From positions 1,488,001-1,552,000 of the forward strand of contig NC_012586.1 of assembly GCF_000018545.1 (NCBI RefSeq): a DNA stretch of 64,000 nt, written 5' to 3'. The notes under the pieces are model-generated. The model saw nothing but the letters and a program-made list of their open reading frames with translations, searched no databases and was not told the origin of the DNA. The DNA is from Sinorhizobium fredii NGR234. Its GTDB lineage: Bacteria; Pseudomonadota; Alphaproteobacteria; Rhizobiales; Rhizobiaceae. A program made the translations under genes and the position numbers. Shown here piece by piece: positions 1-64,000 of the stretch; positions within the stretch are counted from its first letter, which is position 1; each line of letters begins with the position of its first letter.

Positions 1-677
1 AGGCGGGCGAGCAATTCGTCGCCGCGCGCGACCGCGTAGATCTTGCCGATGCCCATCGCCAAGGCGAAGATCGTCGCGCCCACGCCGAGCGTTCCGGTGG
101 CGCCGTTGATGATCAGGGAACGGCCCACAAGCGGCCCGCATTTCTTCAAGGCCGCGTAGGACGTGCCGAGGTATCCCATCCGCGATCCCTGCACAAACGA
201 CATATTGTCGGGAATCTTGACGACCTGTGCCTGCGGCGCGAGCATGTATTCGCAAAATCCGCCGTAGGGGTATCGTTTGAACATCTCCAGGCTTTTCGGA
301 TTGTAGCCGAAATAGCCGCCGAGCGTCCAATGCTGGCATGCCTGCGGATGGCCCGACGAGCAGGCGTGGCAGGCGCCACAGTAACGCCCCGGATTGACAT
401 AGACCCGGTCCCCGGGCTTGAGCGACACGACCTGCTCGCCGACCTGATGAACGATCCCGGAAGGGTCGAGTCCGTGGATTGCCGGCCGTGGCGGCAATGG
501 CATCTGCGGATACCAAGTCTCCCAATTTGCAAGGACATTGCCGAGGTTTGGCACCATTCCGCAAGCCTTGACTTCAACAACGATATCGGTGCCTGAGGCT
601 ACCGGCCGCTCCACCTGATCTATTCTCATCGGCTCACCGACGGCGTGCAGCCGCGCGGCGCGCATGGTCTGCGTCAT
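1..677 (-). CDS. Zinc-dependent alcohol dehydrogenase (MDR family), 3' end outside window
   Basis: Reading the complement from an ATG at 675-677 gives about 225 residues without a stop up to the window edge. The start has a GGAGG-like ribosome site about 7 bases upstream. The N-terminal half is a GroES-like fold with the structural-zinc spacing C-x2-C-x2-C-x7-C (YCGACHAC...GHPQAC) near residues 101-114. A Rossmann nucleotide-binding segment begins with NGATGTLGVGA near residue 195. The family oxidises alcohols or reduces aldehydes with NAD(P). It faces the P450 gene across a 283-bp intergenic region that carries shared operator-like repeats, so it is probably co-regulated with the catabolic cluster. 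The substrate cannot be told. The C-terminus is not visible. Confidence 0.9.
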   Translation of the reverse strand, partial: MTQTMRAARLHAVGEPMRIDQVERPVASGTDIVVEVKACGMVPNLGNVLANWETWYPQMPLPPRPAIHGLDPSGIVHQVGEQVVSLKPGDRVYVNPGRYCGACHACSSGHPQACQHWTLGGYFGYNPKSLEMFKRYPYGGFCEYMLAPQAQVVKIPDNMSFVQGSRMGYLGTSYAALKKCGPLVGRSLIINGATGTLGVGATIFALAMGIGKIYAVARGDELLAR

Positions 678-735
678 GACTTCCTCCCACTTGCAACTGG
701 TTCAGATACCGATTTAAATACCAAACAGTGTGCAA

Positions 736-749
736 ATACCATTAAGTAT
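736..749. promoter_or_regulatory. Operator-like dyad ATAC-N6-GTAT (ADH side)
   Basis: ATACCATTAAGTAT is an inverted repeat with 4-bp arms and a 6-bp spacer. The same architecture recurs at 856-869 and 5090-5103. An additional AAATACC half-site lies at 716-722. The dyad sits about 60 bp upstream of the alcohol dehydrogenase start. A repressor or activator site is inferred; the regulator is not in the window. Confidence 0.45.
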
Positions 750-855
750 CCCAAGACGCAAGGCTGCGCGGCTTTCAGTTCCTGTCGAAGGTTTGCCGCT
801 GAGCGCCTTCACCATAGCGCATACGCAATCATGCATTGACACACGACGCATTGAC

Positions 856-887
856 ATACTAAAAGGTATTTGAAGTCCGAATGGTAT
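856..887. promoter_or_regulatory. Composite operator-like motif upstream of P450
   Basis: The 32-bp block reads ATAC-TAAAAG-GTATT-N9-AATGGTAT. A near-identical block with the same spacing lies at 5090-5121. The dyad ATACTAAAAGGTAT is identical in both. A TTGACA hexamer at 851-856 abuts it, which would put the motif between promoter elements; no good -10 box is seen. Binding by a TetR- or GntR-like regulator is only a guess. Confidence 0.55.
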
Positions 888-960
888 GTGAAATCCTGAT
901 GGCGGAAGGAGTGGTGCCGAGAGCGGCACCGATGCCGGAAGGTTTGCGTGGGAGGTGGAA

Positions 961-2151
961 ATGGCAAGTGATGCGTCTGCCCTGACAGGGGCGAACCTGT
1001 ACAATGATCCCTACCCGGTTTACGCGCGACTGCGCCGCGAGGCCCCGGTCGCGTTCTTCGCGGGGACCAACGAGTATTTCGTTACACGGTATGAGGATTG
1101 CCGCACGGTCGGCGCGAACGACAGGGTGTTCGGACCGTCGGGCGCTCCGGATCGGCCGGAGGCGCGCGTCATGGGCATGCCCAATGTCCTGACCATGTCG
1201 GGGGAGGAGCATGCCTGCCTGCGCGAGGGCATCGACCTCAACCTGACGCAGGAGCGCGTGCGCTCCTATGTCGACCGCCTGACCCGACCGGTGGTGCAGC
1301 GGTTTATCGATGAGATCAGACCGAAGGGCGCGGCAAATCTGACGACCGAGCTTTTCGAGCCGATCTCGGTGCGCTGTATCGGCGACGTGATCGGCCTGAC
1401 GGAAACCTCGAACGACAATCTGGTCGAGTGGTTCCACGCGATGGCGCTGGGTCTCCAGAATGTTTCCAACGACCAGGCGGTCTGGGACCGGCTCGACGCC
1501 GCTCTCGCCGATATCGACAACCAGCTGGGCGCACTTTATGACGCAGCGCTTTCGAAGCCCAACCACACGCTGATGAGCCACGTCATGCATGGCGGCATGC
1601 CCGAGGGCAAGGCGCGCAGCCTTAAGGAGATTTCGCCGACCATGCGCGTCATCATCCTGGGCGGCCTGCAGGAACCTGGCCATGCGGCCGCAAACGCCTG
1701 CGCCGGGTTACTGTCGAACCCGGAACAGGCGAAGGTCATGGCGGAAGATCCGTCGGCTCACGCGCTGAAGGCTTTCGACGAGGGGCTGCGCTGGATCGCG
1801 CCGATCGGGGTGACGCCCCGTGTGGCCGCGCAGGATTTCGAGATCGCCAGCACCGTCATCCCGGCGGGGTCCTCCGTAGCCATCGTCATGGGGTCCGCAA
1901 ACCGCGACGAAGCGCGCTTCGAGAATGCGGATCAGTTCGACATGTTGCGCAAGAAGAAGCAGCACGTCTCCTTCGGCTTCCGTCCGCATTTCTGTTCGGG
2001 GCATTTCCTGTCGCGCGCCATGGGCGAGATCGCGCTCGAAGAGGCGTTCAGGCAATTGCCGAACCTGCGCCTTGACCCCGAGCAGGAAGTGAAGGCCAAG
2101 GGCTGGCGCTTCCGCGGCGTGAACGTGCTGCCGGCAAAGTGGGATGCGTGA
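961..2151 (+). CDS. Cytochrome P450
   Basis: The protein has 396 residues, normal for a soluble bacterial P450. The ATG at 961 is preferred over an in-frame GTG at 955 because GGGAGG ends 5-6 bases before it. The haem-binding loop FGFRPHFCSG places the thiolate Cys near residue 345. The ExxR motif is EGLR near residue 275. The I-helix reads GGLQEPG, so the usual acid-alcohol (E/D-T) pair is E-P here, as in some bacterial CYP subfamilies. It should catalyse NAD(P)H-driven monooxygenation or demethylation in the cytoplasm. No ferredoxin or ferredoxin reductase is encoded nearby, so electrons must come from elsewhere. Its stop overlaps the next start (TGATG), implying translational coupling with the amidohydrolase. 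Confidence 0.93.
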   Translation: MASDASALTGANLYNDPYPVYARLRREAPVAFFAGTNEYFVTRYEDCRTVGANDRVFGPSGAPDRPEARVMGMPNVLTMSGEEHACLREGIDLNLTQERVRSYVDRLTRPVVQRFIDEIRPKGAANLTTELFEPISVRCIGDVIGLTETSNDNLVEWFHAMALGLQNVSNDQAVWDRLDAALADIDNQLGALYDAALSKPNHTLMSHVMHGGMPEGKARSLKEISPTMRVIILGGLQEPGHAAANACAGLLSNPEQAKVMAEDPSAHALKAFDEGLRWIAPIGVTPRVAAQDFEIASTVIPAGSSVAIVMGSANRDEARFENADQFDMLRKKKQHVSFGFRPHFCSGHFLSRAMGEIALEEAFRQLPNLRLDPEQEVKAKGWRFRGVNVLPAKWDA

Positions 2152-3176
2152 TGACCCTGATTATCGACTGCCACGGCCACTTCACCACCGAACCGCAGAA
2201 ACACCATGACTTCCGCAAGGCGCAGGTCGCCTTTGCGGAAGGCAGGGTCAGGGAGAGGCCGGCCTATCCCGGCATTTCCGACGAGCAGTTATACGCGATC
2301 ATCGAGGCCAACCAGCTGAAGCTTCAGAAGGAGCGCGGCTCGGATCTGACGATCATCAGTCCACGGGCCTCGGGGATGGGGCATCACATCGACAATGTGG
2401 AGATCGCCGGTGAATGGGCGCGAATCTCGAACGACAACGTCAAGCGCATCGTCGACCTGTTCCCGGAGAATTTCGCCGGCGTGTGTCAACTGCCGCAAAC
2501 CGTCGACGGGGATCTACGGGCCGTGATCGCCGAACTCGAGCGTTGCGTCGCTCAAGGCTTCGTCGGCTGCAATCTCAATCCGGATCCGTCCGGCGGACGC
2601 TGGAGTGCTCCGCCGATCTATGACGAATGGTGGGATCCGCTCTGGGAGGCGATGGTTGGGCTCGACGTTCCGGCGATGATCCACGTATCGGGCTCGTGCG
2701 AGCGCTGTCTGCACACGACCGGCGCCCACTACATCAATGCCGACACCGCCGTATTCATGCAGCTCATCCAGGGCGATCTCTTCGAACGGCATCCCAGGCT
2801 GCGGCTGATCATACCACACGGCGGCGGCGCTGCCCCCTATCATTGGGGACGCTATCGGGGTCTGTCGATCATGCTCGAAAAACCGCCGCTTACCGAGCAC
2901 CTGATGAACAACCTGTTCTTCGACACCTGCGTCTATCATCAGGCCGGCATCGACACGCTCTTCCGCGTGGTGGACAAGAAGAACATCCTGTTCGGCGCGG
3001 AACTGCTCGGCGCCGTGAAGGCTGTGGACCCGGAAACGGGGCACAGCTTCGATGACACCAAGCGCTATATCGATGCGCTCGGCTTCAGCGCCGAGGACAG
3101 GCACGCGATCTTCGAAGGCAATGCGCGCCGCGCCTACCCCCTGCTCGACAAGAGACTCAAGGCGCAGAACCGCTAG
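2151..3176 (+). CDS. Amidohydrolase-2 family protein, LigJ (4-oxalomesaconate hydratase)-like
   Basis: The protein has 341 residues. The start at 2151 overlaps the P450 stop. The metal-binding HxH motif (HGH, residues 8-10) opens a TIM-barrel amidohydrolase. A later PHGGGAAPYHWGR segment and a C-terminal block (DPETGHSFDDTKRY, then FEGNARRAYP) resemble 4-oxalomesaconate hydratases of the LigJ type more than ACMSD decarboxylases. LigJ hydrates 4-oxalomesaconate to 4-carboxy-4-hydroxy-2-oxoadipate in gallate/protocatechuate 4,5-cleavage. Coupling to a P450 and an ADH supports a catabolic role. The exact substrate is inferred, and it could instead be a decarboxylase or lactonase of the same superfamily. 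Confidence 0.8.
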   Translation: MTLIIDCHGHFTTEPQKHHDFRKAQVAFAEGRVRERPAYPGISDEQLYAIIEANQLKLQKERGSDLTIISPRASGMGHHIDNVEIAGEWARISNDNVKRIVDLFPENFAGVCQLPQTVDGDLRAVIAELERCVAQGFVGCNLNPDPSGGRWSAPPIYDEWWDPLWEAMVGLDVPAMIHVSGSCERCLHTTGAHYINADTAVFMQLIQGDLFERHPRLRLIIPHGGGAAPYHWGRYRGLSIMLEKPPLTEHLMNNLFFDTCVYHQAGIDTLFRVVDKKNILFGAELLGAVKAVDPETGHSFDDTKRYIDALGFSAEDRHAIFEGNARRAYPLLDKRLKAQNR

Positions 3177-3203
3177 TTCGCGGCCGCACAAGGAGGAACA
3201 ATT

Positions 3204-4109
3204 ATGACTATCGTTAAGTTGGCGGGTGGCGCACAGGGCTTCAACTGGCTTCCCGTATTCGTCGCCGAAGAGCAGGGCCTGTTCGAGAAATACGGGCTGA
3301 AGGTTGAATATCTGCGTCTCGGCAGCGTCGACAAGGCGACGACCGCCGTAGCCGAAGGGGCGGCGGATCTGGCGATCACGCCGCCGGAAGGGGCGGTCTC
3401 GAGCTACATCAAGGGCGGTGACCTGCGCATCGTCGCGTCGAACTCGAACCGCCTGCCGATGTCGCTCGTCGCGCATCCGTCAATCGGATCGATCGCCGCG
3501 CTCAAGGGTAAGAAAATCGGCACCTCGTCGCTGACCGAGGGAACGGCGATCTACACGCAGCTGCTGCTTTCCCGCGACGGGCTGAAATATCCGGGCGACT
3601 ACGAATTCGCGCTTGCCGGCGTGCACACCAAGCGGTGGGAGGCGCTCCAGGCGGGAGATATCGATTGCGCCCCGCAGCCGGCTCCCTGGAACTTCCTGGC
3701 AGAAGCCGCGGGTTACAACCTCATCGGCGAGGTCAATGACGCCATTCCGGAAATCGTATTTGCCGCGCTCATTGCCAGAACAGATTGGCTCGAAGCCAAT
3801 GGTGAGACGATGTGCAAGCTCCTGAAGGCGCTTGTCGAGGCATACCGGATCACCAACGATCCCGCCAAGGAGAGCATCACACTGCCGATCTTCCAGCGCG
3901 TTACCGTGCCGGATGATGCCTGGCTCGCACTCCGCGGCCTGCGCTATATGCGCGATATGGGCATGTGGCCGAATGGGCTCGCCATCCCCGAGAAGGCACT
4001 TGAGACCACGATCGACCTGATGATCCGGGCGGGGCTGCTGGACGAAGACCATCGCAGGTCGGCGACCGGCGTCTTCGATATGTCCTATCTCGCCAAGGCG
4101 CTTGCCTGA
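3204..4109 (+). CDS. Leaderless NMT1/SsuA-like solute-binding protein
   Basis: The protein has 301 residues and a strong AAGGAGG site 9 bases before the ATG. The fold is that of NitT/TauT (NMT1/THI5-like) binding proteins: an N-terminal FNWLPVFVAEEQGLFEKYGL block, then an EGAADLAITPPEG pocket segment, then a C-terminal helical region. The protein starts directly at the mature domain (MTIVKLAGG) and has no signal peptide or lipobox, and no permease or ATPase gene is nearby. A periplasmic transport role is therefore doubtful. A cytoplasmic enzyme or ligand sensor of the NMT1 superfamily is an alternative. It lies 27 bp after the LigJ-like gene in the same operon. Confidence 0.75.
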   Translation: MTIVKLAGGAQGFNWLPVFVAEEQGLFEKYGLKVEYLRLGSVDKATTAVAEGAADLAITPPEGAVSSYIKGGDLRIVASNSNRLPMSLVAHPSIGSIAALKGKKIGTSSLTEGTAIYTQLLLSRDGLKYPGDYEFALAGVHTKRWEALQAGDIDCAPQPAPWNFLAEAAGYNLIGEVNDAIPEIVFAALIARTDWLEANGETMCKLLKALVEAYRITNDPAKESITLPIFQRVTVPDDAWLALRGLRYMRDMGMWPNGLAIPEKALETTIDLMIRAGLLDEDHRRSATGVFDMSYLAKALA

Positions 4110-4132
4110 CGCTACGCGCTGCGGAGCGTCAG
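4106..4132 (+). terminator. Possible intercistronic hairpin
   Basis: CTGACGCT (4106-4113) pairs perfectly with AGCGTCAG (4125-4132) across an 11-nt loop at the end of the binding-protein gene. No U-tract follows, so it may be a processing or stabilising hairpin rather than a terminator. Confidence 0.35.
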
Positions 4133-4189
4133 CCGAGGGACAGGGGGCCGCGATGCAAGCGGCCGACGCCGATTGCTTGAGGGGCTTCC

Positions 4190-5023
4190 ATGAAAATCAT
4201 CTCGCAGAACACCGCCTTCGGCGGCATGCAGGGCGTCTTCGCCCATGACTCCAAGACCTGCAAGGGCGAAATGACTTTCGCCGTCTATGTGCCGCCACAG
4301 GCGACCCGCGAACCGCGCCCGGTGCTCTGGTATCCCTCCGGCCTCACCTGCACCCACGCCAACGTCATGGAAAAGGGCGAATACCGCCGCATGGCCGCCG
4401 AGCTCGGCCTGATCATCGTCTGCCCGGACACCAGCCCGCGTGGGGCGGACGTGGCGGACGAGCTGACGAACTGGCAGATGGGCAAGGGCGCCGGCTTCTA
4501 CCTGGACGCGACGGAGGCGCCGTGGGCCGAACACTATCGGATGTACAGCTACATCACCGAGGAACTGCCGGCGCTTGTCCGCGAGCATTTCCGCGTCGAC
4601 ATGGACCGGCAGGGCATCTTCGGCCATTCGATGGGCGGCCACGGCGCCATGACGATCGCGCTCAAGAACCCGGAGCGCTTCAGGAGCTGCTCGGCCTTTG
4701 CACCGATCGTCGCGCCGTCGTCTGCCGACTGGTCCGTCGGAGCCTTCGAGAAATACCTCGGCGCTGATAAAGCCGCCTGGCGAAAATACGACGCCTGCGC
4801 GCTCGTCGAGGACGGCGCCCGCTTTCCGGAATTCCTGGTCGACCAGGGCAAGGCGGATGGCTTCCTCGACAACGGTCTCAGGCCGTGGCTCTTCGAAGAG
4901 GCGGTGAAGGACACCGGCATTGGCCTGACGCTTCGCATGCACGAGCGCTACGACCATTCCTACTATCTCAACTCGACCTTCATGGACGATCACCTGAGGT
5001 GGCACGCCGACAGGCTCGGCTGA
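4190..5023 (+). CDS. fghA: S-formylglutathione hydrolase
   Basis: The protein has 277 residues, the normal length for the family. It is an alpha/beta-hydrolase of the esterase D/FghA type. The nucleophile elbow GHSMGGHGA places the catalytic Ser near residue 147. An Asp in VDQGKAD and a His in YDHSYY complete the triad. The N-terminal sequence, starting MKIISQNTAFGGMQGVF, is typical. It hydrolyses S-formylglutathione to formate and glutathione, the last step of glutathione-dependent formaldehyde detoxification. Its position in a P450 operon suggests that formaldehyde is released by the pathway, for example by oxidative demethylation. No fdhA/adhC gene is seen beside it. Confidence 0.92.
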   Translation: MKIISQNTAFGGMQGVFAHDSKTCKGEMTFAVYVPPQATREPRPVLWYPSGLTCTHANVMEKGEYRRMAAELGLIIVCPDTSPRGADVADELTNWQMGKGAGFYLDATEAPWAEHYRMYSYITEELPALVREHFRVDMDRQGIFGHSMGGHGAMTIALKNPERFRSCSAFAPIVAPSSADWSVGAFEKYLGADKAAWRKYDACALVEDGARFPEFLVDQGKADGFLDNGLRPWLFEEAVKDTGIGLTLRMHERYDHSYYLNSTFMDDHLRWHADRLG

Positions 5024-5089
5024 GCGGGCCGCTGTCGCGGTCCCGCTGCCGTGCGTCTGCAGAAGGGAATTGACAAACCTCGATAATAA

Positions 5090-5121
5090 ATACTAAAAGG
5101 TATTCCGAGACTGAATAGTAT
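5090..5121. promoter_or_regulatory. Second copy of the composite operator motif
   Basis: ATAC-TAAAAG-GTATT-N9-AATAGTAT matches the block at 856-887 in spacing and almost all fixed bases. TTGACA lies at 5070-5075 and could be a -35 box. The motif precedes the membrane-protein/yceI pair by about 100 bp, suggesting that these genes belong to the same regulon as the P450 operon. Confidence 0.55.
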
Positions 5122-5216
5122 TTAAATTACCATTGGTCTGTGCCGCTGCCCTGGGGAGGAGAAACGGTGCTGCAGCAATCGCTCATTCAAATCTTTCCGC
5201 CGAGAGGGTGACTTCG

Positions 5217-6071
5217 ATGGGAGACACCCCGCAGGAAGCCATCGTTATCGGGATGACGTCGGTATCGATTGCCGCCTTCGCGCTTGCGGGCCTTCGGCGC
5301 GCTCTGAGCCTCGACGCGGCCTGGACCGGGCTGATCGTCTCGGCTGCCTTTCTGGCGTCCTATTTCCTCGTCTATCAGAAGATTCCGCCGTTTCCGGCCG
5401 TCGGGGCAGTGAACAAGATCTTCTACGTATCCTTGGCCGGTGCCGTCGCCGGCTTCGCTGCCGATCTCGCCAATCGTCCGCGCCTCGCTGGCTGGCTGTC
5501 TTTGGTGCAGCCGCTCGCGGCAGCCTTGTACATCGCACAGAGTCGGCTAACAGTCGCGCCGCTCGAAATCGCCGTGGCCGTGGCCGCCGGCATGCTGTCG
5601 ATGACGCTGCTGCAACGGGACTTCGGCGGTTCGACCGCGGAGGAAGGCATGAAACGCATGCTACTTCTCGCCATCGCCACCCTCGGCTTTGCTCCTATTG
5701 CGCTCCTTGGCGCATCATCGTCGAGCCTGCAGGTCTGTCTGATATTCGCGGTCGCGCTCCTGGCGATTGTCGTTTGGAGTTTTGGAAGCGATGACAATCC
5801 CTTCGGTACGTCCGCCTTGCTGGGGGGAGCGGGCGGGATGTTGTCGGTCGTCTATGCGGTGACGCTGATAACCCGCAAGGCCGATCTCCTCGCGCTCGCG
5901 ACGCTCGGGCTCGTCTTTCTCGTTCCGGAGATCACGACGCGGATAAAATGGATCGGCCGTCTTCGGAGCTGCTTTGCACGTCTTTTCGCCTTCGGGTTGC
6001 TCTGCGCGGTACCCGCCGCCACCGCGGCCGCGATTGCAATCCTTTCATACGGTTCGAGCTTTCCAATTTGA
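5217..6071 (+). CDS. Polytopic membrane protein, unknown function
   Basis: I do not recognise this family. The chosen ATG at 5217 has GAGAGGG about 8 bases upstream. An in-frame earlier start at 5133 would add 28 residues rich in Ala and Arg with no support. The 284-residue product has about eight hydrophobic segments, beginning with IGMTSVSIAAFALAG and ending with LLCAVPAATAAAIAIL, and only short hydrophilic loops. It is an inner-membrane protein by composition. It lies between the shared operator motif and yceI, 16 bp before the latter, so the two are probably co-transcribed. It could be a transporter or a quinone/cytochrome-linked membrane protein; no catalytic motif is visible. Confidence 0.7.
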   Translation: MGDTPQEAIVIGMTSVSIAAFALAGLRRALSLDAAWTGLIVSAAFLASYFLVYQKIPPFPAVGAVNKIFYVSLAGAVAGFAADLANRPRLAGWLSLVQPLAAALYIAQSRLTVAPLEIAVAVAAGMLSMTLLQRDFGGSTAEEGMKRMLLLAIATLGFAPIALLGASSSSLQVCLIFAVALLAIVVWSFGSDDNPFGTSALLGGAGGMLSVVYAVTLITRKADLLALATLGLVFLVPEITTRIKWIGRLRSCFARLFAFGLLCAVPAATAAAIAILSYGSSFPI

Positions 6072-6087
6072 CAAGGGAGGAATGTCA

Positions 6088-6669
6088 ATGATCAAGCTTG
6101 CATGCGCCTATATCGGATCGGTTCTCGTTGCGGCGGCGCTATCGATCGGCCCGGCCCGGGCGCGAACTTACGATATCGACATTGTTCACTCAAACATCGT
6201 GTTCTTCATTGATCATCTGGGTTTTTCACGTGTGGTCGGGGTTGCGCGGAATTTCGGAGGGAACTTCGAATTTGATCCCGCCAAGCCGGAAGCGAGTTCA
6301 CTCGATGTGACGGTCAAGGTCGAGAGCATCTCCACCAACAACAAACAACGCGACAGCGATATCCAGGGCGCCGATTGGTTCAATGCGGCCGAGTTTCCGG
6401 ACATCACCTTCGTTGGAAAGGCGTACGAGCGGACCGGGGAGAAGACCGGCAAGGTTGTTGGCGATCTCACGATCGCCGGAATCACCCAGCCAGCCACCCT
6501 CGACGTCACCTTCAACAAAGAGGGCGAAAACCCCTGGGACAAGAGCCAGGTCGTCGGCTTCAGTGCCGAAACGACCGTCAAGCGAAGTGACTTCGGCTTG
6601 AAGACCGCACTCGGCATGATCGGCGATGATGTGAAGCTCTATATCGAGATCGAGGGGAGGGGGCGCTGA
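6088..6669 (+). CDS. YceI family periplasmic protein
   Basis: The protein has 193 residues. GGGAGG at 6075-6080 favours the ATG at 6088 over the one at 6082. A signal peptide ends with ARA, about residue 25. The mature part is a YceI lipocalin-like barrel: YDIDIVHSNIVFFIDHLGFS, a DVTVKVESISTNN strand, the DWFNAAEFPDITF block, and a C-terminal RSDFGLKT...IGDDVKL. YceI proteins bind polyisoprenoids or other lipophilic ligands in the periplasm and often neighbour cytochrome b561-like membrane proteins. Here the partner is the unrecognised membrane protein just upstream. The ligand is unknown. Confidence 0.9.
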   Translation: MIKLACAYIGSVLVAAALSIGPARARTYDIDIVHSNIVFFIDHLGFSRVVGVARNFGGNFEFDPAKPEASSLDVTVKVESISTNNKQRDSDIQGADWFNAAEFPDITFVGKAYERTGEKTGKVVGDLTIAGITQPATLDVTFNKEGENPWDKSQVVGFSAETTVKRSDFGLKTALGMIGDDVKLYIEIEGRGR

Positions 6670-6706
6670 ACTCGCATCCCAGCGAGGTCGGTTGATGCGA
6701 CGAGCT

Positions 6707-6736
6707 ATTGCCACCCTGGCAAAACGGGGTGGCAAT
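6707..6736 (+). terminator. Hairpin downstream of yceI
   Basis: ATTGCCACCC (6707-6716) pairs perfectly with GGGTGGCAAT (6727-6736) around a 10-nt loop, 38 bp after the yceI stop. It is followed by GCCTTT, a weak U-tract. It is a likely transcription end for the cluster. Confidence 0.6.
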
Positions 6737-7040
6737 GCCTTTGGGGATAACAGCCCTTTGCCGCATGACTGGGCCGGAGATCCGCTTCCCATCAAGAACT
6801 GTGGGGCCTACCGCAAAACATTCCTGTCTGAGCGGTGTTTGGAAATGAACCTGCTGTGAGCCGCGCCGTCATGCCGGTCCGGGACATCGGCGGATTCGAC
6901 GCGACTAGCAAGGTTGGCTCAGAGCGTCGACTAGGATGTGGCGCTCGCGGCCTGTCACCCTTCTGCACTTCTTTGCGATCGGTAGGCGTTCCCCTTTCGG
7001 GCGCCGAAAATCGCATAATGTATCAACGGGAACTGCCGCC
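6737..7040. other. Intergenic stretch without a supported gene
   Basis: Only a short ORF of 75 codons is present, with no family resemblance or ribosome site. Near 7005-7024 the sequence CGAAAATCGCATAATGTATC resembles CGAAGATCGCATTATGTATC at about 13754-13773, so both may be remnants of the same repeat or element end. Confidence 0.4.
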
Positions 7041-7090
7041 TATAGCGCGGCGATCAGGATGAGACGGCGGCGACAATCTGGATGAGACTC

Positions 7091-9549
<2,459 letters not shown>

Positions 9550-9681
9550 TCATGAGACGCCTAAAAATTGCGCCGCGGCGGGGGTGTAACTCCGGTCGGG
9601 CTACGCCCTCCCTTCGTCACACCCCCACCGCCGAGTCTCATCCTGATTGACGCTGAGTCTCACCTTGTTTGTCGCCGCGCA

Positions 9682-9943
9682 GCCGCCACCGCGAGCCACG
9701 AAAATTGGGTTGGGGACGGCGCTTCTCATCGTCGGTGGCCGCCGTTCGATTGTTCGATTCCTTTCAAGAGCGGGGGTTGAGCTGCGGGATTCGCCTTCAA
9801 GGATCTACGTTGGCGATATTCGGGATGACCGCAAAGGGGCATTTCCCCACTTGGTCTTCTCGCTGCATGAACGAACGCGCCCCAAGAGCAGAAAGGCAGA
9901 TAAATCGACGGGCCTAATTCTTGGTGGTCCCCGAAGCGAAATG
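9682..9943. other. Intergenic DNA between IS copy A and the TPR gene remnant
   Basis: I see no gene here. Short plus-strand ORFs lack a ribosome site and any family resemblance. Confidence 0.4.
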
Positions 9944-10778
9944 TCAGACCTCTTTGATCGCTTGATTGGCCATGGCGTCCTCGGCCCTCGTTTCAACTTC
10001 AATTAGCGCTTGGAACCGCGGATCACGATGCAACGGTGCGAGGTCACTATCGCTTTTCATCCAATCGATGAATTCGGGGGGCATACGCGAAACGCAGGTC
10101 TCCAGTAGGTCAAGAGCCTGGTCGGACTCGCCCATTCTGGCCGAGGCACAAGCCAGATTGTAGCGGTCAAGGGTGTCATCGGGGTCCATGACGACACTTG
10201 CTCGCGAGATCCATTCCTTGGCGCGTTCGAACTCCCCGAGGTAGGCCAATGCGTGAGCGCCACAAACAACCGCATGCGCGTTGTCGGGCCGCAACGCGAT
10301 CTCCCGTTCAGCACGCTCCAGCGCGCGTCGTGCGGCGGCGATGCTTTCCTCCAGCTTGCCAAGCGCTGTCCAGCTTTGAGCGACAAAGCCTGGAGAGATG
10401 TAGTCGCTTTCAAGAAGCTGAGCGGCTCGCTCGAAGTGTTCGATTGCCTCTTCATGGCGGCCAAGGCGCATGCTGGTTCGGCCAAAACTGTGATGGCCGT
10501 CATAGGAGTTCGGGTCCAGGCGCAACGATTTTTGGTGTGAGGCGAGAGCCTCATCGAAACGCCCAAGATCGGCGAGAATCCGTCCCTTGGCTGCGTGTGC
10601 CTCAGACGAGGTCGGATCCAACGAGAGTGCCCTCTCGGCCGCTGACATGCCCCGTTCCTCCGCCCTTCCGCCTGCGCGCTTCGCAAAAACTGGACATTGA
10701 TTCCGCTAAATCCCGGACAGCAATTTCATTAAAGTCCGGACAGTTTGATGCGGTTGGTCCTCGGCAGCCTGGTTAGCA

Positions 10779-11570
10779 TCAGGGCTGATTGATTTCGCCG
10801 TTTTCTGCCCCAGTCAAGAGGGGTGCGCTTTTTTGCTTTCGCATGCTCTCGCCCCGGAGGGTGATGCGGTGAGCATTGTGGACGATACGGTCGAGTATGG
10901 CGTCGGCGACCGTGCTGTCGGCAATAAGGTCGTGCCAGCTTGCCACGGGAACCTGAGCTGTGATCAGGGTGGACTTTCGCTGATAACGCTCCTCGACGAT
11001 TTCGAAGAGGTGAAAGCGCTGCTGATCGGAGAGCGTATGGGTTCCAAAGTCATCGAGGATGAGGAGCTGGACGCGGGTGAGCCTGTCGATGAGGCGGGGG
11101 AAGGAGCCGTCGAGGCGGGCAAGCGCGAGCTCCTCGAACATTCGGGGCACGCGCACATAGAGCACGGAGTGACCGAGCCTGGCCGCTTGCCTGCCGAAGG
11201 CACAGGCCAGCCATGACTTGCCGGTGCCGGTGTGGCCGGTGATGATCAGGCCCTCGTGGGCGGTGAGCCATTGCCCCTGGGCGAGCGCCATGGTGTTGCG
11301 CCGGTCGAGACCGCGGGCGGCGGCGAAGTCGATATCTTCGATACAGGCCTGGGCAAAGCGTAGCTTGGCGGAGGCGAGCCGGTTACGGATGCGCTTGTCG
11401 GCGCGCAGGGTGACTTCGCGGTCGAGCATCAGTCCGAGCCACTCATCGCGGCTGAGCTCATTGGTGCCGGACTGCTCGGTCAATTCGCGCCAGGCGGCGG
11501 CCATGCCCGTCAGCCCGAGGGCCTGCATCTGGTCGAGGGTGGGGTTCGTCAGCATTCTTGCTTCCTTCAC
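10779..11570 (-). CDS. istB: IS21-family helper ATPase IstB (copy B)
   Basis: The protein has 263 residues, with Walker [10 protein letters not shown] and Walker [11 protein letters not shown]. It is clearly different from the copy A IstB, so the two IS21 elements belong to different subgroups. Its start overlaps the istA stop at 11567-11570. It appears intact. Confidence 0.93.
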
Positions 11571-13117
11571 TGGTAGTAGGATCGGCCACGGATATTGGTA
11601 TGCGCAGGCGTGGGGGCCGCGTGTTCAGCCTGCGGTCTTTCCCGGTCGAGGCCGGATTTGAGGATGGAGGCGACGGAGGAATAGGTGATGGCATTAATGG
11701 TGAGCGCCCGCTCACAGGCCGCCTCGAGGCGCTGGGATCCATAGCGCGGCGCCAGCGACAGAATGCCCATGGCCGAGCGGTATCCCTGTTCCGGATGCGG
11801 CCTGTCGCGCATCATGCGTTCGACCAGGATGGCGGCATTGGGGCCGATCTGGGTCGCACGGCCGATCAGATTGGCCGGCGTGGTGTTGGCATAGCGCTGA
11901 TGCGCCTTGGGCATATGGTCGTTGACGGTGACGTGGCCGGAACGCTGGGAGCGGCGAACATGGCTGGCGACACGCTGGTGGTCGTGGAAGATCTCGACCA
12001 CCCGGTGGGTGAGCCGCACCTGGAGGGTGCATCCGATCAGCCGATGCGGCACCGAGTAGAAGGTCTTGTCGACCTCGACATGATAGTCCGGATGGACCTT
12101 CGCCGACTTCCATTCCGCATATTCGAACGGTATCGCCGGCAAGGGCTTCAAGGCTGGCCGCTCGATCTCCTCGAACAGCTCGCGGCGGCTTTTGCCGACA
12201 TGGCGCATCGTCCGGTTGTTCAGGTCCTCGAGCAATTCGGCAATCGCCGTGTTGAGGGCGGCAAGCGAGAAGAAGGTACGGTTCCTGAGCCGGGCCAGAA
12301 TCCAGCGTTCCACGATCAATACCGCGCCTTCGACCCGGCCTTTGTCGCGCGGTTTCCTGCTGCGGGTCGGCAGGATCGTGGTGTCGTAATGCTCCGCCAT
12401 GGCGGCGAACGTCGCAGTCAATGTCGGCTCGAACCAAAGGGCCTTGGCCACCCCCGATTTGAGGTTGTCGCACACGATTGCCTTGGTGACCCCACCATAG
12501 AAGGTCAGAGCACGCACCTGACCGTCGATCCAATCCGGCAACTGCTGGCTAAAGCTGGCATGGGCGAAGGTCAGGTTGGAGGCGCCCAGCACCGCGACAA
12601 AGATTTGGGCCGGATGGATGACACCGGTTGCCGGATCGATCACCGGCACCGTCGGCCCGGCATAGTCGGTCTGCATCACGGCGCCCGCCGCGTGCCGATT
12701 GCGGAACGCTACACTGGTGCGCTGCCGAAAGGCGGCAACCTGCTCGCAGAACCAGGTGAAGCCGTAACCATCAGGATGGCTGGCGCGGTATTCCTGCCAT
12801 AGAAGCGTCAGCGTCACGCCTTTGCGCTTCAGCTCCCGAACCACCAGCGCCCAGTCCGGCTCGCTGAGATCGCGCGGCGGTCGACCGGCTCGGCCGAACA
12901 GCCGCCGCTCCAGCTTTGCATCCTCGTCCGCGCCGATTGGCAACGGCCACGAAAGCCCGGCTTCCCGAGATCGCAGCAAATAGGTCGATACCGAGCTCTT
13001 GCCGATCTTCAGCCGCTCGGCAATCTCGCGCACCGAAAGACCCTCTTCATGGGTCAGGCGCAGAATAGTCCGGATATCCCTCACTGTCGTTCGTCTTGCT
13101 TGCTTCCGTCTCGGCAT
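11567..13117 (-). CDS. istA: IS21-family transposase IstA (copy B)
   Basis: The protein has 516 residues. The N-terminal helix-turn-helix reads [19 protein letters not shown]. The DDE core has MQTDYAGP (first Asp), [10 protein letters not shown] (second Asp) and DKGRVEGAV (Glu). The frame is intact. It is transcribed with istB from the right end of the element, inward of the CCGGACAG repeats at about 13200-13290. Confidence 0.93.
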
Positions 13118-13942
13118 CGGCCCCTCTCAACGTTGTCGTGAGAGGCCTAACCAACAAGACGGCGCAGCCGCGAACCAACCCGTCAAACCGCCGCCGGAAA
13201 CTGTCCGGGATTTAGCGGAATCGCTGTCCGGGAATTACTGAAAACTGTGTCCGGAGATTACCGGAAATCCTGTCCGGACTTTGCCGAAACCCGCACTTCC
13301 GCCAAAGTGAAGTTCGGCCTGGCTATGGGCGATCATTGCCCAGGCTCGAGCATAGTTGGGATCGACCTCCACCGCTCTCTGACAGATCCGAAGGGCAATT
13401 TCCACGTGCCGTATGCCATGCTGCAGGTAGTGTCGGCTTAACAGGTAGAGCTGGTAGGCCTCAGGGTTATGGGTCGAGCGGCGCTCGATCGCTTGCCGTT
13501 CGGTCGGCAAGAGCTTGACCTTCAAAGCCTCGACAATCGCCTTCGATATCTCATCCTGCAGCGCAAAGATGTCGTCCAAGTCGCGGTCGTATCGCTCGGC
13601 CCAGAGATGATTGCCCCTTGCACCGTCGATCAATTGCGCCGCAATACGCACCCGGCCGCCCGCCTTGCGCACGCTACCTTCGACAACATGGCTGACCCTC
13701 AGCTGCCGAGCCACGTGATCCGGGACGGTCGTTCCGTCCCGGTCTCCGCCCGTCGAAGATCGCATTATGTATCGTCTGGAAACGACGGCGTTGGATTCAG
13801 TAGCCGTGGTTCCATGACGTGAGGAAGATCAATCGGCCGTAAGGCCTGACAATCGAGATCGCCGATCGTGCGGCTTCGCCCGCCGGCCGTCGATCGGCCG
13901 CGTGGCAAATTGGCACTTTCAATGGCAGACAAACAGTACATA

Positions 13943-13959
13943 GCTAGACAGTCTCTAGC
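13943..13959. promoter_or_regulatory. Dyad GCTAGA-N5-TCTAGC upstream of the antitoxin remnant
   Basis: A perfect 6-bp inverted repeat with a 5-bp centre ends 17 bp before the antitoxin ATG. Toxin-antitoxin promoters usually carry such a dyad for autorepression by the antitoxin-toxin complex; that use is inferred. Confidence 0.5.
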
Positions 13960-13976
13960 CAACTCGGAGCGAAACT

Positions 13977-14231
13977 ATGGAATGGCAACTGTAGGACGCC
14001 AAGAACCAATTCTCGAAGGTCGTGCAGAAGGCGCGCCATGAAGGGCCGCAGATTGTCACGCTGCGCGGTGAGCGCGCGGCCGTCGTGCTGTCCGCTCACG
14101 ACTACGGCGCTCTACGCGCCGGCCGGCCGACGCTGGTCGATGATCTGTTTGGCGGTCCCGCTTGGGACGATCAGCTCGCTGATGCGGTGAATGTACGCGT
14201 CAAGACGCCAAGCCGCGATGTCGCCTTCTGA
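13977..14231 (+). pseudogene. Phd/YefM-family antitoxin with a premature stop at codon 6
   Basis: The frame starts ATG GAA TGG CAA CTG and then hits TAG at 13992-13994. It continues as DAKNQFSKVVQKARHEG...TLRGERAAVVLSAHDY, which is a Phd/YefM-type N-terminal DNA-binding fold. A CAG-to-TAG change would explain the stop, since QLQDAKN is the usual family start. A GTG at 14022 could restart translation, but the product would lack the first beta strand and helix. The remnant's stop overlaps the toxin start (TGATG), as in functional operons. Confidence 0.85.
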
Positions 14232-14637
14232 TGTATCTGATTGACACCAATATCGTCTCAGAGGCGCGACGCGGGACGCCGCAGGCGGTCTCCTGGCTGC
14301 GCTCTGTCGATCCGCTCAGCATCCACCTGAGTGCGCTCACCCTCGGCGAAATCATGCGCGGCATTGCCCTGAAACAGAGGTCGGATCCGAAGACTGCCGC
14401 GCACCTCACCGAATGGCTGCGCAAGCTGCGCCACAACCATGGCGACCGCATCTTGCCGATAACTGACAAAATCGCGGTCGAATGGGGCCGCCTCGCGCAA
14501 TCCGCTCCCGCGGCGAGATCGACGGATTGATCGCTGCGACCGCTATCGTCCACGATCTCATCCTTGTCACGTGCAATGTCAAGGATTTCGAAGACACAGA
14601 CGCCTCCGTGATCAACCCTTGGGAGACGGCGGCGTGA
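14231..14637 (+). pseudogene. VapC-type PIN toxin, frameshifted
   Basis: The first 90 residues form a PIN domain: YLIDTNIVSEARRG with the first acidic residue, LGEIMRGI with a conserved Glu, and TDKIAVEWGRLAQ. Around 14500-14510 the frame shifts; a one-base loss is the simplest cause. The remaining conserved C-terminus, GEIDGLIAATAI...VKDFEDT, is read in the next frame to a TGA at 14635-14637. In frame 0 translation stops at 14530. Without the second frame the active-site Asp of IDGLIAATA is lost, so ribonuclease activity is unlikely. Both members of this pair are therefore broken. Confidence 0.88.
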
Positions 14638-15207
14638 GCCGTTCGGCGTCGTACGCCGATCTTAGCCACCAGCGATTCAAGGGGAATCGCAATGCATGCG
14701 GACGCCGGTGTGCCGAGCCGGCCGTATTTCTCATAGGAGGCAAAGGCGAGCCTGTCCTTGTCGGTCCCTTCGGTAGTCTCTTTGAAGATCCTGCAGACGA
14801 ACGTGCTTGCTTTTCCAGGCCGCGAATCCTTGCTGGCCGAGCTCGGACGCATCGAGCCGATCCTCAGGACGGAAGCCAGTCGTGTCAAAAATTGAAACTT
14901 GTGACCTGATGCGATCCGGGGAATCTCTGCCGGCTCCAGGACGACGATGGCCGAGACTATTCACACGCCTGAGCAGGCAGGCCGCCGCGAGTGGGTTGGC
15001 CTGTGCGTCCTGTCGATCGCATGCGTCATCTCGGTGCTGTTCCGTCATTGTCACGCCATGGCCGCGCCGGATAGACCGAAGCCCGGAACTGAGCTGCACC
15101 GAGACGCTCGAGTAAGGTGAACTTTATAGACCGGGCGACGTTCTCGTGTTCAACTCACGACGGCACCGGGCCTAAGCTCGCACGTTCATATCATATAGGA
15201 ACCGGCC
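14638..15207. other. 570-bp stretch with no supported gene
   Basis: Overlapping short ORFs exist on both strands (for example 14731-15099 on the minus strand), but none shows a ribosome site, a known motif or a coherent family resemblance. It may be degenerate coding DNA. Confidence 0.4.
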
Positions 15208-16287
15208 ATGCGGCTCTTCTCCTGTGATTTCTGCCACCAGGTCGTCCACTTCGACAATCGCCAATGCGTCAGCTGCGGCCACAGGCTTGGCTTCGATCCC
15301 CAGCTCATGGCGATGTATGCGCTCGAGAGTGCGGGAGGGACGCAATGGCAGCTGGTTGGCAGGCCTTTCGAGACACGTGTCTTCTGCGGCAATGCCTCGG
15401 TCGACGTCTGCAACTGGCTGGTAAATCCCGGAGACGGGAATTTCTGCGTCGCGTGCAGGCACAATCGTCTCGTCCCCGACGCCTCGACCCCCGATGGTGT
15501 CCGGCGTTGGCAGCGGATTGGGCAGGCGCAGCGGCACCTGTTTTATTCGATACTGCGCTGGGACATCCCGCACCCTGATCGGGCTGAGGATCCGCAGGGT
15601 GGTCTAGTCTTTGACTTCGTCGACGACCAGCAGCAGCCGGACGGGACGGTCACGGTACCCATGACCGGCCATGATGAGGGCGTGATCACCATTCGGGCCG
15701 CAGAGGCTGACGAAGTGACCATGGAGTTCGTACGTGCATCGATGAATGAGCACTACCGCACGCTGTTGGGACATTTCCGGCACGAAATCGGACATTACAT
15801 CTGGAATAAGCTCGTTCGCGATGCAGGTTGTTCCGAAGAATTCCGGTCGCTCTTTGGCGATGAGCGAGAAGACTACACTATAGCACTCCAGTGCTATCAC
15901 ATGGACGGCCCACGGCCGGGTTGGCTGGAAAACTACATATCGCCCTATGCGAGCGCACACCCCTGGGAGGATTTTGCGGAGTGCGTCGCCCATCTCTTCC
16001 ACATCGTCGACACTCTTGAGACAGCCCGATCGTTCGGGGTGGCGATTGACCCGCCAGGCGAGGGCGAGGAGATGGCGGCGGAAGTTGCATTCGATCCCTA
16101 CCGCGCCAGTTCCGCGCACCAGATCGCCGACGCATGGGTGCCGCTCAGCATCGCTATCAACGCCATACAGCGCAGCATGGGTCAGCGCGATACCTATCCG
16201 TTCATCGTCTCACCGTCTGTGTTTCCGAAACTCGATTACGTGAACAGGCTCGTCAGAGCTTGTGCCAATGTGAAAGAGGCGAGTTGA
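15208..16287 (+). CDS. Putative zinc-binding metallopeptidase with N-terminal zinc ribbon
   Basis: The protein has 359 residues. It opens with a four-cysteine zinc ribbon (CDFCHQ...CVSCGH, residues 6-24), followed by a further Cys pair (FCVACRHN). The catalytic HExxH is HEIGH at residues 192-196, followed by a conserved HPWEDFAECVAHLFHIVDTL segment that supplies the third ligand. This arrangement matches the putative zinc-binding metallo-peptidase family found beside transglutaminase and ATP-grasp genes in many proteobacteria. Those partners are absent here. The protein has no signal peptide and is cytoplasmic by prediction. Its substrate is unknown. A GGAA-like site precedes the ATG. Confidence 0.85.
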   Translation: MRLFSCDFCHQVVHFDNRQCVSCGHRLGFDPQLMAMYALESAGGTQWQLVGRPFETRVFCGNASVDVCNWLVNPGDGNFCVACRHNRLVPDASTPDGVRRWQRIGQAQRHLFYSILRWDIPHPDRAEDPQGGLVFDFVDDQQQPDGTVTVPMTGHDEGVITIRAAEADEVTMEFVRASMNEHYRTLLGHFRHEIGHYIWNKLVRDAGCSEEFRSLFGDEREDYTIALQCYHMDGPRPGWLENYISPYASAHPWEDFAECVAHLFHIVDTLETARSFGVAIDPPGEGEEMAAEVAFDPYRASSAHQIADAWVPLSIAINAIQRSMGQRDTYPFIVSPSVFPKLDYVNRLVRACANVKEAS

Positions 16288-16382
16288 CAGGGCTTGTATG
16301 CAACTCCGGTCGCGAGTCGCCCAAGAGTAAGCTTACCCAAAGTCGGGCATGCCGCATGTCGAAAAAAGGACGCGTCATGTCG

Positions 16383-17456
16383 CTACTCTCTGCCAAGAGC
16401 GTTGACTTCCACACCGAGGGCGTCCGCCAGCGCGTCCTTGCCGCTATCAGGCATCAGCGCGATGCCTGCCGCAAGGCAATCCTGCCACGAGGGTCCCCGA
16501 TCCCATGCCTCCTGGTATGCGTCTGCCAAGAGGTCGCCCTGCCGGGTTTGGATCATCGCCTCGAAGAGCGTAGCCGCTTGCAGGAGGTCCTTGTCCCGCT
16601 TCGCCCGCCCGAGCGCGTCCGTGAGCCGCCTTGAAGCCACAATGAGCTTGTGGACGGCATACCGTTCGGGAGCAGGCACGTTCACGCTCACGCCTTCCCG
16701 ATGGAGCAGCACCGTCCGCACCGGTTCGTAGATCAGGTAGTCGAGGAACCGGAGGTTTTCCGCCGACGCACCGCCGAGAGCGGGCATGGGCGATGGCTTT
16801 CCCGTGTGTGCGTCCGAGCCCCGGTTGCCCGTCAGGAATTCGATCCGGTAATTGGTGCGGTTGACGAATGCGGTCACACGCGCCTTGTCGGCCTGATGGG
16901 GGACGGCCTGAAACGAGGGATCGACGGCCGCCAAGATACCCAGGATCGGAGGGAGGCTGTCATCGACCTCCTGAGAGATCGCGAAATCCATAGCCAGGTC
17001 GGCATCGCCGGTCTGCATTGCCGTCGTGGGCAACCGGACGCCAAGGACGCCCGAGTAGCAGCCATAGGCAACCGAGCCAACGAGGACGCCTCGCAGACGG
17101 AAGAACCCCGCATCCGCGAGCGCCTTCGTGACATCGCCGGCAAACCGATCGGGAGCCGACATGCCTCCCGAGCGAAGAAGGGTGGACACCAAGCGTCGCC
17201 GCTCCTTGATGTTGTCCTTGATCTCGCGGTGTCGCCTGACGCGCGCTGCGATCTCGGGATCAGCTGCGGGTCCAACATAGCTGCGCTTGTCCTTGCCCTC
17301 GGGAGTAGGGATGTCGAAATAGAAATAGTCCTTGCCTTTCACCGGAACTGTGACAAAGCGGCCCTCGAGCGGAAAGTCAGACTGCCATTGCGCGTCCAGG
17401 GTTTGCTGGGCGAGTTCCGCGAACATCGTCCGGAATACAAGATCGACATCTCTCAT
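16383..17456 (-). CDS. GSU2403-family nucleotidyltransferase-fold protein
   Basis: The product has 357 residues when started at the ATG at 17456; a TTG two codons upstream is also in frame. The N-terminal half is helical (ERRRLVSTLLRSGG). A nucleotidyltransferase-like core follows: VLVGSVAYGCYSGVLGVRLP, then TGDADLAMDF, whose DAD pair resembles the metal-binding DxD of pol-beta-type transferases, then NYRIEFLTGNRG. The C-terminus carries a conserved ERYAVHKLIVASRR helix. Related folds occur in AbiEii/MenA toxins, but no antitoxin is obvious next to it. The start codon is only 14 bp from a strongly repeated dyad region, so tight autoregulation is likely. Substrate and role are unknown. Confidence 0.8.
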   Translation of the reverse strand: MRDVDLVFRTMFAELAQQTLDAQWQSDFPLEGRFVTVPVKGKDYFYFDIPTPEGKDKRSYVGPAADPEIAARVRRHREIKDNIKERRRLVSTLLRSGGMSAPDRFAGDVTKALADAGFFRLRGVLVGSVAYGCYSGVLGVRLPTTAMQTGDADLAMDFAISQEVDDSLPPILGILAAVDPSFQAVPHQADKARVTAFVNRTNYRIEFLTGNRGSDAHTGKPSPMPALGGASAENLRFLDYLIYEPVRTVLLHREGVSVNVPAPERYAVHKLIVASRRLTDALGRAKRDKDLLQAATLFEAMIQTRQGDLLADAYQEAWDRGPSWQDCLAAGIALMPDSGKDALADALGVEVNALGRE

Positions 17457-17469
17457 CGGCAAGGCCTCG

Positions 17470-17556
17470 GTTATAATGAATTTGCGAAAGCATTATAGCT
17501 TGCCCGCAGTTATAATGTTTCCACAAAAACATTATAACTCTCGTGCCGTCTGTCAA
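17470..17556 (-). promoter_or_regulatory. Promoter with two tandem GTTATAATG/CATTATAAC dyads
   Basis: GTTATAATG-N12-CATTATAGC lies at 17470-17499 and GTTATAATG-N12-CATTATAAC at 17509-17538; the second is a perfect 9-bp dyad. On the minus strand the half-sites themselves contain TATAAT. TTGACA (complement of 17551-17556) stands 14 bp before the first of these. The arrangement suggests an operator overlapping the promoter of the nucleotidyltransferase gene. Confidence 0.65.
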
Positions 17557-17816
17557 GGCATGAGCCGAGAAGGCCCACGGGCAGGCAGGCGCCAAAACCC
17601 GGAAGACCGGGACGAGTGGATGTTGTTCAGTTCAAGTTCAATTCGATGGCCGCTCTGCTCGCTTAGACGATGTTCCACGAGCGCTGCATATTGCGGATAA
17701 TGACGCGCTCGCCTATCCAGGCGGAATCGAAAGGGGCAGCCCCAGCGTGCATGGGCGGTGTTCTCATTTTGTGCCCCTGGATCGCACAATGAATCCACCG
17801 GAACTTCCTTGGCCAA
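17553..17816 (-). CDS. Possible small protein (87 aa), unknown
   Basis: A TTG-started frame encodes a mixed-charge protein (RFRLDRRARHYPQYAALVEHRL) with no family I can name. Weak support comes from the 25-bp palindrome 40 bp upstream, placed like an operator. No clear ribosome site is seen, and its end overlaps the nucleotidyltransferase promoter. It could be a remnant. Confidence 0.25.
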   Translation of the reverse strand: MAKEVPVDSLCDPGAQNENTAHARWGCPFRFRLDRRARHYPQYAALVEHRLSEQSGHRIELELNNIHSSRSSGFWRLPARGPSRLMP

Positions 17817-17855
17817 CTGGCTCTCCGTTGCCCGATCTGCAATCGGCCCTAGCCT

Positions 17856-17880
17856 AATAACATGACATAGTCATGTTATT
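17856..17880. promoter_or_regulatory. Perfect 25-bp palindrome AATAACATGAC-ATA-GTCATGTTATT
   Basis: The arms of 11 bp are perfectly complementary around ATA. It lies in an AT-richer gap between the nucleotidyltransferase region and the 3' end of lacI. No gene is confidently placed to be controlled by it; the only candidate is the weak minus-strand ORF starting at 17816. The rest of 17881-18108 holds nothing recognisable. Confidence 0.5.
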
Positions 17881-18108
17881 TAGCACCCCTGTGACCGACG
17901 ACATTCGCGCCCTCCCGGGCCAACCAAACATGTTTTGTTCAAGGTGTTACAGGGGGCTATTTAGGAATTGCGTGTTGGACTGCTGGCCGTTTGCTGGTGG
18001 CTGTTAGCCGTATTGCACTGGCGGAAGAGGCAACAAGGAGGCGGGTTCGGCTGTCACCGCCTGAGGATACTGCTTCCGCGACTATCACCCCGTCGGCCGG
18101 ATAAGTGA

Positions 18109-19137
18109 TCAGCGATTTTTCCCATCAGGCGGAGGGCCGACGGAGTTGCGTACGATCAGGTCGGGTCTCAGCAGGATCTCGGTGTCGAAGGCGGCACGGT
18201 CCGAAAGCATATCGAGGAGCAACGCCATTGCATGCTTGCCGATCGCGGTGCGTGGCTGGCGGACCGTGGTCAGGGAAGGGGTCATGAAGCTTGCTTGGGG
18301 GACGTCATCGAAACCGGTCACTGAAAAGTCGTCCGGGATCTCGTAGCCACGCGCCTTGAGGCCAAGCGTGACACCAAGCGCGGTCTGATCATTGACACAC
18401 ATGAAGGCTGTCGGAAGATCGTCGCGCATGAAGAGTTGCTCCAGCGCCAGTCGTCCGCCTTCAACTGTCCCATCGCCGTCCATGACCATCTGGCGATTCA
18501 AGGGGATGCCGGCTGCGGCAAGTCCCGCCTCGTAACCCAAGCGGCGGCGGCCATAGGCAAGACGCGTATTGGAGTCGCCGATGAATGCGATCCGTCGGTG
18601 GCCTTCGGAAATAAGCAGATCGACGGCCTTGCGTGCGCCTTCGACATCATCAACCCCGACATAGGGAATGCCCCCGTTGAAGACGGGTTCGAACACGCCG
18701 ACACTCGGAGGCAGGCTGGCCGTCACGGCCTGATGGCCGAAGGGAAGGATGCCGGTGAACAGGATCAGCCCGGCGGCTTGGTAGGAATTGAAAAACTTCA
18801 GATACTCCAATCCGCGTTGCGCATCGTTCTGGGTATGGCCGATCAGCACGCCGTAGCCGTGAGCGCGCGCTTCGTTCTCAAGGCCGACCAGAATGCTGGA
18901 AAAATTCGGGTCGCCGATGTCGGGCGCCACCACGAGGATCATGTTCGAGCGCCCCAGCCGCAGGCTGCGCGCCATCGCATTGGCGGTGTAGCCGGTAATC
19001 GCGATCGCCTGGTTGACCTTTAGCCGCGTTGACTTGGCAACCTTCTCCGGCATGTGGATAGCCCGCGAAACAGTCGCGATCGACACTTCGGCGATCCGGG
19101 CGACGTCTTCGATGGTTGCTGGCGTGGAATTGGACAC
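18109..19137 (-). CDS. LacI-family transcriptional regulator
   Basis: The protein has 342 residues. The N-terminal helix-turn-helix and hinge are typical: TIEDVARIAEVSIATVSRAI, then ITGYTANAMARSLRLG. The rest is a periplasmic-binding-like sugar-sensing domain (VVAPDIGDPNFSSILVGLENEA, GVDDVEGARKAVDLL, FMCVNDQTALGVTLGLKARG, VTGFDDVPQASF). It is divergent from the sugar ABC operon, and a double operator lies between them. It most likely represses that operon and itself until a sugar ligand binds. Confidence 0.95.
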   Translation of the reverse strand: MSNSTPATIEDVARIAEVSIATVSRAIHMPEKVAKSTRLKVNQAIAITGYTANAMARSLRLGRSNMILVVAPDIGDPNFSSILVGLENEARAHGYGVLIGHTQNDAQRGLEYLKFFNSYQAAGLILFTGILPFGHQAVTASLPPSVGVFEPVFNGGIPYVGVDDVEGARKAVDLLISEGHRRIAFIGDSNTRLAYGRRRLGYEAGLAAAGIPLNRQMVMDGDGTVEGGRLALEQLFMRDDLPTAFMCVNDQTALGVTLGLKARGYEIPDDFSVTGFDDVPQASFMTPSLTTVRQPRTAIGKHAMALLLDMLSDRAAFDTEILLRPDLIVRNSVGPPPDGKNR

Positions 19138-19225
19138 TCGGTTGGCCTCGGGCTTTGTTGCGAGGACACTACACAGACTTGCTCGACGAGCAAACGCCGG
19201 GAGCCAGAAAAATTGTCGGTTGGTG

Positions 19226-19269
19226 ATGATGTAAACCTTTACAGTGTCTAGTGTAAAGGTTTACATCAT
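19226..19269. promoter_or_regulatory. Double LacI-type operator between lacI and the ABC operon
   Basis: ATGATGTAAACCTTTACA (19226-19243) and its exact reverse complement (19252-19269) flank an 8-bp centre GTGTCTAG. Each arm itself contains the LacI-like dyad GTAAA-CC-TTTAC. The region lies 32 bp before the ABC ATPase start and 89 bp from the lacI start, well placed to control both promoters. Confidence 0.85.
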
Positions 19270-19301
19270 TAAAAAAACGGTGGAGCCGCAGGGGAGGGGA
19301 T

Positions 19302-20828
19302 ATGAACACGGAGGTCGTCGAAGGCGCTCCCGTCGTGCTGTCCGCACGACGCATCAGCAAGTCCTTCAGCGGCGTGCAGGTGCTGTTCAGCGTCGATTTC
19401 GAGCTACGCCAGGGCGAGATCCACGCGTTGATGGGCGAGAACGGCGCCGGCAAATCCACGCTTGTCAAGATTCTCTCTGGTTTCGAACAGACGACCTCGG
19501 GCGAGATACTGCTCGACGGCAAGTCGGTGAAGTTGCCGCCCAATGGGGCCGCCGAAGCGCTCGGCATCGTCATCATCCATCAGGAATTCAATCTAGCCGA
19601 GCATCTCACGGTTACCGAGAGCCTTTTTCTCGGCCGCGAGGTAACCCGTTTCGGGGTGCTCGACCGCAAGTTCATGCGTGCGGAAACGCGCCGTGTTCTC
19701 GATCTTCTCGGCTCTCATGTCGACGAGAACGCGATGATCGGCTCTTTGTCGATTGCTGAAAAACAGATGGTCGAGATTGCCAAGGCCATCAGTCGTGATG
19801 CGCGGGTCGTCTTCATGGACGAGCCGACGGCCGTGCTCTCGCGCGAGGAGACGAACTTCCTGTTCCGGCTGGTGCGCAAGCTGCGCGACAAGGGTACGAG
19901 CTTCGTCTTCGTGTCGCACAAGCTCGATGAGGTCATGGAATTGACCGACCGCGTGACGGTGTTACGCGACGGCCAATGGATCAAGACGGCGCCCACCTCG
20001 GTGCTCGACGGCGAGGCAATCGCTCAGCTCATGGTAGGCCGCGAGCTGTCGAGCCTCTATCCCGCAAAAAGCGAACCCGATGTCGACGAGGAGGTCGTGC
20101 TCAGGGTCGAATCCGTGTCGACCGGCTATATCCGTAATGCGAGCTTCGAGCTCCGCCGAGGCGAGATCCTCGGCTTTTCTGGAATGATAGGGTCGGGCCG
20201 GACGGAGTTGATGGAGGCGATTGTCGGGCTGCGCTCGCGCCTGGCAGGCGAGGTGCTGGTTCGCGGCCAGCCTGTGCCATCCGGTGACGTCCATGCGGTA
20301 AACAAGGCAGGTCTCGCCTACATGACCAAGGACCGGAAGGCCAAGGGGTTGTTGCTCGATGCCGGGATGATGGCGAACCTGACGCTGCAGTCGCTCGGCC
20401 GCCATAGCCGCATTGGGTATCTCGATCCGAGAAGCGAGGAAGCGGCTCTCGTCAAGGCGCGCCGCCGCTTTGACATCCGCGTCAGGGATGACAAGATCGT
20501 CGCCGGGCGCATGTCCGGTGGCAACCAGCAGAAGCTGCTTCTCGCCAAGGTCATGGAAACCGACCCAAGCATCATCATCATCGACGAGCCGACGCGCGGC
20601 ATCGACGTCGGCACCAAGCAGCAGATCTATCACTTCATTTCGGCACTCGCCCGCGATGGCCGCTCAATCATCGTCGTCTCGTCAGAGATGCCAGAAATCA
20701 TCGGCCTGTGCAGTCGCGTGGTGATCATGCGTGAAGGTCATATCGCCGGCATCCTCGAGGGGGACGAGATCTCGGAGCAGGAGATTATGCGCTACGCCGC
20801 CGGCCTGAAGAGGAAAACGGCGGCTTGA
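19302..20828 (+). CDS. Sugar ABC transporter ATP-binding protein (RbsA/MglA type)
   Basis: The 508-residue protein has two fused nucleotide-binding domains, as in RbsA, MglA and XylG. Domain 1 has Walker A GENGAGKST near residue 46 and Walker B VVFMDEPTAVLS. Domain 2 has a degenerate P-loop (GMIGSGRTE), the signature SGGNQQK and Walker B IIIDEPTRGID. It powers uptake of a pentose- or polyol-type sugar. It is the first gene of an ATPase-permease-binding-protein operon. A GGGGAGG-type ribosome site precedes the ATG. Confidence 0.95.
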   Translation: MNTEVVEGAPVVLSARRISKSFSGVQVLFSVDFELRQGEIHALMGENGAGKSTLVKILSGFEQTTSGEILLDGKSVKLPPNGAAEALGIVIIHQEFNLAEHLTVTESLFLGREVTRFGVLDRKFMRAETRRVLDLLGSHVDENAMIGSLSIAEKQMVEIAKAISRDARVVFMDEPTAVLSREETNFLFRLVRKLRDKGTSFVFVSHKLDEVMELTDRVTVLRDGQWIKTAPTSVLDGEAIAQLMVGRELSSLYPAKSEPDVDEEVVLRVESVSTGYIRNASFELRRGEILGFSGMIGSGRTELMEAIVGLRSRLAGEVLVRGQPVPSGDVHAVNKAGLAYMTKDRKAKGLLLDAGMMANLTLQSLGRHSRIGYLDPRSEEAALVKARRRFDIRVRDDKIVAGRMSGGNQQKLLLAKVMETDPSIIIIDEPTRGIDVGTKQQIYHFISALARDGRSIIVVSSEMPEIIGLCSRVVIMREGHIAGILEGDEISEQEIMRYAAGLKRKTAA

Positions 20829-20903
20829 GGCCGTACTGGGGCCGGCTGCACGGCGGCGAGAGCATTGAGATTCCCGACAGATGGGGTGGAGGTTCGATTG
20901 GAT

Positions 20904-21914
20904 ATGAGCGTGAACCAAGAAGGCAGCCAGGAGGCGATCCGCCGCCGCAACTGGCGTGACGTTGATCTGAGGGCCGTGGCGCCGTTCGTTGCGCTGGTGC
21001 TGCTGCTGCTTGTCGGGGCGCTGGTCAACCCCAACTTCATCAGCATTAACAACCTCGCCAATGTCGCCACCCGCAGCGCCTTCATCGCCATCATTGCGGT
21101 CGGCGCGACCTTCGTGATTTCGTCGGGGGATCTCGATCTTTCCGTCGGCGCCATGGTCGCCTTCATCGCCAGCCTGATGATCCTCTTCATGAACTCCGGC
21201 GTGATCGCCGATCCGGTACTCATGCTCGTGGCGGCGATCCTCTTCACCGTGGTCGCCGGTGCGCTCTGCGGTCTAACCAACGGCCTGATCACGACGGCCG
21301 GCAAGATCGAGCCCTTCATCGCGACGCTCGGCACCATGGGCATCTATCGCGGTTTGACGACCTGGCTTTCGCAGGGCGGAGCGATCACGCTCAAGGAGCC
21401 GCAGCTCCAGGAGATCTACCGCCCCGCCTATTTCGGCATGATCTTCGGCGTACCGGTACCGATTATCGTCATCCTTTCGGTGACCGCTGTCGCCGCGTTC
21501 ATTCTCTACCGCACCCGCTACGGACGGCACGTCGTCGCCGTCGGCTCCAATCGTGACGTTGCGCGATACTCCGGCATTTTCGTCAATGGCGTTCGCACAG
21601 TCGCCTTCGTGATCCAGGGGCTGTGCGTCGCCGCAGCCGTGCTGCTCTACGTGCCGCGCCTCGGATCGACCTCAGCGACCACGGGCATCCTGTGGGAATT
21701 GCAGGCGATCACCGCCGTCGTCGTCGGCGGCACGGCGCTTAAAGGTGGCGCTGGACGCGTCTGGGGCACCATCTGCGGTGCGTTCATCCTCGAGCTGGTC
21801 GGCAACATCATGCTGCTGTCCAACTTCATCAGCGAATACCTGATCGGCGCCATCCAGGGTGCGATCATCATCATTGCGATGCTCGTCCAGCGCTCGCTGG
21901 TGCGCAAATCGTGA
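20904..21914 (+). CDS. Sugar ABC transporter permease (RbsC type)
   Basis: The product has 336 residues from the ATG at 20904, which has GTGGAGG about 11 bases upstream; earlier in-frame codons lack such a site. About nine hydrophobic segments are seen. Family blocks include NPNFISINNLANVATRS, the ISSGDLDLSVGAMVA segment and VVVGGTALKGGAGRVWGT near the C-terminus. It forms the membrane channel for the adjacent ATPase and binding protein. Confidence 0.95.
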   Translation: MSVNQEGSQEAIRRRNWRDVDLRAVAPFVALVLLLLVGALVNPNFISINNLANVATRSAFIAIIAVGATFVISSGDLDLSVGAMVAFIASLMILFMNSGVIADPVLMLVAAILFTVVAGALCGLTNGLITTAGKIEPFIATLGTMGIYRGLTTWLSQGGAITLKEPQLQEIYRPAYFGMIFGVPVPIIVILSVTAVAAFILYRTRYGRHVVAVGSNRDVARYSGIFVNGVRTVAFVIQGLCVAAAVLLYVPRLGSTSATTGILWELQAITAVVVGGTALKGGAGRVWGTICGAFILELVGNIMLLSNFISEYLIGAIQGAIIIIAMLVQRSLVRKS

Positions 21915-21976
21915 GACAGCCGGGTCCACAGGTCTCCCGGCTTGCAACAGGTGACCTGTTTTTTGGGAGGAACTTA

Positions 21977-22930
21977 ATGCGTAGCAAGCTATTCGGCCTG
22001 ACCCTCGCGGCGATGACCGCCCTCGCTGGCGTATCGCACGCGCAGGAGGAGAAGAAAGTGACGATCGGCGTGTCGATCCCGGCGGCCGATCACGGCTGGA
22101 CGGCCGGCGTGGTCTTCCATGCCGAGCGGGTCGCCAAGATCCTGATGGAGCGCAATCCGGGCCTTAACGTCATCGTCAAGACCTCGCCCGATCCGGCGAG
22201 CCAGGCCAACGCCGTTCAGGACCTCGAGACGCAGGACATCGACGCTCTCGTCATCCTGCCGACCGATCCGGACCCGCTGGTCAACGCTATCAAGGAAGTG
22301 AAGGGCAAGGGAACCTTCGTCGCCCTGGTCGACCGTGCGCCGAGCGTCAACGACAACTCCGTGCGCGATCTCTATGTTGCGGGCAATAACCCGGCCCTCG
22401 GTCAGGTCGCTGGCGAGTACATCAAGGCAACGACACCGGACGCTGAAGTCGTCGTCATCCGAGGCCTCCCGATCCCGATCGACCAGCAGCGCCAGGACGG
22501 ATTTGACAAGGGCATCGAGGGCTCGAACGTCAAGGTTCTCGACCGCCAGTACGGCAACTGGAATCGCGACGATGCCTTCAAGGTAATGCAGGACTATCTG
22601 ACCAAGTACCCGAAGATCGATGTCGTCTGGTGCCAGGACGACGACATGGCTGTCGGCGTGCTGCAGGCCATCGAGCAGGCAAAGCGCACCGACATCCAGT
22701 ATGTCGTTGCCGGCGCCGGCTCGAAGGAAATGATCAAGAAGGTCATGGACGGCGACAAGATGATCCCGGTCGACGTGCTCTACCCGCCGGCGATGGTCGG
22801 TACCGCGCTCGAGATGACGGTGGCCAACTTCTACGGCCAGGTTCCGGTTCGCGGCGTTTACACGATCGACGCCACCCTCGTGACCAAGGACAATGCGAAG
22901 GATTTCTACTTCGCAGATTCGCCGTTCTGA
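21977..22930 (+). CDS. Sugar ABC transporter substrate-binding protein
   Basis: The 317-residue product starts at the ATG at 21977 with TGGGAGG upstream. A signal peptide (MRSKLFGLTLAAMTALAGVSHA) is cleaved after SHA. The mature protein is a type I periplasmic binding protein of the ribose/galactose group: VSIPAADHGWTAGVVFHA, the DALVILPTDPDPLVNAIKE hinge region, and WCQDDDMAVGVLQAIEQA. It delivers a sugar to the upstream ATPase/permease. The sugar cannot be deduced; the convergent SDR dehydrogenase may act on the imported polyol. Confidence 0.93.
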   Translation: MRSKLFGLTLAAMTALAGVSHAQEEKKVTIGVSIPAADHGWTAGVVFHAERVAKILMERNPGLNVIVKTSPDPASQANAVQDLETQDIDALVILPTDPDPLVNAIKEVKGKGTFVALVDRAPSVNDNSVRDLYVAGNNPALGQVAGEYIKATTPDAEVVVIRGLPIPIDQQRQDGFDKGIEGSNVKVLDRQYGNWNRDDAFKVMQDYLTKYPKIDVVWCQDDDMAVGVLQAIEQAKRTDIQYVVAGAGSKEMIKKVMDGDKMIPVDVLYPPAMVGTALEMTVANFYGQVPVRGVYTIDATLVTKDNAKDFYFADSPF

Positions 22931-22946
22931 TCCAGAGTTGAGGCAA

Positions 22947-22977
22947 AGGCGGCCCGCAGAGTTGGCGTGGGCCGCCT
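22947..22977 (+). terminator. Hairpin after the sugar ABC operon
   Basis: AGGCGGCCC (22947-22955) pairs with GGGCCGCCT (22969-22977) across a 13-nt loop, 17 bp after the binding-protein stop. No clear U-tract follows. Confidence 0.6.
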
Positions 22978-22990
22978 CGACCTGTCGAAT

Positions 22991-23242
22991 TCAATCGTAC
23001 GCGCTTTCCACAAATCGGCGCATGAAGGCCAAGATCGGCCATCCTGACATTTCCGGTCCCGTCGTCCTGCGGCCATGGAGGGCATCGATCGGCAAGCCCC
23101 CAGGCTGGATTAGCAAACCAGAGTTCGGGTTGGTGTCGGTGATGACAAGCATATTTTCGCGCTTGATGACTTCTTCGTGGTCACCGTATGCAATCCAGAC
23201 CGAAACTATACCACGCAGGTCCTTCTTGGCGAGATCCGGCTG
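22991..23242 (-). pseudogene. Short open frame, probable gene remnant
   Basis: On the minus strand an 83-codon frame between stops reads QPDLAKKDLRGIVSVWIAYG, later NPNSGLLIQPGGLPIDALHG, and ends FVESAYD. The composition is protein-like, but no start codon stands near its 5' end apart from an internal ATG. I do not recognise the family. It fills most of the gap between the sugar operon and the SDR gene and is probably the 3' end of a lost gene. Confidence 0.35.
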
Positions 23243-23299
23243 TTAGGCTCATCTTCTGCATCTGAAGCGGGATGCACCTCTACCCTGCGCGACAGGATA

Positions 23300-24061
23300 T
23301 CACACGACGGTTTCGCCGCCGTCGACCACCAGAATCTGACCGGTCATATAAGAGGAGCGGTCGGAAACGAGGAAGAGGATCGACTCCGCGATCTCGTCGA
23401 CACTCGCCCAACGGCCGAGCGGCACCTTCTCGCGGATGTAGGCATCGATGGCGCTCCGCCCCCCCATCTGTTTGATGAAGGGTTCGTTGAAGGGGGTGTC
23501 GACCCAGCCGGGACAGAGAGCATTCACCCGCACCCCATATTTCGCATAGTCGCCGGCCATTTGCCGCGTCATGGCGATCACCGCATGTTTCGTCGTCGTA
23601 TAGGCGATCATCTCGCGGTCGTAGAGCACGCCGGAAGACGAGGAGGTGTTGACGATCGCGCCGCCGCCCGCCGCTTTCATTGCCGGCATGACGAAGCGGG
23701 CGGCCATGAAATGGGCGCGGACATTGAGGTTCCAAGAGCGGTCGAAGCCCGCCACGTCGACCTGTTCAAGATCGCCGGCGACCTGGGCGCCAGCATGGTT
23801 GTGCAGGATATCAATGCGGCCGTGCCGCGCGGCGACGTCAGCTATGCCGTGCGCGAGCGCGTCGTCGTTGGTGACGTCGATGGCGAGCGTTTCGGCGCTG
23901 CCGCCTTTGGTGGCTATCGATGTCACGGTCTCTTCGGCGGCCTTCGCGCTGCGGTCGACGACGACCACATGGGCGCCTTCACGCGCCATGATGGCAGCGC
24001 CCGCCTGACCGATCCCGGAGCCGGCGCCGGTCACGATCGCGATCCGGTCTTTCAGGATCAT
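23300..24061 (-). CDS. SDR-family NAD(P)-dependent oxidoreductase
   Basis: The protein has 253 residues, a classical short-chain dehydrogenase. The nucleotide-binding motif is TGAGSGIG near residue 11. The usual NNAG reads HNHAG here. The catalytic set is Ser in NTSSSSG, then Tyr and Lys in YTTTK near residues 152-156. The C-terminal GQILVVDGGETV block is typical. It ends an operon running leftward with two permease genes. Its role could be oxidation of a sugar alcohol or amino alcohol imported by either neighbouring transporter. Confidence 0.92.
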   Translation of the reverse strand: MILKDRIAIVTGAGSGIGQAGAAIMAREGAHVVVVDRSAKAAEETVTSIATKGGSAETLAIDVTNDDALAHGIADVAARHGRIDILHNHAGAQVAGDLEQVDVAGFDRSWNLNVRAHFMAARFVMPAMKAAGGGAIVNTSSSSGVLYDREMIAYTTTKHAVIAMTRQMAGDYAKYGVRVNALCPGWVDTPFNEPFIKQMGGRSAIDAYIREKVPLGRWASVDEIAESILFLVSDRSSYMTGQILVVDGGETVV

Positions 24062-24065
24062 GGTT

Positions 24066-24884
24066 TCACTTCCCGGATTTACTTTTCTTCTCGCGCATCA
24101 GCAGGCGCGCTGTCAGGATCAGGAGAAGCGAGGCGACCAGAACCAGGGTCGCGATCGCATTTATCTCCGGCGTCACGCCGCGACGGATCGAGGCGAAGAC
24201 ATAGATCGGCAAGGTGGTCTTCGAGCCCGCGACGAAGAAGGCGATGATGAAATCGTCGAAGGAGAAGGTGAAGGCGAGCAGGAAGCCGGCGAGGATCGAG
24301 GGCAGGATCTGCGGCAGTACGATCAGCCGGAAAGTGGTGAGCGGCGTCGCATAGAGATCACTCGACGCCTCGACGATGTCGCGGCCGAGACTGGCGATTC
24401 GCGCCTTCACGATCATGGCGACGAGCGCCATCGAGAAGAGGCCGTGGGCAGCGATGATCGAGCCGTAGCCAAGCCCGAGCTGTGGCGGGTGATCGCCCGG
24501 CCAGATCGTCGCGAGCGCCGGATTGACGAAGGAGAACACAGCGACAAGGGCGACGAGCGTGGCGATGCCAATGACGACACCCGGAACGACGATCGCCGCG
24601 GCGAACAATGCATCGAAGACCGCCCGCGTGCGGATGCCGAGCCGCTCCATGCCGAGCGCGGCCATGGTCCCGAATACCGCGGCGAGTGCGGCGCTGGTGA
24701 AGGCGATCATCAGGCTGTTCTGCAGCGCGGAGACCAGGAAGGTGTTACCGAGGGCTTTGCCGTACCAGGCGGTCGAGAACCCGGTGAACTCGCTGGCATT
24801 GCGCCCCGCATTGAAGGAGAACAGGACGACCAGAACGATCGGCGCATAGAGAAAGAGATAGACGGCGGAGACGAGAGCGCGCAT
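24066..24884 (-). CDS. ABC transporter permease (PotC-like)
   Basis: The protein has 272 residues with about six transmembrane segments. The EAA loop reads EASSDLYATPLTTFRLIVLPQILPSILAG, which contacts the ATPase. It belongs to the polyamine/spermidine or related (Fe, opine, sulfate-type) permease group. Its ATG overlaps the stop of the upstream PotB-like gene (ATGA). The ATPase and binding-protein genes expected for this transporter are missing, removed or displaced by the IS array to the right. The transporter is therefore probably non-functional at this locus. Confidence 0.9.
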   Translation of the reverse strand: MRALVSAVYLFLYAPIVLVVLFSFNAGRNASEFTGFSTAWYGKALGNTFLVSALQNSLMIAFTSAALAAVFGTMAALGMERLGIRTRAVFDALFAAAIVVPGVVIGIATLVALVAVFSFVNPALATIWPGDHPPQLGLGYGSIIAAHGLFSMALVAMIVKARIASLGRDIVEASSDLYATPLTTFRLIVLPQILPSILAGFLLAFTFSFDDFIIAFFVAGSKTTLPIYVFASIRRGVTPEINAIATLVLVASLLLILTARLLMREKKSKSGK

Positions 24885-25393
24885 CAGACGAGATCCACCT
24901 GTCTTGTTCCGGCGACCTTCCAGGCAATGCGCATCGCGACCATGAGCACAATGACCACAACTGCGACCAGCGTGACGGCGATCGCCGAACCGAAAGGCCA
25001 GTTACGCGACTGTAGGAAAAGATCGACCAGCGCGTTGCCGATGAAGAAGACCTTGCCGCCACCGAGAAGCTGCGGGATCAGATATTCGCCGAGAAGCAAG
25101 ATGGTCACGAGCGCGACACCGGTCATGACGCCCGGGAGCGACAGGGGCAGGGTTACGCCGAAAAAGCTCGAGACCGGCTTCGCCCCAAGATCGGCGGAGG
25201 CCTCCAGAAGACGCCGATCGAGCTTTTCGAGATGCTGGCCTTGTTCAAAGATGAGCCATGAAAGTCGCCGGAGAAAGCGATAGAGCAAACTCGATAGAAG
25301 AAATTTTCTAATCTTCTGCTGCAGCCAACAGTTAGTCAAAAGCATTGAAATTGCTGTGCTGAGCGCCATTAGCGTACCGCTTGATAAGCGGGT
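24884..25393 (-). pseudogene. PotB-like permease, 5' half lost at IS junction
   Basis: Similarity to PotB-type permeases begins near 25235 with EKLDRRLLEASADLGAKP (EAA loop) and runs through LGEYLIPQLLGGG to the C-terminal MRIAWKVAG helix. The N-terminal two-thirds is absent. About 150 bp of AT-richer unidentified sequence (25245-25393) joins it in frame to the first 60 or so codons of an ISNCY transposase starting at 25591, giving a chimeric 235-residue ORF. The chimera is an accident of rearrangement and is unlikely to work as a permease. Confidence 0.82.
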
Positions 25394-25731
25394 GCTCGGA
25401 CGGCCGCGCTTCTTCGAGACGAGACCGTCGGCGCCGGCCAGGTCATTGGCTTGCAACAGCCGGTGGACCTGACTGCGGCTGAGACGAAGCAACGCGGCCG
25501 CCTCGACGACGGTCAGGCTGCGCCCGCGAATCCGCTGGATGAGTTCAAGACGATGCAATTCCTTCTGCGACATGGTGATCAAACAAGACATGACGACTCC
25601 GAACGCTCATGGTCTCAGCCACGCTTCACGTCGCCAGTCTTCCTTCCAAACGTTGACGTTTGACCAGCATCCCAAGAGGCGACGACTGTCGCATCTCTAA
25701 CTGGCTCATATGTCGCATCTCTAAAATGCCG

Positions 25732-26846
25732 TGGAGAATCTAATCCAAGTGCAACAATGACGAGTAGAGGGTAGGGCATTACCCGCAATCGCGCAAATGC
25801 GCCATGAACACCTCGGCGGGTGTCCGATAGCCAAGGCACTTCCTGGGCAGCGAGTTCAGGTGATGGGCGAGGGTGACGAGCTTCTGCTGGCTGACGGCGG
25901 ATAGGTCCGTATCGCTCGGCACAAAGCGGCGGATGCGCTTGTTGGTGTTCTCGATCGCACCTTTCTGCCACGGTGAATTTGGATCGCAGAACCAGCTCCT
26001 GGCGCCGAGTCCATCTTCCAAAGCCCTGAAACCGCGAAACTCGGTGCCACGGTCGAAGGTGAAGCTCTGACGGGCAATGGCCGGCAAGGGAGAGAAGGCA
26101 TCGACGATCTTGCCGATGAGCGGCTGCGAGTGGCGGCTACCATTCTTGATCATCACCGTGTAGCGGCTCTTGCGCTCGACCAGCGAGGTGACATTGGCTT
26201 CACCGAGGTCGCGCCGGAAGATCAAGAGATCGCCCTCCCAGTGGCCGAACTGCGAGCGATCGGCAATGAAATCAGGCCGTTGGCCGATCCTGTAGTCAAA
26301 CGCAATCAAGCCGTCGCGGGGCTTGCGGGAGCCGCGGCGACGGCGCTTGCGACGGCCTTCCGGCAGGTGACGATAGAGCTGCAGCGGATAATCTTCCTTG
26401 CCATAGATAAAGCGATAGATCGTCTCGGTGCAGACGCGGACGGCGCTCACACCATCGGCCAGCAGACGGCCGGCGATCTGCTCCGGCGACCAAAGTGCCT
26501 CCAGTCGATCGATAACCAGCTGGCGCAGCTGCGGGTGGCGGCTGAGCTTGCGCAGCCGTCGCCGGCGCTCCTTGGAGATGTCGTTGGCAATGCCGCTGTA
26601 GTAGCCGCTGTATTCCGGAAACTCGGCATCATGGAAGGTGTTGCGCTTCAGTTCACGATAGATCGTCGAGCGATGCCGGCCGAGCTGCCGGGCGATCTCA
26701 CCGACAGGAACCTTGCGTTCCACGAGCTGGTGCAAACGGCGGCGATCGGGAAGGGTGAGCTGTGAATAGCACTGCGACATGCAAAAATCTCCAAGGGCCA
26801 AGCCATTGTTTTTATTGCCATGTCGCACTTGGAATTAGAATGTACC
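25732..26846 (-). mobile_element. IS30-family insertion sequence, 1115 bp with CCG target duplication
   Basis: The left end is TGGAGAATCTAATCCAAGTG and the complement of the right end is GGGTACATTCTAATTCCAAG; they match over the CTAAT(T)CCAAGTGC core. CCG at 25729-25731 and at 26847-26849 is the 3-bp duplication. Removing the element restores the ISNCY right end AAAATGCCGTTACA exactly as in unit 1. Confidence 0.9.
25779..26780 (-). CDS. IS30-family transposase
   Basis: The product has 333 residues from the ATG at 26780, which has TTGGAG about 8 bases upstream; a longer frame opens at 26828. The N-terminal part has the IS30 helix-turn-helix (LTLPDRRRLHQLVERKVPVGEIARQLGRHRSTIYRELKRN). The DDE core includes GHWEGDLLIF with the first Asp, FDRGTEFRG with the second, and the final Glu in QKGAIENTNKRIRRFVP. 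It appears intact. Confidence 0.95.
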   Translation of the reverse strand: MSQCYSQLTLPDRRRLHQLVERKVPVGEIARQLGRHRSTIYRELKRNTFHDAEFPEYSGYYSGIANDISKERRRRLRKLSRHPQLRQLVIDRLEALWSPEQIAGRLLADGVSAVRVCTETIYRFIYGKEDYPLQLYRHLPEGRRKRRRRGSRKPRDGLIAFDYRIGQRPDFIADRSQFGHWEGDLLIFRRDLGEANVTSLVERKSRYTVMIKNGSRHSQPLIGKIVDAFSPLPAIARQSFTFDRGTEFRGFRALEDGLGARSWFCDPNSPWQKGAIENTNKRIRRFVPSDTDLSAVSQQKLVTLAHHLNSLPRKCLGYRTPAEVFMAHLRDCG

Positions 26847-27061
26847 CCGTTACATGGTGTGTCACAGCTATTTAAAGATGAGACAAAGTAATCAACTTAG
26901 AAACGCGACATCATCCTATTCATTATTACTGCGTTTGCAAGTATATTTACAAAGTACGAAGACGCGAGCCGCCGACCGGGTGGAGCTGGTCAGGGTTGCG
27001 CAGCCCGGTCGGCGGCGGATGGCTCCAGCTGCAAAATAAACTTCAGCTTGGACACCCCCGG

Positions 27062-27739
27062 TCACTCCGCCGCTTTCAGCTGCGCAAGGGCTTGTTGCCG
27101 CTTTGCGATGACCACCGGATCCTTGGTAAAATCCGTCTTCCGGCCAGGCTTCGTGCCGCGCTTTTGGTAGCCATTGCTCTGGCTGCCGTCGCGAATGCCG
27201 AACATATGATCCGTCTGGCCGGTGCGGCGCGGTCCGCCCTTGCTGCGCTGTTGCTCGCGTCCGGCCTGCATCTCGGCCACCAGCGCCAGCACGTCATCAA
27301 GGCGCTTGTTCTCAACCACCTCAGGGCGGTGCACCGAGCGCAACGTGTCGAAGGTTCTGTAGGGCAGGGACGTCCCCTCATGGGTGACCTCGAGGCGACC
27401 ATCGGGATAGTCGCAGACAATGACCTTCTTGCCGGCGAGCGCCGTGGCGAGGTCGGTCGGATCGAGGATGAACATCACCTTGTCATAGCGCAGCGTCAGC
27501 GACTGCGACAGCTTGCGGATCTCCTTGCGGCACATGGCGCCATCGAGGTTCTCATGCGCGGCAAACGGCCGATGCATGTCCTTCGGATTGCGCGGCGCCT
27601 TGCCGAAGCGACGATTGAAGTCGGCCATGAACTCCGGCGCATAGGCATTGGCCGCCGCGATCGTGTCGATGCCGCGCAGCCGCAGTTCCTTGACAAGCCG
27701 ATCCTGCAGCGTCTGGTTTGCACGCTCGACGCGGCCTTT
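27062..27739 (-). pseudogene. ISNCY transposase, C-terminal fragment
   Basis: Starting at the insertion junction, the frame reads GRVERANQTLQDRL (with the catalytic Glu), then the FMADFNRRFGKAPRNPKDMHRP block, the PDGRLEVTHEGTSLPY segment and the basic C-terminus KPGRKTDFTKDP. It aligns with the second half of the intact transposase of unit 2. An ATG at 27628 could start a shorter product, but it lacks the DDE core. Confidence 0.88.
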
Positions 27740-27777
27740 CTTTCAAGTCCAGGACTGCAGTTCGTACTGACACTCAA

Positions 27778-28047
27778 GTGCGTATAGAGTTCGAGGTCAC
27801 GCACCCGTTCCATCCGTGGCGCGGCCAGCGCTTCGTGTTGTCGACACGCAAGCAGAACTGGGGCGAGGATCGCGTCATGTTCTACGACGCGGATGGGCGG
27901 CTTCGCTCGCTGCTTGCGTCATGGACGGACGTCGCTGCACCCGATGTTTTCATTCAGATCGCGGCCGGTAGGTCGTTCGTGCGTCCAGATGATCTGGCAA
28001 CCCTAGCCGCATTGATCGAGCAAATCGAGCGCAGCCATGGCGGCTGA
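27778..28047 (+). CDS. DUF5372-type small protein of the recombinase element
   Basis: The product has 89 residues from the GTG at 27778 (a TTG at 27718 in flanking IS DNA is also in frame). It reads VRIEFEVTHPFHPWRGQRF, then QNWGEDRVMFYDADGRLRS, then a DVFIQIAAGRSFVRPDDLA block. This matches the small proteins usually annotated DUF5372 that travel with HTH and recombinase genes in rhizobial elements. Its function is unknown. It is the first gene inside the element and reads away from the left junction. Confidence 0.75.
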   Translation: MRIEFEVTHPFHPWRGQRFVLSTRKQNWGEDRVMFYDADGRLRSLLASWTDVAAPDVFIQIAAGRSFVRPDDLATLAALIEQIERSHGG

Positions 28048-28063
28048 ATGCGTGTCAGGCAAT

Positions 28064-28216
28064 TTATGCCGATTATGTAAATCTAATTATGCCGAATCAT
28101 ACGGGCGCTCACAGCGATAATTGCCTCTACATTGTAGTTATATGCAGCATAAACAGCCATATCGCCCGGCGTCGTTAGGTTGACACGTTCTCTATCGAGG
28201 CGTAATTTGATTTACA
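28064..28216. repeat. Repeat cluster between DUF5372 and HTH genes (candidate recombinase site)
   Basis: TTATGCCGA occurs at 28064-28072 and 28087-28095, 23 bp apart. TGTAAATCTAATTATGCC (28076-28093) has an inverted partner at 28199-28216 matching at 16 of 18 positions. The intervening DNA is AT-rich and non-coding. It may be a recombinase-binding or operator region; this is an inference from position. Confidence 0.5.
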
Positions 28217-28237
28217 CCACTAGGAAGAGGTTATGCC

Positions 28238-28687
28238 ATGCCCAACGAGACCAAACGTGAGCGACTGCGCGAGCTCGGAGCACTCAATGCGCGGCCCGAA
28301 GCCGTCCGTGCACCCTGGTTTCGTGAGTCCACCTTCTTCGATCCTCTCGATCTCGTGCAGGTGAAGTACGAGATGCTGCGTCACGTCCAGGAGGATGGCG
28401 TCAACAAGGCCGATGCCGCCGCGCTTTTCGGTCTGTCGCGGCCAACCTACTATCAGGCCGAGGCCGCGTTCGAACGCGACGGCATTGCCGGCCTGCTGCC
28501 GCGCACCCGAGGGCCAAAGTCGGCCCACAAACTCACCGACGAGGTCATGCAGCTCATCGAGCAGAACCAGCATGCGGGCGCCCCGCTGCAGGCGCGCTCC
28601 CTGGCAGAACTGCTGCATTCGACGCTCGGCATCAGTGTCCATCCCCGCAGCATCGAACGCGCGATCGCCCGTAAAAAAAAACGGTGA
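28238..28687 (+). CDS. Helix-turn-helix protein of the recombinase element
   Basis: The protein has 149 residues. A central winged-type HTH of the transposase/Mor-like kind reads DGVNKADAAALFGLSRPTYYQAEAAF, followed by GIAGLLPRTRGPKSAHKLTDEVM and a second small domain ending in SVHPRSIERAIARKKK. It probably binds the element's DNA as a recombination accessory or regulator. A GGAAGAGG ribosome site lies upstream. The gene ends just after a run of nine A (28673-28681), so slippage could extend translation into the next frame. Confidence 0.82.
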   Translation: MPNETKRERLRELGALNARPEAVRAPWFRESTFFDPLDLVQVKYEMLRHVQEDGVNKADAAALFGLSRPTYYQAEAAFERDGIAGLLPRTRGPKSAHKLTDEVMQLIEQNQHAGAPLQARSLAELLHSTLGISVHPRSIERAIARKKKR

Positions 28688-28706
28688 GCCCCATGCACGC
28701 ACCCCG

Positions 28707-28973
28707 GTGCTACCGCGCAGCTGCAAGGATTTCTACGAGACGCTGCGCACCGCCGTCCTTTGCGGTCAGGCCTGCGCCAAGGACATGGGCGCCATCGTTT
28801 TCCACGGCCTTTGGCAAGGGCTGGCGGTGCTGATCGCGCAGCCTCCCCCGCCGACGCATCGGCGGCTGGAATCACGGCCTACGGCTTCGGTCGCAGTGCA
28901 CGATCGCCAGCTCGTGCACATGCTCGCCAACATGGTGCTGGCAGCAGAGACCCGAGGGAACCATGTCTACTGA
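28707..28973 (+). CDS. 88-residue protein of the recombinase element, unknown function
   Basis: A GTG start gives VLPRSCKDFYETLRTAVLCG, then GAIVFHGLWQGLAVLIAQ, and ends LVHMLANMVLAAETRGNHVY. The same reading frame is also open upstream through the A9 run at the end of the HTH gene. Removing one A there would fuse the two proteins. Its stop overlaps the recombinase start (ATGTCTACTGA), indicating coupling. I do not recognise a domain. Confidence 0.6.
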   Translation: MLPRSCKDFYETLRTAVLCGQACAKDMGAIVFHGLWQGLAVLIAQPPPPTHRRLESRPTASVAVHDRQLVHMLANMVLAAETRGNHVY

Positions 28974-31047
28974 CATCGCCATAAAGGTTGACGCCGACCA
29001 TCTGCGGCGTGATGCATTCCTCTACGTGCGTCAGTCCTCGCTTCGTCAGGTGTTCGAGAACACCGAGAGCACCAAGCGGCAATACGCCCTGCGCGATCGC
29101 GCCGTGGCGCTGGGCTGGCCGATCGAACGTGTCCACGTCATCGATAGCGACCTCGGCCTCTCCGGCGCGCAGTCGCAGGACCGCGACGGCTTCCAGCACC
29201 TGGTGAGCGAAGTGGCGATGGGACATGCAGGGATCGTGCTGGGGCTGGAAGTGTCGCGCCTGGCACGCAACAATGCCGACTGGCACCGTCTCCTTGAGCT
29301 GGCCGCCTTGTCGCGCACGCTCATCATGGACGAGGACGGCGTCTATGATCCGGCCTATTTCAACGACCGCATGCTGCTCGGCCTGAAGGGCACGATGAGC
29401 GAGGCCGAACTGCACATCCTGAAGTCGCGGCTGCAAGGCGGCATTCTCAACAAGGCGCGCCGCGGCGAACTCGAGATGCCGCTGCCGATCGGGTTGGTCT
29501 ACACCCCTGACGCGCGGGTCGTGCTCGATCCCGACCGACAGATCCAGGACACGGTGCGGCTCCTGTTCGATACTTTCCGCCAGACCGGCTCGGCCTGCGC
29601 CGTCGTGCGCCGCCTGCGGGGCGAGAAGATCCTCTTTCCGCGGCGTATCCGTCGCGGCATCGGCAAGGGCGACGTCCTGTGGAACGAGATCGACCATTCC
29701 CGCGTGCTCCAGATCTTGCACAACCCGCGCTATGCCGGCGCCTTCGCCTATGGACGCACGCGCACCGCCTACAATGCCAAGCTGAAGCCCGTGCAACTGC
29801 GCGTGGCGAGATCCGACTGGCAGGTACTGATTCCCGACGCCCACGACGGCTACATTTCCTGGGCCGAATACGAACGCAATCAGGCAGCCCTGGAACAGAA
29901 CGCCACCGGTTTTTCACCCGGCCTGCGTGGACGCATGCCCCGCCAGGGCAGCGGCCTGTTGCAGGGACGGCTGCTGTGCGGCCGCTGCGGTGCACGCATG
30001 CGGGTCCATTACGAGCCGTTCGAGGGGCGGCTGCGCCCATATTACGTCTGCAACGAAGCCGTCGTGCGACACGCCGGCAAACACTGCCAATGGGTGCGCG
30101 GTGCTCCGGTCGACGAGGCGGTGAGCGCGCTACTGCTGGAGGTAATGGCGCCGGCAGCGATCGATGTCGCGCTTGCCGTGCAGCAGGAGATCACCCAGCG
30201 CGTGGAGCAGGCCGCGGCGCTGCGCGGCACGCAGCTGCAACGCGCCCGCTATGAGGCTGAACTGGCCCGCCGGCGCTACCTGAAGGTCGATCCGGACAAC
30301 CGCCTGGTCGCCGACGCGCTGGAAGCCGACTGGAACGCACGGCTGCGCGACCTCGACGCACTCCAGCGCGAGCACGAGCGCCAGAACGAGGCCGACCACT
30401 CGCTGCTGGACGAGCCAGCGCAGCAGCGCATCAGGGCGCTGACCGCCGATTTCCCGCGCATCTGGAACGACGAGCGCACCGGTGCCGTCGAACGCAAGCG
30501 CATGCTCGGCCTTCTCATCGAAGACGTGACGCTGCTCGTCGACGATGAGGTCAACATCAACATCCGTTGGCGCGGCGGGCGCACGCAGAGCCTGTCGGTG
30601 GCCAGACCTCGGCCTATGTCGGTGATACGCAAGACGCCGGCACAGGTCGTGGCGTTGATCAACGAGCTGCTGGAGGCCACCAACGACCGGCAGATCGCCG
30701 CTCGTCTCAACGAACTCGGGCATCGCAACTGGCGCGGCGAACCCTTCACGCCGAAGAAGGTCATGCTCGTGCGCCGCACCTATGGTTTGAAGAGCCGGTA
30801 CGAACGGCTGCGCGAGGGCGGCATGCTCACCGGCGAGGAAGTAGCCCAGCAGCTCGGCGTATGCGAATCGACCGTTCACCAACTCGGGCGCAAAGGCACT
30901 CTCAAGCGTCATCGATACGCCAGCAACCATCGATACTTGTACGAACCGCCGGGCAACGTCAGACTCGAAAAAGGCGCCGGCAGTCGATATGGTGGCCGTC
31001 AACCCAGATTAATTGTCGCTCAACCACTCCAACAAGGTGCATCGTGA
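28963..31047 (+). CDS. Large serine recombinase
   Basis: The protein has 694 residues. The N-terminal resolvase domain has the catalytic serine in LYVRQSSLRQV near residue 25, with the conserved LEVSRLARNNADWHRLL block and the EAELHILKSRL helix. The recombinase domain follows (FPRRIR..., then NPRYAGAFAYGRT). A zinc ribbon is visible as LLCGRCGARMRVHYE...YYVCN. A coiled-coil/C-terminal region and an HTH-like tail (GEEVAQQLGVCESTVHQLGRKG) complete it. It should catalyse integration and excision of the 3.3-kb element. It ends within 10 bp of the right junction. Confidence 0.95.
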   Translation: MSTDIAIKVDADHLRRDAFLYVRQSSLRQVFENTESTKRQYALRDRAVALGWPIERVHVIDSDLGLSGAQSQDRDGFQHLVSEVAMGHAGIVLGLEVSRLARNNADWHRLLELAALSRTLIMDEDGVYDPAYFNDRMLLGLKGTMSEAELHILKSRLQGGILNKARRGELEMPLPIGLVYTPDARVVLDPDRQIQDTVRLLFDTFRQTGSACAVVRRLRGEKILFPRRIRRGIGKGDVLWNEIDHSRVLQILHNPRYAGAFAYGRTRTAYNAKLKPVQLRVARSDWQVLIPDAHDGYISWAEYERNQAALEQNATGFSPGLRGRMPRQGSGLLQGRLLCGRCGARMRVHYEPFEGRLRPYYVCNEAVVRHAGKHCQWVRGAPVDEAVSALLLEVMAPAAIDVALAVQQEITQRVEQAAALRGTQLQRARYEAELARRRYLKVDPDNRLVADALEADWNARLRDLDALQREHERQNEADHSLLDEPAQQRIRALTADFPRIWNDERTGAVERKRMLGLLIEDVTLLVDDEVNINIRWRGGRTQSLSVARPRPMSVIRKTPAQVVALINELLEATNDRQIAARLNELGHRNWRGEPFTPKKVMLVRRTYGLKSRYERLREGGMLTGEEVAQQLGVCESTVHQLGRKGTLKRHRYASNHRYLYEPPGNVRLEKGAGSRYGGRQPRLIVAQPLQQGAS

Positions 31048-31055
31048 TGTCCGCT

Positions 31056-31791
31056 CCTTTGCCTGCGGGGTATTGGCGCAGATGATGTCGATGTTGAGCT
31101 CATAAAGAGCCCGCCCGAACTGCGTCAGGCCGCTGGTTCTGTCCTTCTTGGAAGCATGGGTGGTGCGGAAGATGCCATGCTTGTCGCTGTAGAAGGCGAT
31201 CGGCTTGCCCCATTGCTGCAAGTAGGCCTTCGTCGCGTGCAGATAGTCGAAGGTGTTCTCCGATCCGGCAAACCGCAGATGCAAGAGCTTGCCGGTGGCA
31301 TCGTCGATATAGACGAGCAGGGCGCATTTGGGACCGCGGTTCTCGAACCACCAATGCAGCGAGCCATCGATCTGCACGAGTTCGCCGAAACAATCGCGCC
31401 GGCCGCGCGGCTGGAAGACCCGCTTCTTGCGCTCGCGTCGCGACACCCAGAGGCCGGCTTCCATCATCCACTGCCGCAGCGTCTCCTTGCTGACGGCAAT
31501 CCGGTGGCGTTCGATGAGCTTCTCGGCCGCCAAGGTCGGTCCGAAATCCGCATAATGCTCCCGCACCAGGTCGAGCACCAGGTTGCGGAAATCCTCGCTG
31601 TGACGCCGGTTGCTCGGACGGCCGCGCTTCTTCGAGACGAGACCGTCGGCGCCGGCCTTGTCATAGGCCTGCAACAGCCGGTGCACCTGACTGCGGCTGA
31701 GACGAAGCAACGCGGCCGCCTCGACGACGGTCAGGCTGCGGCCGCGAATCCGCTGGATCAGTTCAAGACGATGCAATTCCTTCTGCGACAT
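31056..31791 (-). pseudogene. ISNCY transposase, N-terminal fragment
   Basis: The fragment starts at MSQKELHRLELI (31791; an upstream ATG at 31809 is in frame). It contains the HTH (TVVEAAALLRLSRSQVHRLLQAY) and the first two catalytic Asp residues (GELVQIDGS, FYSDKHGIF). It breaks after NTPQAK, just before the third catalytic residue, where it reads into the recombinase element. The other half is at 27062-27739. Joined, they would give about 470 residues, as in unit 2. Confidence 0.88.
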
Positions 31792-31959
31792 GGTGATCAA
31801 ACAAGACATGACGACTCCGAACGCTCATGGTCTCAACCACGCTTCACGTCGCCAGTCTTCCTTCCAAACGTTGACGTTTGACCAGCATCCCAAGAGGCGA
31901 CGACTGTCGCATCTCTAACTGGCTCATATGTCGCATCTCTAAAATGCCGTTACATGGTG

Positions 31960-33626
31960 TGTGGCGGCAAGGTTGCAATGTCCGCCATTGCGCAAAGTTA
32001 AAATGTCACTTTGGATACGTCTTCAGCCATTTAGAAATACGACACTCGGCATGTCCACTTGCGCTGAGGCAAGCCCCCGACCGGACCGGCTGGGCCGGGT
32101 TGCAAGGGAAGGGAGGGGGCGGGTGAGACGCACCTATCGGCTTTAGCTTTGAGACTATGAATGCAGCCGATTATTCCGCCGCATCAAGGTGGGAAAGCGC
32201 CTGCTGCCGCCGGGCGATGACTGCGGGATCGTTCATGAAATCCGTCCGCTTACCCGGCTTTCGCCCCCGCGGCTTGTAGCCTATCTTCTCGCTGTTGGTC
32301 TTCACCGCCGGCTTCGTCTGCTGCTCCTGACGTTCCTTGATGTAGGCCAGGACATCACCGAGCCGCTTGTTCTCGGTGATCGCCGCATGCGTCACCCGCT
32401 GGTTTTTGTCGAACACCTGGTAGGGCAGGGAATGCCCCTTCCAGCGCACATCCAGCCGGCCGTCCGCATAGGCATAGGTCTCGACATAGCGACCGACCAG
32501 CCCGCGCGTCACCTCGGTCTCCTCCAGCATGATCCGCTGGCGCTCGTAGGAGAACGTCAGTTGCGTGCCGACATAACGCTGCTCACGTTTGCACAGGACG
32601 TCGCGCAGCCGATCCGGGGCAAGGTTCAGCGGCCGATGCAGATCATCAGATCGGGCAGGGGTAATGGCAAACTGCCGGTTATAGCGCTCCATGAACCGAG
32701 GCAGGAAAGCGTTGCCGTCGTCCATGCCGCAGATGCCCTCCAGGCGCAGATCCTTGATCAACCGATCCTGTAGCGTCCGGTTCATCCGCTCGACACGGCC
32801 CTTCGCCTGGCTTGAGTTTGCGCAAAGAATCTCGATGTTTAGCTCTGAAAGCGCGCGGCCGAACTGGGTCATGCCGTGGCCGCCCTTGGCATCCTTCTTC
32901 GCCACCCGGAACACCGAATGCTTGTCGGAATAGAAGGCGACCGGAGCACCATGCGCCTTCAGATAGAGTTCCAGTGCCTCGAAATACGTGAACGCACTTT
33001 CCGATCGTACGAACCGCAGCTGCATCAGCTTGCCGGTCGCATCGTCGATGAACACCAGCAGCGAACATGGCGGCCCGCGATCCTCAAACCAACGATGCTC
33101 GGATCCGTCGATCTGCACCAGTTCGCCATAGGCCTCGCGCCGCAACCGCGGCTGATGAAAGGTCCGCCGCTGCTTGCGCGACAGCCACAGGCCGGCCTCC
33201 GACATCCATTGGCGCAAGGTCTCGCGCGACACCGTCAGGCCGTCGCGCTCGGCGAGCTTCTCAGCGGCTAATGTCGGTCCGAAGTCCACATAGCACTCGC
33301 GTACGAGCGTCACGGCATAATCGCGCACGCCGTCACAAATCCGATTGTTCGATGGCCGGCCGATCGCCTTGTGCCGGATCGACGCCGCACCGCCAGCGCT
33401 GATCCGATCCAACAGACGACGCACCTGGCGGGTACTCAGGTCCAGCACATGTGCCGCCGACACCAACGTCATACGCCCGGCGATCACCTTCGACAAAATC
33501 TCGATCCGCTGCAGGTCGCGCTCGCTCATCGCAATCATCCCATCCGCAATCTCCCAGGTCATCAAAACCCGGGGAGAGTGACATTCCAACTTTGCAGGAA
33601 CAGGACACTTTAACTTTGCGGCTACA
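31960..33626 (-). mobile_element. ISNCY-type element (unit 2), 1667 bp, intact
   Basis: The left end TGTGGCGGCAAGGTTGCAAT and the complement of the right end TGTAGCCGCAAAGTTAAAGT are imperfect terminal repeats. TGGTG flanks it at 31955-31959 and 33627-33631. The same 5 bp also separates it from unit 1, so the units abut with a single shared TGGTG. Confidence 0.92.
32171..33529 (-). CDS. ISNCY-family transposase (intact)
   Basis: The product has 452 residues from the ATG at 33529 (a longer frame opens at 33589). It has an HTH (TLVSAAHVLDLSTRQVRRLLDRI) and a DDE core: GELVQIDGSEHRWFE, FYSDKHSVFR and QAKGRVERMNRTLQD supply Asp, Asp and Glu. The basic C-terminus reads RGRKPGKRTDFMNDP. It is related to, but clearly divergent from, the transposase of units 0 and 1. 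No frame defects are seen. Confidence 0.93.
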   Translation of the reverse strand: MSERDLQRIEILSKVIAGRMTLVSAAHVLDLSTRQVRRLLDRISAGGAASIRHKAIGRPSNNRICDGVRDYAVTLVRECYVDFGPTLAAEKLAERDGLTVSRETLRQWMSEAGLWLSRKQRRTFHQPRLRREAYGELVQIDGSEHRWFEDRGPPCSLLVFIDDATGKLMQLRFVRSESAFTYFEALELYLKAHGAPVAFYSDKHSVFRVAKKDAKGGHGMTQFGRALSELNIEILCANSSQAKGRVERMNRTLQDRLIKDLRLEGICGMDDGNAFLPRFMERYNRQFAITPARSDDLHRPLNLAPDRLRDVLCKREQRYVGTQLTFSYERQRIMLEETEVTRGLVGRYVETYAYADGRLDVRWKGHSLPYQVFDKNQRVTHAAITENKRLGDVLAYIKERQEQQTKPAVKTNSEKIGYKPRGRKPGKRTDFMNDPAVIARRQQALSHLDAAE

Positions 33627-33863
33627 TGGTGGTGTCAGATAATCTATATTATGGAACTGCAGTCCGCGTAATCGTTCTCCTTTTCCGTTTCCCTTCGATC
33701 AGCAATCCCTTGGCCACAATTCCGTCGCTGTACGACCATGCCGGGCTTACTGCCGAGCTGCATCGAGGAGCGACCGGTCTTTGAGTGTCGTTGAACGCGC
33801 TTTGAAGGCGGCTTCAATTTTATCAGGCCGCTCACCACCACGCGCACCGACGTCGGGGGCAAC

Positions 33864-34031
33864 ATGGACTTTGTCAGGCTTGCAACCGGGCACAGTTTTG
33901 ACGACATGGCAAAGAAAATCAGAGCCCACATGCTTCGGGGTTTCGAGCAAACGGATGCATTCCTGATGGAAGCGGACCGGACAAGCCGTCCTCGTCGCCG
34001 AATGCCTGCGGATAGCCCCTTAAACGTTTAG
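33864..34031 (+). CDS. Short ORF or gene remnant (55 aa), unknown
   Basis: The gap 33632-34039 holds this frame: MDFVRLATGHSFDDMAKKIRAHM, ending SPLNV. The frame is open upstream to about 33800. It looks protein-like but matches nothing I know and lacks a clear ribosome site. It may be the 3' end of a gene lost at the IS array boundary. Confidence 0.3.
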   Translation: MDFVRLATGHSFDDMAKKIRAHMLRGFEQTDAFLMEADRTSRPRRRMPADSPLNV

Positions 34032-34039
34032 GTTCGATT

Positions 34040-34534
34040 TCAGCGACGCTTGGTCCCGAGCTCATAGCCGCCGACGTCCTCGCTCAGCGACGTCAGCCGA
34101 TCCAGTGCCGACGCCCGCTTGGCGTCTCGGGCGACTTTGTATGCCGCAACATCCGCTGCCTTAAGGCGTCGGTGACTGCCAACCTTTTCCGCCGGGAGCT
34201 CATCACTGTCGACCAAGCGGACAAGGTACTGCCGGGACACGTTGAGAATATCTGCCGCAGCTTGCGTTGACAGCATCTCCTCATCCGGAAGAACGGTGAC
34301 CGGCCGCCCCTCAGCAAGAAGCTCTGCGGCCCGGTACATGACCTCGGCCAAGACGTTGGGAAGCTCTAGGCGTTCGCCATCGGCATCAATGACCTGAACG
34401 GCTCCCTCGCGCTTCTTGGAATGTGCCTGCAATAGCGAAGCGATGCGGGCAGCCGCAGATCTCTCGGGTGCCGGGATGGCACGCGAGGTTTTGGTAGAAT
34501 TTTGGTCTGACGATGTGCGATGTGATACGGCCAT
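34040..34534 (-). CDS. Excisionase-type HTH protein, likely antitoxin
   Basis: The product has 164 residues from the ATG at 34534; in-frame starts at 34552 and 34573 are possible. The C-terminal half has a MerR/excisionase-like HTH (LSTQAAADILNVSRQYLVRLVDSDELPAEKVGSHRRLKAADVAAY), which is the usual DNA-binding antitoxin next to PIN-domain genes. The N-terminal half includes a VQVIDADGERLELP strand pair. It is divergent from the PIN gene, whereas such pairs are usually co-directional. The 70-bp gap contains the direct repeat ATAAACGC-T-ATAAACGC at 34551-34567, a possible operator. Confidence 0.75.
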   Translation of the reverse strand: MAVSHRTSSDQNSTKTSRAIPAPERSAAARIASLLQAHSKKREGAVQVIDADGERLELPNVLAEVMYRAAELLAEGRPVTVLPDEEMLSTQAAADILNVSRQYLVRLVDSDELPAEKVGSHRRLKAADVAAYKVARDAKRASALDRLTSLSEDVGGYELGTKRR

Positions 34535-34605
34535 AGCTGGAATATGGCCCATAAACGCTATAAACGCAACCAATCATTCTCTGACCGATCGCAGAATTCT
34601 CATGG

Positions 34606-35157
34606 GTGCCCATGCTAGTCGCCGTTCTTGATGCCGATGTCCTGTTTCCCATGCTGCTACGCGATACGCTGCTGCGTGTAGCAGCAGCGGGTTGCTTTCG
34701 GGCGCACTGGTCGCGCCGCATCCTAGACGAAATGACCCGCAACCTTGTCAGCGATTACGGCATGGATCCATCGAGGGCGGAAGCATTGCGATCTGTCATG
34801 GAAGAGGCATTCCCGGACGCGAGCGTGGAGGGATGGGAAGAGATCGAGCCGGAAATGCGGAATCATCCGAAGGATCGCCATGTCGTCGCGGCCGCGGTTA
34901 CGGTCGAGGCTACGATCATCGTCACGTCGAACATCCGCGATTTCGGCAACCTACCCTCCGGCATCGTCGCGTTGACCCCTGACGAATTTCTCACGGAGAT
35001 CCTCGCAACGAGTCCAACGGATATGCTGGAGGCAATCGCCGTGCAAGCGGCCGCCTATCGGCGACCGACGTTGACGATTAGGGAATTGATCGAAAGGCTT
35101 GCCTTGACGTCGCCACGCTTCGCCGAGCAGGCTCTCAAAGCTCTTGATGACCGGTGA
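34606..35157 (+). CDS. PIN-domain protein, likely ribonuclease toxin
   Basis: The product has 183 residues from the GTG at 34606; ATG at 34612 is an alternative. PIN fold acidic residues are visible in AVLDADVLFPMLLRDTL, in RRILDEMTRNL, and in HPKDRHVVAAAV near residue 90. VTSNIRDF follows. A C-terminal helical region (TPDEFLTEIL...LALTSPRFAEQALKALDD) is typical of the long PIN_3 group paired with excisionase-like HTH antitoxins. It seems intact, unlike the VapC remnant at 14231. Confidence 0.82.
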   Translation: MPMLVAVLDADVLFPMLLRDTLLRVAAAGCFRAHWSRRILDEMTRNLVSDYGMDPSRAEALRSVMEEAFPDASVEGWEEIEPEMRNHPKDRHVVAAAVTVEATIIVTSNIRDFGNLPSGIVALTPDEFLTEILATSPTDMLEAIAVQAAAYRRPTLTIRELIERLALTSPRFAEQALKALDDR

Positions 35158-35339
35158 TCTGGTTGTGATGACCGGGGCCGGTGAGCCGGTCTACTGAAAA
35201 TTCCGGCTCTTGATCTTCAGCGTATCGACATGAAAGCGCCCGCGAAATGGGACCGTATATGAGAACGCCATAGCGGCGACGAGGCTCTGGGCGCGACACA
35301 AGGCCACTCGTATTTCCTACAATTTCGCTGCTGAAGCGC

Positions 35340-35700
35340 TGCCGTTACGATCCGATCTCAGATTCACATTCGAAACACAGAGCGAAATGGCGGCAAACGG
35401 CGCTCTCGCTGCTCGATACGAAAGTGTCTGAATCCAGCGATGCATCGGTCATCGGCAACCGCCCACAGGCCGTGCCGCGCTACTATGGTTCGCTGTGGGC
35501 CGCGTATACCCTCGATTCCGGGACGCTCGAAGGGCTGACGATTGGTGGCGGCGCGCGCATTGTCGGTTCGAGCTACGCCGATGACGCCAACACGATAAAG
35601 GCCGATGGATACACCTTGCTCGACGCGGCGCTGAAGTATGATTTCGGTGCCAGGAAGAAGGAACTCGAGGGGCTCGCTTTGTCCTCTATTCGCACTGGCA
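35340..35700 (+). pseudogene. TonB-dependent siderophore receptor remnant
   Basis: Residues read LLDTKVSESSDASVIGNRPQ, then PRYYGSLWAAYTLDSGTLEG, then GGGARIVGSSYADDANT and the KADGYTLLDAALKYDFGA strand. These are the C-terminal barrel strands of FhuA/FoxA-type receptors. The N-terminal plug and most of the barrel are absent. Upstream codons (SEMAANGAL) appear in another frame, and after about 35670 the normal terminal strands are replaced by unrelated sequence. It is a decayed fragment. Confidence 0.8.
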
Positions 35701-36222
35701 CAGATCCCTCAGCGAAGAAGAAATCATCGCCAGTGGAGCAGAGGCCGCAGTGAAGATGGCAATGCCAAGTCTCGATGCCGGCGGCGTCACTCGCCAGGCA
35801 ACCAAGCTCGACCTCTAGCTCGTCGGTTGCCAATCCGGTCACCGGCCTGCTCAGAGAGGTCGGCAGGGGGCCGTTACGGTGACCGATGGCGGCTGGAGCC
35901 TTCCCCAGAGGCCTAGCGTGGCGAATGTCTGTGCTATTCGTCGCAACCCGAGGCGTTTTGGCTGGCGAACTGGACAGCCGATCGACTGCCAAGTGCGCCT
36001 GAACGTCTCGCGCACGAATACCGCATGCTCGGTTACCTGCGGCAGCCCCATCAGTTCACCAAAAGTGCCCCGCGCGAGCGCTGCTTGTTTAGGCGGCCTG
36101 GACGTCCTTTTATATTGCGCCGCACAAAATTTCATCAGAGGATGCTAATGCCTATTTCTGAGGCATGTCGTGAATATCGAATTTAACATGTGAATTCAGT
36201 TACATATCGAGATTTCCGAAAC
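35701..36222. other. Degenerate DNA without a supported gene
   Basis: Several short frames on both strands show no ribosome site or family match. One plus-strand frame (about 35675-35818) reads LYSHWHRSLSEEEIIASGAE and ends KLDL; it may be another gene scrap fused to the TonB remnant. 35158-35339 likewise holds nothing recognisable. Confidence 0.4.
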
Positions 36223-36237
36223 TGGCACAATGCTTGC
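36223..36237 (+). promoter_or_regulatory. Sigma-54 (RpoN) promoter
   Basis: TGGCAC-AATGC-TTGC matches the -24/-12 consensus TGGCAC-N5-TTGC at every fixed position. It lies 181 bp upstream of the nrtA-like start, in the correct orientation. It implies nitrogen-limited, NtrC-type activation of the transporter operon. No clear NtrC site was identified upstream. Confidence 0.85.
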
Positions 36238-36417
36238 GTGGCAATATTCGCTTCGGTCAACGGCGACTTGAAGCAAGCCCGGGCGCCGATAGCGCCCGCC
36301 AAAGACACCGGCGTCGCAAGGTCCTTGCCTCCAAACGGGTTCCTCCCAGTCCCAGGAGCGTGATGATCAAGCGGCGCTTTTTTGTCGGTTTTCGACCGGC
36401 CAATAAATTGAGGGAAC

Positions 36418-37716
36418 ATGCGCATGACCAAGACTTCGATCGGCGGGCTGACCCGCCGCAGCCTGCTGAAGACGACCGCCAGCGCCGCCATGATCGGTGC
36501 GGCGAAGACGCTCTTTCCCTCCGGGGCCTTCGCCCAGGGCGCCGGTCCGGAGACTGCAAAAGCCGTTCTCGGTTTTATCGCTCTCACCGATTCCGCGCCC
36601 CTTGTCATCGCCAAGGAAAAGGGCTTTTTCGACAAGTACGGCATGACCGAAGTCGAGGTCGTGAAGCAGGCGTCCTGGGGCACGACCCGCGACAATCTGG
36701 TGCTCGGCTCGGCCGGCGCCGGCATCGACGGCGCGCACATCCTGACGCCGATGCCCTATCTCATCTCGACCGGCAAGGTGACGCAGAACAACCAGCCGCT
36801 ACCGATGGTAATCCTCGCCCGCCTCAATCTCGATGCCCAAGGGATTTCGGTCGGCGCGACCTACGCCGACCTGAAGGTCGGCCTCGACGCCTCGACCCTC
36901 AAGGAGGCCTTCGCCAAGAAGAAGGCAAGCGGACAGGCCGCCAAGGTCGCCATGACCTTCCCGGGCGGCACGCACGACCTCTGGCTCCGTTATTGGCTCG
37001 CCGCCGCTGGTATCGATCCGGACAAGGATGTCGAGACGATCGTGGTGCCGCCGCCGCAAATGGTCGCCAACATGAAGGTCGGTACCATGGACTGTTTCTG
37101 CGTCGGCGAGCCCTGGAACGAGCAGCTCGTCAACCAGAAGATCGGCTATTCCGCCCTGACCACCGGAGAAATCTGGGCGAAGCATCCGGAAAAATCCTTC
37201 GCGATGCGCGCCGACTGGGTCGAGAAGAACCCGCGCGCGGCCAAGGCCCTGGTCATGGCGGTCCAGGAAGCCGCGCAATGGTGCGACGACATGGCGAACA
37301 AGGAGGAACTCGCCAAGATCGTCGGCAAGCGCAGCTGGTTCAACGTGCCGCCCAAGGATATCGTCGATCGGCTGAAGGGCGAATACGACTACGGCAACGG
37401 CAAGGTCGTAGAGAACAGCCCGCACTTCATGAAATTCTGGCGCGACCAAGCGTCCTACCCGTTCCAGAGCCACGACGCCTGGTTCCTCACCGAGAACATC
37501 CGCTGGGGCAAGCTCGCGCCGGATACCGACATCAACGGACTGATCGCCAAGGTGAACCGCGAGGAAATCTGGCGCGAAGCGGCGAAGGACCTCGGCGTCG
37601 CTGACATTCCGGCCTCCACCTCGCGCGGTCCGGAGACCTTCTTCGACGGCAAGGTCTTCGATCCAGCCAACCCCGAAGCCTATCTGAAGAGCCTGGCAAT
37701 CAGCCGCATCGCCTGA
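36418..37716 (+). CDS. nrtA: Nitrate/NitT-TauT type ABC transporter substrate-binding protein (NrtA-like), Tat-exported
   Basis: The protein has 432 residues. The N-terminus has a twin-arginine signal, TRRSLLKTTASAAM, ending near AFAQ, so it is exported folded. The mature part has the NrtA-type blocks ALTDSAPLVIAKEKGFFDKYG, GSAGAGIDGAHILTPMPYL, TFPGGTHDLWLRYWLAAAGI and CVGEPWNEQLV. These are typical of nitrate/nitrite/cyanate binding proteins. GAGGGAA lies just before the ATG; a second ATG two codons later is also suitable. The sigma-54 promoter and downstream NrtB/NrtD-like genes support a nitrogen-source transporter. Confidence 0.92.
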   Translation: MRMTKTSIGGLTRRSLLKTTASAAMIGAAKTLFPSGAFAQGAGPETAKAVLGFIALTDSAPLVIAKEKGFFDKYGMTEVEVVKQASWGTTRDNLVLGSAGAGIDGAHILTPMPYLISTGKVTQNNQPLPMVILARLNLDAQGISVGATYADLKVGLDASTLKEAFAKKKASGQAAKVAMTFPGGTHDLWLRYWLAAAGIDPDKDVETIVVPPPQMVANMKVGTMDCFCVGEPWNEQLVNQKIGYSALTTGEIWAKHPEKSFAMRADWVEKNPRAAKALVMAVQEAAQWCDDMANKEELAKIVGKRSWFNVPPKDIVDRLKGEYDYGNGKVVENSPHFMKFWRDQASYPFQSHDAWFLTENIRWGKLAPDTDINGLIAKVNREEIWREAAKDLGVADIPASTSRGPETFFDGKVFDPANPEAYLKSLAISRIA

Positions 37717-37720
37717 TGCC

Positions 37721-37755
37721 GCAGAGGCAGCCGGGTCCTGCCCGGCTGCCTCTGC
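37721..37755 (+). promoter_or_regulatory. Strong intercistronic hairpin between nrtA and nrtB
   Basis: GCAGAGGCAGCCGGG (37721-37735) pairs perfectly with CCCGGCTGCCTCTGC (37741-37755), a 15-bp stem with loop TCCTG. It starts 4 bp after the nrtA stop and lacks a U-tract. Such hairpins commonly protect the binding-protein mRNA or attenuate read-through, giving more binding protein than permease. Confidence 0.8.
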
Positions 37756-37847
37756 ATAAATGCATGCAGCAGTTCAAAGCGATACAGCGACCTTCGTGCG
37801 TCCAGAGACGCGCGGCGCTGTAGACCCGAAACCCTCAGGAGAACGGC

Positions 37848-38741
37848 ATGTCCGTCACCAATCTCAAGCTCGAACCGCAGGCGGCGCCGCAGCCTTTGGC
37901 CAACGTCATCGCGCTCAGCTACCCCGCGCGCCCCGGCATCGATCGCCGCCTGTCGCGCCTCGTCGCCCAGGCTGTCGCAAATCTCTTGCCGTTGCTCGTC
38001 ACGCTATCGTTCTTCACTCTCGCCTGGCAGGTCATTTGCTCGTCACCCGACTCGAGCCTGCCTGCGCCGTCCCGCGTCTTCGAGGAGAGCTGGGAGTTGA
38101 TCGCCCATCCCTTCTATGCCGGACAGGGCGTCGACCAGGGACTGTTCTGGCATGTTTTCGCCAGCCTGCAGCGCGTCGCGCTCGGCTATGCCATGGCCGC
38201 CGCGGTCGGCATCGCCCTTGGTGTGCTCGTCGGCCAGAGCGCGCTCGCCATGCGCGGCCTCGACCCGATCTTCCAGGTGCTGCGCACCGTGCCACCACTC
38301 GCCTGGCTGCCGCTTTCGCTCGCCGCCTTCCAGGACGGCAACCCATCGGCGATTTTCGTCATCTTCATCACGGCGATCTGGCCGATCATCATCAACACGG
38401 CAGTCGGCATCCGCAACATTCCGCAGGACTACCAGAACGTCGCCCGGGTGCTGCGCCTCAACGGCTTCGAGTATTTCGCCAAGATCATGCTGCCCGCCGC
38501 CGCCCCTTACATCTTCACGGGCTTGAGGATCGGCATCGGGCTCTCCTGGCTGGCGATCGTCGCTGCCGAGATGCTGATCGGCGGCGTCGGCATCGGCTTC
38601 TTCATCTGGGACGCCTGGAATTCGTCGCTGATCAGCGACATCATCGTGGCGCTGATCTATGTCGGCATCGTCGGCTTCCTTCTCGACCGTCTCATCGCCC
38701 TGATCGGCCGCGCAGTCACCCGCGGCACCGCGAACGCCTGA
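37848..38741 (+). CDS. nrtB: Nitrate-type ABC transporter permease (NrtB-like)
   Basis: The protein has 297 residues with an AGGAG ribosome site. About six transmembrane segments follow a 50-residue cytoplasmic N-terminus. The EAA loop reads NVARVLRLNGFEYFAKIMLPAAAPYIFTGLRI, and the C-terminal LLDRLIALIGRAV is typical of the SsuC/NrtB/TauC group. It forms the channel for the NrtA-like binding protein. It is followed 11 bp later by the ATPase gene. Confidence 0.93.
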   Translation: MSVTNLKLEPQAAPQPLANVIALSYPARPGIDRRLSRLVAQAVANLLPLLVTLSFFTLAWQVICSSPDSSLPAPSRVFEESWELIAHPFYAGQGVDQGLFWHVFASLQRVALGYAMAAAVGIALGVLVGQSALAMRGLDPIFQVLRTVPPLAWLPLSLAAFQDGNPSAIFVIFITAIWPIIINTAVGIRNIPQDYQNVARVLRLNGFEYFAKIMLPAAAPYIFTGLRIGIGLSWLAIVAAEMLIGGVGIGFFIWDAWNSSLISDIIVALIYVGIVGFLLDRLIALIGRAVTRGTANA

Positions 38742-38752
38742 GGAGATCCTCC

Positions 38753-39553
38753 ATGACCAAAAGCTATCTCTCGCTCGAACTCATCGACAAGACCTTCGAA
38801 CGCGGCGGAACGCGCACCGAGGTCCTGAAACAGGTGTCTCTTGCCGTCGAAAAAGGCGAGTTCATCTCGATCATCGGCCATTCCGGCTGTGGCAAGTCAA
38901 CCTTGCTCAACATCGTCGGCGGGTTGACGCAGGCGACGAGCGGCGTGGTGCTCCTCGACGGCAAGGTGGTCGACGAGCCGGGACCGGACCGCGCCGTCGT
39001 CTTCCAGAACCACTCGCTGCTGCCCTGGCTGACGGTCTATGAGAACGTCCGGCTCGCCGTCGACAAGGTCTTTTCCGCGACGCGCAACAAGCGGGAACGC
39101 CATGAATGGACCATGCGCAACCTCGAGCTGGTGCAGATGGCCCACGCCGCCGACAGGCGCCCTTCCGAAGTGTCCGGCGGCATGAAGCAGCGCGTCGGCA
39201 TCGCCCGGGCGCTCGCCATGGAACCGAAGGTGCTGCTTCTCGACGAACCCTTCGGCGCGCTCGACGCCTTGACCCGCGCCCATCTGCAGGACCAGGTCAT
39301 GCAGATCCACGCGACGCTCGGCAATACGGTCCTGATGATCACGCATGATGTCGACGAAGCCGTTCTGCTCTCCGACCGCATCGTAATGATGACCAACGGA
39401 CCGTCGGCGCGGATTGGCGAGATCCTCGACGTGCCGCTCGCCCGCCCGCGCCGGCGCATCGAGCTCGCCTCGGATCGAACGTACCTGAAATGTCGCGAAG
39501 CGGTGCTCAAGTTCCTCTACGAGCGTCACCGCTTCGTCGAAGCTGCGGAGTGA
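38753..39553 (+). CDS. nrtD: Nitrate-type ABC transporter ATP-binding protein (NrtD-like)
   Basis: The 266-residue product starts at the ATG at 38753, just after AGGAG. Walker A is GHSGCGKST, the signature SGGMKQR, and Walker B LLLDEPFGALD. A His switch is visible in MITHDVDEAV. It energises NrtB for uptake of nitrate or a similar anion. It is the last gene of the sigma-54 operon; no assimilatory nitrate reductase gene follows. Confidence 0.94.
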   Translation: MTKSYLSLELIDKTFERGGTRTEVLKQVSLAVEKGEFISIIGHSGCGKSTLLNIVGGLTQATSGVVLLDGKVVDEPGPDRAVVFQNHSLLPWLTVYENVRLAVDKVFSATRNKRERHEWTMRNLELVQMAHAADRRPSEVSGGMKQRVGIARALAMEPKVLLLDEPFGALDALTRAHLQDQVMQIHATLGNTVLMITHDVDEAVLLSDRIVMMTNGPSARIGEILDVPLARPRRRIELASDRTYLKCREAVLKFLYERHRFVEAAE

Positions 39554-39698
39554 GACCCCGCGCGCCGGATCGCTGGAGAATGTCCACACTTTCAGTTGCG
39601 CCCCACCAGCTCAGGCTCCGCTTCCCCTGCCCTCCCGCAGGGGAATGCAGCCGCTTTGAGTCACTACCGCGGTCCGGCCCGGCGTCCGCGGCCGATCC

Positions 39699-40322
39699 TC
39701 AATTGGTCGCGAAGCAATAGAAGAGGCCGTCGCCGCCGGTGCCCTTGAAGGCCCCGATGGTGCAGCCGCCACGCGTAGGATGGGAGGAGTTCCAGGATTT
39801 GGCGGCGGCCGAGTCGTCCAACCCGGTGCGGTCGCTATGACCAACGATTGCCGCACCCTCTGCGCCGCCCATGGTCCAGTTGCCGCAGGTCTCCGCGGCA
39901 GCGGTTCCATCCGGCTTGGTGCCGGTCAGAATGTCGTGTCGGTTCGGCGTGTCGCCCCGGCCATTGATGACTTCGCCCTTTTCGTTGAGCGCAGTTTGTT
40001 TGGTCAGATTGTTGCTGTCACCGTGCAACGAAGCGACGTCGTCGGCAATCTTTTCGCCCTTGGCGTTGTGCCAAGGTCCCGTACCGATGCGATCCTTGGC
40101 ATTCTCGGCATCTGTGGAGAGATATGCCCTCCAGGTCTTGCCGGTCGAGCCGCCGGCAGCCGCCAGGACGCCACAATGCGCATCGGCGCCGGCCAACCCC
40201 CCGAGATCGCCGCCCTTGCCCGGATTAGCGCTGGTGACGAAGAAGCTCATCGACGTGTCCTGAGCATGGACCGAGGTGAGCGAAAAGGCCAATGCGGTTG
40301 CGATAAGTGCCATGCCTTTCAT
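39699..40322 (-). CDS. Secreted lectin-annotated protein
   Basis: The 207-residue product starts at the ATG at 40322, which has AAGGGAGG upstream; an earlier in-frame start lacks a site. A signal peptide (MKGMALIATALAFSLTSVHA) is cleaved before QDTSMSFFVTS. The mature part has GDLGGLAGADAHCGVLAAA, a RAYLSTDAENAKDRIGTGPW segment, NGRGDTPNRHDILTG and a C-terminal GGDGLFYCFA. This matches exported alphaproteobacterial proteins often annotated as lectin and related to the endostatin-like fold. Two or three disulfides are likely. The ligand is unknown. Confidence 0.8.
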   Translation of the reverse strand: MKGMALIATALAFSLTSVHAQDTSMSFFVTSANPGKGGDLGGLAGADAHCGVLAAAGGSTGKTWRAYLSTDAENAKDRIGTGPWHNAKGEKIADDVASLHGDSNNLTKQTALNEKGEVINGRGDTPNRHDILTGTKPDGTAAAETCGNWTMGGAEGAAIVGHSDRTGLDDSAAAKSWNSSHPTRGGCTIGAFKGTGGDGLFYCFATN

Positions 40323-40468
40323 GGCGAACCTCCCTTGGATATGTCCAGGGCTCAAGCGTATTGCGCACGACCGCAAGGGTAAAATCGAAATCTCGTGAGG
40401 AGCCTAATGACATGTCGCCCAAAAGTGTGCAGCGGTTCTGGGATGACGACATGCACAAAAACAAAGAC

Positions 40469-40512
40469 CTAAAGCGCGCCGCGTGAGTACGTTTGAACGC
40501 GACGCGCTTTAG
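40469..40512. repeat. Intergenic palindrome, rhizobial REP-like
   Basis: CTAAAGCGCG-C-CGCGT and ACGCG-A-CGCGCTTTAG form an imperfect inverted repeat around GAGTACGTTTGA. This CTAAAGCGCG(T/C)CGCGT palindrome type is common between genes in Sinorhizobium. It may act as a bidirectional terminator or mRNA stabiliser. Confidence 0.6.
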
Positions 40513-40547
40513 ACGGGCGGCCGGCGCTTCACGCAACGCACGACCGG

Positions 40548-40942
40548 TCAGACGCGGTCAATGGGGATGGGATACCGGTGAGCTTGTCGGGAGATGCCGG
40601 CGATGCGGCCGGCACCGTCGAGCGCGATGCTCAGCGTCTGATCCAAATGGCCGTCGAGCGTCACGATGAGCCCCGGCGCATCGTTGATGATTGCGGGGCT
40701 GGCCGCGACCTGGCGGGAGAGATTCTTGTTGGCCAGCCCAAGAAGCAGGCGCGCCACCTTGTCTGCGCCGGTGACGACGTTGAGAGCGGCGTCACCTTTC
40801 CGCCGCCGTCCGTCACGAGTTCGACATCGTCGGCGAGAATCTTCTTGAGATTGTCCAGGTTCCCTGTGAACACGGCCTCCTGAAAGCTCGCGACAAACCG
40901 GCCGACATCTGCCTCGCTGGGTCGGAAGCGCTTGCTGGACAT
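40548..40942 (-). pseudogene. ECF41/SigJ-type sigma factor, C-terminal remnant with frameshift
   Basis: The first frame reads SSKRFRPSEADVGRFVASFQ, then GNLDNLKKILADDVELVTDGGGKVT. It then must shift by one base near 40795 (GTGACGCCGCTC, where GTGACGGCCGCTC would be expected). It continues AALNVVTGADKVARLLLGLA and PGLIVTLDGHLDQTLSIALDGAG. This is the SnoaL-like C-terminal domain of ECF41 sigma factors. The sigma-2 and sigma-4 domains are missing upstream. The gene is decayed and has no plausible promoter-recognition activity. Confidence 0.82.
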
Positions 40943-41092
40943 CGGACTTTGAAAGAAAAAATCCGCGGGCTCGGACTAAGACGCCCATCAGACGCCGCCG
41001 TTCGAGGCAGAAACAACGAGGATGACAGGTGAGCGAAGTTTTCAAGGGCGGTTGTCAATAAAAGGAGTCCGACCGGCTCAAACCGCGCCGCC

Positions 41093-41527
41093 TCAGCTCC
41101 GCTCGATCTCTCGGCGCAAGACGATCGAGGTCGTCAGGTCCTCGACATTCTCGAACTGGGCGACGTCGTTGCGCAGTTCGTTCAGGGCATTGATCGATGT
41201 CACGCTCACCTCGACCACCAGATCGAGCTGGCCGCTGACGGAGGAAACCCGCCGCACCGACGAAAGGCCGGCGAGCCTGTCCAGCACACCGAGCGAGGGT
41301 GTGCGCTTGAGCGTCACCATCAGGAACGCCTCGATCTGCCCCTCCTCCAGTTGGCCGATATCGGCGCGGTAGCCGCGGATCAGCCCAGTCTTTTCGAGCC
41401 GCGCGACCCGCTCGGCGGTCGCGCTGCGCGACAGCCCGATACGGCCGGCGAGCGATTTCATGGGGATGCGCGCCTCGCGGCTCAGAATGCTGAGGATCGT
41501 CCGGTCCGTAGCGTCGATAGTCTGCAC
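41093..41527 (-). CDS. Lrp/AsnC-family transcriptional regulator
   Basis: The 144-residue product starts at a GTG at 41527, which has AAGGAG 7 bases upstream; this is preferred over longer frames. The N-terminal winged HTH reads DATDRTILSILSREARIPMKSLAGRIGLSRSATAERVARLE. The C-terminal RAM domain runs from GQIEAFLMVTL to the DLTTSIVLRRE end. It is divergent from the large aminotransferase fusion gene, 125 bp away. It probably senses an amino acid and controls that gene. Confidence 0.93.
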   Translation of the reverse strand: MQTIDATDRTILSILSREARIPMKSLAGRIGLSRSATAERVARLEKTGLIRGYRADIGQLEEGQIEAFLMVTLKRTPSLGVLDRLAGLSSVRRVSSVSGQLDLVVEVSVTSINALNELRNDVAQFENVEDLTTSIVLRREIERS

Positions 41528-41652
41528 TGAGAACTCCTTCGGCAACGCCGACAAGATGACGGTTATTACGAACAAAGTGGCGGCGCAACCGGCGGATTGC
41601 CGGATGCGCGCTATTCGGCGGCATGCGACGCTCGCCGCGAGAGTGAGGTCCC

Positions 41653-44600
41653 ATGAACGACATGCTGAACACAAAACCGGAATTATCCCTGGACGAAGCC
41701 GGCGCACTCCTCGCGCAGCACTTCGGGCTCAAAGGGACGCTCGTGCCGCTCGACAGCGAGCGGGACCAGAATTTCAAAGTGACCGCCGACGACGGCAGGA
41801 CTTTCATCCTGAAGATCATCAACGCCGCCGAGCCGGCGGTGGAAAGCGATTTCCAGACGGCGCTCTTGAAACACATCGGCGAAAATGCGGGCGACCTTCC
41901 GGTTCCCCACCTCCATCCGACGCTCTCGTCAGCGAGCCTCGCCGAAACGACGAGTGCCCGCGGCGCTGCCCACCGCCTGCGGCTAGTCAGTTGGGTACCG
42001 GGCGTTCCGCTTGCCCAGTCCGACCGAAGCGAAGCGGCTCTGGAATCGCTCGGGCGGATGCTCGGCCGCTTCGATGCCTCGCTCCGGGGTTTCATGCATC
42101 CGGGCGCGCTTCGCGACCTCGACTGGGATATTCGCAAGGCCGGCCGCTCCGCCGACCGGCTGCACCATGTTGCCGACGAGAGCGACCGTGCCCTGCTCGG
42201 GCGTTTTCTCGCCCGTTTTGAAGAACAGGTCTCCCCGCGCTTTGCGACCTTGCGTGCGTCGATCATTCACAATGATGCGAACGACTGGAATATATTGGTA
42301 GACCCCGACAATCGGGATCGCATATCCGGCATCATCGACCTCGGGGATGCTCTCTACGCGCCGGTCATCGCCGAGGTGGCGATCGCTGCCGCCTATGCCG
42401 GGCTCGATCACCCCGATCCGATCGGTGCGGCTGCGGCGATCGCCCGCGGCTTCCATGGCGAATACCCGCTTCTCGAAGAGGAGATCGATCTCCTCTTCGA
42501 TCTGATCGCCATGCGGCTGGTGACCTCCGTGACGATCTCAGCGTCGCGCCGGACGCATGCCGGTGACAATCCTTACCTCGCGATCAGCGAGCGGCCCGCC
42601 TGGACGCTCCTGCGCAAGCTCGACGCCATGCAGCCGCGCTTCGCAACCGCGATTCTCAGGCACGCCTGTGGTTTCGAGGCGGTTCGCGGCGCGCGCGCCG
42701 CCAGCGCCTGGATCGAGCAGAACCGCAAGAGCCTCCTGCCGCTCCTTGGCCGCCCTGCCGCAACCTATCGGGCCGATCTCGTCCCCTATGGCGACCCGGC
42801 GCATCCGATGACCGTCAGTTCGGCGGAGGCGCGGCCGCATGATGCGCAGTTCATCTGGGAAGAACATTGCCGCAAGACGGGCGTGGAACTTGGCATCGGC
42901 CCGTGGGGCGAAGCCCGCACCGTCTATTCCGGCGAGATGTTCGTGTCGCGCCTGATCGACGATGCCCGCCGTACGCGCCACCTGGGCCTCGATCTCTTCA
43001 TGGCGGCCGGTACGAAGCTTTACGCGCCGCTCGCGGCGACGGTGGTGAGCGTCGAGGTCGAACGGGAGCCCCTCGGCTACGGCTGCCTGATCGCCCTTCG
43101 GCACGAGCCGGCCAACTGCCCACCCTTCCTGACGCTCTGGGGGCACCTTGCCCATGAGGCCGTCGGGCGGCTGAAGGCCGGCGACCGTTTGGAGGCCGGT
43201 GCGCTCGTCGGCGAAATGGGCATGCCGGAGGAGAACGGCGGCTGGGCGCCGCACCTGCATCTGCAGATTTCCACCGATACGGATCTTTCGGCGACGGAGA
43301 TCCTCGGCGTTGGCGAGGAGCGCTACCTCGATGTCTGGGCGGAGCTCTTTCCGGATCCGAGCCTGTTCGCCGGCATCGCGGAGGAATTCTTCAAGTGCAG
43401 CGGCCGCTCGCATGAGGAGATCGTCAGGCTTCGCAAGGCGCTTCTGCTGCCGAACCTGTCGATCTCCTACGACAAGCCGATCAAGTTCGTGCGCGGCGAA
43501 GGGGTCTGGCTTATCGATGATCGCGGCCGCGCTTATCTCGACTGCTTCAACAATGTCTGCCACATCGGTCACGCTCATCCGGCGGTGGTCGAAGCGATGG
43601 CGCTGCAGGCGGCGGCGCTCAACACCAATACGCGCTACCTGCACGACAACATAGTCGCCTATGCCGAACGACTGACGGCGACGATGCCGAAGGAACTGGC
43701 GGTCGCCGGCTTCGTCAATAGCGGCTCGGAAGCGAACGGTCTCGCGCTGCGCCTGATGCGCACCCATACGGGCCGGGAAAACGCCATCGTCCTCGATTGG
43801 GCCTATCACGGCACGACGCAGGAACTGATCGATATCAGCGCCTACAAGTTCCGCCGCAAGGGCGGCAAAGGACAGAAGCCGCATGTCCATGTGGCGACTG
43901 TACCCGACAGCTACCACGCGCCGGCCGACTGGCCGGTCGAGGAGCATGGGAAACGCTTTGCCGAAAGCGTCGCCGAACTGATAGCGGCCATGAAGGCCAA
44001 GGGCGAAGCGCCCGGCTTCTTCCTGGCCGAGTCCATTCCGAGCGTCGCCGGCCAAGTCTTCCTCCCGGACGGATATCTCAAGGAAGTCTACCGCATGGTG
44101 CGGGAAGCGGGCGGCGTTTGCATCGCGGACGAAGTACAGGTTGGCTTCGGGCGGGTCGGCAGCCATTGGTGGGCCTTCGAGACGCAGGGGGTCGTCCCCG
44201 ACATCGTCACCATGGGCAAGCCGATCGGCAACGGACACCCATTGGCGGCGGTCGTCACCTCCCGCGAGATCGCCAGCTCGTTCAACAACGGCATGGAGTT
44301 TTTCAACACGTTCGGCGGAAACCCGGTCTCCTGTGCCGTCGGCCTCGCCGTCCTCGATGTCATGGAGAGGCAGGAGCTGCGGCGCAATGCCTTCGAGATC
44401 GGCAACTATCTGGTCGCAGCCTTCCGCAAGATGCAGATGCGCTACGATGTCATCGGCGACGTTCGCGGCCTTGGCCTGTTCCTCGGCATCGAGCTCGTCA
44501 GTGACCGAAGGACGAAGGCGCCCGCCACCGAGATCGCCCGGGCGGTTTGCAACGGTGCGCGGCAGCGCGGCGTCCTGATGGGCACCGAGGGGCCGCACGA

Positions 44601-44709
44601 CAATGTCCTGAAGATGCGCCCGCCGATGATTTTTTCGAAGCGCGACGCGGATCATCTGATCGCGGTGCTCGACGAAACCTTCCTGGCGGTGGCGGCGGGC
44701 GGCGCGTAG
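41653..44709 (+). CDS. Trifunctional fusion: APH-type kinase, M23-like domain, class-III aminotransferase/phospholyase
   Basis: The protein has 1018 residues. Residues about 10-330 are an aminoglycoside-phosphotransferase/hydroxylysine-kinase fold: catalytic loop [10 protein letters not shown] (Asp208, Asn213) and GIIDLGDA. Residues about 400-560 resemble an M23/LytM metallopeptidase ([20 protein letters not shown] ... WGHLAH ... PHLHLQIS). Residues about 590-1018 are a class-III PLP enzyme with the Schiff-base Lys856 in TMGKPIGNG and the [11 protein letters not shown] block. The kinase plus aminotransferase-like pairing mirrors hydroxylysine kinase and 5-phosphohydroxylysine or ethanolamine-phosphate phospholyase, suggesting phosphorylation followed by beta-elimination of an amino alcohol. 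The middle domain may be structural. It is divergent from an Lrp/AsnC regulator. Confidence 0.9.
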
Positions 44710-44770
44710 GAGGGCAGAAAAGCGATCGCTCCTACTGCAAAGATGCGTGGCAACCCAAGCGGTCCTGTTT

Positions 44771-45226
44771 CTACTCTGCCACCCACCGGTAGAGGACGTC
44801 CGGCTCCTTTTCTTCGTTTCGGCTGCCGTCCGTCTCCTCAACGGCGATGAACCCATGCTTCTCGTAAAAGCGACGCGCTCCCCGGTTGCACTGAAAGGTC
44901 CAAAGCGACAGCTGCGCGGCGCCTGTCCGAGCGACGTTCAGGAGCGATGCTCCAATGCCACGCCCTTGATGCGCCGGCAAAACGTAGAGCTGGTCAATCC
45001 ATTCCGGCCGAAAAGCAATCATCCCGACCAGTACATCGCGCTCGAATACTCCCCACACGGAGCAGTCCTGAAACACTCTGTTCCTGAAGAACCAACTATC
45101 TTCCTCCGGTGTGTGGAGACCTGCAAGCGAGGGAAGGCGATCGTCAAACGCAACCCGCAGGACGCCCGCCGCCTCATCGGCGAATTCACGTCCAAGCTGC
45201 ACCGGCTGAGAGGTACTGAATTCCAT
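44771..45226 (-). CDS. GNAT-family N-acetyltransferase
   Basis: The product has 151 residues from the ATG at 45226 (MEFSTSQPVQLG); the frame is open to a start at 45283. The GNAT core is visible: DVLVGMIAFRPEWIDQLYVLP (motif D/A beta strands), the acetyl-CoA loop QGRGIGASLL, and NRGARRFYEKHGFIAVEETDG at the C-terminus. It acetylates an amine or other acceptor that cannot be told. It is a single gene. Confidence 0.88.
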   Translation of the reverse strand: MEFSTSQPVQLGREFADEAAGVLRVAFDDRLPSLAGLHTPEEDSWFFRNRVFQDCSVWGVFERDVLVGMIAFRPEWIDQLYVLPAHQGRGIGASLLNVARTGAAQLSLWTFQCNRGARRFYEKHGFIAVEETDGSRNEEKEPDVLYRWVAE

Positions 45227-45285
45227 TCCTGTCGTTCCCCATAGGGGGGCACCGTCAAAAGCTTCCCGCCAAATTCCTATCAAGC

Positions 45286-46278
45286 CTAGTCCGCAGTCTT
45301 CCCGAGCGTATCGGCGACGTAGGCACCGCGTTCACCCATCGGCAAGGGCTCTCCAGTAGTGGAATCGACAGCAGTCTGATGCTCGAGCTCGGCGTTGAGA
45401 AGAGCGCCTGTAATCAGGATGACCATGGAGATCCAGACCCACATCATGAAACCGATAAGCGCGCCAAGAGCGCCGTAGGTAGCGTTGTAATTGGCGAAAT
45501 TTTCCAGGTAGTAGGAATATATCCATGAAGCGGCGAGCCAGAGCAACGTGCTGAATACGGCACCCCAGTTCAGCCACCGCAGCTTCGCCCGCTCGCGGCT
45601 CGGCCCGTAGCGATAGATCAGGACCGTGCCGAGGGTGGCGAGGATCAGAATGGCCGGCCACCGCGCCACTCTGGTCAGGATCTCGACCCAGCGATCCAGC
45701 CATAGATAGGCGAGCATGGCCGGAAGGACGCCGATCGCCACGATGAGGATGACGGCAAAAAGCAGTGCGGCGAAGGTGAAGGCGAGACACAGGAGCGTTC
45801 GTGAGACGATGCCTCGCTTCTCCTTTTCGCCATAGGCGACGTTCATCGCGTCAAAGAGCGCAGCAATGCCGTTGGCGGCACTCCACAGAGACACCAACAG
45901 GCCGCCGATGAAGCCAAGGCTGAGCGTCGATGCCTTCTGCGTGGTCAGGGACTTCAACTGATCGGCGATCAGATCGAAGGAGCCGGGCGGCAAGAGCTCG
46001 TCCAATACGGCCATATGCGACCCTATATCCGATGGGTTTGCGACGAAACCGTAAAGCGAGACCAGCGCACCAAGGGCCGGAAACAGCGCCAGCAGCAGGT
46101 AGAAGCTGACCCCTGCCGCGATCAGGAAGACACGCTCCTCGGAGATCTCGGATACCACACGCCAGAAGACGTCACGTATCCCCTTCGCCGGTATTTCTTC
46201 CGGCGTGGCGGCACTCCGCCCCCTGCCCGGCTCGGCGGCTTCCATAGTTTTTGTAAGATCGGCCTCTTTCGCGCTCAT
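45286..46278 (-). CDS. YihY/virulence factor BrkB family membrane protein
   Basis: The product has 330 residues from the ATG at 46278; an upstream ATG at 46362 adds 28 residues. It has about six to seven transmembrane helices. Family blocks include ISEERVFLIAAGVSFYLLLALFPALGALVSLYG, SLWSAANGIAALFDAMNVAYGEKEKRG and NYNATYGALGALIGFMMWVWIS. YihY proteins were once called RNase BN in error; their function is unsettled, perhaps lipid-related transport. The C-terminus is hydrophilic and cytoplasmic. Confidence 0.92.
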   Translation of the reverse strand: MSAKEADLTKTMEAAEPGRGRSAATPEEIPAKGIRDVFWRVVSEISEERVFLIAAGVSFYLLLALFPALGALVSLYGFVANPSDIGSHMAVLDELLPPGSFDLIADQLKSLTTQKASTLSLGFIGGLLVSLWSAANGIAALFDAMNVAYGEKEKRGIVSRTLLCLAFTFAALLFAVILIVAIGVLPAMLAYLWLDRWVEILTRVARWPAILILATLGTVLIYRYGPSRERAKLRWLNWGAVFSTLLWLAASWIYSYYLENFANYNATYGALGALIGFMMWVWISMVILITGALLNAELEHQTAVDSTTGEPLPMGERGAYVADTLGKTAD

Positions 46279-46356
46279 GGCGGAGCGTCCAGTGTCTTGC
46301 CGGGCCTCAAGCACCCGCGATCCGCCCAACCCTCGGGAGAACTGCTTGTTCCGCGC

Positions 46357-46371
46357 TGGCACGGATTTTGC
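46357..46371 (+). promoter_or_regulatory. Orphan sigma-54 consensus site
   Basis: TGGCAC-GGATT-TTGC fits the RpoN consensus fully, reading rightward. No plus-strand gene follows for over 1 kb; the next features are minus-strand. It overlaps the upstream end of the YihY frame. It could be chance or could drive an unannotated RNA. Confidence 0.3.
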
Positions 46372-46458
46372 CGGTCGAGGACATCGACCGATCGGAAAAA
46401 CGACGGCACATCCGCTACCGCGTGCCCCATTCCGGCGACGGTCAGTCCGCAGTGGCGC

Positions 46459-46677
46459 TCATTGGTGGGAATGCGTACCCTTCTTCTGTATCAGTCTTGC
46501 CTTATGATGCGGGCAGTATTTTCCGACAGCCTTGGCGGCGCAGAAGAGATAGGGCCCCCCGCCATTGATCGGCCAGATACACTCGCCCGGCGACAGCTCC
46601 TCAAGCCGCTTTGCATAGGGCAAGCGCTGTACGTCATAGGCGTTTGCGGGGATGAATTCTCTCTGGTACTCGTTCAT
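46459..46677 (-). CDS. Small GcrA-like zinc-finger protein
   Basis: The protein has 72 residues. The segment LSPGECIWPINGGGPYLFCAAKAVGKYCPHHKARLI resembles the C-terminal part of GcrA cell-cycle regulators, with C-x-W-P, FC and the YCxxH cysteine/histidine pattern. The N-terminal HTH of full GcrA is absent. It may bind sigma-70 or DNA like GcrA, or be a decoy; this is inferred. Such short GcrA-like proteins occur alone in rhizobia. Confidence 0.65.
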   Translation of the reverse strand: MNEYQREFIPANAYDVQRLPYAKRLEELSPGECIWPINGGGPYLFCAAKAVGKYCPHHKARLIQKKGTHSHQ

Positions 46678-46755
46678 TGGTCACTTGCGCTAGCGTCAAG
46701 ACCCTCCCGATCAGCTTATCGGAAGTCGGCACCGCACCCGGGCTGCCGCGAAATG

Positions 46756-46860
46756 TCAGCCTGGAAGCAGCGTGACGACCATGACCGCGGCGACCACGGC
46801 AAGCGCAGCGATGAGGGCGATCAGTTCGATCATCATGTAACGCTGCATGTCGCGACGCAT
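46756..46860 (-). CDS. 34-residue single-pass membrane peptide
   Basis: An ATG at 46858-46860 is preceded by GGAGGAAG. The product begins MRRDMQRYMMIE, continues with one hydrophobic helix rich in Leu, Ala, Val and Ile of about 20 residues, and ends LLPG. The strong ribosome site, basic N-terminus and clean helix support a real inner-membrane small protein with N-in topology. Its function is unknown. Confidence 0.6.
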   Translation of the reverse strand: MRRDMQRYMMIELIALIAALAVVAAVMVVTLLPG

Positions 46861-47006
46861 GCTACTTCCTCCACGTCGTTGTGAGGTTGAAGGAAAACGC
46901 TTCAGCACGGCAATTGTTCACGCAGGGCGGCACGCCCTTGCGGCAGCGTTCCCACGCCCAGATGCCTCGACGCCGAGGGCGAAGCGCCGGCGCGTGCAGA
47001 CAGCCG

Positions 47007-47228
47007 CTAATCGGTGTCTATCCCGGGCGCGGTATCGCCCGTCGTCAACATCCGTTTCAGAGCGAGCTCGCTCCTTACGCCCTGCTGGTAGAGGTGGAAG
47101 AGCATCCTGCCTGTGCGCGCACCCTCCTCACTTTCCGGCTCCAGTTCCCTGAGCGAACATGCATAGGCATGAACGCGCCGGAGCATCGCTATCTCGTGGT
47201 CGTCAATGGCGAGATCCGAAAAGCGCAT
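47007..47228 (-). CDS. Small conserved-looking protein (73 aa), unknown
   Basis: AAAGGAG lies 6 bases before the ATG at 47228, which is preferred over the upstream in-frame ATGs. It reads MRFSDLAIDDHEIAMLRRVH, then LELEPES-like acidic text and MLFHLYQQGVRSELALKRML. It is soluble, helical and without known domain. It lies between small orphan genes and the divergent antiporter gene. Confidence 0.55.
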   Translation of the reverse strand: MRFSDLAIDDHEIAMLRRVHAYACSLRELEPESEEGARTGRMLFHLYQQGVRSELALKRMLTTGDTAPGIDTD

Positions 47229-47480
47229 CTGCATCTCCTTTGACCCTCCAATCAAAGCAGCTTTGTTGGTCATGTTGATATCGGTGCGCGAAGCGCCTGA
47301 TTCCAGATCTCCCTTTTATCAATGACCGGTGATGGGCGTCGGCGGGGAACGACACAGGTGACGGGCGCGTTTCCGACCAACTCGCCACGCGTTTTCGGAG
47401 CCACCATGTTCGCGAATTCTTTTTCAAGACCCTTCGATCCCGATCCAGCTCTCGATGCGCCAAGACATCGAGAGGCGTAG

Positions 47481-48719
47481 ATGGAAAGCTACGACATTAC
47501 GCTTGGACTGTTCGGGCTCGTGATCCTCCTCACAGCCTGGATTCCCATGGCCTTTCGCCGCTTGCCGCTTTCACTGCCCATCTTCTGCATTGCAATCGGT
47601 GCCCTCGCCGGACAAACCCTCCTCCTCCCGCGCGTCGATCTCGCCTCGTTCGACAGCCGGCTTCTGATCGAGCACATGACAGAATTGACCGTCATCGTTT
47701 CGCTGATGGGCGCCGGGCTGAAAATCGACCGCCCGGTCGGCCTGCGCCGCTGGGCTCTCACCTGGCGGCTTCTGGGCATTGCGATGCCGCTGGGGATTGC
47801 CGTGATGGCTGTCGGCGCCTCCTGGATCCTCGGTCTGGGGGCCGCTTCCGCCATTCTGCTGGCCGCTTGCCTGGCGCCGACCGATCCGGTCCTGGCGAGC
47901 GATGTCCAGGTGGGACCGCCGCAGACCGGGACGGAGGACGAAGTCCGGTTCGCACTCACATCCGAAGCCGGCCTGAACGACGGCCTCAGCTTCCCGTTCG
48001 TGTATTTGGCGATTGCGATCGCGCTAGCCTCCGATCGGTCTGACTGGTTCGCCCACTGGCTGCTCGTCGATGTCCTGTGGCGGCTTCTTGCCGGAGTCGT
48101 GATGGGGTGGACCCTCGGCAAGGTACTGGGCTTTGCCACGTTTCGCCTGCCCAAAGGGGCAGCGCTGGTGCGCACCGGCGACGGCTTCGTCGCCCTAGGG
48201 ATCACCTGCCTCGCCTACAGCCTGACGGAACTCGTTCACGGCTACGGATTCGTGGCCGTGTTCGTCGCCGCGCTGTCCTTCCGCACCGTCGAGCGAAATC
48301 ACGATTTTCACAAGGAACTGCACGACTTCGCCGAGCAGATCGAAAGGCTCCTGATGATGGTGCTTCTCGTCTGCTTCGGAGCCGCCGTCAGCCTCGGACA
48401 GTTTATTGCCGAGCTTGATTGGCGCGTGGTCGCCTTTGCCCTATTCGTCCTGGCGATCGCCCGCCCGGCCACCGGATGGGTGAGCCTGCCGTCGACCTTG
48501 CCCAAGGGAGAAAGGGCCGCGATCGCAGTCTTCGGGATCCGCGGCCTCGGCTCGATCTATTATCTGGCATTTGCAACCGGCTTGGCGAGATTCGAAGAAG
48601 TGGGCCTCATGTGGTCCGCCGTCGCCCTCATCGTGCTGGTCTCCATCGTCACGCACGGCTTGACGGTCACTCCCGCCATGCGCTGGCTCGACAGGCGGCG
48701 CAAGACGGCAGATCCGTAG
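47481..48719 (+). CDS. Na+/H+ (cation:proton) antiporter, CPA1-like
   Basis: The protein has 412 residues with about 12 hydrophobic segments. CPA1 ion-path motifs are visible: LAPTDPVLASDVQVG near residue 140 and TSEAGLNDGLSFPFVY near residue 170, with the ND pair. GSIYYLAFATGLARF lies near the C-terminus. There is no cytosolic regulatory tail (it ends DRRRKTADP). It exchanges monovalent cations for protons across the inner membrane. GAGAGGCG precedes the ATG. Confidence 0.9.
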   Translation: MESYDITLGLFGLVILLTAWIPMAFRRLPLSLPIFCIAIGALAGQTLLLPRVDLASFDSRLLIEHMTELTVIVSLMGAGLKIDRPVGLRRWALTWRLLGIAMPLGIAVMAVGASWILGLGAASAILLAACLAPTDPVLASDVQVGPPQTGTEDEVRFALTSEAGLNDGLSFPFVYLAIAIALASDRSDWFAHWLLVDVLWRLLAGVVMGWTLGKVLGFATFRLPKGAALVRTGDGFVALGITCLAYSLTELVHGYGFVAVFVAALSFRTVERNHDFHKELHDFAEQIERLLMMVLLVCFGAAVSLGQFIAELDWRVVAFALFVLAIARPATGWVSLPSTLPKGERAAIAVFGIRGLGSIYYLAFATGLARFEEVGLMWSAVALIVLVSIVTHGLTVTPAMRWLDRRRKTADP

Positions 48720-48892
48720 ATGTGAAGCCGTGACCACACATGCGAACCATTCTCCACGGCGCGCCCCGGGGCCTGGGCGGTCGCGCTCATGCTTGAAATC
48801 CAGTATCGTCCCGCGAAGTATTGCATTCCGGTCGGCTCGGTGTCGTGGTTGCGTCTCGACAGAACCGCAGCCTGATTGCCACGAGGAGCACA

Positions 48893-49327
48893 ATGACGGA
48901 TACGACAGCCCGCATGCTCGCCGGACGGTGCCTGTGCGGCTCTGTTCACTACGTCGTCGCCGACGAATTCCGCTATGCGGCAAACTGCCACTGCACCGAT
49001 TGCCGGCGGACGACCGGGTCGGCTTTCAAGCCGTTTGCCGGCATCGAGCGGGAGAAGTTCAGCGTCACCAAAGGGACAGACCGGCTGCAGACTTACGGCC
49101 AAGAGAACGCCCACGACGCCCGCTGCGGCAAATGCGGGTCCTTCCTCTATTCGGTCGTCCGTGATGGCGCCTATGTGCATGTCGCGCTCGGCCCGCTCGC
49201 CGACGAACCGACGATCCGGCCGAGCGAGCACATTTTCGTCGGCTCGAAGGCGCCCTGGTTCACGATCACCGATGACCTGCCGCAGTATCGGACCCATGTC
49301 GCGGAGGGGCCGCCGATCAACCGCTGA
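48893..49327 (+). CDS. GFA (CENP-V/GFA) domain protein
   Basis: The 144-residue product starts at the ATG at 48893 with GAGGAG upstream; longer in-frame starts lack support. Zinc-binding cysteines follow the family pattern: GRCLCGSVHY, NCHCTDCRRTTGS and RCGKCGSFLYS. The mid-part (SEHIFVGSKAPWFTI) is typical of the glutathione-dependent formaldehyde-activating enzyme-like group. Many members do not act on formaldehyde, so the role is uncertain. It is monocistronic. Confidence 0.9.
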   Translation: MTDTTARMLAGRCLCGSVHYVVADEFRYAANCHCTDCRRTTGSAFKPFAGIEREKFSVTKGTDRLQTYGQENAHDARCGKCGSFLYSVVRDGAYVHVALGPLADEPTIRPSEHIFVGSKAPWFTITDDLPQYRTHVAEGPPINR

Positions 49328-49395
49328 ACGCCCGGGGAGCTCACCCAAGTAGCCGCACCTCACCATCCAGAGTATATTGCAGGCGGAGGTGTTGC

Positions 49396-50490
49396 ATGCG
49401 CCGGCCTCTCGTCCTTGCTGCCATCCTGGCTTCCACACTCGGCTTTCCGGTTCAAGCGGAAATTCTGATAGGCGTCGCCGGCCCTATGACGGGCAAGCTC
49501 GCCTGGACCGGCACGCAGTTGAAGCGCGGCGCGGAGATGGCCGTTGCCCGGATCAATGCCGCCGGCGGCGTGCTCGGCGAGCAGATCCGGCTGATCGTGG
49601 CCGATGACTTTTGCGATGCGCAGCAGGCCGTTGCGGCCGCCCAGAAGCTGGTCGCCGACAAGGCCGTTCTGGTCATCGGACATTACTGCTCGGGTGCTTC
49701 GATCCCGGCATCCAAAATCTACGCCAAGGCCGGCGTGGTGCAGATCTCGCCGTCCTCGACCAATCCCACCTTGACCGAACAAGGCTATGCCAACGTCTTC
49801 CGGGTGTGCAGTCGCGACGACGCACAAGGCTTGCAGGCCGGCAACTACCTGGCCGACCACTGGGGCGACAAGAAGATCGCGATCCTTCACGACGACACGA
49901 CCTATGGCAAGGGACTTGCAGAAGAGACCAGGAAGCAGCTGAACAAGCGCGGCGTCAACGAAACGATCTACCAAAGTTACGAGCCGGGGAAGGACGATTA
50001 CTCGGCCGAGATCGCCGGCTTTCAAACGGCAGGCATCGCCGTGCTCTATCTTGGCGGCTACCACACGGAAGCGGCGCTCATGGTTCGTGCCGCCCGTGAG
50101 CGCGCCTATCCGGTGCAGGTGATCTCCGGTGACGATACGGCGACCGAGGCATTCGGCCTCATCGCCGGCCCGGCCGCCGAAGGAACGCTCTTCACCTTCG
50201 TCGCCGATCCGCGCCGGAATGCCGAGGCGGCCGACGTCGTCGCGCGCTTCCGGGCCGAGAATTTCGAGCCGGACTCCTGGACCTTGCACAGCTACGGCGC
50301 GGCCGAGGTCTGGGCCCAGGCGGTGCGGAAGGCGGGGTCGCTGGACCCGCAGAAGATCACCGAAACGCTGCGCAAATATCAGTTCGATACGGTGCTCGGG
50401 CGCATCGATTTCGACGAGAAGGGCGATCTCACCGTTCAGAATTGGGTGTGGTATGTTTGGAAGGGTGGCGAGTACGTGCCGCTGGAATAA
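49396..50490 (+). CDS. Branched-chain amino acid-type ABC substrate-binding protein (LivK-like)
   Basis: The 364-residue protein has a signal peptide, MRRPLVLAAILASTLGFPVQA. The mature type I binding fold reads ILIGVAGPMTGKLAWTGTQ, the INAAGGVLGEQI block, GHYCSGASIPASKIY, ISPSSTNPTLTEQGY and ILHDDTTYGKGLAEE. It belongs to the Leu/Ile/Val-binding family. No permease or ATPase gene is adjacent, so it is an orphan binding protein that may feed a shared Liv system. A GGAGG site lies upstream. Confidence 0.93.
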   Translation: MRRPLVLAAILASTLGFPVQAEILIGVAGPMTGKLAWTGTQLKRGAEMAVARINAAGGVLGEQIRLIVADDFCDAQQAVAAAQKLVADKAVLVIGHYCSGASIPASKIYAKAGVVQISPSSTNPTLTEQGYANVFRVCSRDDAQGLQAGNYLADHWGDKKIAILHDDTTYGKGLAEETRKQLNKRGVNETIYQSYEPGKDDYSAEIAGFQTAGIAVLYLGGYHTEAALMVRAARERAYPVQVISGDDTATEAFGLIAGPAAEGTLFTFVADPRRNAEAADVVARFRAENFEPDSWTLHSYGAAEVWAQAVRKAGSLDPQKITETLRKYQFDTVLGRIDFDEKGDLTVQNWVWYVWKGGEYVPLE

Positions 50491-50573
50491 CCAGCGCTGA
50501 TGGCAGCAACTCGCTTTTGAGAAAAAACCCGTGCGGACGATGTTGACCGCCTCAGCCGGAGCGATGGGCCGCG

Positions 50574-53033
50574 ATGTTTGATCGTCTCGGCATTCGCGGT
50601 CGTCTGCTGTTCGCCTTCTTCGGCATCAGTGCCTTCGCGGTGCTCGCGACCATAGGCGCTCTGTACGCTTTCCTGCAGCTGAGCCAGGTGCTCGAACGGG
50701 TAACGGCGCGCCGGGCCCCCTCCGCCCATCTCTCATTGGAACTCTCCCGCCACGCCGAACGGGTCGCCGCCACCGCACCCGCCGTCCTTGCTTCGACCAG
50801 CAGGGCCCGGCACGGCGAGGTGTCGGCCGCGATCGGCATCGAGATGACGCGCCTGGAGGAATTGCTTGCCGCACTGAAAGGTACGACGCTGAGCTCGGCG
50901 GTCGTCTCCGAAATCGAAGAGGCAGCCGTGGGGCTGCGGCGCAACCTGAACGCCCTCGATGGTCTCGTCACCGCCCGCCTGACCGCGGTGGCACGCAAGG
51001 AGGAACTGCTGCGTCGCCTGTCGGCGACGACAAATGCCAGCCAGCGCCTCGTCGCGCCCGGTATTCTCGTGATGAACTCCAAGGTCCCGCGGTGGCGGGC
51101 AGCGACCGTCGATCCAACGCTTTCAGCCGAAGCGGAAGCGGCGGCGACGAGAGACCTGGCACGGGCCATCGCGGCCTATATTCCGCAACAGACGGCACAG
51201 CGGGAGATCGCGGCCATCAACGACACGCTTCTGCAGGCCGCGGTGGTGCCGACGGCCGGCGACCTGTCGCTGCTTGCGTTTCCGCTGCACCGGTCGGTCG
51301 GTGCGCTGGAGGCTGTCACGCCTGAATTCGACGAGCAATTGCGCAAACGCTTCCGTCAACTCGTCGACGAGTTCAAGGCGCTGATCGACGGGCCGGGAAG
51401 CATCCCGGCGGCGCGCGGCGACGAACTGGCGGTCCTGGCTGAGGGCGAGAAGCTGGTGGCGGAAAACGATCGGCTTTCGCGCAAGCTGACGCTTGCCGTG
51501 GACCGCCTCGTAACGGCCGCGCAAAAAGATATCTCCGAGGCAGGCGCGGAAGCGGCGACGGTGCGGCGCTATGGCACCGGCATCGTGCTCGGCTCCGCCC
51601 TCCTCAGCCTGCTTAGCTCAATCCTGATCGTCTGGCTCTATGTCGACCGCAACCTGCTTGCCCGTCTCGCTGGCCTCAGCCACAGCATGCTTGCCATTGC
51701 CGCCGGCAACCTGCGTGTGGCGCTGCCGGAGACCGGCGGCGACGAGATCGGCCGAATGGCCAAGGCGCTGCGCGTCTTCCGCGACACGGCGATCGAGGTC
51801 GAGGAGAAGAACCTCCGCGATGTCGCCGAAGCCCGGCAACGCCTGATCGATGCGATCGAAAGCATTTCCGAGGGCTTCGCTCTCTACGACGCCGAAGACC
51901 GGCTCCTCCTCTGCAACAGCCGCTATCGCGAAATTCTCTATCCGGGCATGGATGACGCCGTCGTTTCCGGCAGCAGCTTCGAGGCAATTATCCGCGCGGC
52001 GGCCGGCCGTGGCCTGATCGAGGCCGCCATAGGCCGCGAGGAAGAATGGATCGCCGAGCGGATCGAAGCGCATCGCAATCCGGCTGGAACGATCCTGCAG
52101 CAGCGCGGTGCTGACCGCTGGGTCCAGATCAGCGAGCGCCGGATTTCGGGCGGCGGCACGGTGGCTGTCTATTCCGACGTAACGGAGCTGAAGCGCCGCG
52201 AACAGGATCTTTCCGAGAAGTCGGCAGCCCTCGAGGCACTCTCGAGCAAGCTTGCCAAATACCTCGCTCCGCAGGTCTACACTTCGATTTTCAGCGGCCG
52301 GCAGGATGTCAGCATCGCCAGCCAGCGCAAGAAGCTGACCATCTGCTTTTCCGACATCGCCGGTTTCACCGAAACGACCGACAAGATGGAGTCCGAGGAG
52401 CTCACCCAACTCCTCAACCAGTATCTGACGGAGATGTCGAAGATCGCCCTCTCCTTCGGTGCGACGATCGACAAATATGTCGGCGATGCCATCCTGATGT
52501 TCTTCGGCGATCCGGAGACAAACGGTGTGAAGGCGGACGCCATTGCCTGTGTTTCGATGGCGCTTGCCATGCAGAAGCGAATGGCCGAACTTGGCGAGAT
52601 CTGGCGCGGCGCCGGAATAGAGTCGCCGCTGCGCTGCCGGATCGGCATTCACACGGACTACTGCACCGTCGGCAATTTCGGCAGCGAAGACCGGATGGAC
52701 TACACGATCATTGGCGGAGCGGTGAACCTCGCCGCGCGGCTGGAACAGGAAGCGGAGCCCGGATCGGTCCTCATCTCCTACGAGACCTTCGCGCAGGTGA
52801 AGGACGTGATCCATTGCGAGGAGGTCGGGCGAGTCCGCGTCAAGGGCATTGCCTATCCGATCGCGACCTTCAACGTCGTCGACTTCAGGGCCAATATCAG
52901 CGCCGCTTGCGAGACAATCCACAAGGAGTTGCCGCACCTGAAGCTCGATGCCGAGCCCGAACTCATGTCGTCCGGCGAACGTGAAGAGGCCGCAGCAACG
53001 CTTCGCGAAGCGCTGGACAAGCTCTCTCGATGA
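50574..53033 (+). CDS. Adenylate/guanylate cyclase with periplasmic sensor, HAMP and PAS
   Basis: The protein has 819 residues. TM1 (about 8-32), a long helical extracytoplasmic region (to about 335), TM2 (about 337-360), HAMP (about 365-415), PAS (about 425-540; [20 protein letters not shown]), a short coil, and a class III cyclase domain (about 580-760). The catalytic domain has [13 protein letters not shown] with the first metal Asp, and [18 protein letters not shown] with the second. It should make cAMP in response to a periplasmic and a cytosolic signal. Rhizobia encode many such cyclases. The upstream orphan LivK-like protein might supply a ligand, which is speculation. Confidence 0.93.
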
Positions 53034-53087
53034 CGCGCTGCTCGCCCCACTCCGGCCGGTCCGCGCTGTAGGACTGCAGTGGCCGCT

Positions 53088-53191
53088 CTACAGCGCCGCA
53101 CGTCCAATCGGACGCGCTAAGGTCGCTGTAGCACTTTGAACTGCTGCATGATTTTGTCCTTAAATCGATTTCGATTTAAAGAATCATGCAG
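53088..53191. repeat. RIME-like rhizobial intergenic mosaic element
   Basis: Two adjacent imperfect palindromes are visible. The first runs from CTACAGCG to CGCTGTAG (53088-53131) around CGTCC-AATC-GGACG. The second runs from CTGCATGATT to AATCATGCAG (53144-53191) around TTAAATCG-ATTT-CGATTTAA. This two-palindrome arrangement matches the RIME1 repeats of Sinorhizobium and Rhizobium. Transcription termination or mRNA stability are suggested roles. Confidence 0.85.
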
Positions 53192-53222
53192 TAGTACAGA
53201 GCATTTCCCGAGGAAACCCCGA

Positions 53223-53708
53223 ATGATCGTCATACGCCCCGCTCGACCGGACGAAGTCGACGCGCTTGCTCATATCGGCCTCGCGGCTTGGCGCAAGGGG
53301 ATCAAACCCTTGGTACCGGCCGAGATCGCGCTGGCGATCGAGAAAGACAACCCATTCGTCCCGTTTCTGCGACAAATCGGTTCAAGTATCGTCGTGGCGG
53401 AGATCGAAGGCCAGGCTGGCGGGATCGGAGCTTGCGAGCACGCCGACGATACCATCAGCGATATCTGGGTGGCTCCGCCGTTCGAGGGGCGAGGTGCCGG
53501 ATCGGCACTGATAAGGGCTCTCGAGGCGCAGGTCCTCGATCGGGGATATTCCGAGGCTCGGATCGAGGTGGCGGCGGCCAATGAACGGGCGCTTGAGCTC
53601 TATGGGCGGCTTGGCTATCGGCCGCTTTGGAGGAAGGTTGTTCTGGATCCAGTGCTGCGAACGGATCTCGAGAAGATCGGACTGGTGCGGCGTCTTTCAG
53701 CCGCGTAA
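53223..53708 (+). CDS. GNAT-family N-acetyltransferase
   Basis: The 161-residue product starts at the ATG at 53223 with a GAGGAA site; the frame is open 29 codons further into the RIME repeat, which is not likely coding. GNAT motifs are ISDIWVAPPFEGRGAGSALI (acetyl-CoA loop) and ANERALELYGRLGYRPLWRKVVLD. The substrate is unknown. It is convergent with the TrxR-like gene. Confidence 0.9.
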   Translation: MIVIRPARPDEVDALAHIGLAAWRKGIKPLVPAEIALAIEKDNPFVPFLRQIGSSIVVAEIEGQAGGIGACEHADDTISDIWVAPPFEGRGAGSALIRALEAQVLDRGYSEARIEVAAANERALELYGRLGYRPLWRKVVLDPVLRTDLEKIGLVRRLSAA

Positions 53709-53748
53709 ACGCGCGAGGCCGGCAGGCACGTCCTGACGGACGTCCCGC

Positions 53749-54657
53749 TCAAGGATCGCCGAAAGCCTCCGTCAAATCATTGTGCGCGGCGACTGCGGCG
53801 ATCTCCCCCTGCGCCATGGCTACCCCCATCTGGTTCAGACCCGTCACCACATCGCCGATCGCGTAAAAGCGGCGAACATTTGTCCGCTGATGTTGATCGG
53901 TCGGTATGCGCCCTTCCTCGTCAAGCCTCACGCCGATGGCCCGCGCAAGAAGCGACTGGGGCCTGCACCCAAGCGCCGAGTAAACTGCTACCGCCTCCAG
54001 CATGGTCCCATCCAGGAATTCCAACGCGATGCGATCTTCGGAAACCGGTCTGTGACGGGCCAGCTGGGCAGTGACCAGCCGAATGGGTGGTTTAATGACT
54101 GCGGGACTTAGGCCTTCCGGTTCGGCGCCCAACGTCACCACCGTCACGTCATCGGTGAACGACAGCAGAAACGCGGCTTCCTTCATCGCCCGCCGGCTGT
54201 TGCCGATAACAACGACAGGAGCGCCATTGATTTCGTACCCGTCGCAGATCGGGCATACCCTGAGATTGCCATGTCGCACGAGTTCCGTAGCGTCCGGCCA
54301 AGGCGGAAGAACGTCGACCAAGCCCGTCGCGCAGATGATTGCACGACTCTGGATGCTTTGGCCGGCCGATATGCACCGAAAGCCGTCATCGAGCCGCTCC
54401 AACAGATCGGCACGGCCTGCGACATGTTCCACCCCGTACCTGCTGGCCTGTTCGTGCATACGGTCAAGCAACGCCTGGCCCGGCACGCCATCCGGGAAGG
54501 CGGGGTGATTGTAGGAACGCGGGATCAGCGACGCGCGGCTATTCCCCTCGTCGACGACGACCACACGCCGATTGAGGCGCGCCAGATAGACGCTTGCCGC
54601 GAGGCCCGCAGGGCCGCCACCCACAACGATGCAATCATATATGGGGTTGTGGCGCAC
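53749..54657 (-). CDS. Thioredoxin-reductase-like flavoprotein
   Basis: The protein has 302 residues with a GTG start. FAD-binding [16 protein letters not shown] lies near residue 12, and the redox pair is CPICDGYE near residue 136. An NAD(P)-binding [13 protein letters not shown] segment follows, then a C-terminal [17 protein letters not shown] block. The length and CxxC place it with low-molecular-weight TrxB relatives, but no thioredoxin gene is adjacent. It may reduce a different partner or be a redox sensor protein. The upstream flavin/Rieske gene runs the same way 105 bp away. Confidence 0.9.
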
Positions 54658-54762
54658 TCACCGTCTCACTGATCGTGTTCCTATCGAACAACCTGCTGTG
54701 AACGGACAAAGCCGCCAGGTTCTTCGGCCATTTTCTCCGGAAACAGTCTCCCCTCCGGGCGC

Positions 54763-56289
54763 CTATTCATGCGCCGCCGCAAGCGGCTTGAAGGCGGGCG
54801 CGTTCAGGGGCTCGCCGTCTACCGAAAAGTGCGAGCCGTGGCATGGACAGTCCCAGCATCTTTCGAAGCCGTTCCAATGCACGACACAGCCGGCATGCGT
54901 GCAAGTCGCGGATCGAACGTGAAGTTCGCCGCCATCGTCGCGATAGGCGGCAAGCTTTGCGGCGCCACGGCGAACGAGCCCGCCGTCGCCCGGTTTCAAT
55001 TCGTCAACCGAAGACAATTCCCCGCCGGTGAAATGTTCGGCGAGACTGGCCGGCATGGTGAGGTTTTCAGAAATGTATTCACCAGCCGCGCTGATCGAGA
55101 TCCGATTGGGTTGGTACACGCCGGCCCAGGCGTTGTCACGCTTCAGGATGAGGTCGCGCAGGATCAGGGATCCGGCGACGCCGTTCGACAGCCCCTCGCC
55201 GGAATCGCCCGTCACGACGAAGATGTTCTCGTTTCCGGGATTGCGGCCGATATAGGCGAGGTGGTCCACCGGCTCCATGACCTGGCCGGACCAGGCATAT
55301 TCCGGGTCGCTCATCTGCGGGAAATGGGCCTTTGCCCATTCTGTGAGCCTCGTTATCCGATCTCGCTGGTCGTCGGCCTGACCGGTCTTGTGGTCCTCCC
55401 CGCCGACGATCAGCCAGTCGTGTTCAGCGTCCAACGGCTGGAGGCGGACATAGTGGTAGGGGTCCAGCGTATCCCAATACAGCGCGTCGACAACAGAGGC
55501 GCTTGGTATCCGCACGGCAATCACATAGGTGCGATACGGCGCCTGCTTGGTGTGGATTGCGATCCAATCGTTGATCGGCGAGTTGGTGGCGATGACCGCC
55601 GCTCGCGCGCGGATCTCATAGCCGTTCCGGGTTCGGACGATCGCTTCGCCGCCCTTCTCTTCGACGCTCACGACCGGTGTCTCTGCGTAGAGCCGTCCGC
55701 CGTCCCGTTCGACGCAGCGGATAAGCCCGTTAAGGTATTTAAGCGGATGGAACCGTGCCTGTTCCGGAAATCGAAGACAGCGACGCTCGGGACCGACCTC
55801 TGCGACCGGCAGCGCGTCCCAAGCAACGCCGGAGAAACCAAGGCTGTGACAGGCGCCGATCTCCCGCTCGAGAATGGAACCGTCATCGTCCGACGCTGCG
55901 AACAGATAACCGTCGAGACGCCGGAAGTCGCAGTCGATCTCTTCCGTCGCCTGGATCCGGTCGACCCGATCAAGTGCGGCGACCTGGCTGTGAAGGTAGT
56001 GCCGTGCCTCGTCGAGACCGCGCAGGTCGATGAGCTTGTGGTAGAAGTCATCCAGGGCGGACGCGAGATGCGCGCTCGTGCGAGCCGTCATGCCTCGCGC
56101 GAGGGCGCCCCGATCCAGGACAATAACCGATTGGCCCTCGCGGCACAGTTCGTAGGCGATCGAGAGGCCGGCGATGCCGGACCCCACAACGGCCACATCC
56201 GCTTGCCCATTGGTGGCAAGCGGTTGCGCCTGATGTTCCGGGACGGTTGCCATCCAGAGGGACAGGCTGCGTTCGCAATTCAGGTTCAT
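54763..56289 (-). CDS. FAD-dependent oxidoreductase with C-terminal Rieske domain
   Basis: The 508-residue product starts at the ATG at 56289 with AAGGAG upstream; a TTG three codons before is in frame. The N-terminal DAO-like FAD domain has ADVAVVGSGIAGLSIAYEL near residue 35. The FAD/DAO fold runs to about residue 390 (GRNPGNENIFVVTGDSGEGLSNG). The C-terminal Rieske domain binds a [2Fe-2S] cluster with CTHAGC and CPCHGS. This fusion matches the glycine/D-amino acid oxidase-like Rieske proteins. Its substrate is not known; it may transfer electrons from an amine or sugar acid. Confidence 0.93.
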   Translation of the reverse strand: MNLNCERSLSLWMATVPEHQAQPLATNGQADVAVVGSGIAGLSIAYELCREGQSVIVLDRGALARGMTARTSAHLASALDDFYHKLIDLRGLDEARHYLHSQVAALDRVDRIQATEEIDCDFRRLDGYLFAASDDDGSILEREIGACHSLGFSGVAWDALPVAEVGPERRCLRFPEQARFHPLKYLNGLIRCVERDGGRLYAETPVVSVEEKGGEAIVRTRNGYEIRARAAVIATNSPINDWIAIHTKQAPYRTYVIAVRIPSASVVDALYWDTLDPYHYVRLQPLDAEHDWLIVGGEDHKTGQADDQRDRITRLTEWAKAHFPQMSDPEYAWSGQVMEPVDHLAYIGRNPGNENIFVVTGDSGEGLSNGVAGSLILRDLILKRDNAWAGVYQPNRISISAAGEYISENLTMPASLAEHFTGGELSSVDELKPGDGGLVRRGAAKLAAYRDDGGELHVRSATCTHAGCVVHWNGFERCWDCPCHGSHFSVDGEPLNAPAFKPLAAAHE

Positions 56290-56673
56290 GACGTCCAATC
56301 TCCTTCAAAACGAACCGCGATCGCTTGGAAATGTTCCTCGGCGGACCAAGAGCCTGGTCACCTCCTCGCCAACGAAACAGGCGCGTTTGACTGCCTGCGT
56401 CCGCTGCTCCTTTTTATGCGGGTTTGAAAAACGCCCCAGTTGCACTATGCAGGTTCACAGACTGGCGGTGACCATCGCGATTCGTGGTCGCCGCGTGATG
56501 GATAAAGATTGAAATGCGGGCAGAGCGCGCTCCGCGCGTCCTTTTCTGCCTACTGCGTGTTTCGCAAAGTCGAGCCGATTGAACGAAACGTGCAGCGATT
56601 GAATGTGCCGCAGCGGCCTTGCCCGTTCGAGAAGACGTGCGCCGCTGTGGAGGCAAGGTTGGAGGTTGCCAGT

Positions 56674-57603
56674 TTGCGGTGCAGCGGCAAGGCCGTCGGT
56701 TTTATCGTTCTCGCGTTTCTGTCCCTTGCCGGCTGCACGGCCCGTGAAGGCGCACGCGTTCCGACGGGCGCAGCAATCGTGCCGACCGAAAACGCACTCG
56801 TCCTGCCGCCGCCCGGGGGCCCGGCGGTCTTGAACGTGGTGGAGCGGCGCTTCGGCAATGCCGTCGAGCAAGATGTCAATTTGCACACGTCCGCTTCCAC
56901 ACCCGGACAGAACTACCTTCGCGCCGCATTCTTCGGACCGACGGGTGCCGGCCTCAACCAGAGAACAGCGACCTATTCGGCGGTTCGCGCGTCGGAGATG
57001 ATGCGCGAGGCGCGGCGCGCCATTCCAGGCGTTGCCCTGACCCAGTCGCCCTACTTCCTTCAGAACAACTATGGCCCGTTCGGCTATGCCTTCGGACGCG
57101 GGAACGGCGGCGACGCCTGTCTCTATGCCTGGCAGCAGATCCGTCCGCCGGAAAGCCAGCGCTCTCCGCTGCGCAGTTACGGCACCATTCAGGCTCGGCT
57201 GCGCTATTGCGCCACCGGCGCCACGGAGAACGCGCTGTTGGCCATCGTTTACGGCTACACGATCAGTGGCACGATCGGCGATCCGAGTTGGAACCCCTAC
57301 GGGCCACCCCCGGCGGTCGACGCCGGGCTCGGGCGAACGGGCAGTCCCGTCTACCGCATGGAGACGCCTTCCGGCCAGGCGCCTGTGCTTGAAGGCGAAA
57401 GACGCGTCGAGGCGCGGATGCAGGCGCGGACGCCGCGCCTCGTCGAGAGACCGGACGCGGCGCGCCCGGCGGCCGTGACACCCCTGCCCGCGCCGCAAAC
57501 CGACGGAAGCCTGCCTGGCCCGGCAGTTTCCACCGGCGCGGCAGGCACCGTCTTGGTTCCCCTGCCCACTTGCACACCAGAGGGAGGTACGGTCTGCCCT
57601 TAA
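56674..57603 (+). CDS. bcsN: Cellulose biosynthesis protein BcsN (lipoprotein)
   Basis: A TTG start at 56674 has GGAGG (56661-56665) 8 bases upstream and gives LRCSGKAVGFIVLAFLSLAGC, a lipoprotein signal with Cys at the lipobox. The frame is open further upstream, but without a site. The mature part includes NYLRAAFFGPTGAGLNQRT and SPYFLQNNYGPFGYAFGRG and a Pro-rich C-terminus. This matches BcsN of the Rhizobiaceae cellulose operons, whose role is accessory and not defined. It is the first gene of the bcs operon, 104 bp before bcsA. Confidence 0.85.
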   Translation: MRCSGKAVGFIVLAFLSLAGCTAREGARVPTGAAIVPTENALVLPPPGGPAVLNVVERRFGNAVEQDVNLHTSASTPGQNYLRAAFFGPTGAGLNQRTATYSAVRASEMMREARRAIPGVALTQSPYFLQNNYGPFGYAFGRGNGGDACLYAWQQIRPPESQRSPLRSYGTIQARLRYCATGATENALLAIVYGYTISGTIGDPSWNPYGPPPAVDAGLGRTGSPVYRMETPSGQAPVLEGERRVEARMQARTPRLVERPDAARPAAVTPLPAPQTDGSLPGPAVSTGAAGTVLVPLPTCTPEGGTVCP

Positions 57604-57672
57604 CAAGGCGATAACTCGGGCCTGCTATGGGGCTCACCGGGTCGTCTGACCGGCTGTTTTATAAACCATCGC

Positions 57673-57692
57673 CAGCGGCATGAATGCCGCTG
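57673..57692 (+). promoter_or_regulatory. Short perfect hairpin before the bcsA ribosome site
   Basis: CAGCGGCAT and ATGCCGCTG pair perfectly with a two-base centre GA, 2 bp before GGAAGG. Because the loop is so small it would form only in part as RNA. It may affect bcsA translation or be a protein site. Confidence 0.4.
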
Positions 57693-57707
57693 TTGGAAGG
57701 CAAATGT

Positions 57708-59879
57708 ATGAGTAAGGTCGCTACTCTTGCCGCATGGGGCATCATATCCCTTTGCCTCGTCGCGCTCATTACGCTGCCCGTCAACCTGCAGACACAATTG
57801 ATCGCGAGCGTTTTGGTCGTGACGTTCATGGCGCTGATCAAGCTCTTGGACGCGGGCGGCAAATGGCGGCCCATCGCGCTGGCCTTCGGCAGTGCCATGG
57901 TGCTGCGCTATGTCTATTGGCGCACGACAAGCACCCTGCCTCCGGTCAACCAGCCGGAGAATTTCATCCCGGGCTTCCTGCTTTACCTGGCCGAAATGTA
58001 CAGCGTCATGATGCTCGCCCTCAGCCTGTTCGTCGTCGCGATGCCGCTTCCGCCGCGGGCCTCGCGTTCGGCGACGCCGGGGAAATACCCGAAAGTCGAC
58101 GTATTCGTGCCGTCCTACAACGAGGATGCGGACCTGCTTGCCAATACGCTTGCGGCGGCCAAGGGGATGGACTATCCGGTCGACAAGTTGACGGTGTGGC
58201 TCCTTGATGATGGCGGTACATTGCAAAAGCGCAATTCCACCAATCTCGTCGATGCGCAGCGCGCCACCGGACGACACCGGGACCTGCAGAAACTCTGCGA
58301 GGACCTCGGCGTGCGCTACCTCAGCCGCGACCGCAACGAACATGCGAAGGCCGGCAATCTCAATAACGGGATGCTGCATTCGAACGGCGAATTGATCGCC
58401 GTTTTCGATGCCGACCACGCTCCGGCACGCGACTTCCTGCTCGAAACGGTCGGCTATTTCGAGGACGATCCGCGCCTGTTCCTGGTGCAGACGCCGCATT
58501 TCTTCCTCAACCCCGACCCGCTCGAGCGCAACCTTAGAACCTTCGAGAAGATGCCGAGCGAGAACGAGATGTTCTACGGCATCATCCAGCGCGGTCTCGA
58601 CAAGTGGAACGCTGCATTTTTCTGCGGCTCGGCGGCGGTTCTGCGGCGCAAGGCGCTGGAGGATACGAGCGGCTTCAGCGGGTTGAGCATCACCGAGGAC
58701 TGCGAGACGGCGCTGGCGCTTCACGGCCGCGGCTGGAACAGCGTCTATGTCGACCGTCCGCTGATCGCCGGATTGCAGCCGGCGACGTTCGCGAGCTTCA
58801 TCGGCCAGCGCAGCCGCTGGGCGCAGGGAATGATGCAGATCCTGATGTTCCGCTTCCCCTTGCTAAAGGGCGGATTGTCCATACCGCAGCGCCTTTGCTA
58901 CATGTCGTCGACGCTGTTCTGGCTGTTTCCGTTCTCGCGGACGATTTTCCTCTTCGCGCCGCTTTTCTACCTGTTCTTCGATCTGCAGATCTTCACCGCG
59001 TCCGGCGGCGAGTTCCTCGCCTATACGCTCGTCTACATGCTCGTGAACCTGACGATGCAGAACTATCTCTACGGATCGTTCCGCTGGCCGTGGATATCCG
59101 AGCTCTACGAGTATGCGCAGACCGTCCACCTGCTCCCGGCAGTCGTTTCGGTCCTGCTCAACCCGCGCAAGCCGACATTCAAGGTGACGGCAAAAGACGA
59201 GTCCGTCTTGGAAAGCAGGCTCTCCGAGATCAGCCGGCCGTTCTTCGTGATCTTCGCCATACTCCTCATTGCCACTGCACTGGCGATCTATCGCGTCTAT
59301 ACGGAACCGTACAAGGCGGACATAACGCTGGTCGTCGGAGGCTGGAATCTCCTCAATCTCATCATGGCCGGCTGTGCGCTCGGGGTGGTTTCCGAACGGG
59401 GCGAGAAGGCAGCCTCGCGGCGCGTGAAGGTCAGCCGGCGCTGCGAGTTCTCGTTCGGCGAGCAAACATATCCGGCAACGATCGAGAACGTGTCGGCGCA
59501 CGGGGCGAGAGTTCAGGTCTATGGCCTTCCCACCGACGAACTGCTCGTCGATGTGCGGGGGCAAATCCGCTTCCAGCCCTACAGCGGCGACGGCACCTTC
59601 GAAACCCTGCCGGTCTCGATCAGGAATATCGAAACCGAGGGCGATCTGACGATCGTCGGCTGCCGCTATCTGCCGGAAATCGCCCACCACCATAGCCTTG
59701 TCGCCGACCTCATCTTCGCCAATTCCCAGCAGTGGAGCGAGTTTCAGCGCAAGCGGCGCGGCAATCCCGGCCTGGTGCGCGGCACGCTTTGGTTCTTGTG
59801 GCTGGCCCTCTATCAGATGAGCCGCGGCCTCATCTATTTCTTCCGCAGCATCAAGACCGAAGCGGGAGCGAGCAAATGA
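57708..59879 (+). CDS. bcsA: Cellulose synthase catalytic subunit BcsA
   Basis: The 723-residue product starts at the ATG at 57708 with GGAAGG upstream. It is a GT2 processive synthase with N- and C-terminal transmembrane bundles. Catalytic motifs are visible: FVPSYNED, DADHAP (DxD), ITEDCETA (TED, catalytic base) and QRSRWAQGM (QxxRW). The C-terminal PilZ domain has RRVKVSRR and NVSAHG, so c-di-GMP activation is expected. It polymerises UDP-glucose to beta-1,4-glucan and extrudes it. Its stop overlaps the bcsB start (ATGA). Confidence 0.97.
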   Translation: MSKVATLAAWGIISLCLVALITLPVNLQTQLIASVLVVTFMALIKLLDAGGKWRPIALAFGSAMVLRYVYWRTTSTLPPVNQPENFIPGFLLYLAEMYSVMMLALSLFVVAMPLPPRASRSATPGKYPKVDVFVPSYNEDADLLANTLAAAKGMDYPVDKLTVWLLDDGGTLQKRNSTNLVDAQRATGRHRDLQKLCEDLGVRYLSRDRNEHAKAGNLNNGMLHSNGELIAVFDADHAPARDFLLETVGYFEDDPRLFLVQTPHFFLNPDPLERNLRTFEKMPSENEMFYGIIQRGLDKWNAAFFCGSAAVLRRKALEDTSGFSGLSITEDCETALALHGRGWNSVYVDRPLIAGLQPATFASFIGQRSRWAQGMMQILMFRFPLLKGGLSIPQRLCYMSSTLFWLFPFSRTIFLFAPLFYLFFDLQIFTASGGEFLAYTLVYMLVNLTMQNYLYGSFRWPWISELYEYAQTVHLLPAVVSVLLNPRKPTFKVTAKDESVLESRLSEISRPFFVIFAILLIATALAIYRVYTEPYKADITLVVGGWNLLNLIMAGCALGVVSERGEKAASRRVKVSRRCEFSFGEQTYPATIENVSAHGARVQVYGLPTDELLVDVRGQIRFQPYSGDGTFETLPVSIRNIETEGDLTIVGCRYLPEIAHHHSLVADLIFANSQQWSEFQRKRRGNPGLVRGTLWFLWLALYQMSRGLIYFFRSIKTEAGASK

Positions 59880-62215
59880 ACCGCGTGCTCGCAATTCTGA
59901 TGGTGTTCTTGGCCGGGTCGCCTGCGGCTGCCCAGCCCTCCCCCTTCGACATGTCGGACGAGCGCCCCGCCAAACAGCGTCCCGCACCGCCGGTTGAAAA
60001 GGCACCGCCGCTCCGTGGGGCGGTGCCAGGCTCCATCAGCACCGAGGCGGCCGCGCCTCCCCCGGCTGCCCAGCCGTTCCGCCGTTTCATCCTGCCGTTC
60101 CCGACCTTGTCTCTTGCCGGCGAAGCGGACGAGCGCGTCTGGTCCATCTATCTGACACCGGCGCAGGCGGAAGCCGGCCGCAAGATCACCTTTGCCTATC
60201 AAAACGCGATTGTCGTGGCGCCGGAGGCATCTGTCCTGTCCGTTCTGGTGAACGACAAGGTTGTCGGCGAAGGGGAAGTCCAGGCGGCCGACGAGCCGCA
60301 GGAACGCAGCTACGACATACCCCTCGGCCTGTTGCGCACCGGCTCCAACGAGATCCGCTTCCGGGTGCGGCACCGACACCGAACCGACTGCACGATCCAG
60401 TCGACCTACGAACTCTGGACAGAGATAAGCTCGGACAGTGCCTTCATCACTTTCGAGGGAGATGAGCCCCGAGCCCTGAGCGCGATCGAAGATATTCAGG
60501 CGATCGGTACAAATGAGACCGGGCGAACCCGGTTCAATATCGTCGCGCCTGCACTGGAGCAGCCGAGCCACGTGCCGATGCTGATGCGGTTGGCGCAGGG
60601 CGTTGCCTTGCTCGGACGCATGCCGGCCCAATCGATCGTCTTCAGCCGCGACCTGCCGGAACTTGGCAAGCCCGGCGAGCTGACGATTCTTGCCGGAACC
60701 GCAACGGAACTCCAGCCCCTCCTTCCGTCGCTACCCGCGGAGGCGGCGGACAGGACAATTGCCGCCTTCGCAGAATCCCCGACGGAACATGCGCCGGTTC
60801 TCGTCCTCAGCGGCCCCGACTGGGCGGCCGTCGCAGCAGCGATCGAAACGATCACCGCGGCCACAGAGCGGCCTTCGGACGTTGCGCGAGACGTCATCAA
60901 AACGGAGCGCTGGCGGCTACCGCAAACGCCGCTGGTGTTTTCCGGCAAGAGGCTGAGTTTTGCCGAACTCGGCGTCGCGACAAGCGAATTTTCCGGCCGC
61001 CGTTTCCGGACGGCCCTACAGGTGGCGATCCCTTCCGACTTCTATGCCGATGCTTATGGCGAGGCCACCATCCTCCTGGACGCCGCCTATACGGAAGCGG
61101 TCCGCCCCGGCAGCCGGATCGACGTCTACGTGAACGGCAACATAGCCACGACGGTCCCGCTGGAAGCGTCGGCGGGCGGTATCCTCCGTCATCTCCCGAT
61201 CAACGTGACGCTGCGGCATTTTCGGCCCGGAGCGAACCTCATAGAACTGGAAGCGGTGCTGCTGACCGAGGCTGACAAGTTGTGCGCGCCGGGGAGTGCC
61301 GCTTCTTCCGAGCCCCGCTTTGCCCTGTTCGACACGTCAGAATTTGTAATGCCCGATTTCGCCCGCGTCGCACGGCGCCCCGATCTGGCGGCAACGTCCG
61401 GCTCGGCCTATCCTTACCGAGGTAGTACCGATCCGATTGCGCTCTACATCGACCGGGCCGATGCCGACACGCTTTCGGGCGCTGCCACCTTCATCGCGAG
61501 GCTGGCCGTAGCCGGCGGACGGCCGATGCAGATGGAAACGATCTCCGATCCGCTGGTGGCCGATGGACGGCAAGCGCTCTTCATCGGCGCCATGCCGCAG
61601 CTCCCGAAAATGGTGCTGACGCAGGCCGGGATCGACACGGGCAGCCAGGCTTCCTGGGGAAGTGCGAAGGACCTTGCCCAGGGGCGCAATACGCAGACGG
61701 CGCTCGACGAATGGCAGACGCGCTTGAAGGGCGGTGGCTGGCGCAGCGCCATTGTCGATGTCGAGAGCTGGATCAAGGACAATTTCGACATTTCCCTGAA
61801 TTCACTCCGAATGATACCGGAGGCCGAGGCGCCTTTCATTCCTCCGGACACCGCAACCCTGCTGGTGGCGCAATCGGCCAATCCGGCTGAGAACGCCACC
61901 TGGACGGTAGTGGCAGCTCCTTCGCCAAGATTGCTGCGCGAGGGGACGGCCGCGATCGCCGATACATCCCGATGGAGTGAGATTTCCGGGCACATCGCGA
62001 CCTACGAGCCCGTCGAAGACAAGGTCACCGCGACGCCGGCTCGTCGCTTCGGACTTGTCGAGACGCAGCCGCCGTCTTTCTGGAACTACCGCCTCATCGC
62101 GGCGAACTGGCTGTCGACGAACATTCTCTTCTATGCGGTAGCGCTTGTCAGCCTTGCTGTCTTGCTCGGTCTGGCAACCGCCGTGCTGCTCGCCAAACTG
62201 GGGCGCCGACCATGA
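59876..62215 (+). CDS. bcsB: Cellulose synthase periplasmic subunit BcsB
   Basis: The 779-residue product starts within the bcsA stop. A signal peptide (MNRVLAILMVFLAGSPAAA) and a Pro-rich linker precede two carbohydrate-binding/flavodoxin-like repeats (FRRFILPFPTLSLAGEADE..., RFRTALQVAIPSDFYADAYG). One C-terminal anchor helix (NILFYAVALVSLAVLLGLATA) holds it in the inner membrane. It guides nascent cellulose through the periplasm with BcsA. It overlaps bcsZ by 4 bp. Confidence 0.96.
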   Translation: MNRVLAILMVFLAGSPAAAQPSPFDMSDERPAKQRPAPPVEKAPPLRGAVPGSISTEAAAPPPAAQPFRRFILPFPTLSLAGEADERVWSIYLTPAQAEAGRKITFAYQNAIVVAPEASVLSVLVNDKVVGEGEVQAADEPQERSYDIPLGLLRTGSNEIRFRVRHRHRTDCTIQSTYELWTEISSDSAFITFEGDEPRALSAIEDIQAIGTNETGRTRFNIVAPALEQPSHVPMLMRLAQGVALLGRMPAQSIVFSRDLPELGKPGELTILAGTATELQPLLPSLPAEAADRTIAAFAESPTEHAPVLVLSGPDWAAVAAAIETITAATERPSDVARDVIKTERWRLPQTPLVFSGKRLSFAELGVATSEFSGRRFRTALQVAIPSDFYADAYGEATILLDAAYTEAVRPGSRIDVYVNGNIATTVPLEASAGGILRHLPINVTLRHFRPGANLIELEAVLLTEADKLCAPGSAASSEPRFALFDTSEFVMPDFARVARRPDLAATSGSAYPYRGSTDPIALYIDRADADTLSGAATFIARLAVAGGRPMQMETISDPLVADGRQALFIGAMPQLPKMVLTQAGIDTGSQASWGSAKDLAQGRNTQTALDEWQTRLKGGGWRSAIVDVESWIKDNFDISLNSLRMIPEAEAPFIPPDTATLLVAQSANPAENATWTVVAAPSPRLLREGTAAIADTSRWSEISGHIATYEPVEDKVTATPARRFGLVETQPPSFWNYRLIAANWLSTNILFYAVALVSLAVLLGLATAVLLAKLGRRP

Positions 62216-63255
62216 GACACCTCTTGATATTCGCGCTTCTTCTGACGGTACTGGTCGGACCGGCGGAGGCGGATGAGAGGCAGGCAAGCGTGAAGGCCGA
62301 CGCCTGGGCTGAATACAAGTCGAAGTTTCTCGATTCGAGCGGGCGTATCCTCGACGACGCCAATGGGAACATCAGCCACAGCGAGGGACAGGGTTACGGC
62401 CTGCTCCTCTCGTTCCTGGCGAACGAACCTGCCGACTTCGAGCAGATCTGGTCCTTCACCCGCCGCGAGCTTCTGTTGCGCGACGACGGGCTTGCAGCCT
62501 GGAAATGGAGTCCGGACGACGATCCCCATGTGACCGACATCAACAACGCGACCGACGGCGATATTCTGATCGCGTATAGCCTGACACTCGCCGCCGAACG
62601 CTGGAGCCGGAACGACTATTCACAGGCGGCGGTCTCGATCGCCGAGGCAATTCTCGACAAGACCGTCGTCAAGCATGGCGGACGCACGCTGCTGCTGCCC
62701 GGTGTCGCGGGCTTTGCCGCCGCCGATCGCGCCGACGGACCCGTCATCAACCCTTCCTATTGGGTCTTCGAAGCCCTGCCGGTGCTCGACCGTCTCGTTC
62801 CGTCGCCGACATGGCAGGCTCTCGAAACGGACGGCAAGGCGATGATCCAGGCAATGAAATTCGGCCCGGAAGACATGCCGGCCGATTGGGTGAGCGCCAA
62901 GACGTCGCTCAAACCGGCCTCCGGATTTCCACGGGAATTCGGTTTCAACGCCCTGCGCATTCCGCTTTACCTCATGCGCGCAGAACAAGCAGACCGGGAG
63001 TTTCTGCTGAGGCTGCAACGTGGGATGTCGGGACCGCATGGCGAGCTCCTGACCCGCGATCTCGAGACCGGCGCGGTGCGCGCGACGCTTACGGACCCCG
63101 GTTATCGGTTTGTTAACCATATTCTGGCCTGTGTTCTCGAAGGCACCAAGGTTCCAGAGAACGCCAAGGCGTTCCGCCCGACGCAATACTACCCATCGAC
63201 CCTGCACCTGCTGGGACTGACTTTCGTGGAGGAAAAGCATCCGGAGTGTTTATGA
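62212..63255 (+). CDS. bcsZ: Endo-beta-1,4-glucanase, GH8 (BcsZ/CelC)
   Basis: The 347-residue protein has a signal peptide, MRHLLIFALLLTVLVGPAEA. The GH8 catalytic acid is the Glu in SHSEGQGYGLLLSF near residue 55, and DGDILIAYSLTLA holds a conserved Asp. The C-terminal ARRAEQADREFLLRLQ region is typical. It cleaves cellulose in the periplasm and is usually required for full cellulose production; in Agrobacterium it is celC. Its stop overlaps the next start. Confidence 0.96.
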   Translation: MRHLLIFALLLTVLVGPAEADERQASVKADAWAEYKSKFLDSSGRILDDANGNISHSEGQGYGLLLSFLANEPADFEQIWSFTRRELLLRDDGLAAWKWSPDDDPHVTDINNATDGDILIAYSLTLAAERWSRNDYSQAAVSIAEAILDKTVVKHGGRTLLLPGVAGFAAADRADGPVINPSYWVFEALPVLDRLVPSPTWQALETDGKAMIQAMKFGPEDMPADWVSAKTSLKPASGFPREFGFNALRIPLYLMRAEQADREFLLRLQRGMSGPHGELLTRDLETGAVRATLTDPGYRFVNHILACVLEGTKVPENAKAFRPTQYYPSTLHLLGLTFVEEKHPECL

Positions 63256-64000
63256 AGTTTCCAGTCATAGCATTCGCAGGTGTCACCGCGACGGTGATCG
63301 GCATCGCCGGCATCGCCGACGGCGACCAGCTGCGCAAGGGCCTTGGAGACCTCATCGCCAGTGCCGCACCGGAACTGGCCGTCACCTTCGGCAACGCCGC
63401 CGATAGCGGAAAGGGCGCGAGAGGAACCGGCTCGCAGGAGGTGGCACAGGCGCAAACGCCGCCACAAGCGGATACGCCTCCCACCGATGAGCCACCTGCG
63501 GTCGACGAATCGGCGCTTCGCTACTTTGCCAGCCAGGGCGACACCGCCCGCCTGCAGGCGGAGATTTCGCGTCTCAGGGCGCTCTATCCGAACTGGACCC
63601 CTCCACGCGATCCCCTGGCCGTCCCGCGCAACAAGGACGTGCAGCTCGAGACCATGTGGCAGCTCTATTCGGAAGGACGCTACGCAGAAGTCCGCAGAGC
63701 GATCGCCGACCGGCAAACAAGAGAGGCCGGTTGGCAGCCGCCTGCCGATCTCCTCGAGCGTCTCGATGTCGCCGAAGCTCGGGCACGGCTTATCAATGCC
63801 TCCGATCTCAAACAGTATGAGACCGTCATTCAGGTCGGCGCGAACACGCCAATCCTGCTCACCTGCAGTGAGGTTGACGTGCTCTGGCGCGTCGCCGAGG
63901 CCTTTGCCGAAACGAAACGCCAAGGGCGGGCGCGCGACGCCTATCTCTACATATTGAAAAACTGCGACAGCGAACCGGAGCGGCTCGCGACGCTGCAGAA
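63252..64000 (+). CDS. TPR-like cellulose operon protein (BcsK-like), 5' end only
   Basis: An ATG at 63252 overlaps the bcsZ stop (ATGA). The frame stays open to the window end, about 249 residues. A membrane-anchor or signal helix (FPVIAFAGVTATVIGIAGIA) is followed by a low-complexity Pro/Gln/Ala linker. Helical TPR-like segments follow (ALRYFASQGDTARLQAEISRL, MWQLYSEGRYAEVRRAIADRQ, VAEAFAETKRQGRARDAYLYI). The position after bcsZ fits the TPR protein that replaces BcsC in Agrobacterium-type operons, sometimes called BcsK. The name is an inference from context. Confidence 0.8.
   Translation, partial: MKFPVIAFAGVTATVIGIAGIADGDQLRKGLGDLIASAAPELAVTFGNAADSGKGARGTGSQEVAQAQTPPQADTPPTDEPPAVDESALRYFASQGDTARLQAEISRLRALYPNWTPPRDPLAVPRNKDVQLETMWQLYSEGRYAEVRRAIADRQTREAGWQPPADLLERLDVAEARARLINASDLKQYETVIQVGANTPILLTCSEVDVLWRVAEAFAETKRQGRARDAYLYILKNCDSEPERLATLQ

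What the first reader, a model, noticed from the sequence alone, without database searches (positions are those of the whole stretch)
27735..31060. Compact serine-recombinase element inside a transposase gene, just before its catalytic Glu
The transposase reading breaks after NTPQAK and resumes at GRVERAN, where the third DDE residue lies. The 3.3-kb insert carries DUF5372-like, HTH, 88-residue and recombinase genes, with CCTTT at both junctions and no terminal repeats. It may be a family of site-specific elements targeting conserved transposase codons.
Basis: partly seen in the sequence, partly recalled or inferred. Interest (0 to 1): 0.75.

Follow-up and report, generated by a model that had tools for sequence, protein, structure and literature searches.

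The report
Mobile element that hunts transposase genes
A small mobile DNA element carrying a serine recombinase inserts itself into the transposase genes of other jumping elements, usually four codons before the catalytic glutamate, and relatives in many bacterial phyla do the same at this or other conserved spots.

Summary
A 3,320-bp element (DUF5372, HTH, 88-aa and large serine recombinase genes) splits an ISNCY transposase at the Lys codon four before the DDE glutamate. The genome holds ten full-length copies, nine identical. All ten left arms read K-x-x-x-E, in ISNCY or IS21-type transposases; nine rejoin in frame.

In 80 further loci of at least 51% identity plus this copy, Glu lies four codons from the core in 55 of 58 readable left junctions, against 3.5% expected. 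Of 51 right arms, 46 are IS21, IS3, IS481-like, ISNCY or IS66 transposases; five are not. The ends fit a near-symmetric attP with a TT core, and ungapped empty sites exist in relatives.

More distant relatives (34-50%) split mobile-element genes at other conserved codons: IS66 TnpC, IS66 TnpB, IS3, IS110, IS91, tyrosine recombinase.

From recall, this is NGRIS-4 (Perret 1997), already reported to lie only inside other ISs. The catalytic-codon rule, its breadth and its retargeting were not found in the papers searched. Recombination itself is untested.

The parts
27738..31059 (+). whole element with both copies of the TT core (3,320 bp counting one core)
   Evidence: identical limits in copies sitting in different flanks: left identity begins at 27738, right identity ends at 31059
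27738..27761 (+). left end (TT core plus CTTTCAAGTCCAGGACTGCAGT), half of the inferred attP
   Evidence: left-end matrix, score 19.5
31036..31059 (+). right end (GGTGCATCGTGATGTCCGCTCC plus TT core), other half of the inferred attP
   Evidence: right-end matrix, score 26.4
27778..28047 (+). DUF5372 gene (89 aa from a GTG; the start codon is my choice)
   Evidence: PF17342; tblastn match in 71 of 73 class-1 loci with at least 1,150 nt upstream
28238..28687 (+). 149-aa HTH protein like the N-terminus of IS630/IS481 transposases
   Evidence: HTH_28 and NF033545 matches; found in 72 of 73 loci
28707..28973 (+). 88-aa ORF overlapping the recombinase start
   Evidence: no family in Pfam, NCBIfam or PHROGs; tblastn match in 36 of 73 loci
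28963..31047 (+). 694-aa large serine recombinase
   Evidence: Resolvase, Recombinase and Zn_ribbon_recom domains; phrog_95 integrase E 3.8e-54
31060..31809 (-). N-terminal part of the split ISNCY transposase, up to ...ANTPQA
   Evidence: NF033594 profile positions 2-235
27062..27736 (-). C-terminal part of the split ISNCY transposase, from GRVERANQ
   Evidence: frame continues exactly across the core
26860..31954 (.). host IS with the element inside; the same unit lies at a second place (L009) with another 5-bp duplication
   Evidence: identity limits; TGGTG on both sides here and CACGA on both sides in L009, read

Best explanation
It is a site-specific mobile element moved by its own large serine recombinase. 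The circular form would carry attP (GGTGCA-N16-TT-N16-TGCAc). The recombinase crosses it over at the 2-bp TT core with a degenerate attB lying across the codons K/N-[GA]-x-x-E of DDE transposase genes, the AA of the K/N codon being the core, always in the opposite orientation to the transposase in this clade. Insertion splits the transposase four codons before its glutamate. Related lineages have shifted to other conserved codon blocks of transposase and recombinase genes. Shown by sequence: boundaries, core, target codons, breadth, empty sites. Inferred: that the recombinase alone reads the DNA motif, that the element moves as a circle, that excision (perhaps aided by one of the three small proteins as a directionality factor) restores the transposase.
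For: Ten copies in one genome, nine identical and one with a 1-bp insertion, lie in host ISs of at least six different sequences that diverge by 3-20% or more, all at the same codon. 55 of 58 left junctions have Glu four codons from the core against a background of 198 of 5,698. 45 of 51 right arms are transposases by BLAST or HMM and one more by reading. Control: among 70 ORFs lying 1.2-3.5 kb from the junctions, rve matches at most one (it is not among the 25 families shown), against 25 of 51 at the junction. Ends are conserved and near-symmetric about TT. Empty 220-nt sites are matched without gaps in plasmids of relatives. In plasmid record NZ_CP149874 one IS3 gene is split both by this clade's element at NGMSE and by an IS3-YN-clade element about 40 codons on.
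Against: Five of 51 scored right arms are not recognisable transposases (L062, L103, L104, L124, L126); L103 and L104 carry the two halves of a citrate synthase. Three of 58 left junctions lack the Glu (L104, L125, L126). Some arms do not match each other (L030 in this genome, L092, L103/L104), from later rearrangement or from assembly of repeats. The 58 junctions are not independent. The left-end matrix scored element bases only, but its seed pattern was drawn by eye from loci first found with the Glu geometry. No excised circle, activity or DNA binding was seen.
Confidence: 0.9

Rival explanations
1. Survival bias: the recombinase inserts widely, and only insertions into dispensable IS genes are kept.
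For: Most targets are dispensable IS genes; a few are not transposases.
Against: Bias explains the class of gene but not one exact codon in one orientation across different IS families, nor different fixed codons in other clades. Nearby ORFs are rarely rve genes.
Confidence: 0.05
2. The copies spread mainly as passengers: one insertion into an IS, then transposition of the IS carrying the element, helped in trans by an intact relative.
For: Window and L009 share the whole IS plus element, identical over 26860-31954, with different 5-bp flanking repeats; L031/L032/L035 and L033/L034 are near-identical IS-plus-element units in different places.
Against: It cannot explain insertion at the same codon in host ISs that differ by 3-20% within this genome while the element is identical, or in different IS families. 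It probably adds to spread.
Confidence: 0.2
3. A guide RNA made by the element, as in IS110 elements, chooses the target.
For: A 190-bp gap between the DUF5372 and HTH genes; degenerate targets.
Against: The ends show conserved bases matching some attB bases (C+3, T+5, G+8 after the core and CC before it), as expected for direct binding by a serine recombinase. No RNA family search was run.
Confidence: 0.04

Closest known systems
NGRIS-4 of Rhizobium sp. NGR234 (Perret et al. 1997, J Bacteriol 179:7488)
   Same: Recalled abstract: all nine NGRIS-4 copies lie in other ISs.
   Different: I could not read the paper (not held); only its reference entry was seen. I count ten full-length copies and one broken relative. 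I do not know whether it noted the catalytic-codon rule; the wide family and the other target motifs are added here.
Multi-targeting large serine recombinases (Durrant et al. 2022, PMC10083194; passages seen)
   Same: Large serine recombinase, 2-bp core, several target genes per recombinase, conserved attB motif.
   Different: In the 12 of 26 passages shown, transposase genes are not named as the preferred target; the multi-targeting clade there is marked by DUF4368, which Pfam did not report here.
RmInt1 group II intron in ISRm2011-2 of Sinorhizobium meliloti (PMC4238363; passages seen)
   Same: A mobile element living inside an IS transposase gene; proposed there to limit the spread of its host IS.
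   Different: A retroelement that splices from RNA and lies in one IS; here a DNA element with a serine recombinase and many IS families as targets.
IS607-family serine transposases (PMC6188088; passages seen)
   Same: Serine chemistry, no terminal inverted repeats, no target duplication, 2-bp identical core.
   Different: [quoted passage not shown] here a large recombinase, a TT core and a long target motif.
fdxN-element recombinase XisF and SCCmec Ccr recombinases (NCBIfam matches far below cut-off)
   Same: Large serine recombinases; XisF excises an element that interrupts a gene.
   Different: Scores of 65 and 23-29 bits against cut-offs of 375-900; different element contents.

Membership tests
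Large serine recombinase elements | Resolvase catalytic domain plus Recombinase and zinc-ribbon domains | tested here: met
Large serine recombinase elements | Short core shared by attP and attB, no other target duplication | tested here: met
   TT core; empty sites ungapped over 220 nt
Large serine recombinase elements | attP with half-sites around the core, differing from attB | tested here: met
   GGTGCA-N16-TT-N16-TGCAc against attB
Large serine recombinase elements | Directional recombination controlled by a directionality factor | not testable with these tools
   three small genes are candidates only
NGRIS-4 | Same element in the same strain | tested here: inconclusive
NGRIS-4 | All copies inside other ISs | tested here: met
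   ten of ten left arms read as transposase; for L030 this rests on reading its left arm only
IS607 family | Small serine transposase with N-terminal HTH and a GG core | tested here: not met
   694 aa, N-terminal resolvase domain, TT core
Classical IS or transposon | Terminal inverted repeats and a target duplication | tested here: not met
Group II intron inside an IS | Intron RNA and reverse transcriptase | tested here: not met
   no reverse transcriptase among the four genes; RNA structure not searched

The most novel reading that the evidence does not exclude
A superfamily of serine-recombinase elements are hyperparasites of transposable elements. Each lineage reads the DNA of a different conserved, often catalytic, codon block of other mobile elements' transposases or recombinases (DDE glutamate of IS21/IS3/IS481/ISNCY; codons just after the IS66 glutamate; IS3 YN; IS110 PGVG; IS91 just before its HPH motif; LLGH of tyrosine recombinases; IS66 TnpB). 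By splitting the gene exactly and reversibly they act as natural switches or brakes on transposition.
Probability: 0.45. Interest if true: 0.92.

Novelty: new variant of a known kind. Interest (0 to 1): 0.8.

Why it matters
Transposase genes are among the commonest genes in nature, and their catalytic codons are among their most conserved DNA. An element that uses those codons as its landing site always finds targets that do not harm its host, and silences the target IS. It would be a hyperparasite that shapes IS activity. It explains the 1997 observation, as I recall it, of an element found only in other ISs, and yields serine recombinases with degenerate, codon-defined targets whose specificity has changed several times.

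Tried and rejected
Target duplication of CCTTT: rejected, only TT/CCTT is constant over ten copies.

Restriction to ISNCY: rejected.

Empty copies in the same genome: none found. Two joined sites of 87 and 90 nt matched only as halves, six left and six right for the IS21 kinds, three and three for the ISNCY kind.

L024 and L025 set aside: truncated recombinases next to an apparently whole IS630 or IS3 reading frame, so the IS may have entered them.

Structure prediction of the DUF5372 protein: switched off. L195 (Chloroflexota plasmid, beside an annotated ISL3 transposase) was not resolved. No RNA-family search was run.

Literature: ten searches gave no description of catalytic-codon targeting. 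The library holds only CC0, CC BY and CC BY-SA papers, and listings were capped.

Rows dropped before the 55-of-58 count (81 rows: 80 loci plus the window): 4 without the left region, 8 with a left-end score of 12 or less, 11 with under 13 nt of flank. Rows left out of the 51 right arms: those with a right-end score of 10 or less or an open frame under 40 aa, among them L076 and L115.
Full report
What is there. Between the TT at 27738-27739 and the TT at 31058-31059 lies a 3,320-bp element on the + strand, inside an ISNCY transposase gene that runs on the - strand. It carries a DUF5372 gene, a 149-aa HTH gene, an 88-aa ORF and a 694-aa large serine recombinase. The nearest solved sequences are weak matches, among them the SP-beta recombinase YokA.

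Copies in this genome. The recombinase occurs ten times at 100% identity, plus one broken relative in three pieces. Nine elements are identical over 3,320 bp and one has a 1-bp insertion. I fetched all ten with flanks. Left identity always includes TT and right identity always ends at CCTT. In nine copies the two arms read through the core in one frame, K-G-R-V-E in three ISNCY copies and K-A-K-V-E in six IS21-type copies. In the tenth (L030) the left arm reads K-G-K-D-E-R-G-V-G-Y-V-K, IS21-like by reading, while the right arm is not recognisably the same gene. The host ISs fall into at least six sequences (ISNCY A and B, 3-4% apart; three IS21 kinds, 5-20% apart; L030) while the element stays the same, so there were several independent insertions at one codon. 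Window and L009 share the whole IS with the element, flanked by TGGTG and CACGA repeats respectively, so the loaded IS may also move as a unit. No empty copy of these IS kinds was found in the genome. In relatives the empty site is matched without gaps: 15 plasmid records for the IS21 site, 14 of them over at least 80% of it, and 112 for the ISNCY site, 87 of them over at least 80%.

Relatives at 51% identity or more. One scan gave 80 loci; the tool kept the best 80 of 522. By record titles they span Pseudomonadota, Acidobacteriota, Chloroflexota, Planctomycetota, Actinomycetota, Bacteroidota, Myxococcota and others; many are metagenome bins, whose names may be wrong. With a matrix of the element's own left end, 58 junctions including the window were readable, and 55 have Glu four codons from the core. 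The exceptions are L104, L125 and L126. The same geometry holds for 198 of 5,698 TT dinucleotides in the left flanks. The binomial value of 1.6e-76 overstates the case, since targets are related. Of 51 right arms scored, 19 match the IS21 or ISNCY references, 8 more match NCBIfam transposase models, 10, 7 are tied to those by phmmer, one is IS66 and one (L106) is IS3 by reading only. Five are not transposases: L062, L103 (citrate synthase), L104, L124 and L126. The left arm of L104 is the other half of a citrate synthase. Family tallies overlap and are not added up here. Among 70 control ORFs lying 1.2-3.5 kb away, rve is not among the 25 families shown, so at most one matches; other mobile-element families do occur there, for example IstB 2, IS110 2 and Phage_integrase 2.

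The ends. The left consensus is TTcgCgTAaGTCgtCAACTGCAcg and the right consensus GGTGCAGTATGAAGCcTACgCCTT. Joined as in a circle they give GGTGCA-N16-TT-N16-TGCAc, near-symmetric about a 2-bp core, as expected for an attP of a large serine recombinase. On the transposase strand, sites read best as C(-8) G(-3) C(-1) AA N G(+2) [CG](+3) G(+8) GA[AG](+11 to +13). Some positions agree between attP and attB; that the protein reads them is inference.

Gene content. Of 73 loci with at least 1,150 nt upstream, DUF5372 is found in 71, the HTH gene in 72 and the 88-aa ORF in 36.

Plasmid copies. Ten were fetched. Seven have readable left arms, all with Glu at the fourth codon, and nine have readable right arms that look like transposases by reading; L195 was not resolved. 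The broken copy in the own genome (L010) also reads A-K-L-E. In L192 (NZ_CP149874) an IS3 gene is split twice: by this clade's element at NGMSE and, at WIEDYN, by a recombinase gene 94-95% identical to IS3-clade members.

Wider family. Four searches gave 43 distinct places outside this clade after merging repeats. The target could be read in 32: IS66 TnpC in 16 (11 by motif, two by reading, three by HMM); IS3 at W-x-x-Y-N before RPHSxLG in 8 (motif only); IS66 TnpB in 3; tyrosine recombinase at LLGH in 2, IS110 at PGVG in 2 and IS91 before its HPH motif in 1. Eleven were not resolved, including two set aside as truncated. In these lineages the element can lie in either orientation. The element's right end keeps TGCA-N2-ATGA in the IS66 TnpC elements and in L039 (IS66 TnpB); L013 and L038 have a shorter version. 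The upstream gene looks like DUF5372 by eye (YPWHPxxG), although tblastn with the window's copy did not find it.

Tree. In a quick tree of 101 recombinases, 73 rows, including all K/N-x-x-x-E rows, form one side of a branch with support 100. IS66 and IS3 rows lie on the other side, needing 3 and 2 changes, in 1 and 0 of 500 shuffles as low. L013 and L038, which hit IS66 TnpB, fall inside the 73. Long branches and the midpoint root limit this; L103 and L124 bear the K/N-x-x-x-E label although their genes are not recognised transposases.

Mechanism. Best supported: attP x attB recombination by the serine recombinase at TT, the attB being a degenerate DNA motif that overlaps conserved codons. Survival bias cannot fix one codon and one orientation. 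Passenger spread on the host IS is likely in addition.

Known and new. No paper naming DUF5372 or NGRIS-4 is in the library. RmInt1 (passages) is a precedent for a different kind of element living in IS transposase genes.

Noticed in passing
window 32171-33589 (-): A second ISNCY transposase reading frame 1.1 kb away has the same SSQAKGRVER codons, unoccupied.
   Followed up: no
window 24884-25591 (-): An ORF whose first part is the start of the same ISNCY transposase and whose rest reads like an ABC-transporter permease, so an IS end has fused with a host gene (by reading).
   Followed up: no
window 25779-26828 (-): An IS30-like transposase ORF next to the host IS (by reading).
   Followed up: no
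L192 (NZ_CP149874.1, 479860-487289): One IS3 transposase gene split by two elements of different clades at two conserved motifs.
   Followed up: partly
L103 and L104 (Desulfopila MAG): The two halves of a citrate synthase gene lie beside two different copies of the element, as after recombination between copies or a mis-assembly.
   Followed up: partly
L092: Right arm is ISNCY, left arm reads as IS3: arms from different IS families.
   Followed up: no
L195 (NZ_CP128402.1, 172713-181083): A DUF5372 plus recombinase pair beside an annotated ISL3 transposase in a Chloroflexota plasmid; possibly another target family.
   Followed up: no
own genome, IS21-type and ISNCY copies of L028-L035 and L009: Every copy found of these IS kinds carries the element; no intact copy was found with the two joined-site queries.
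   Followed up: partly
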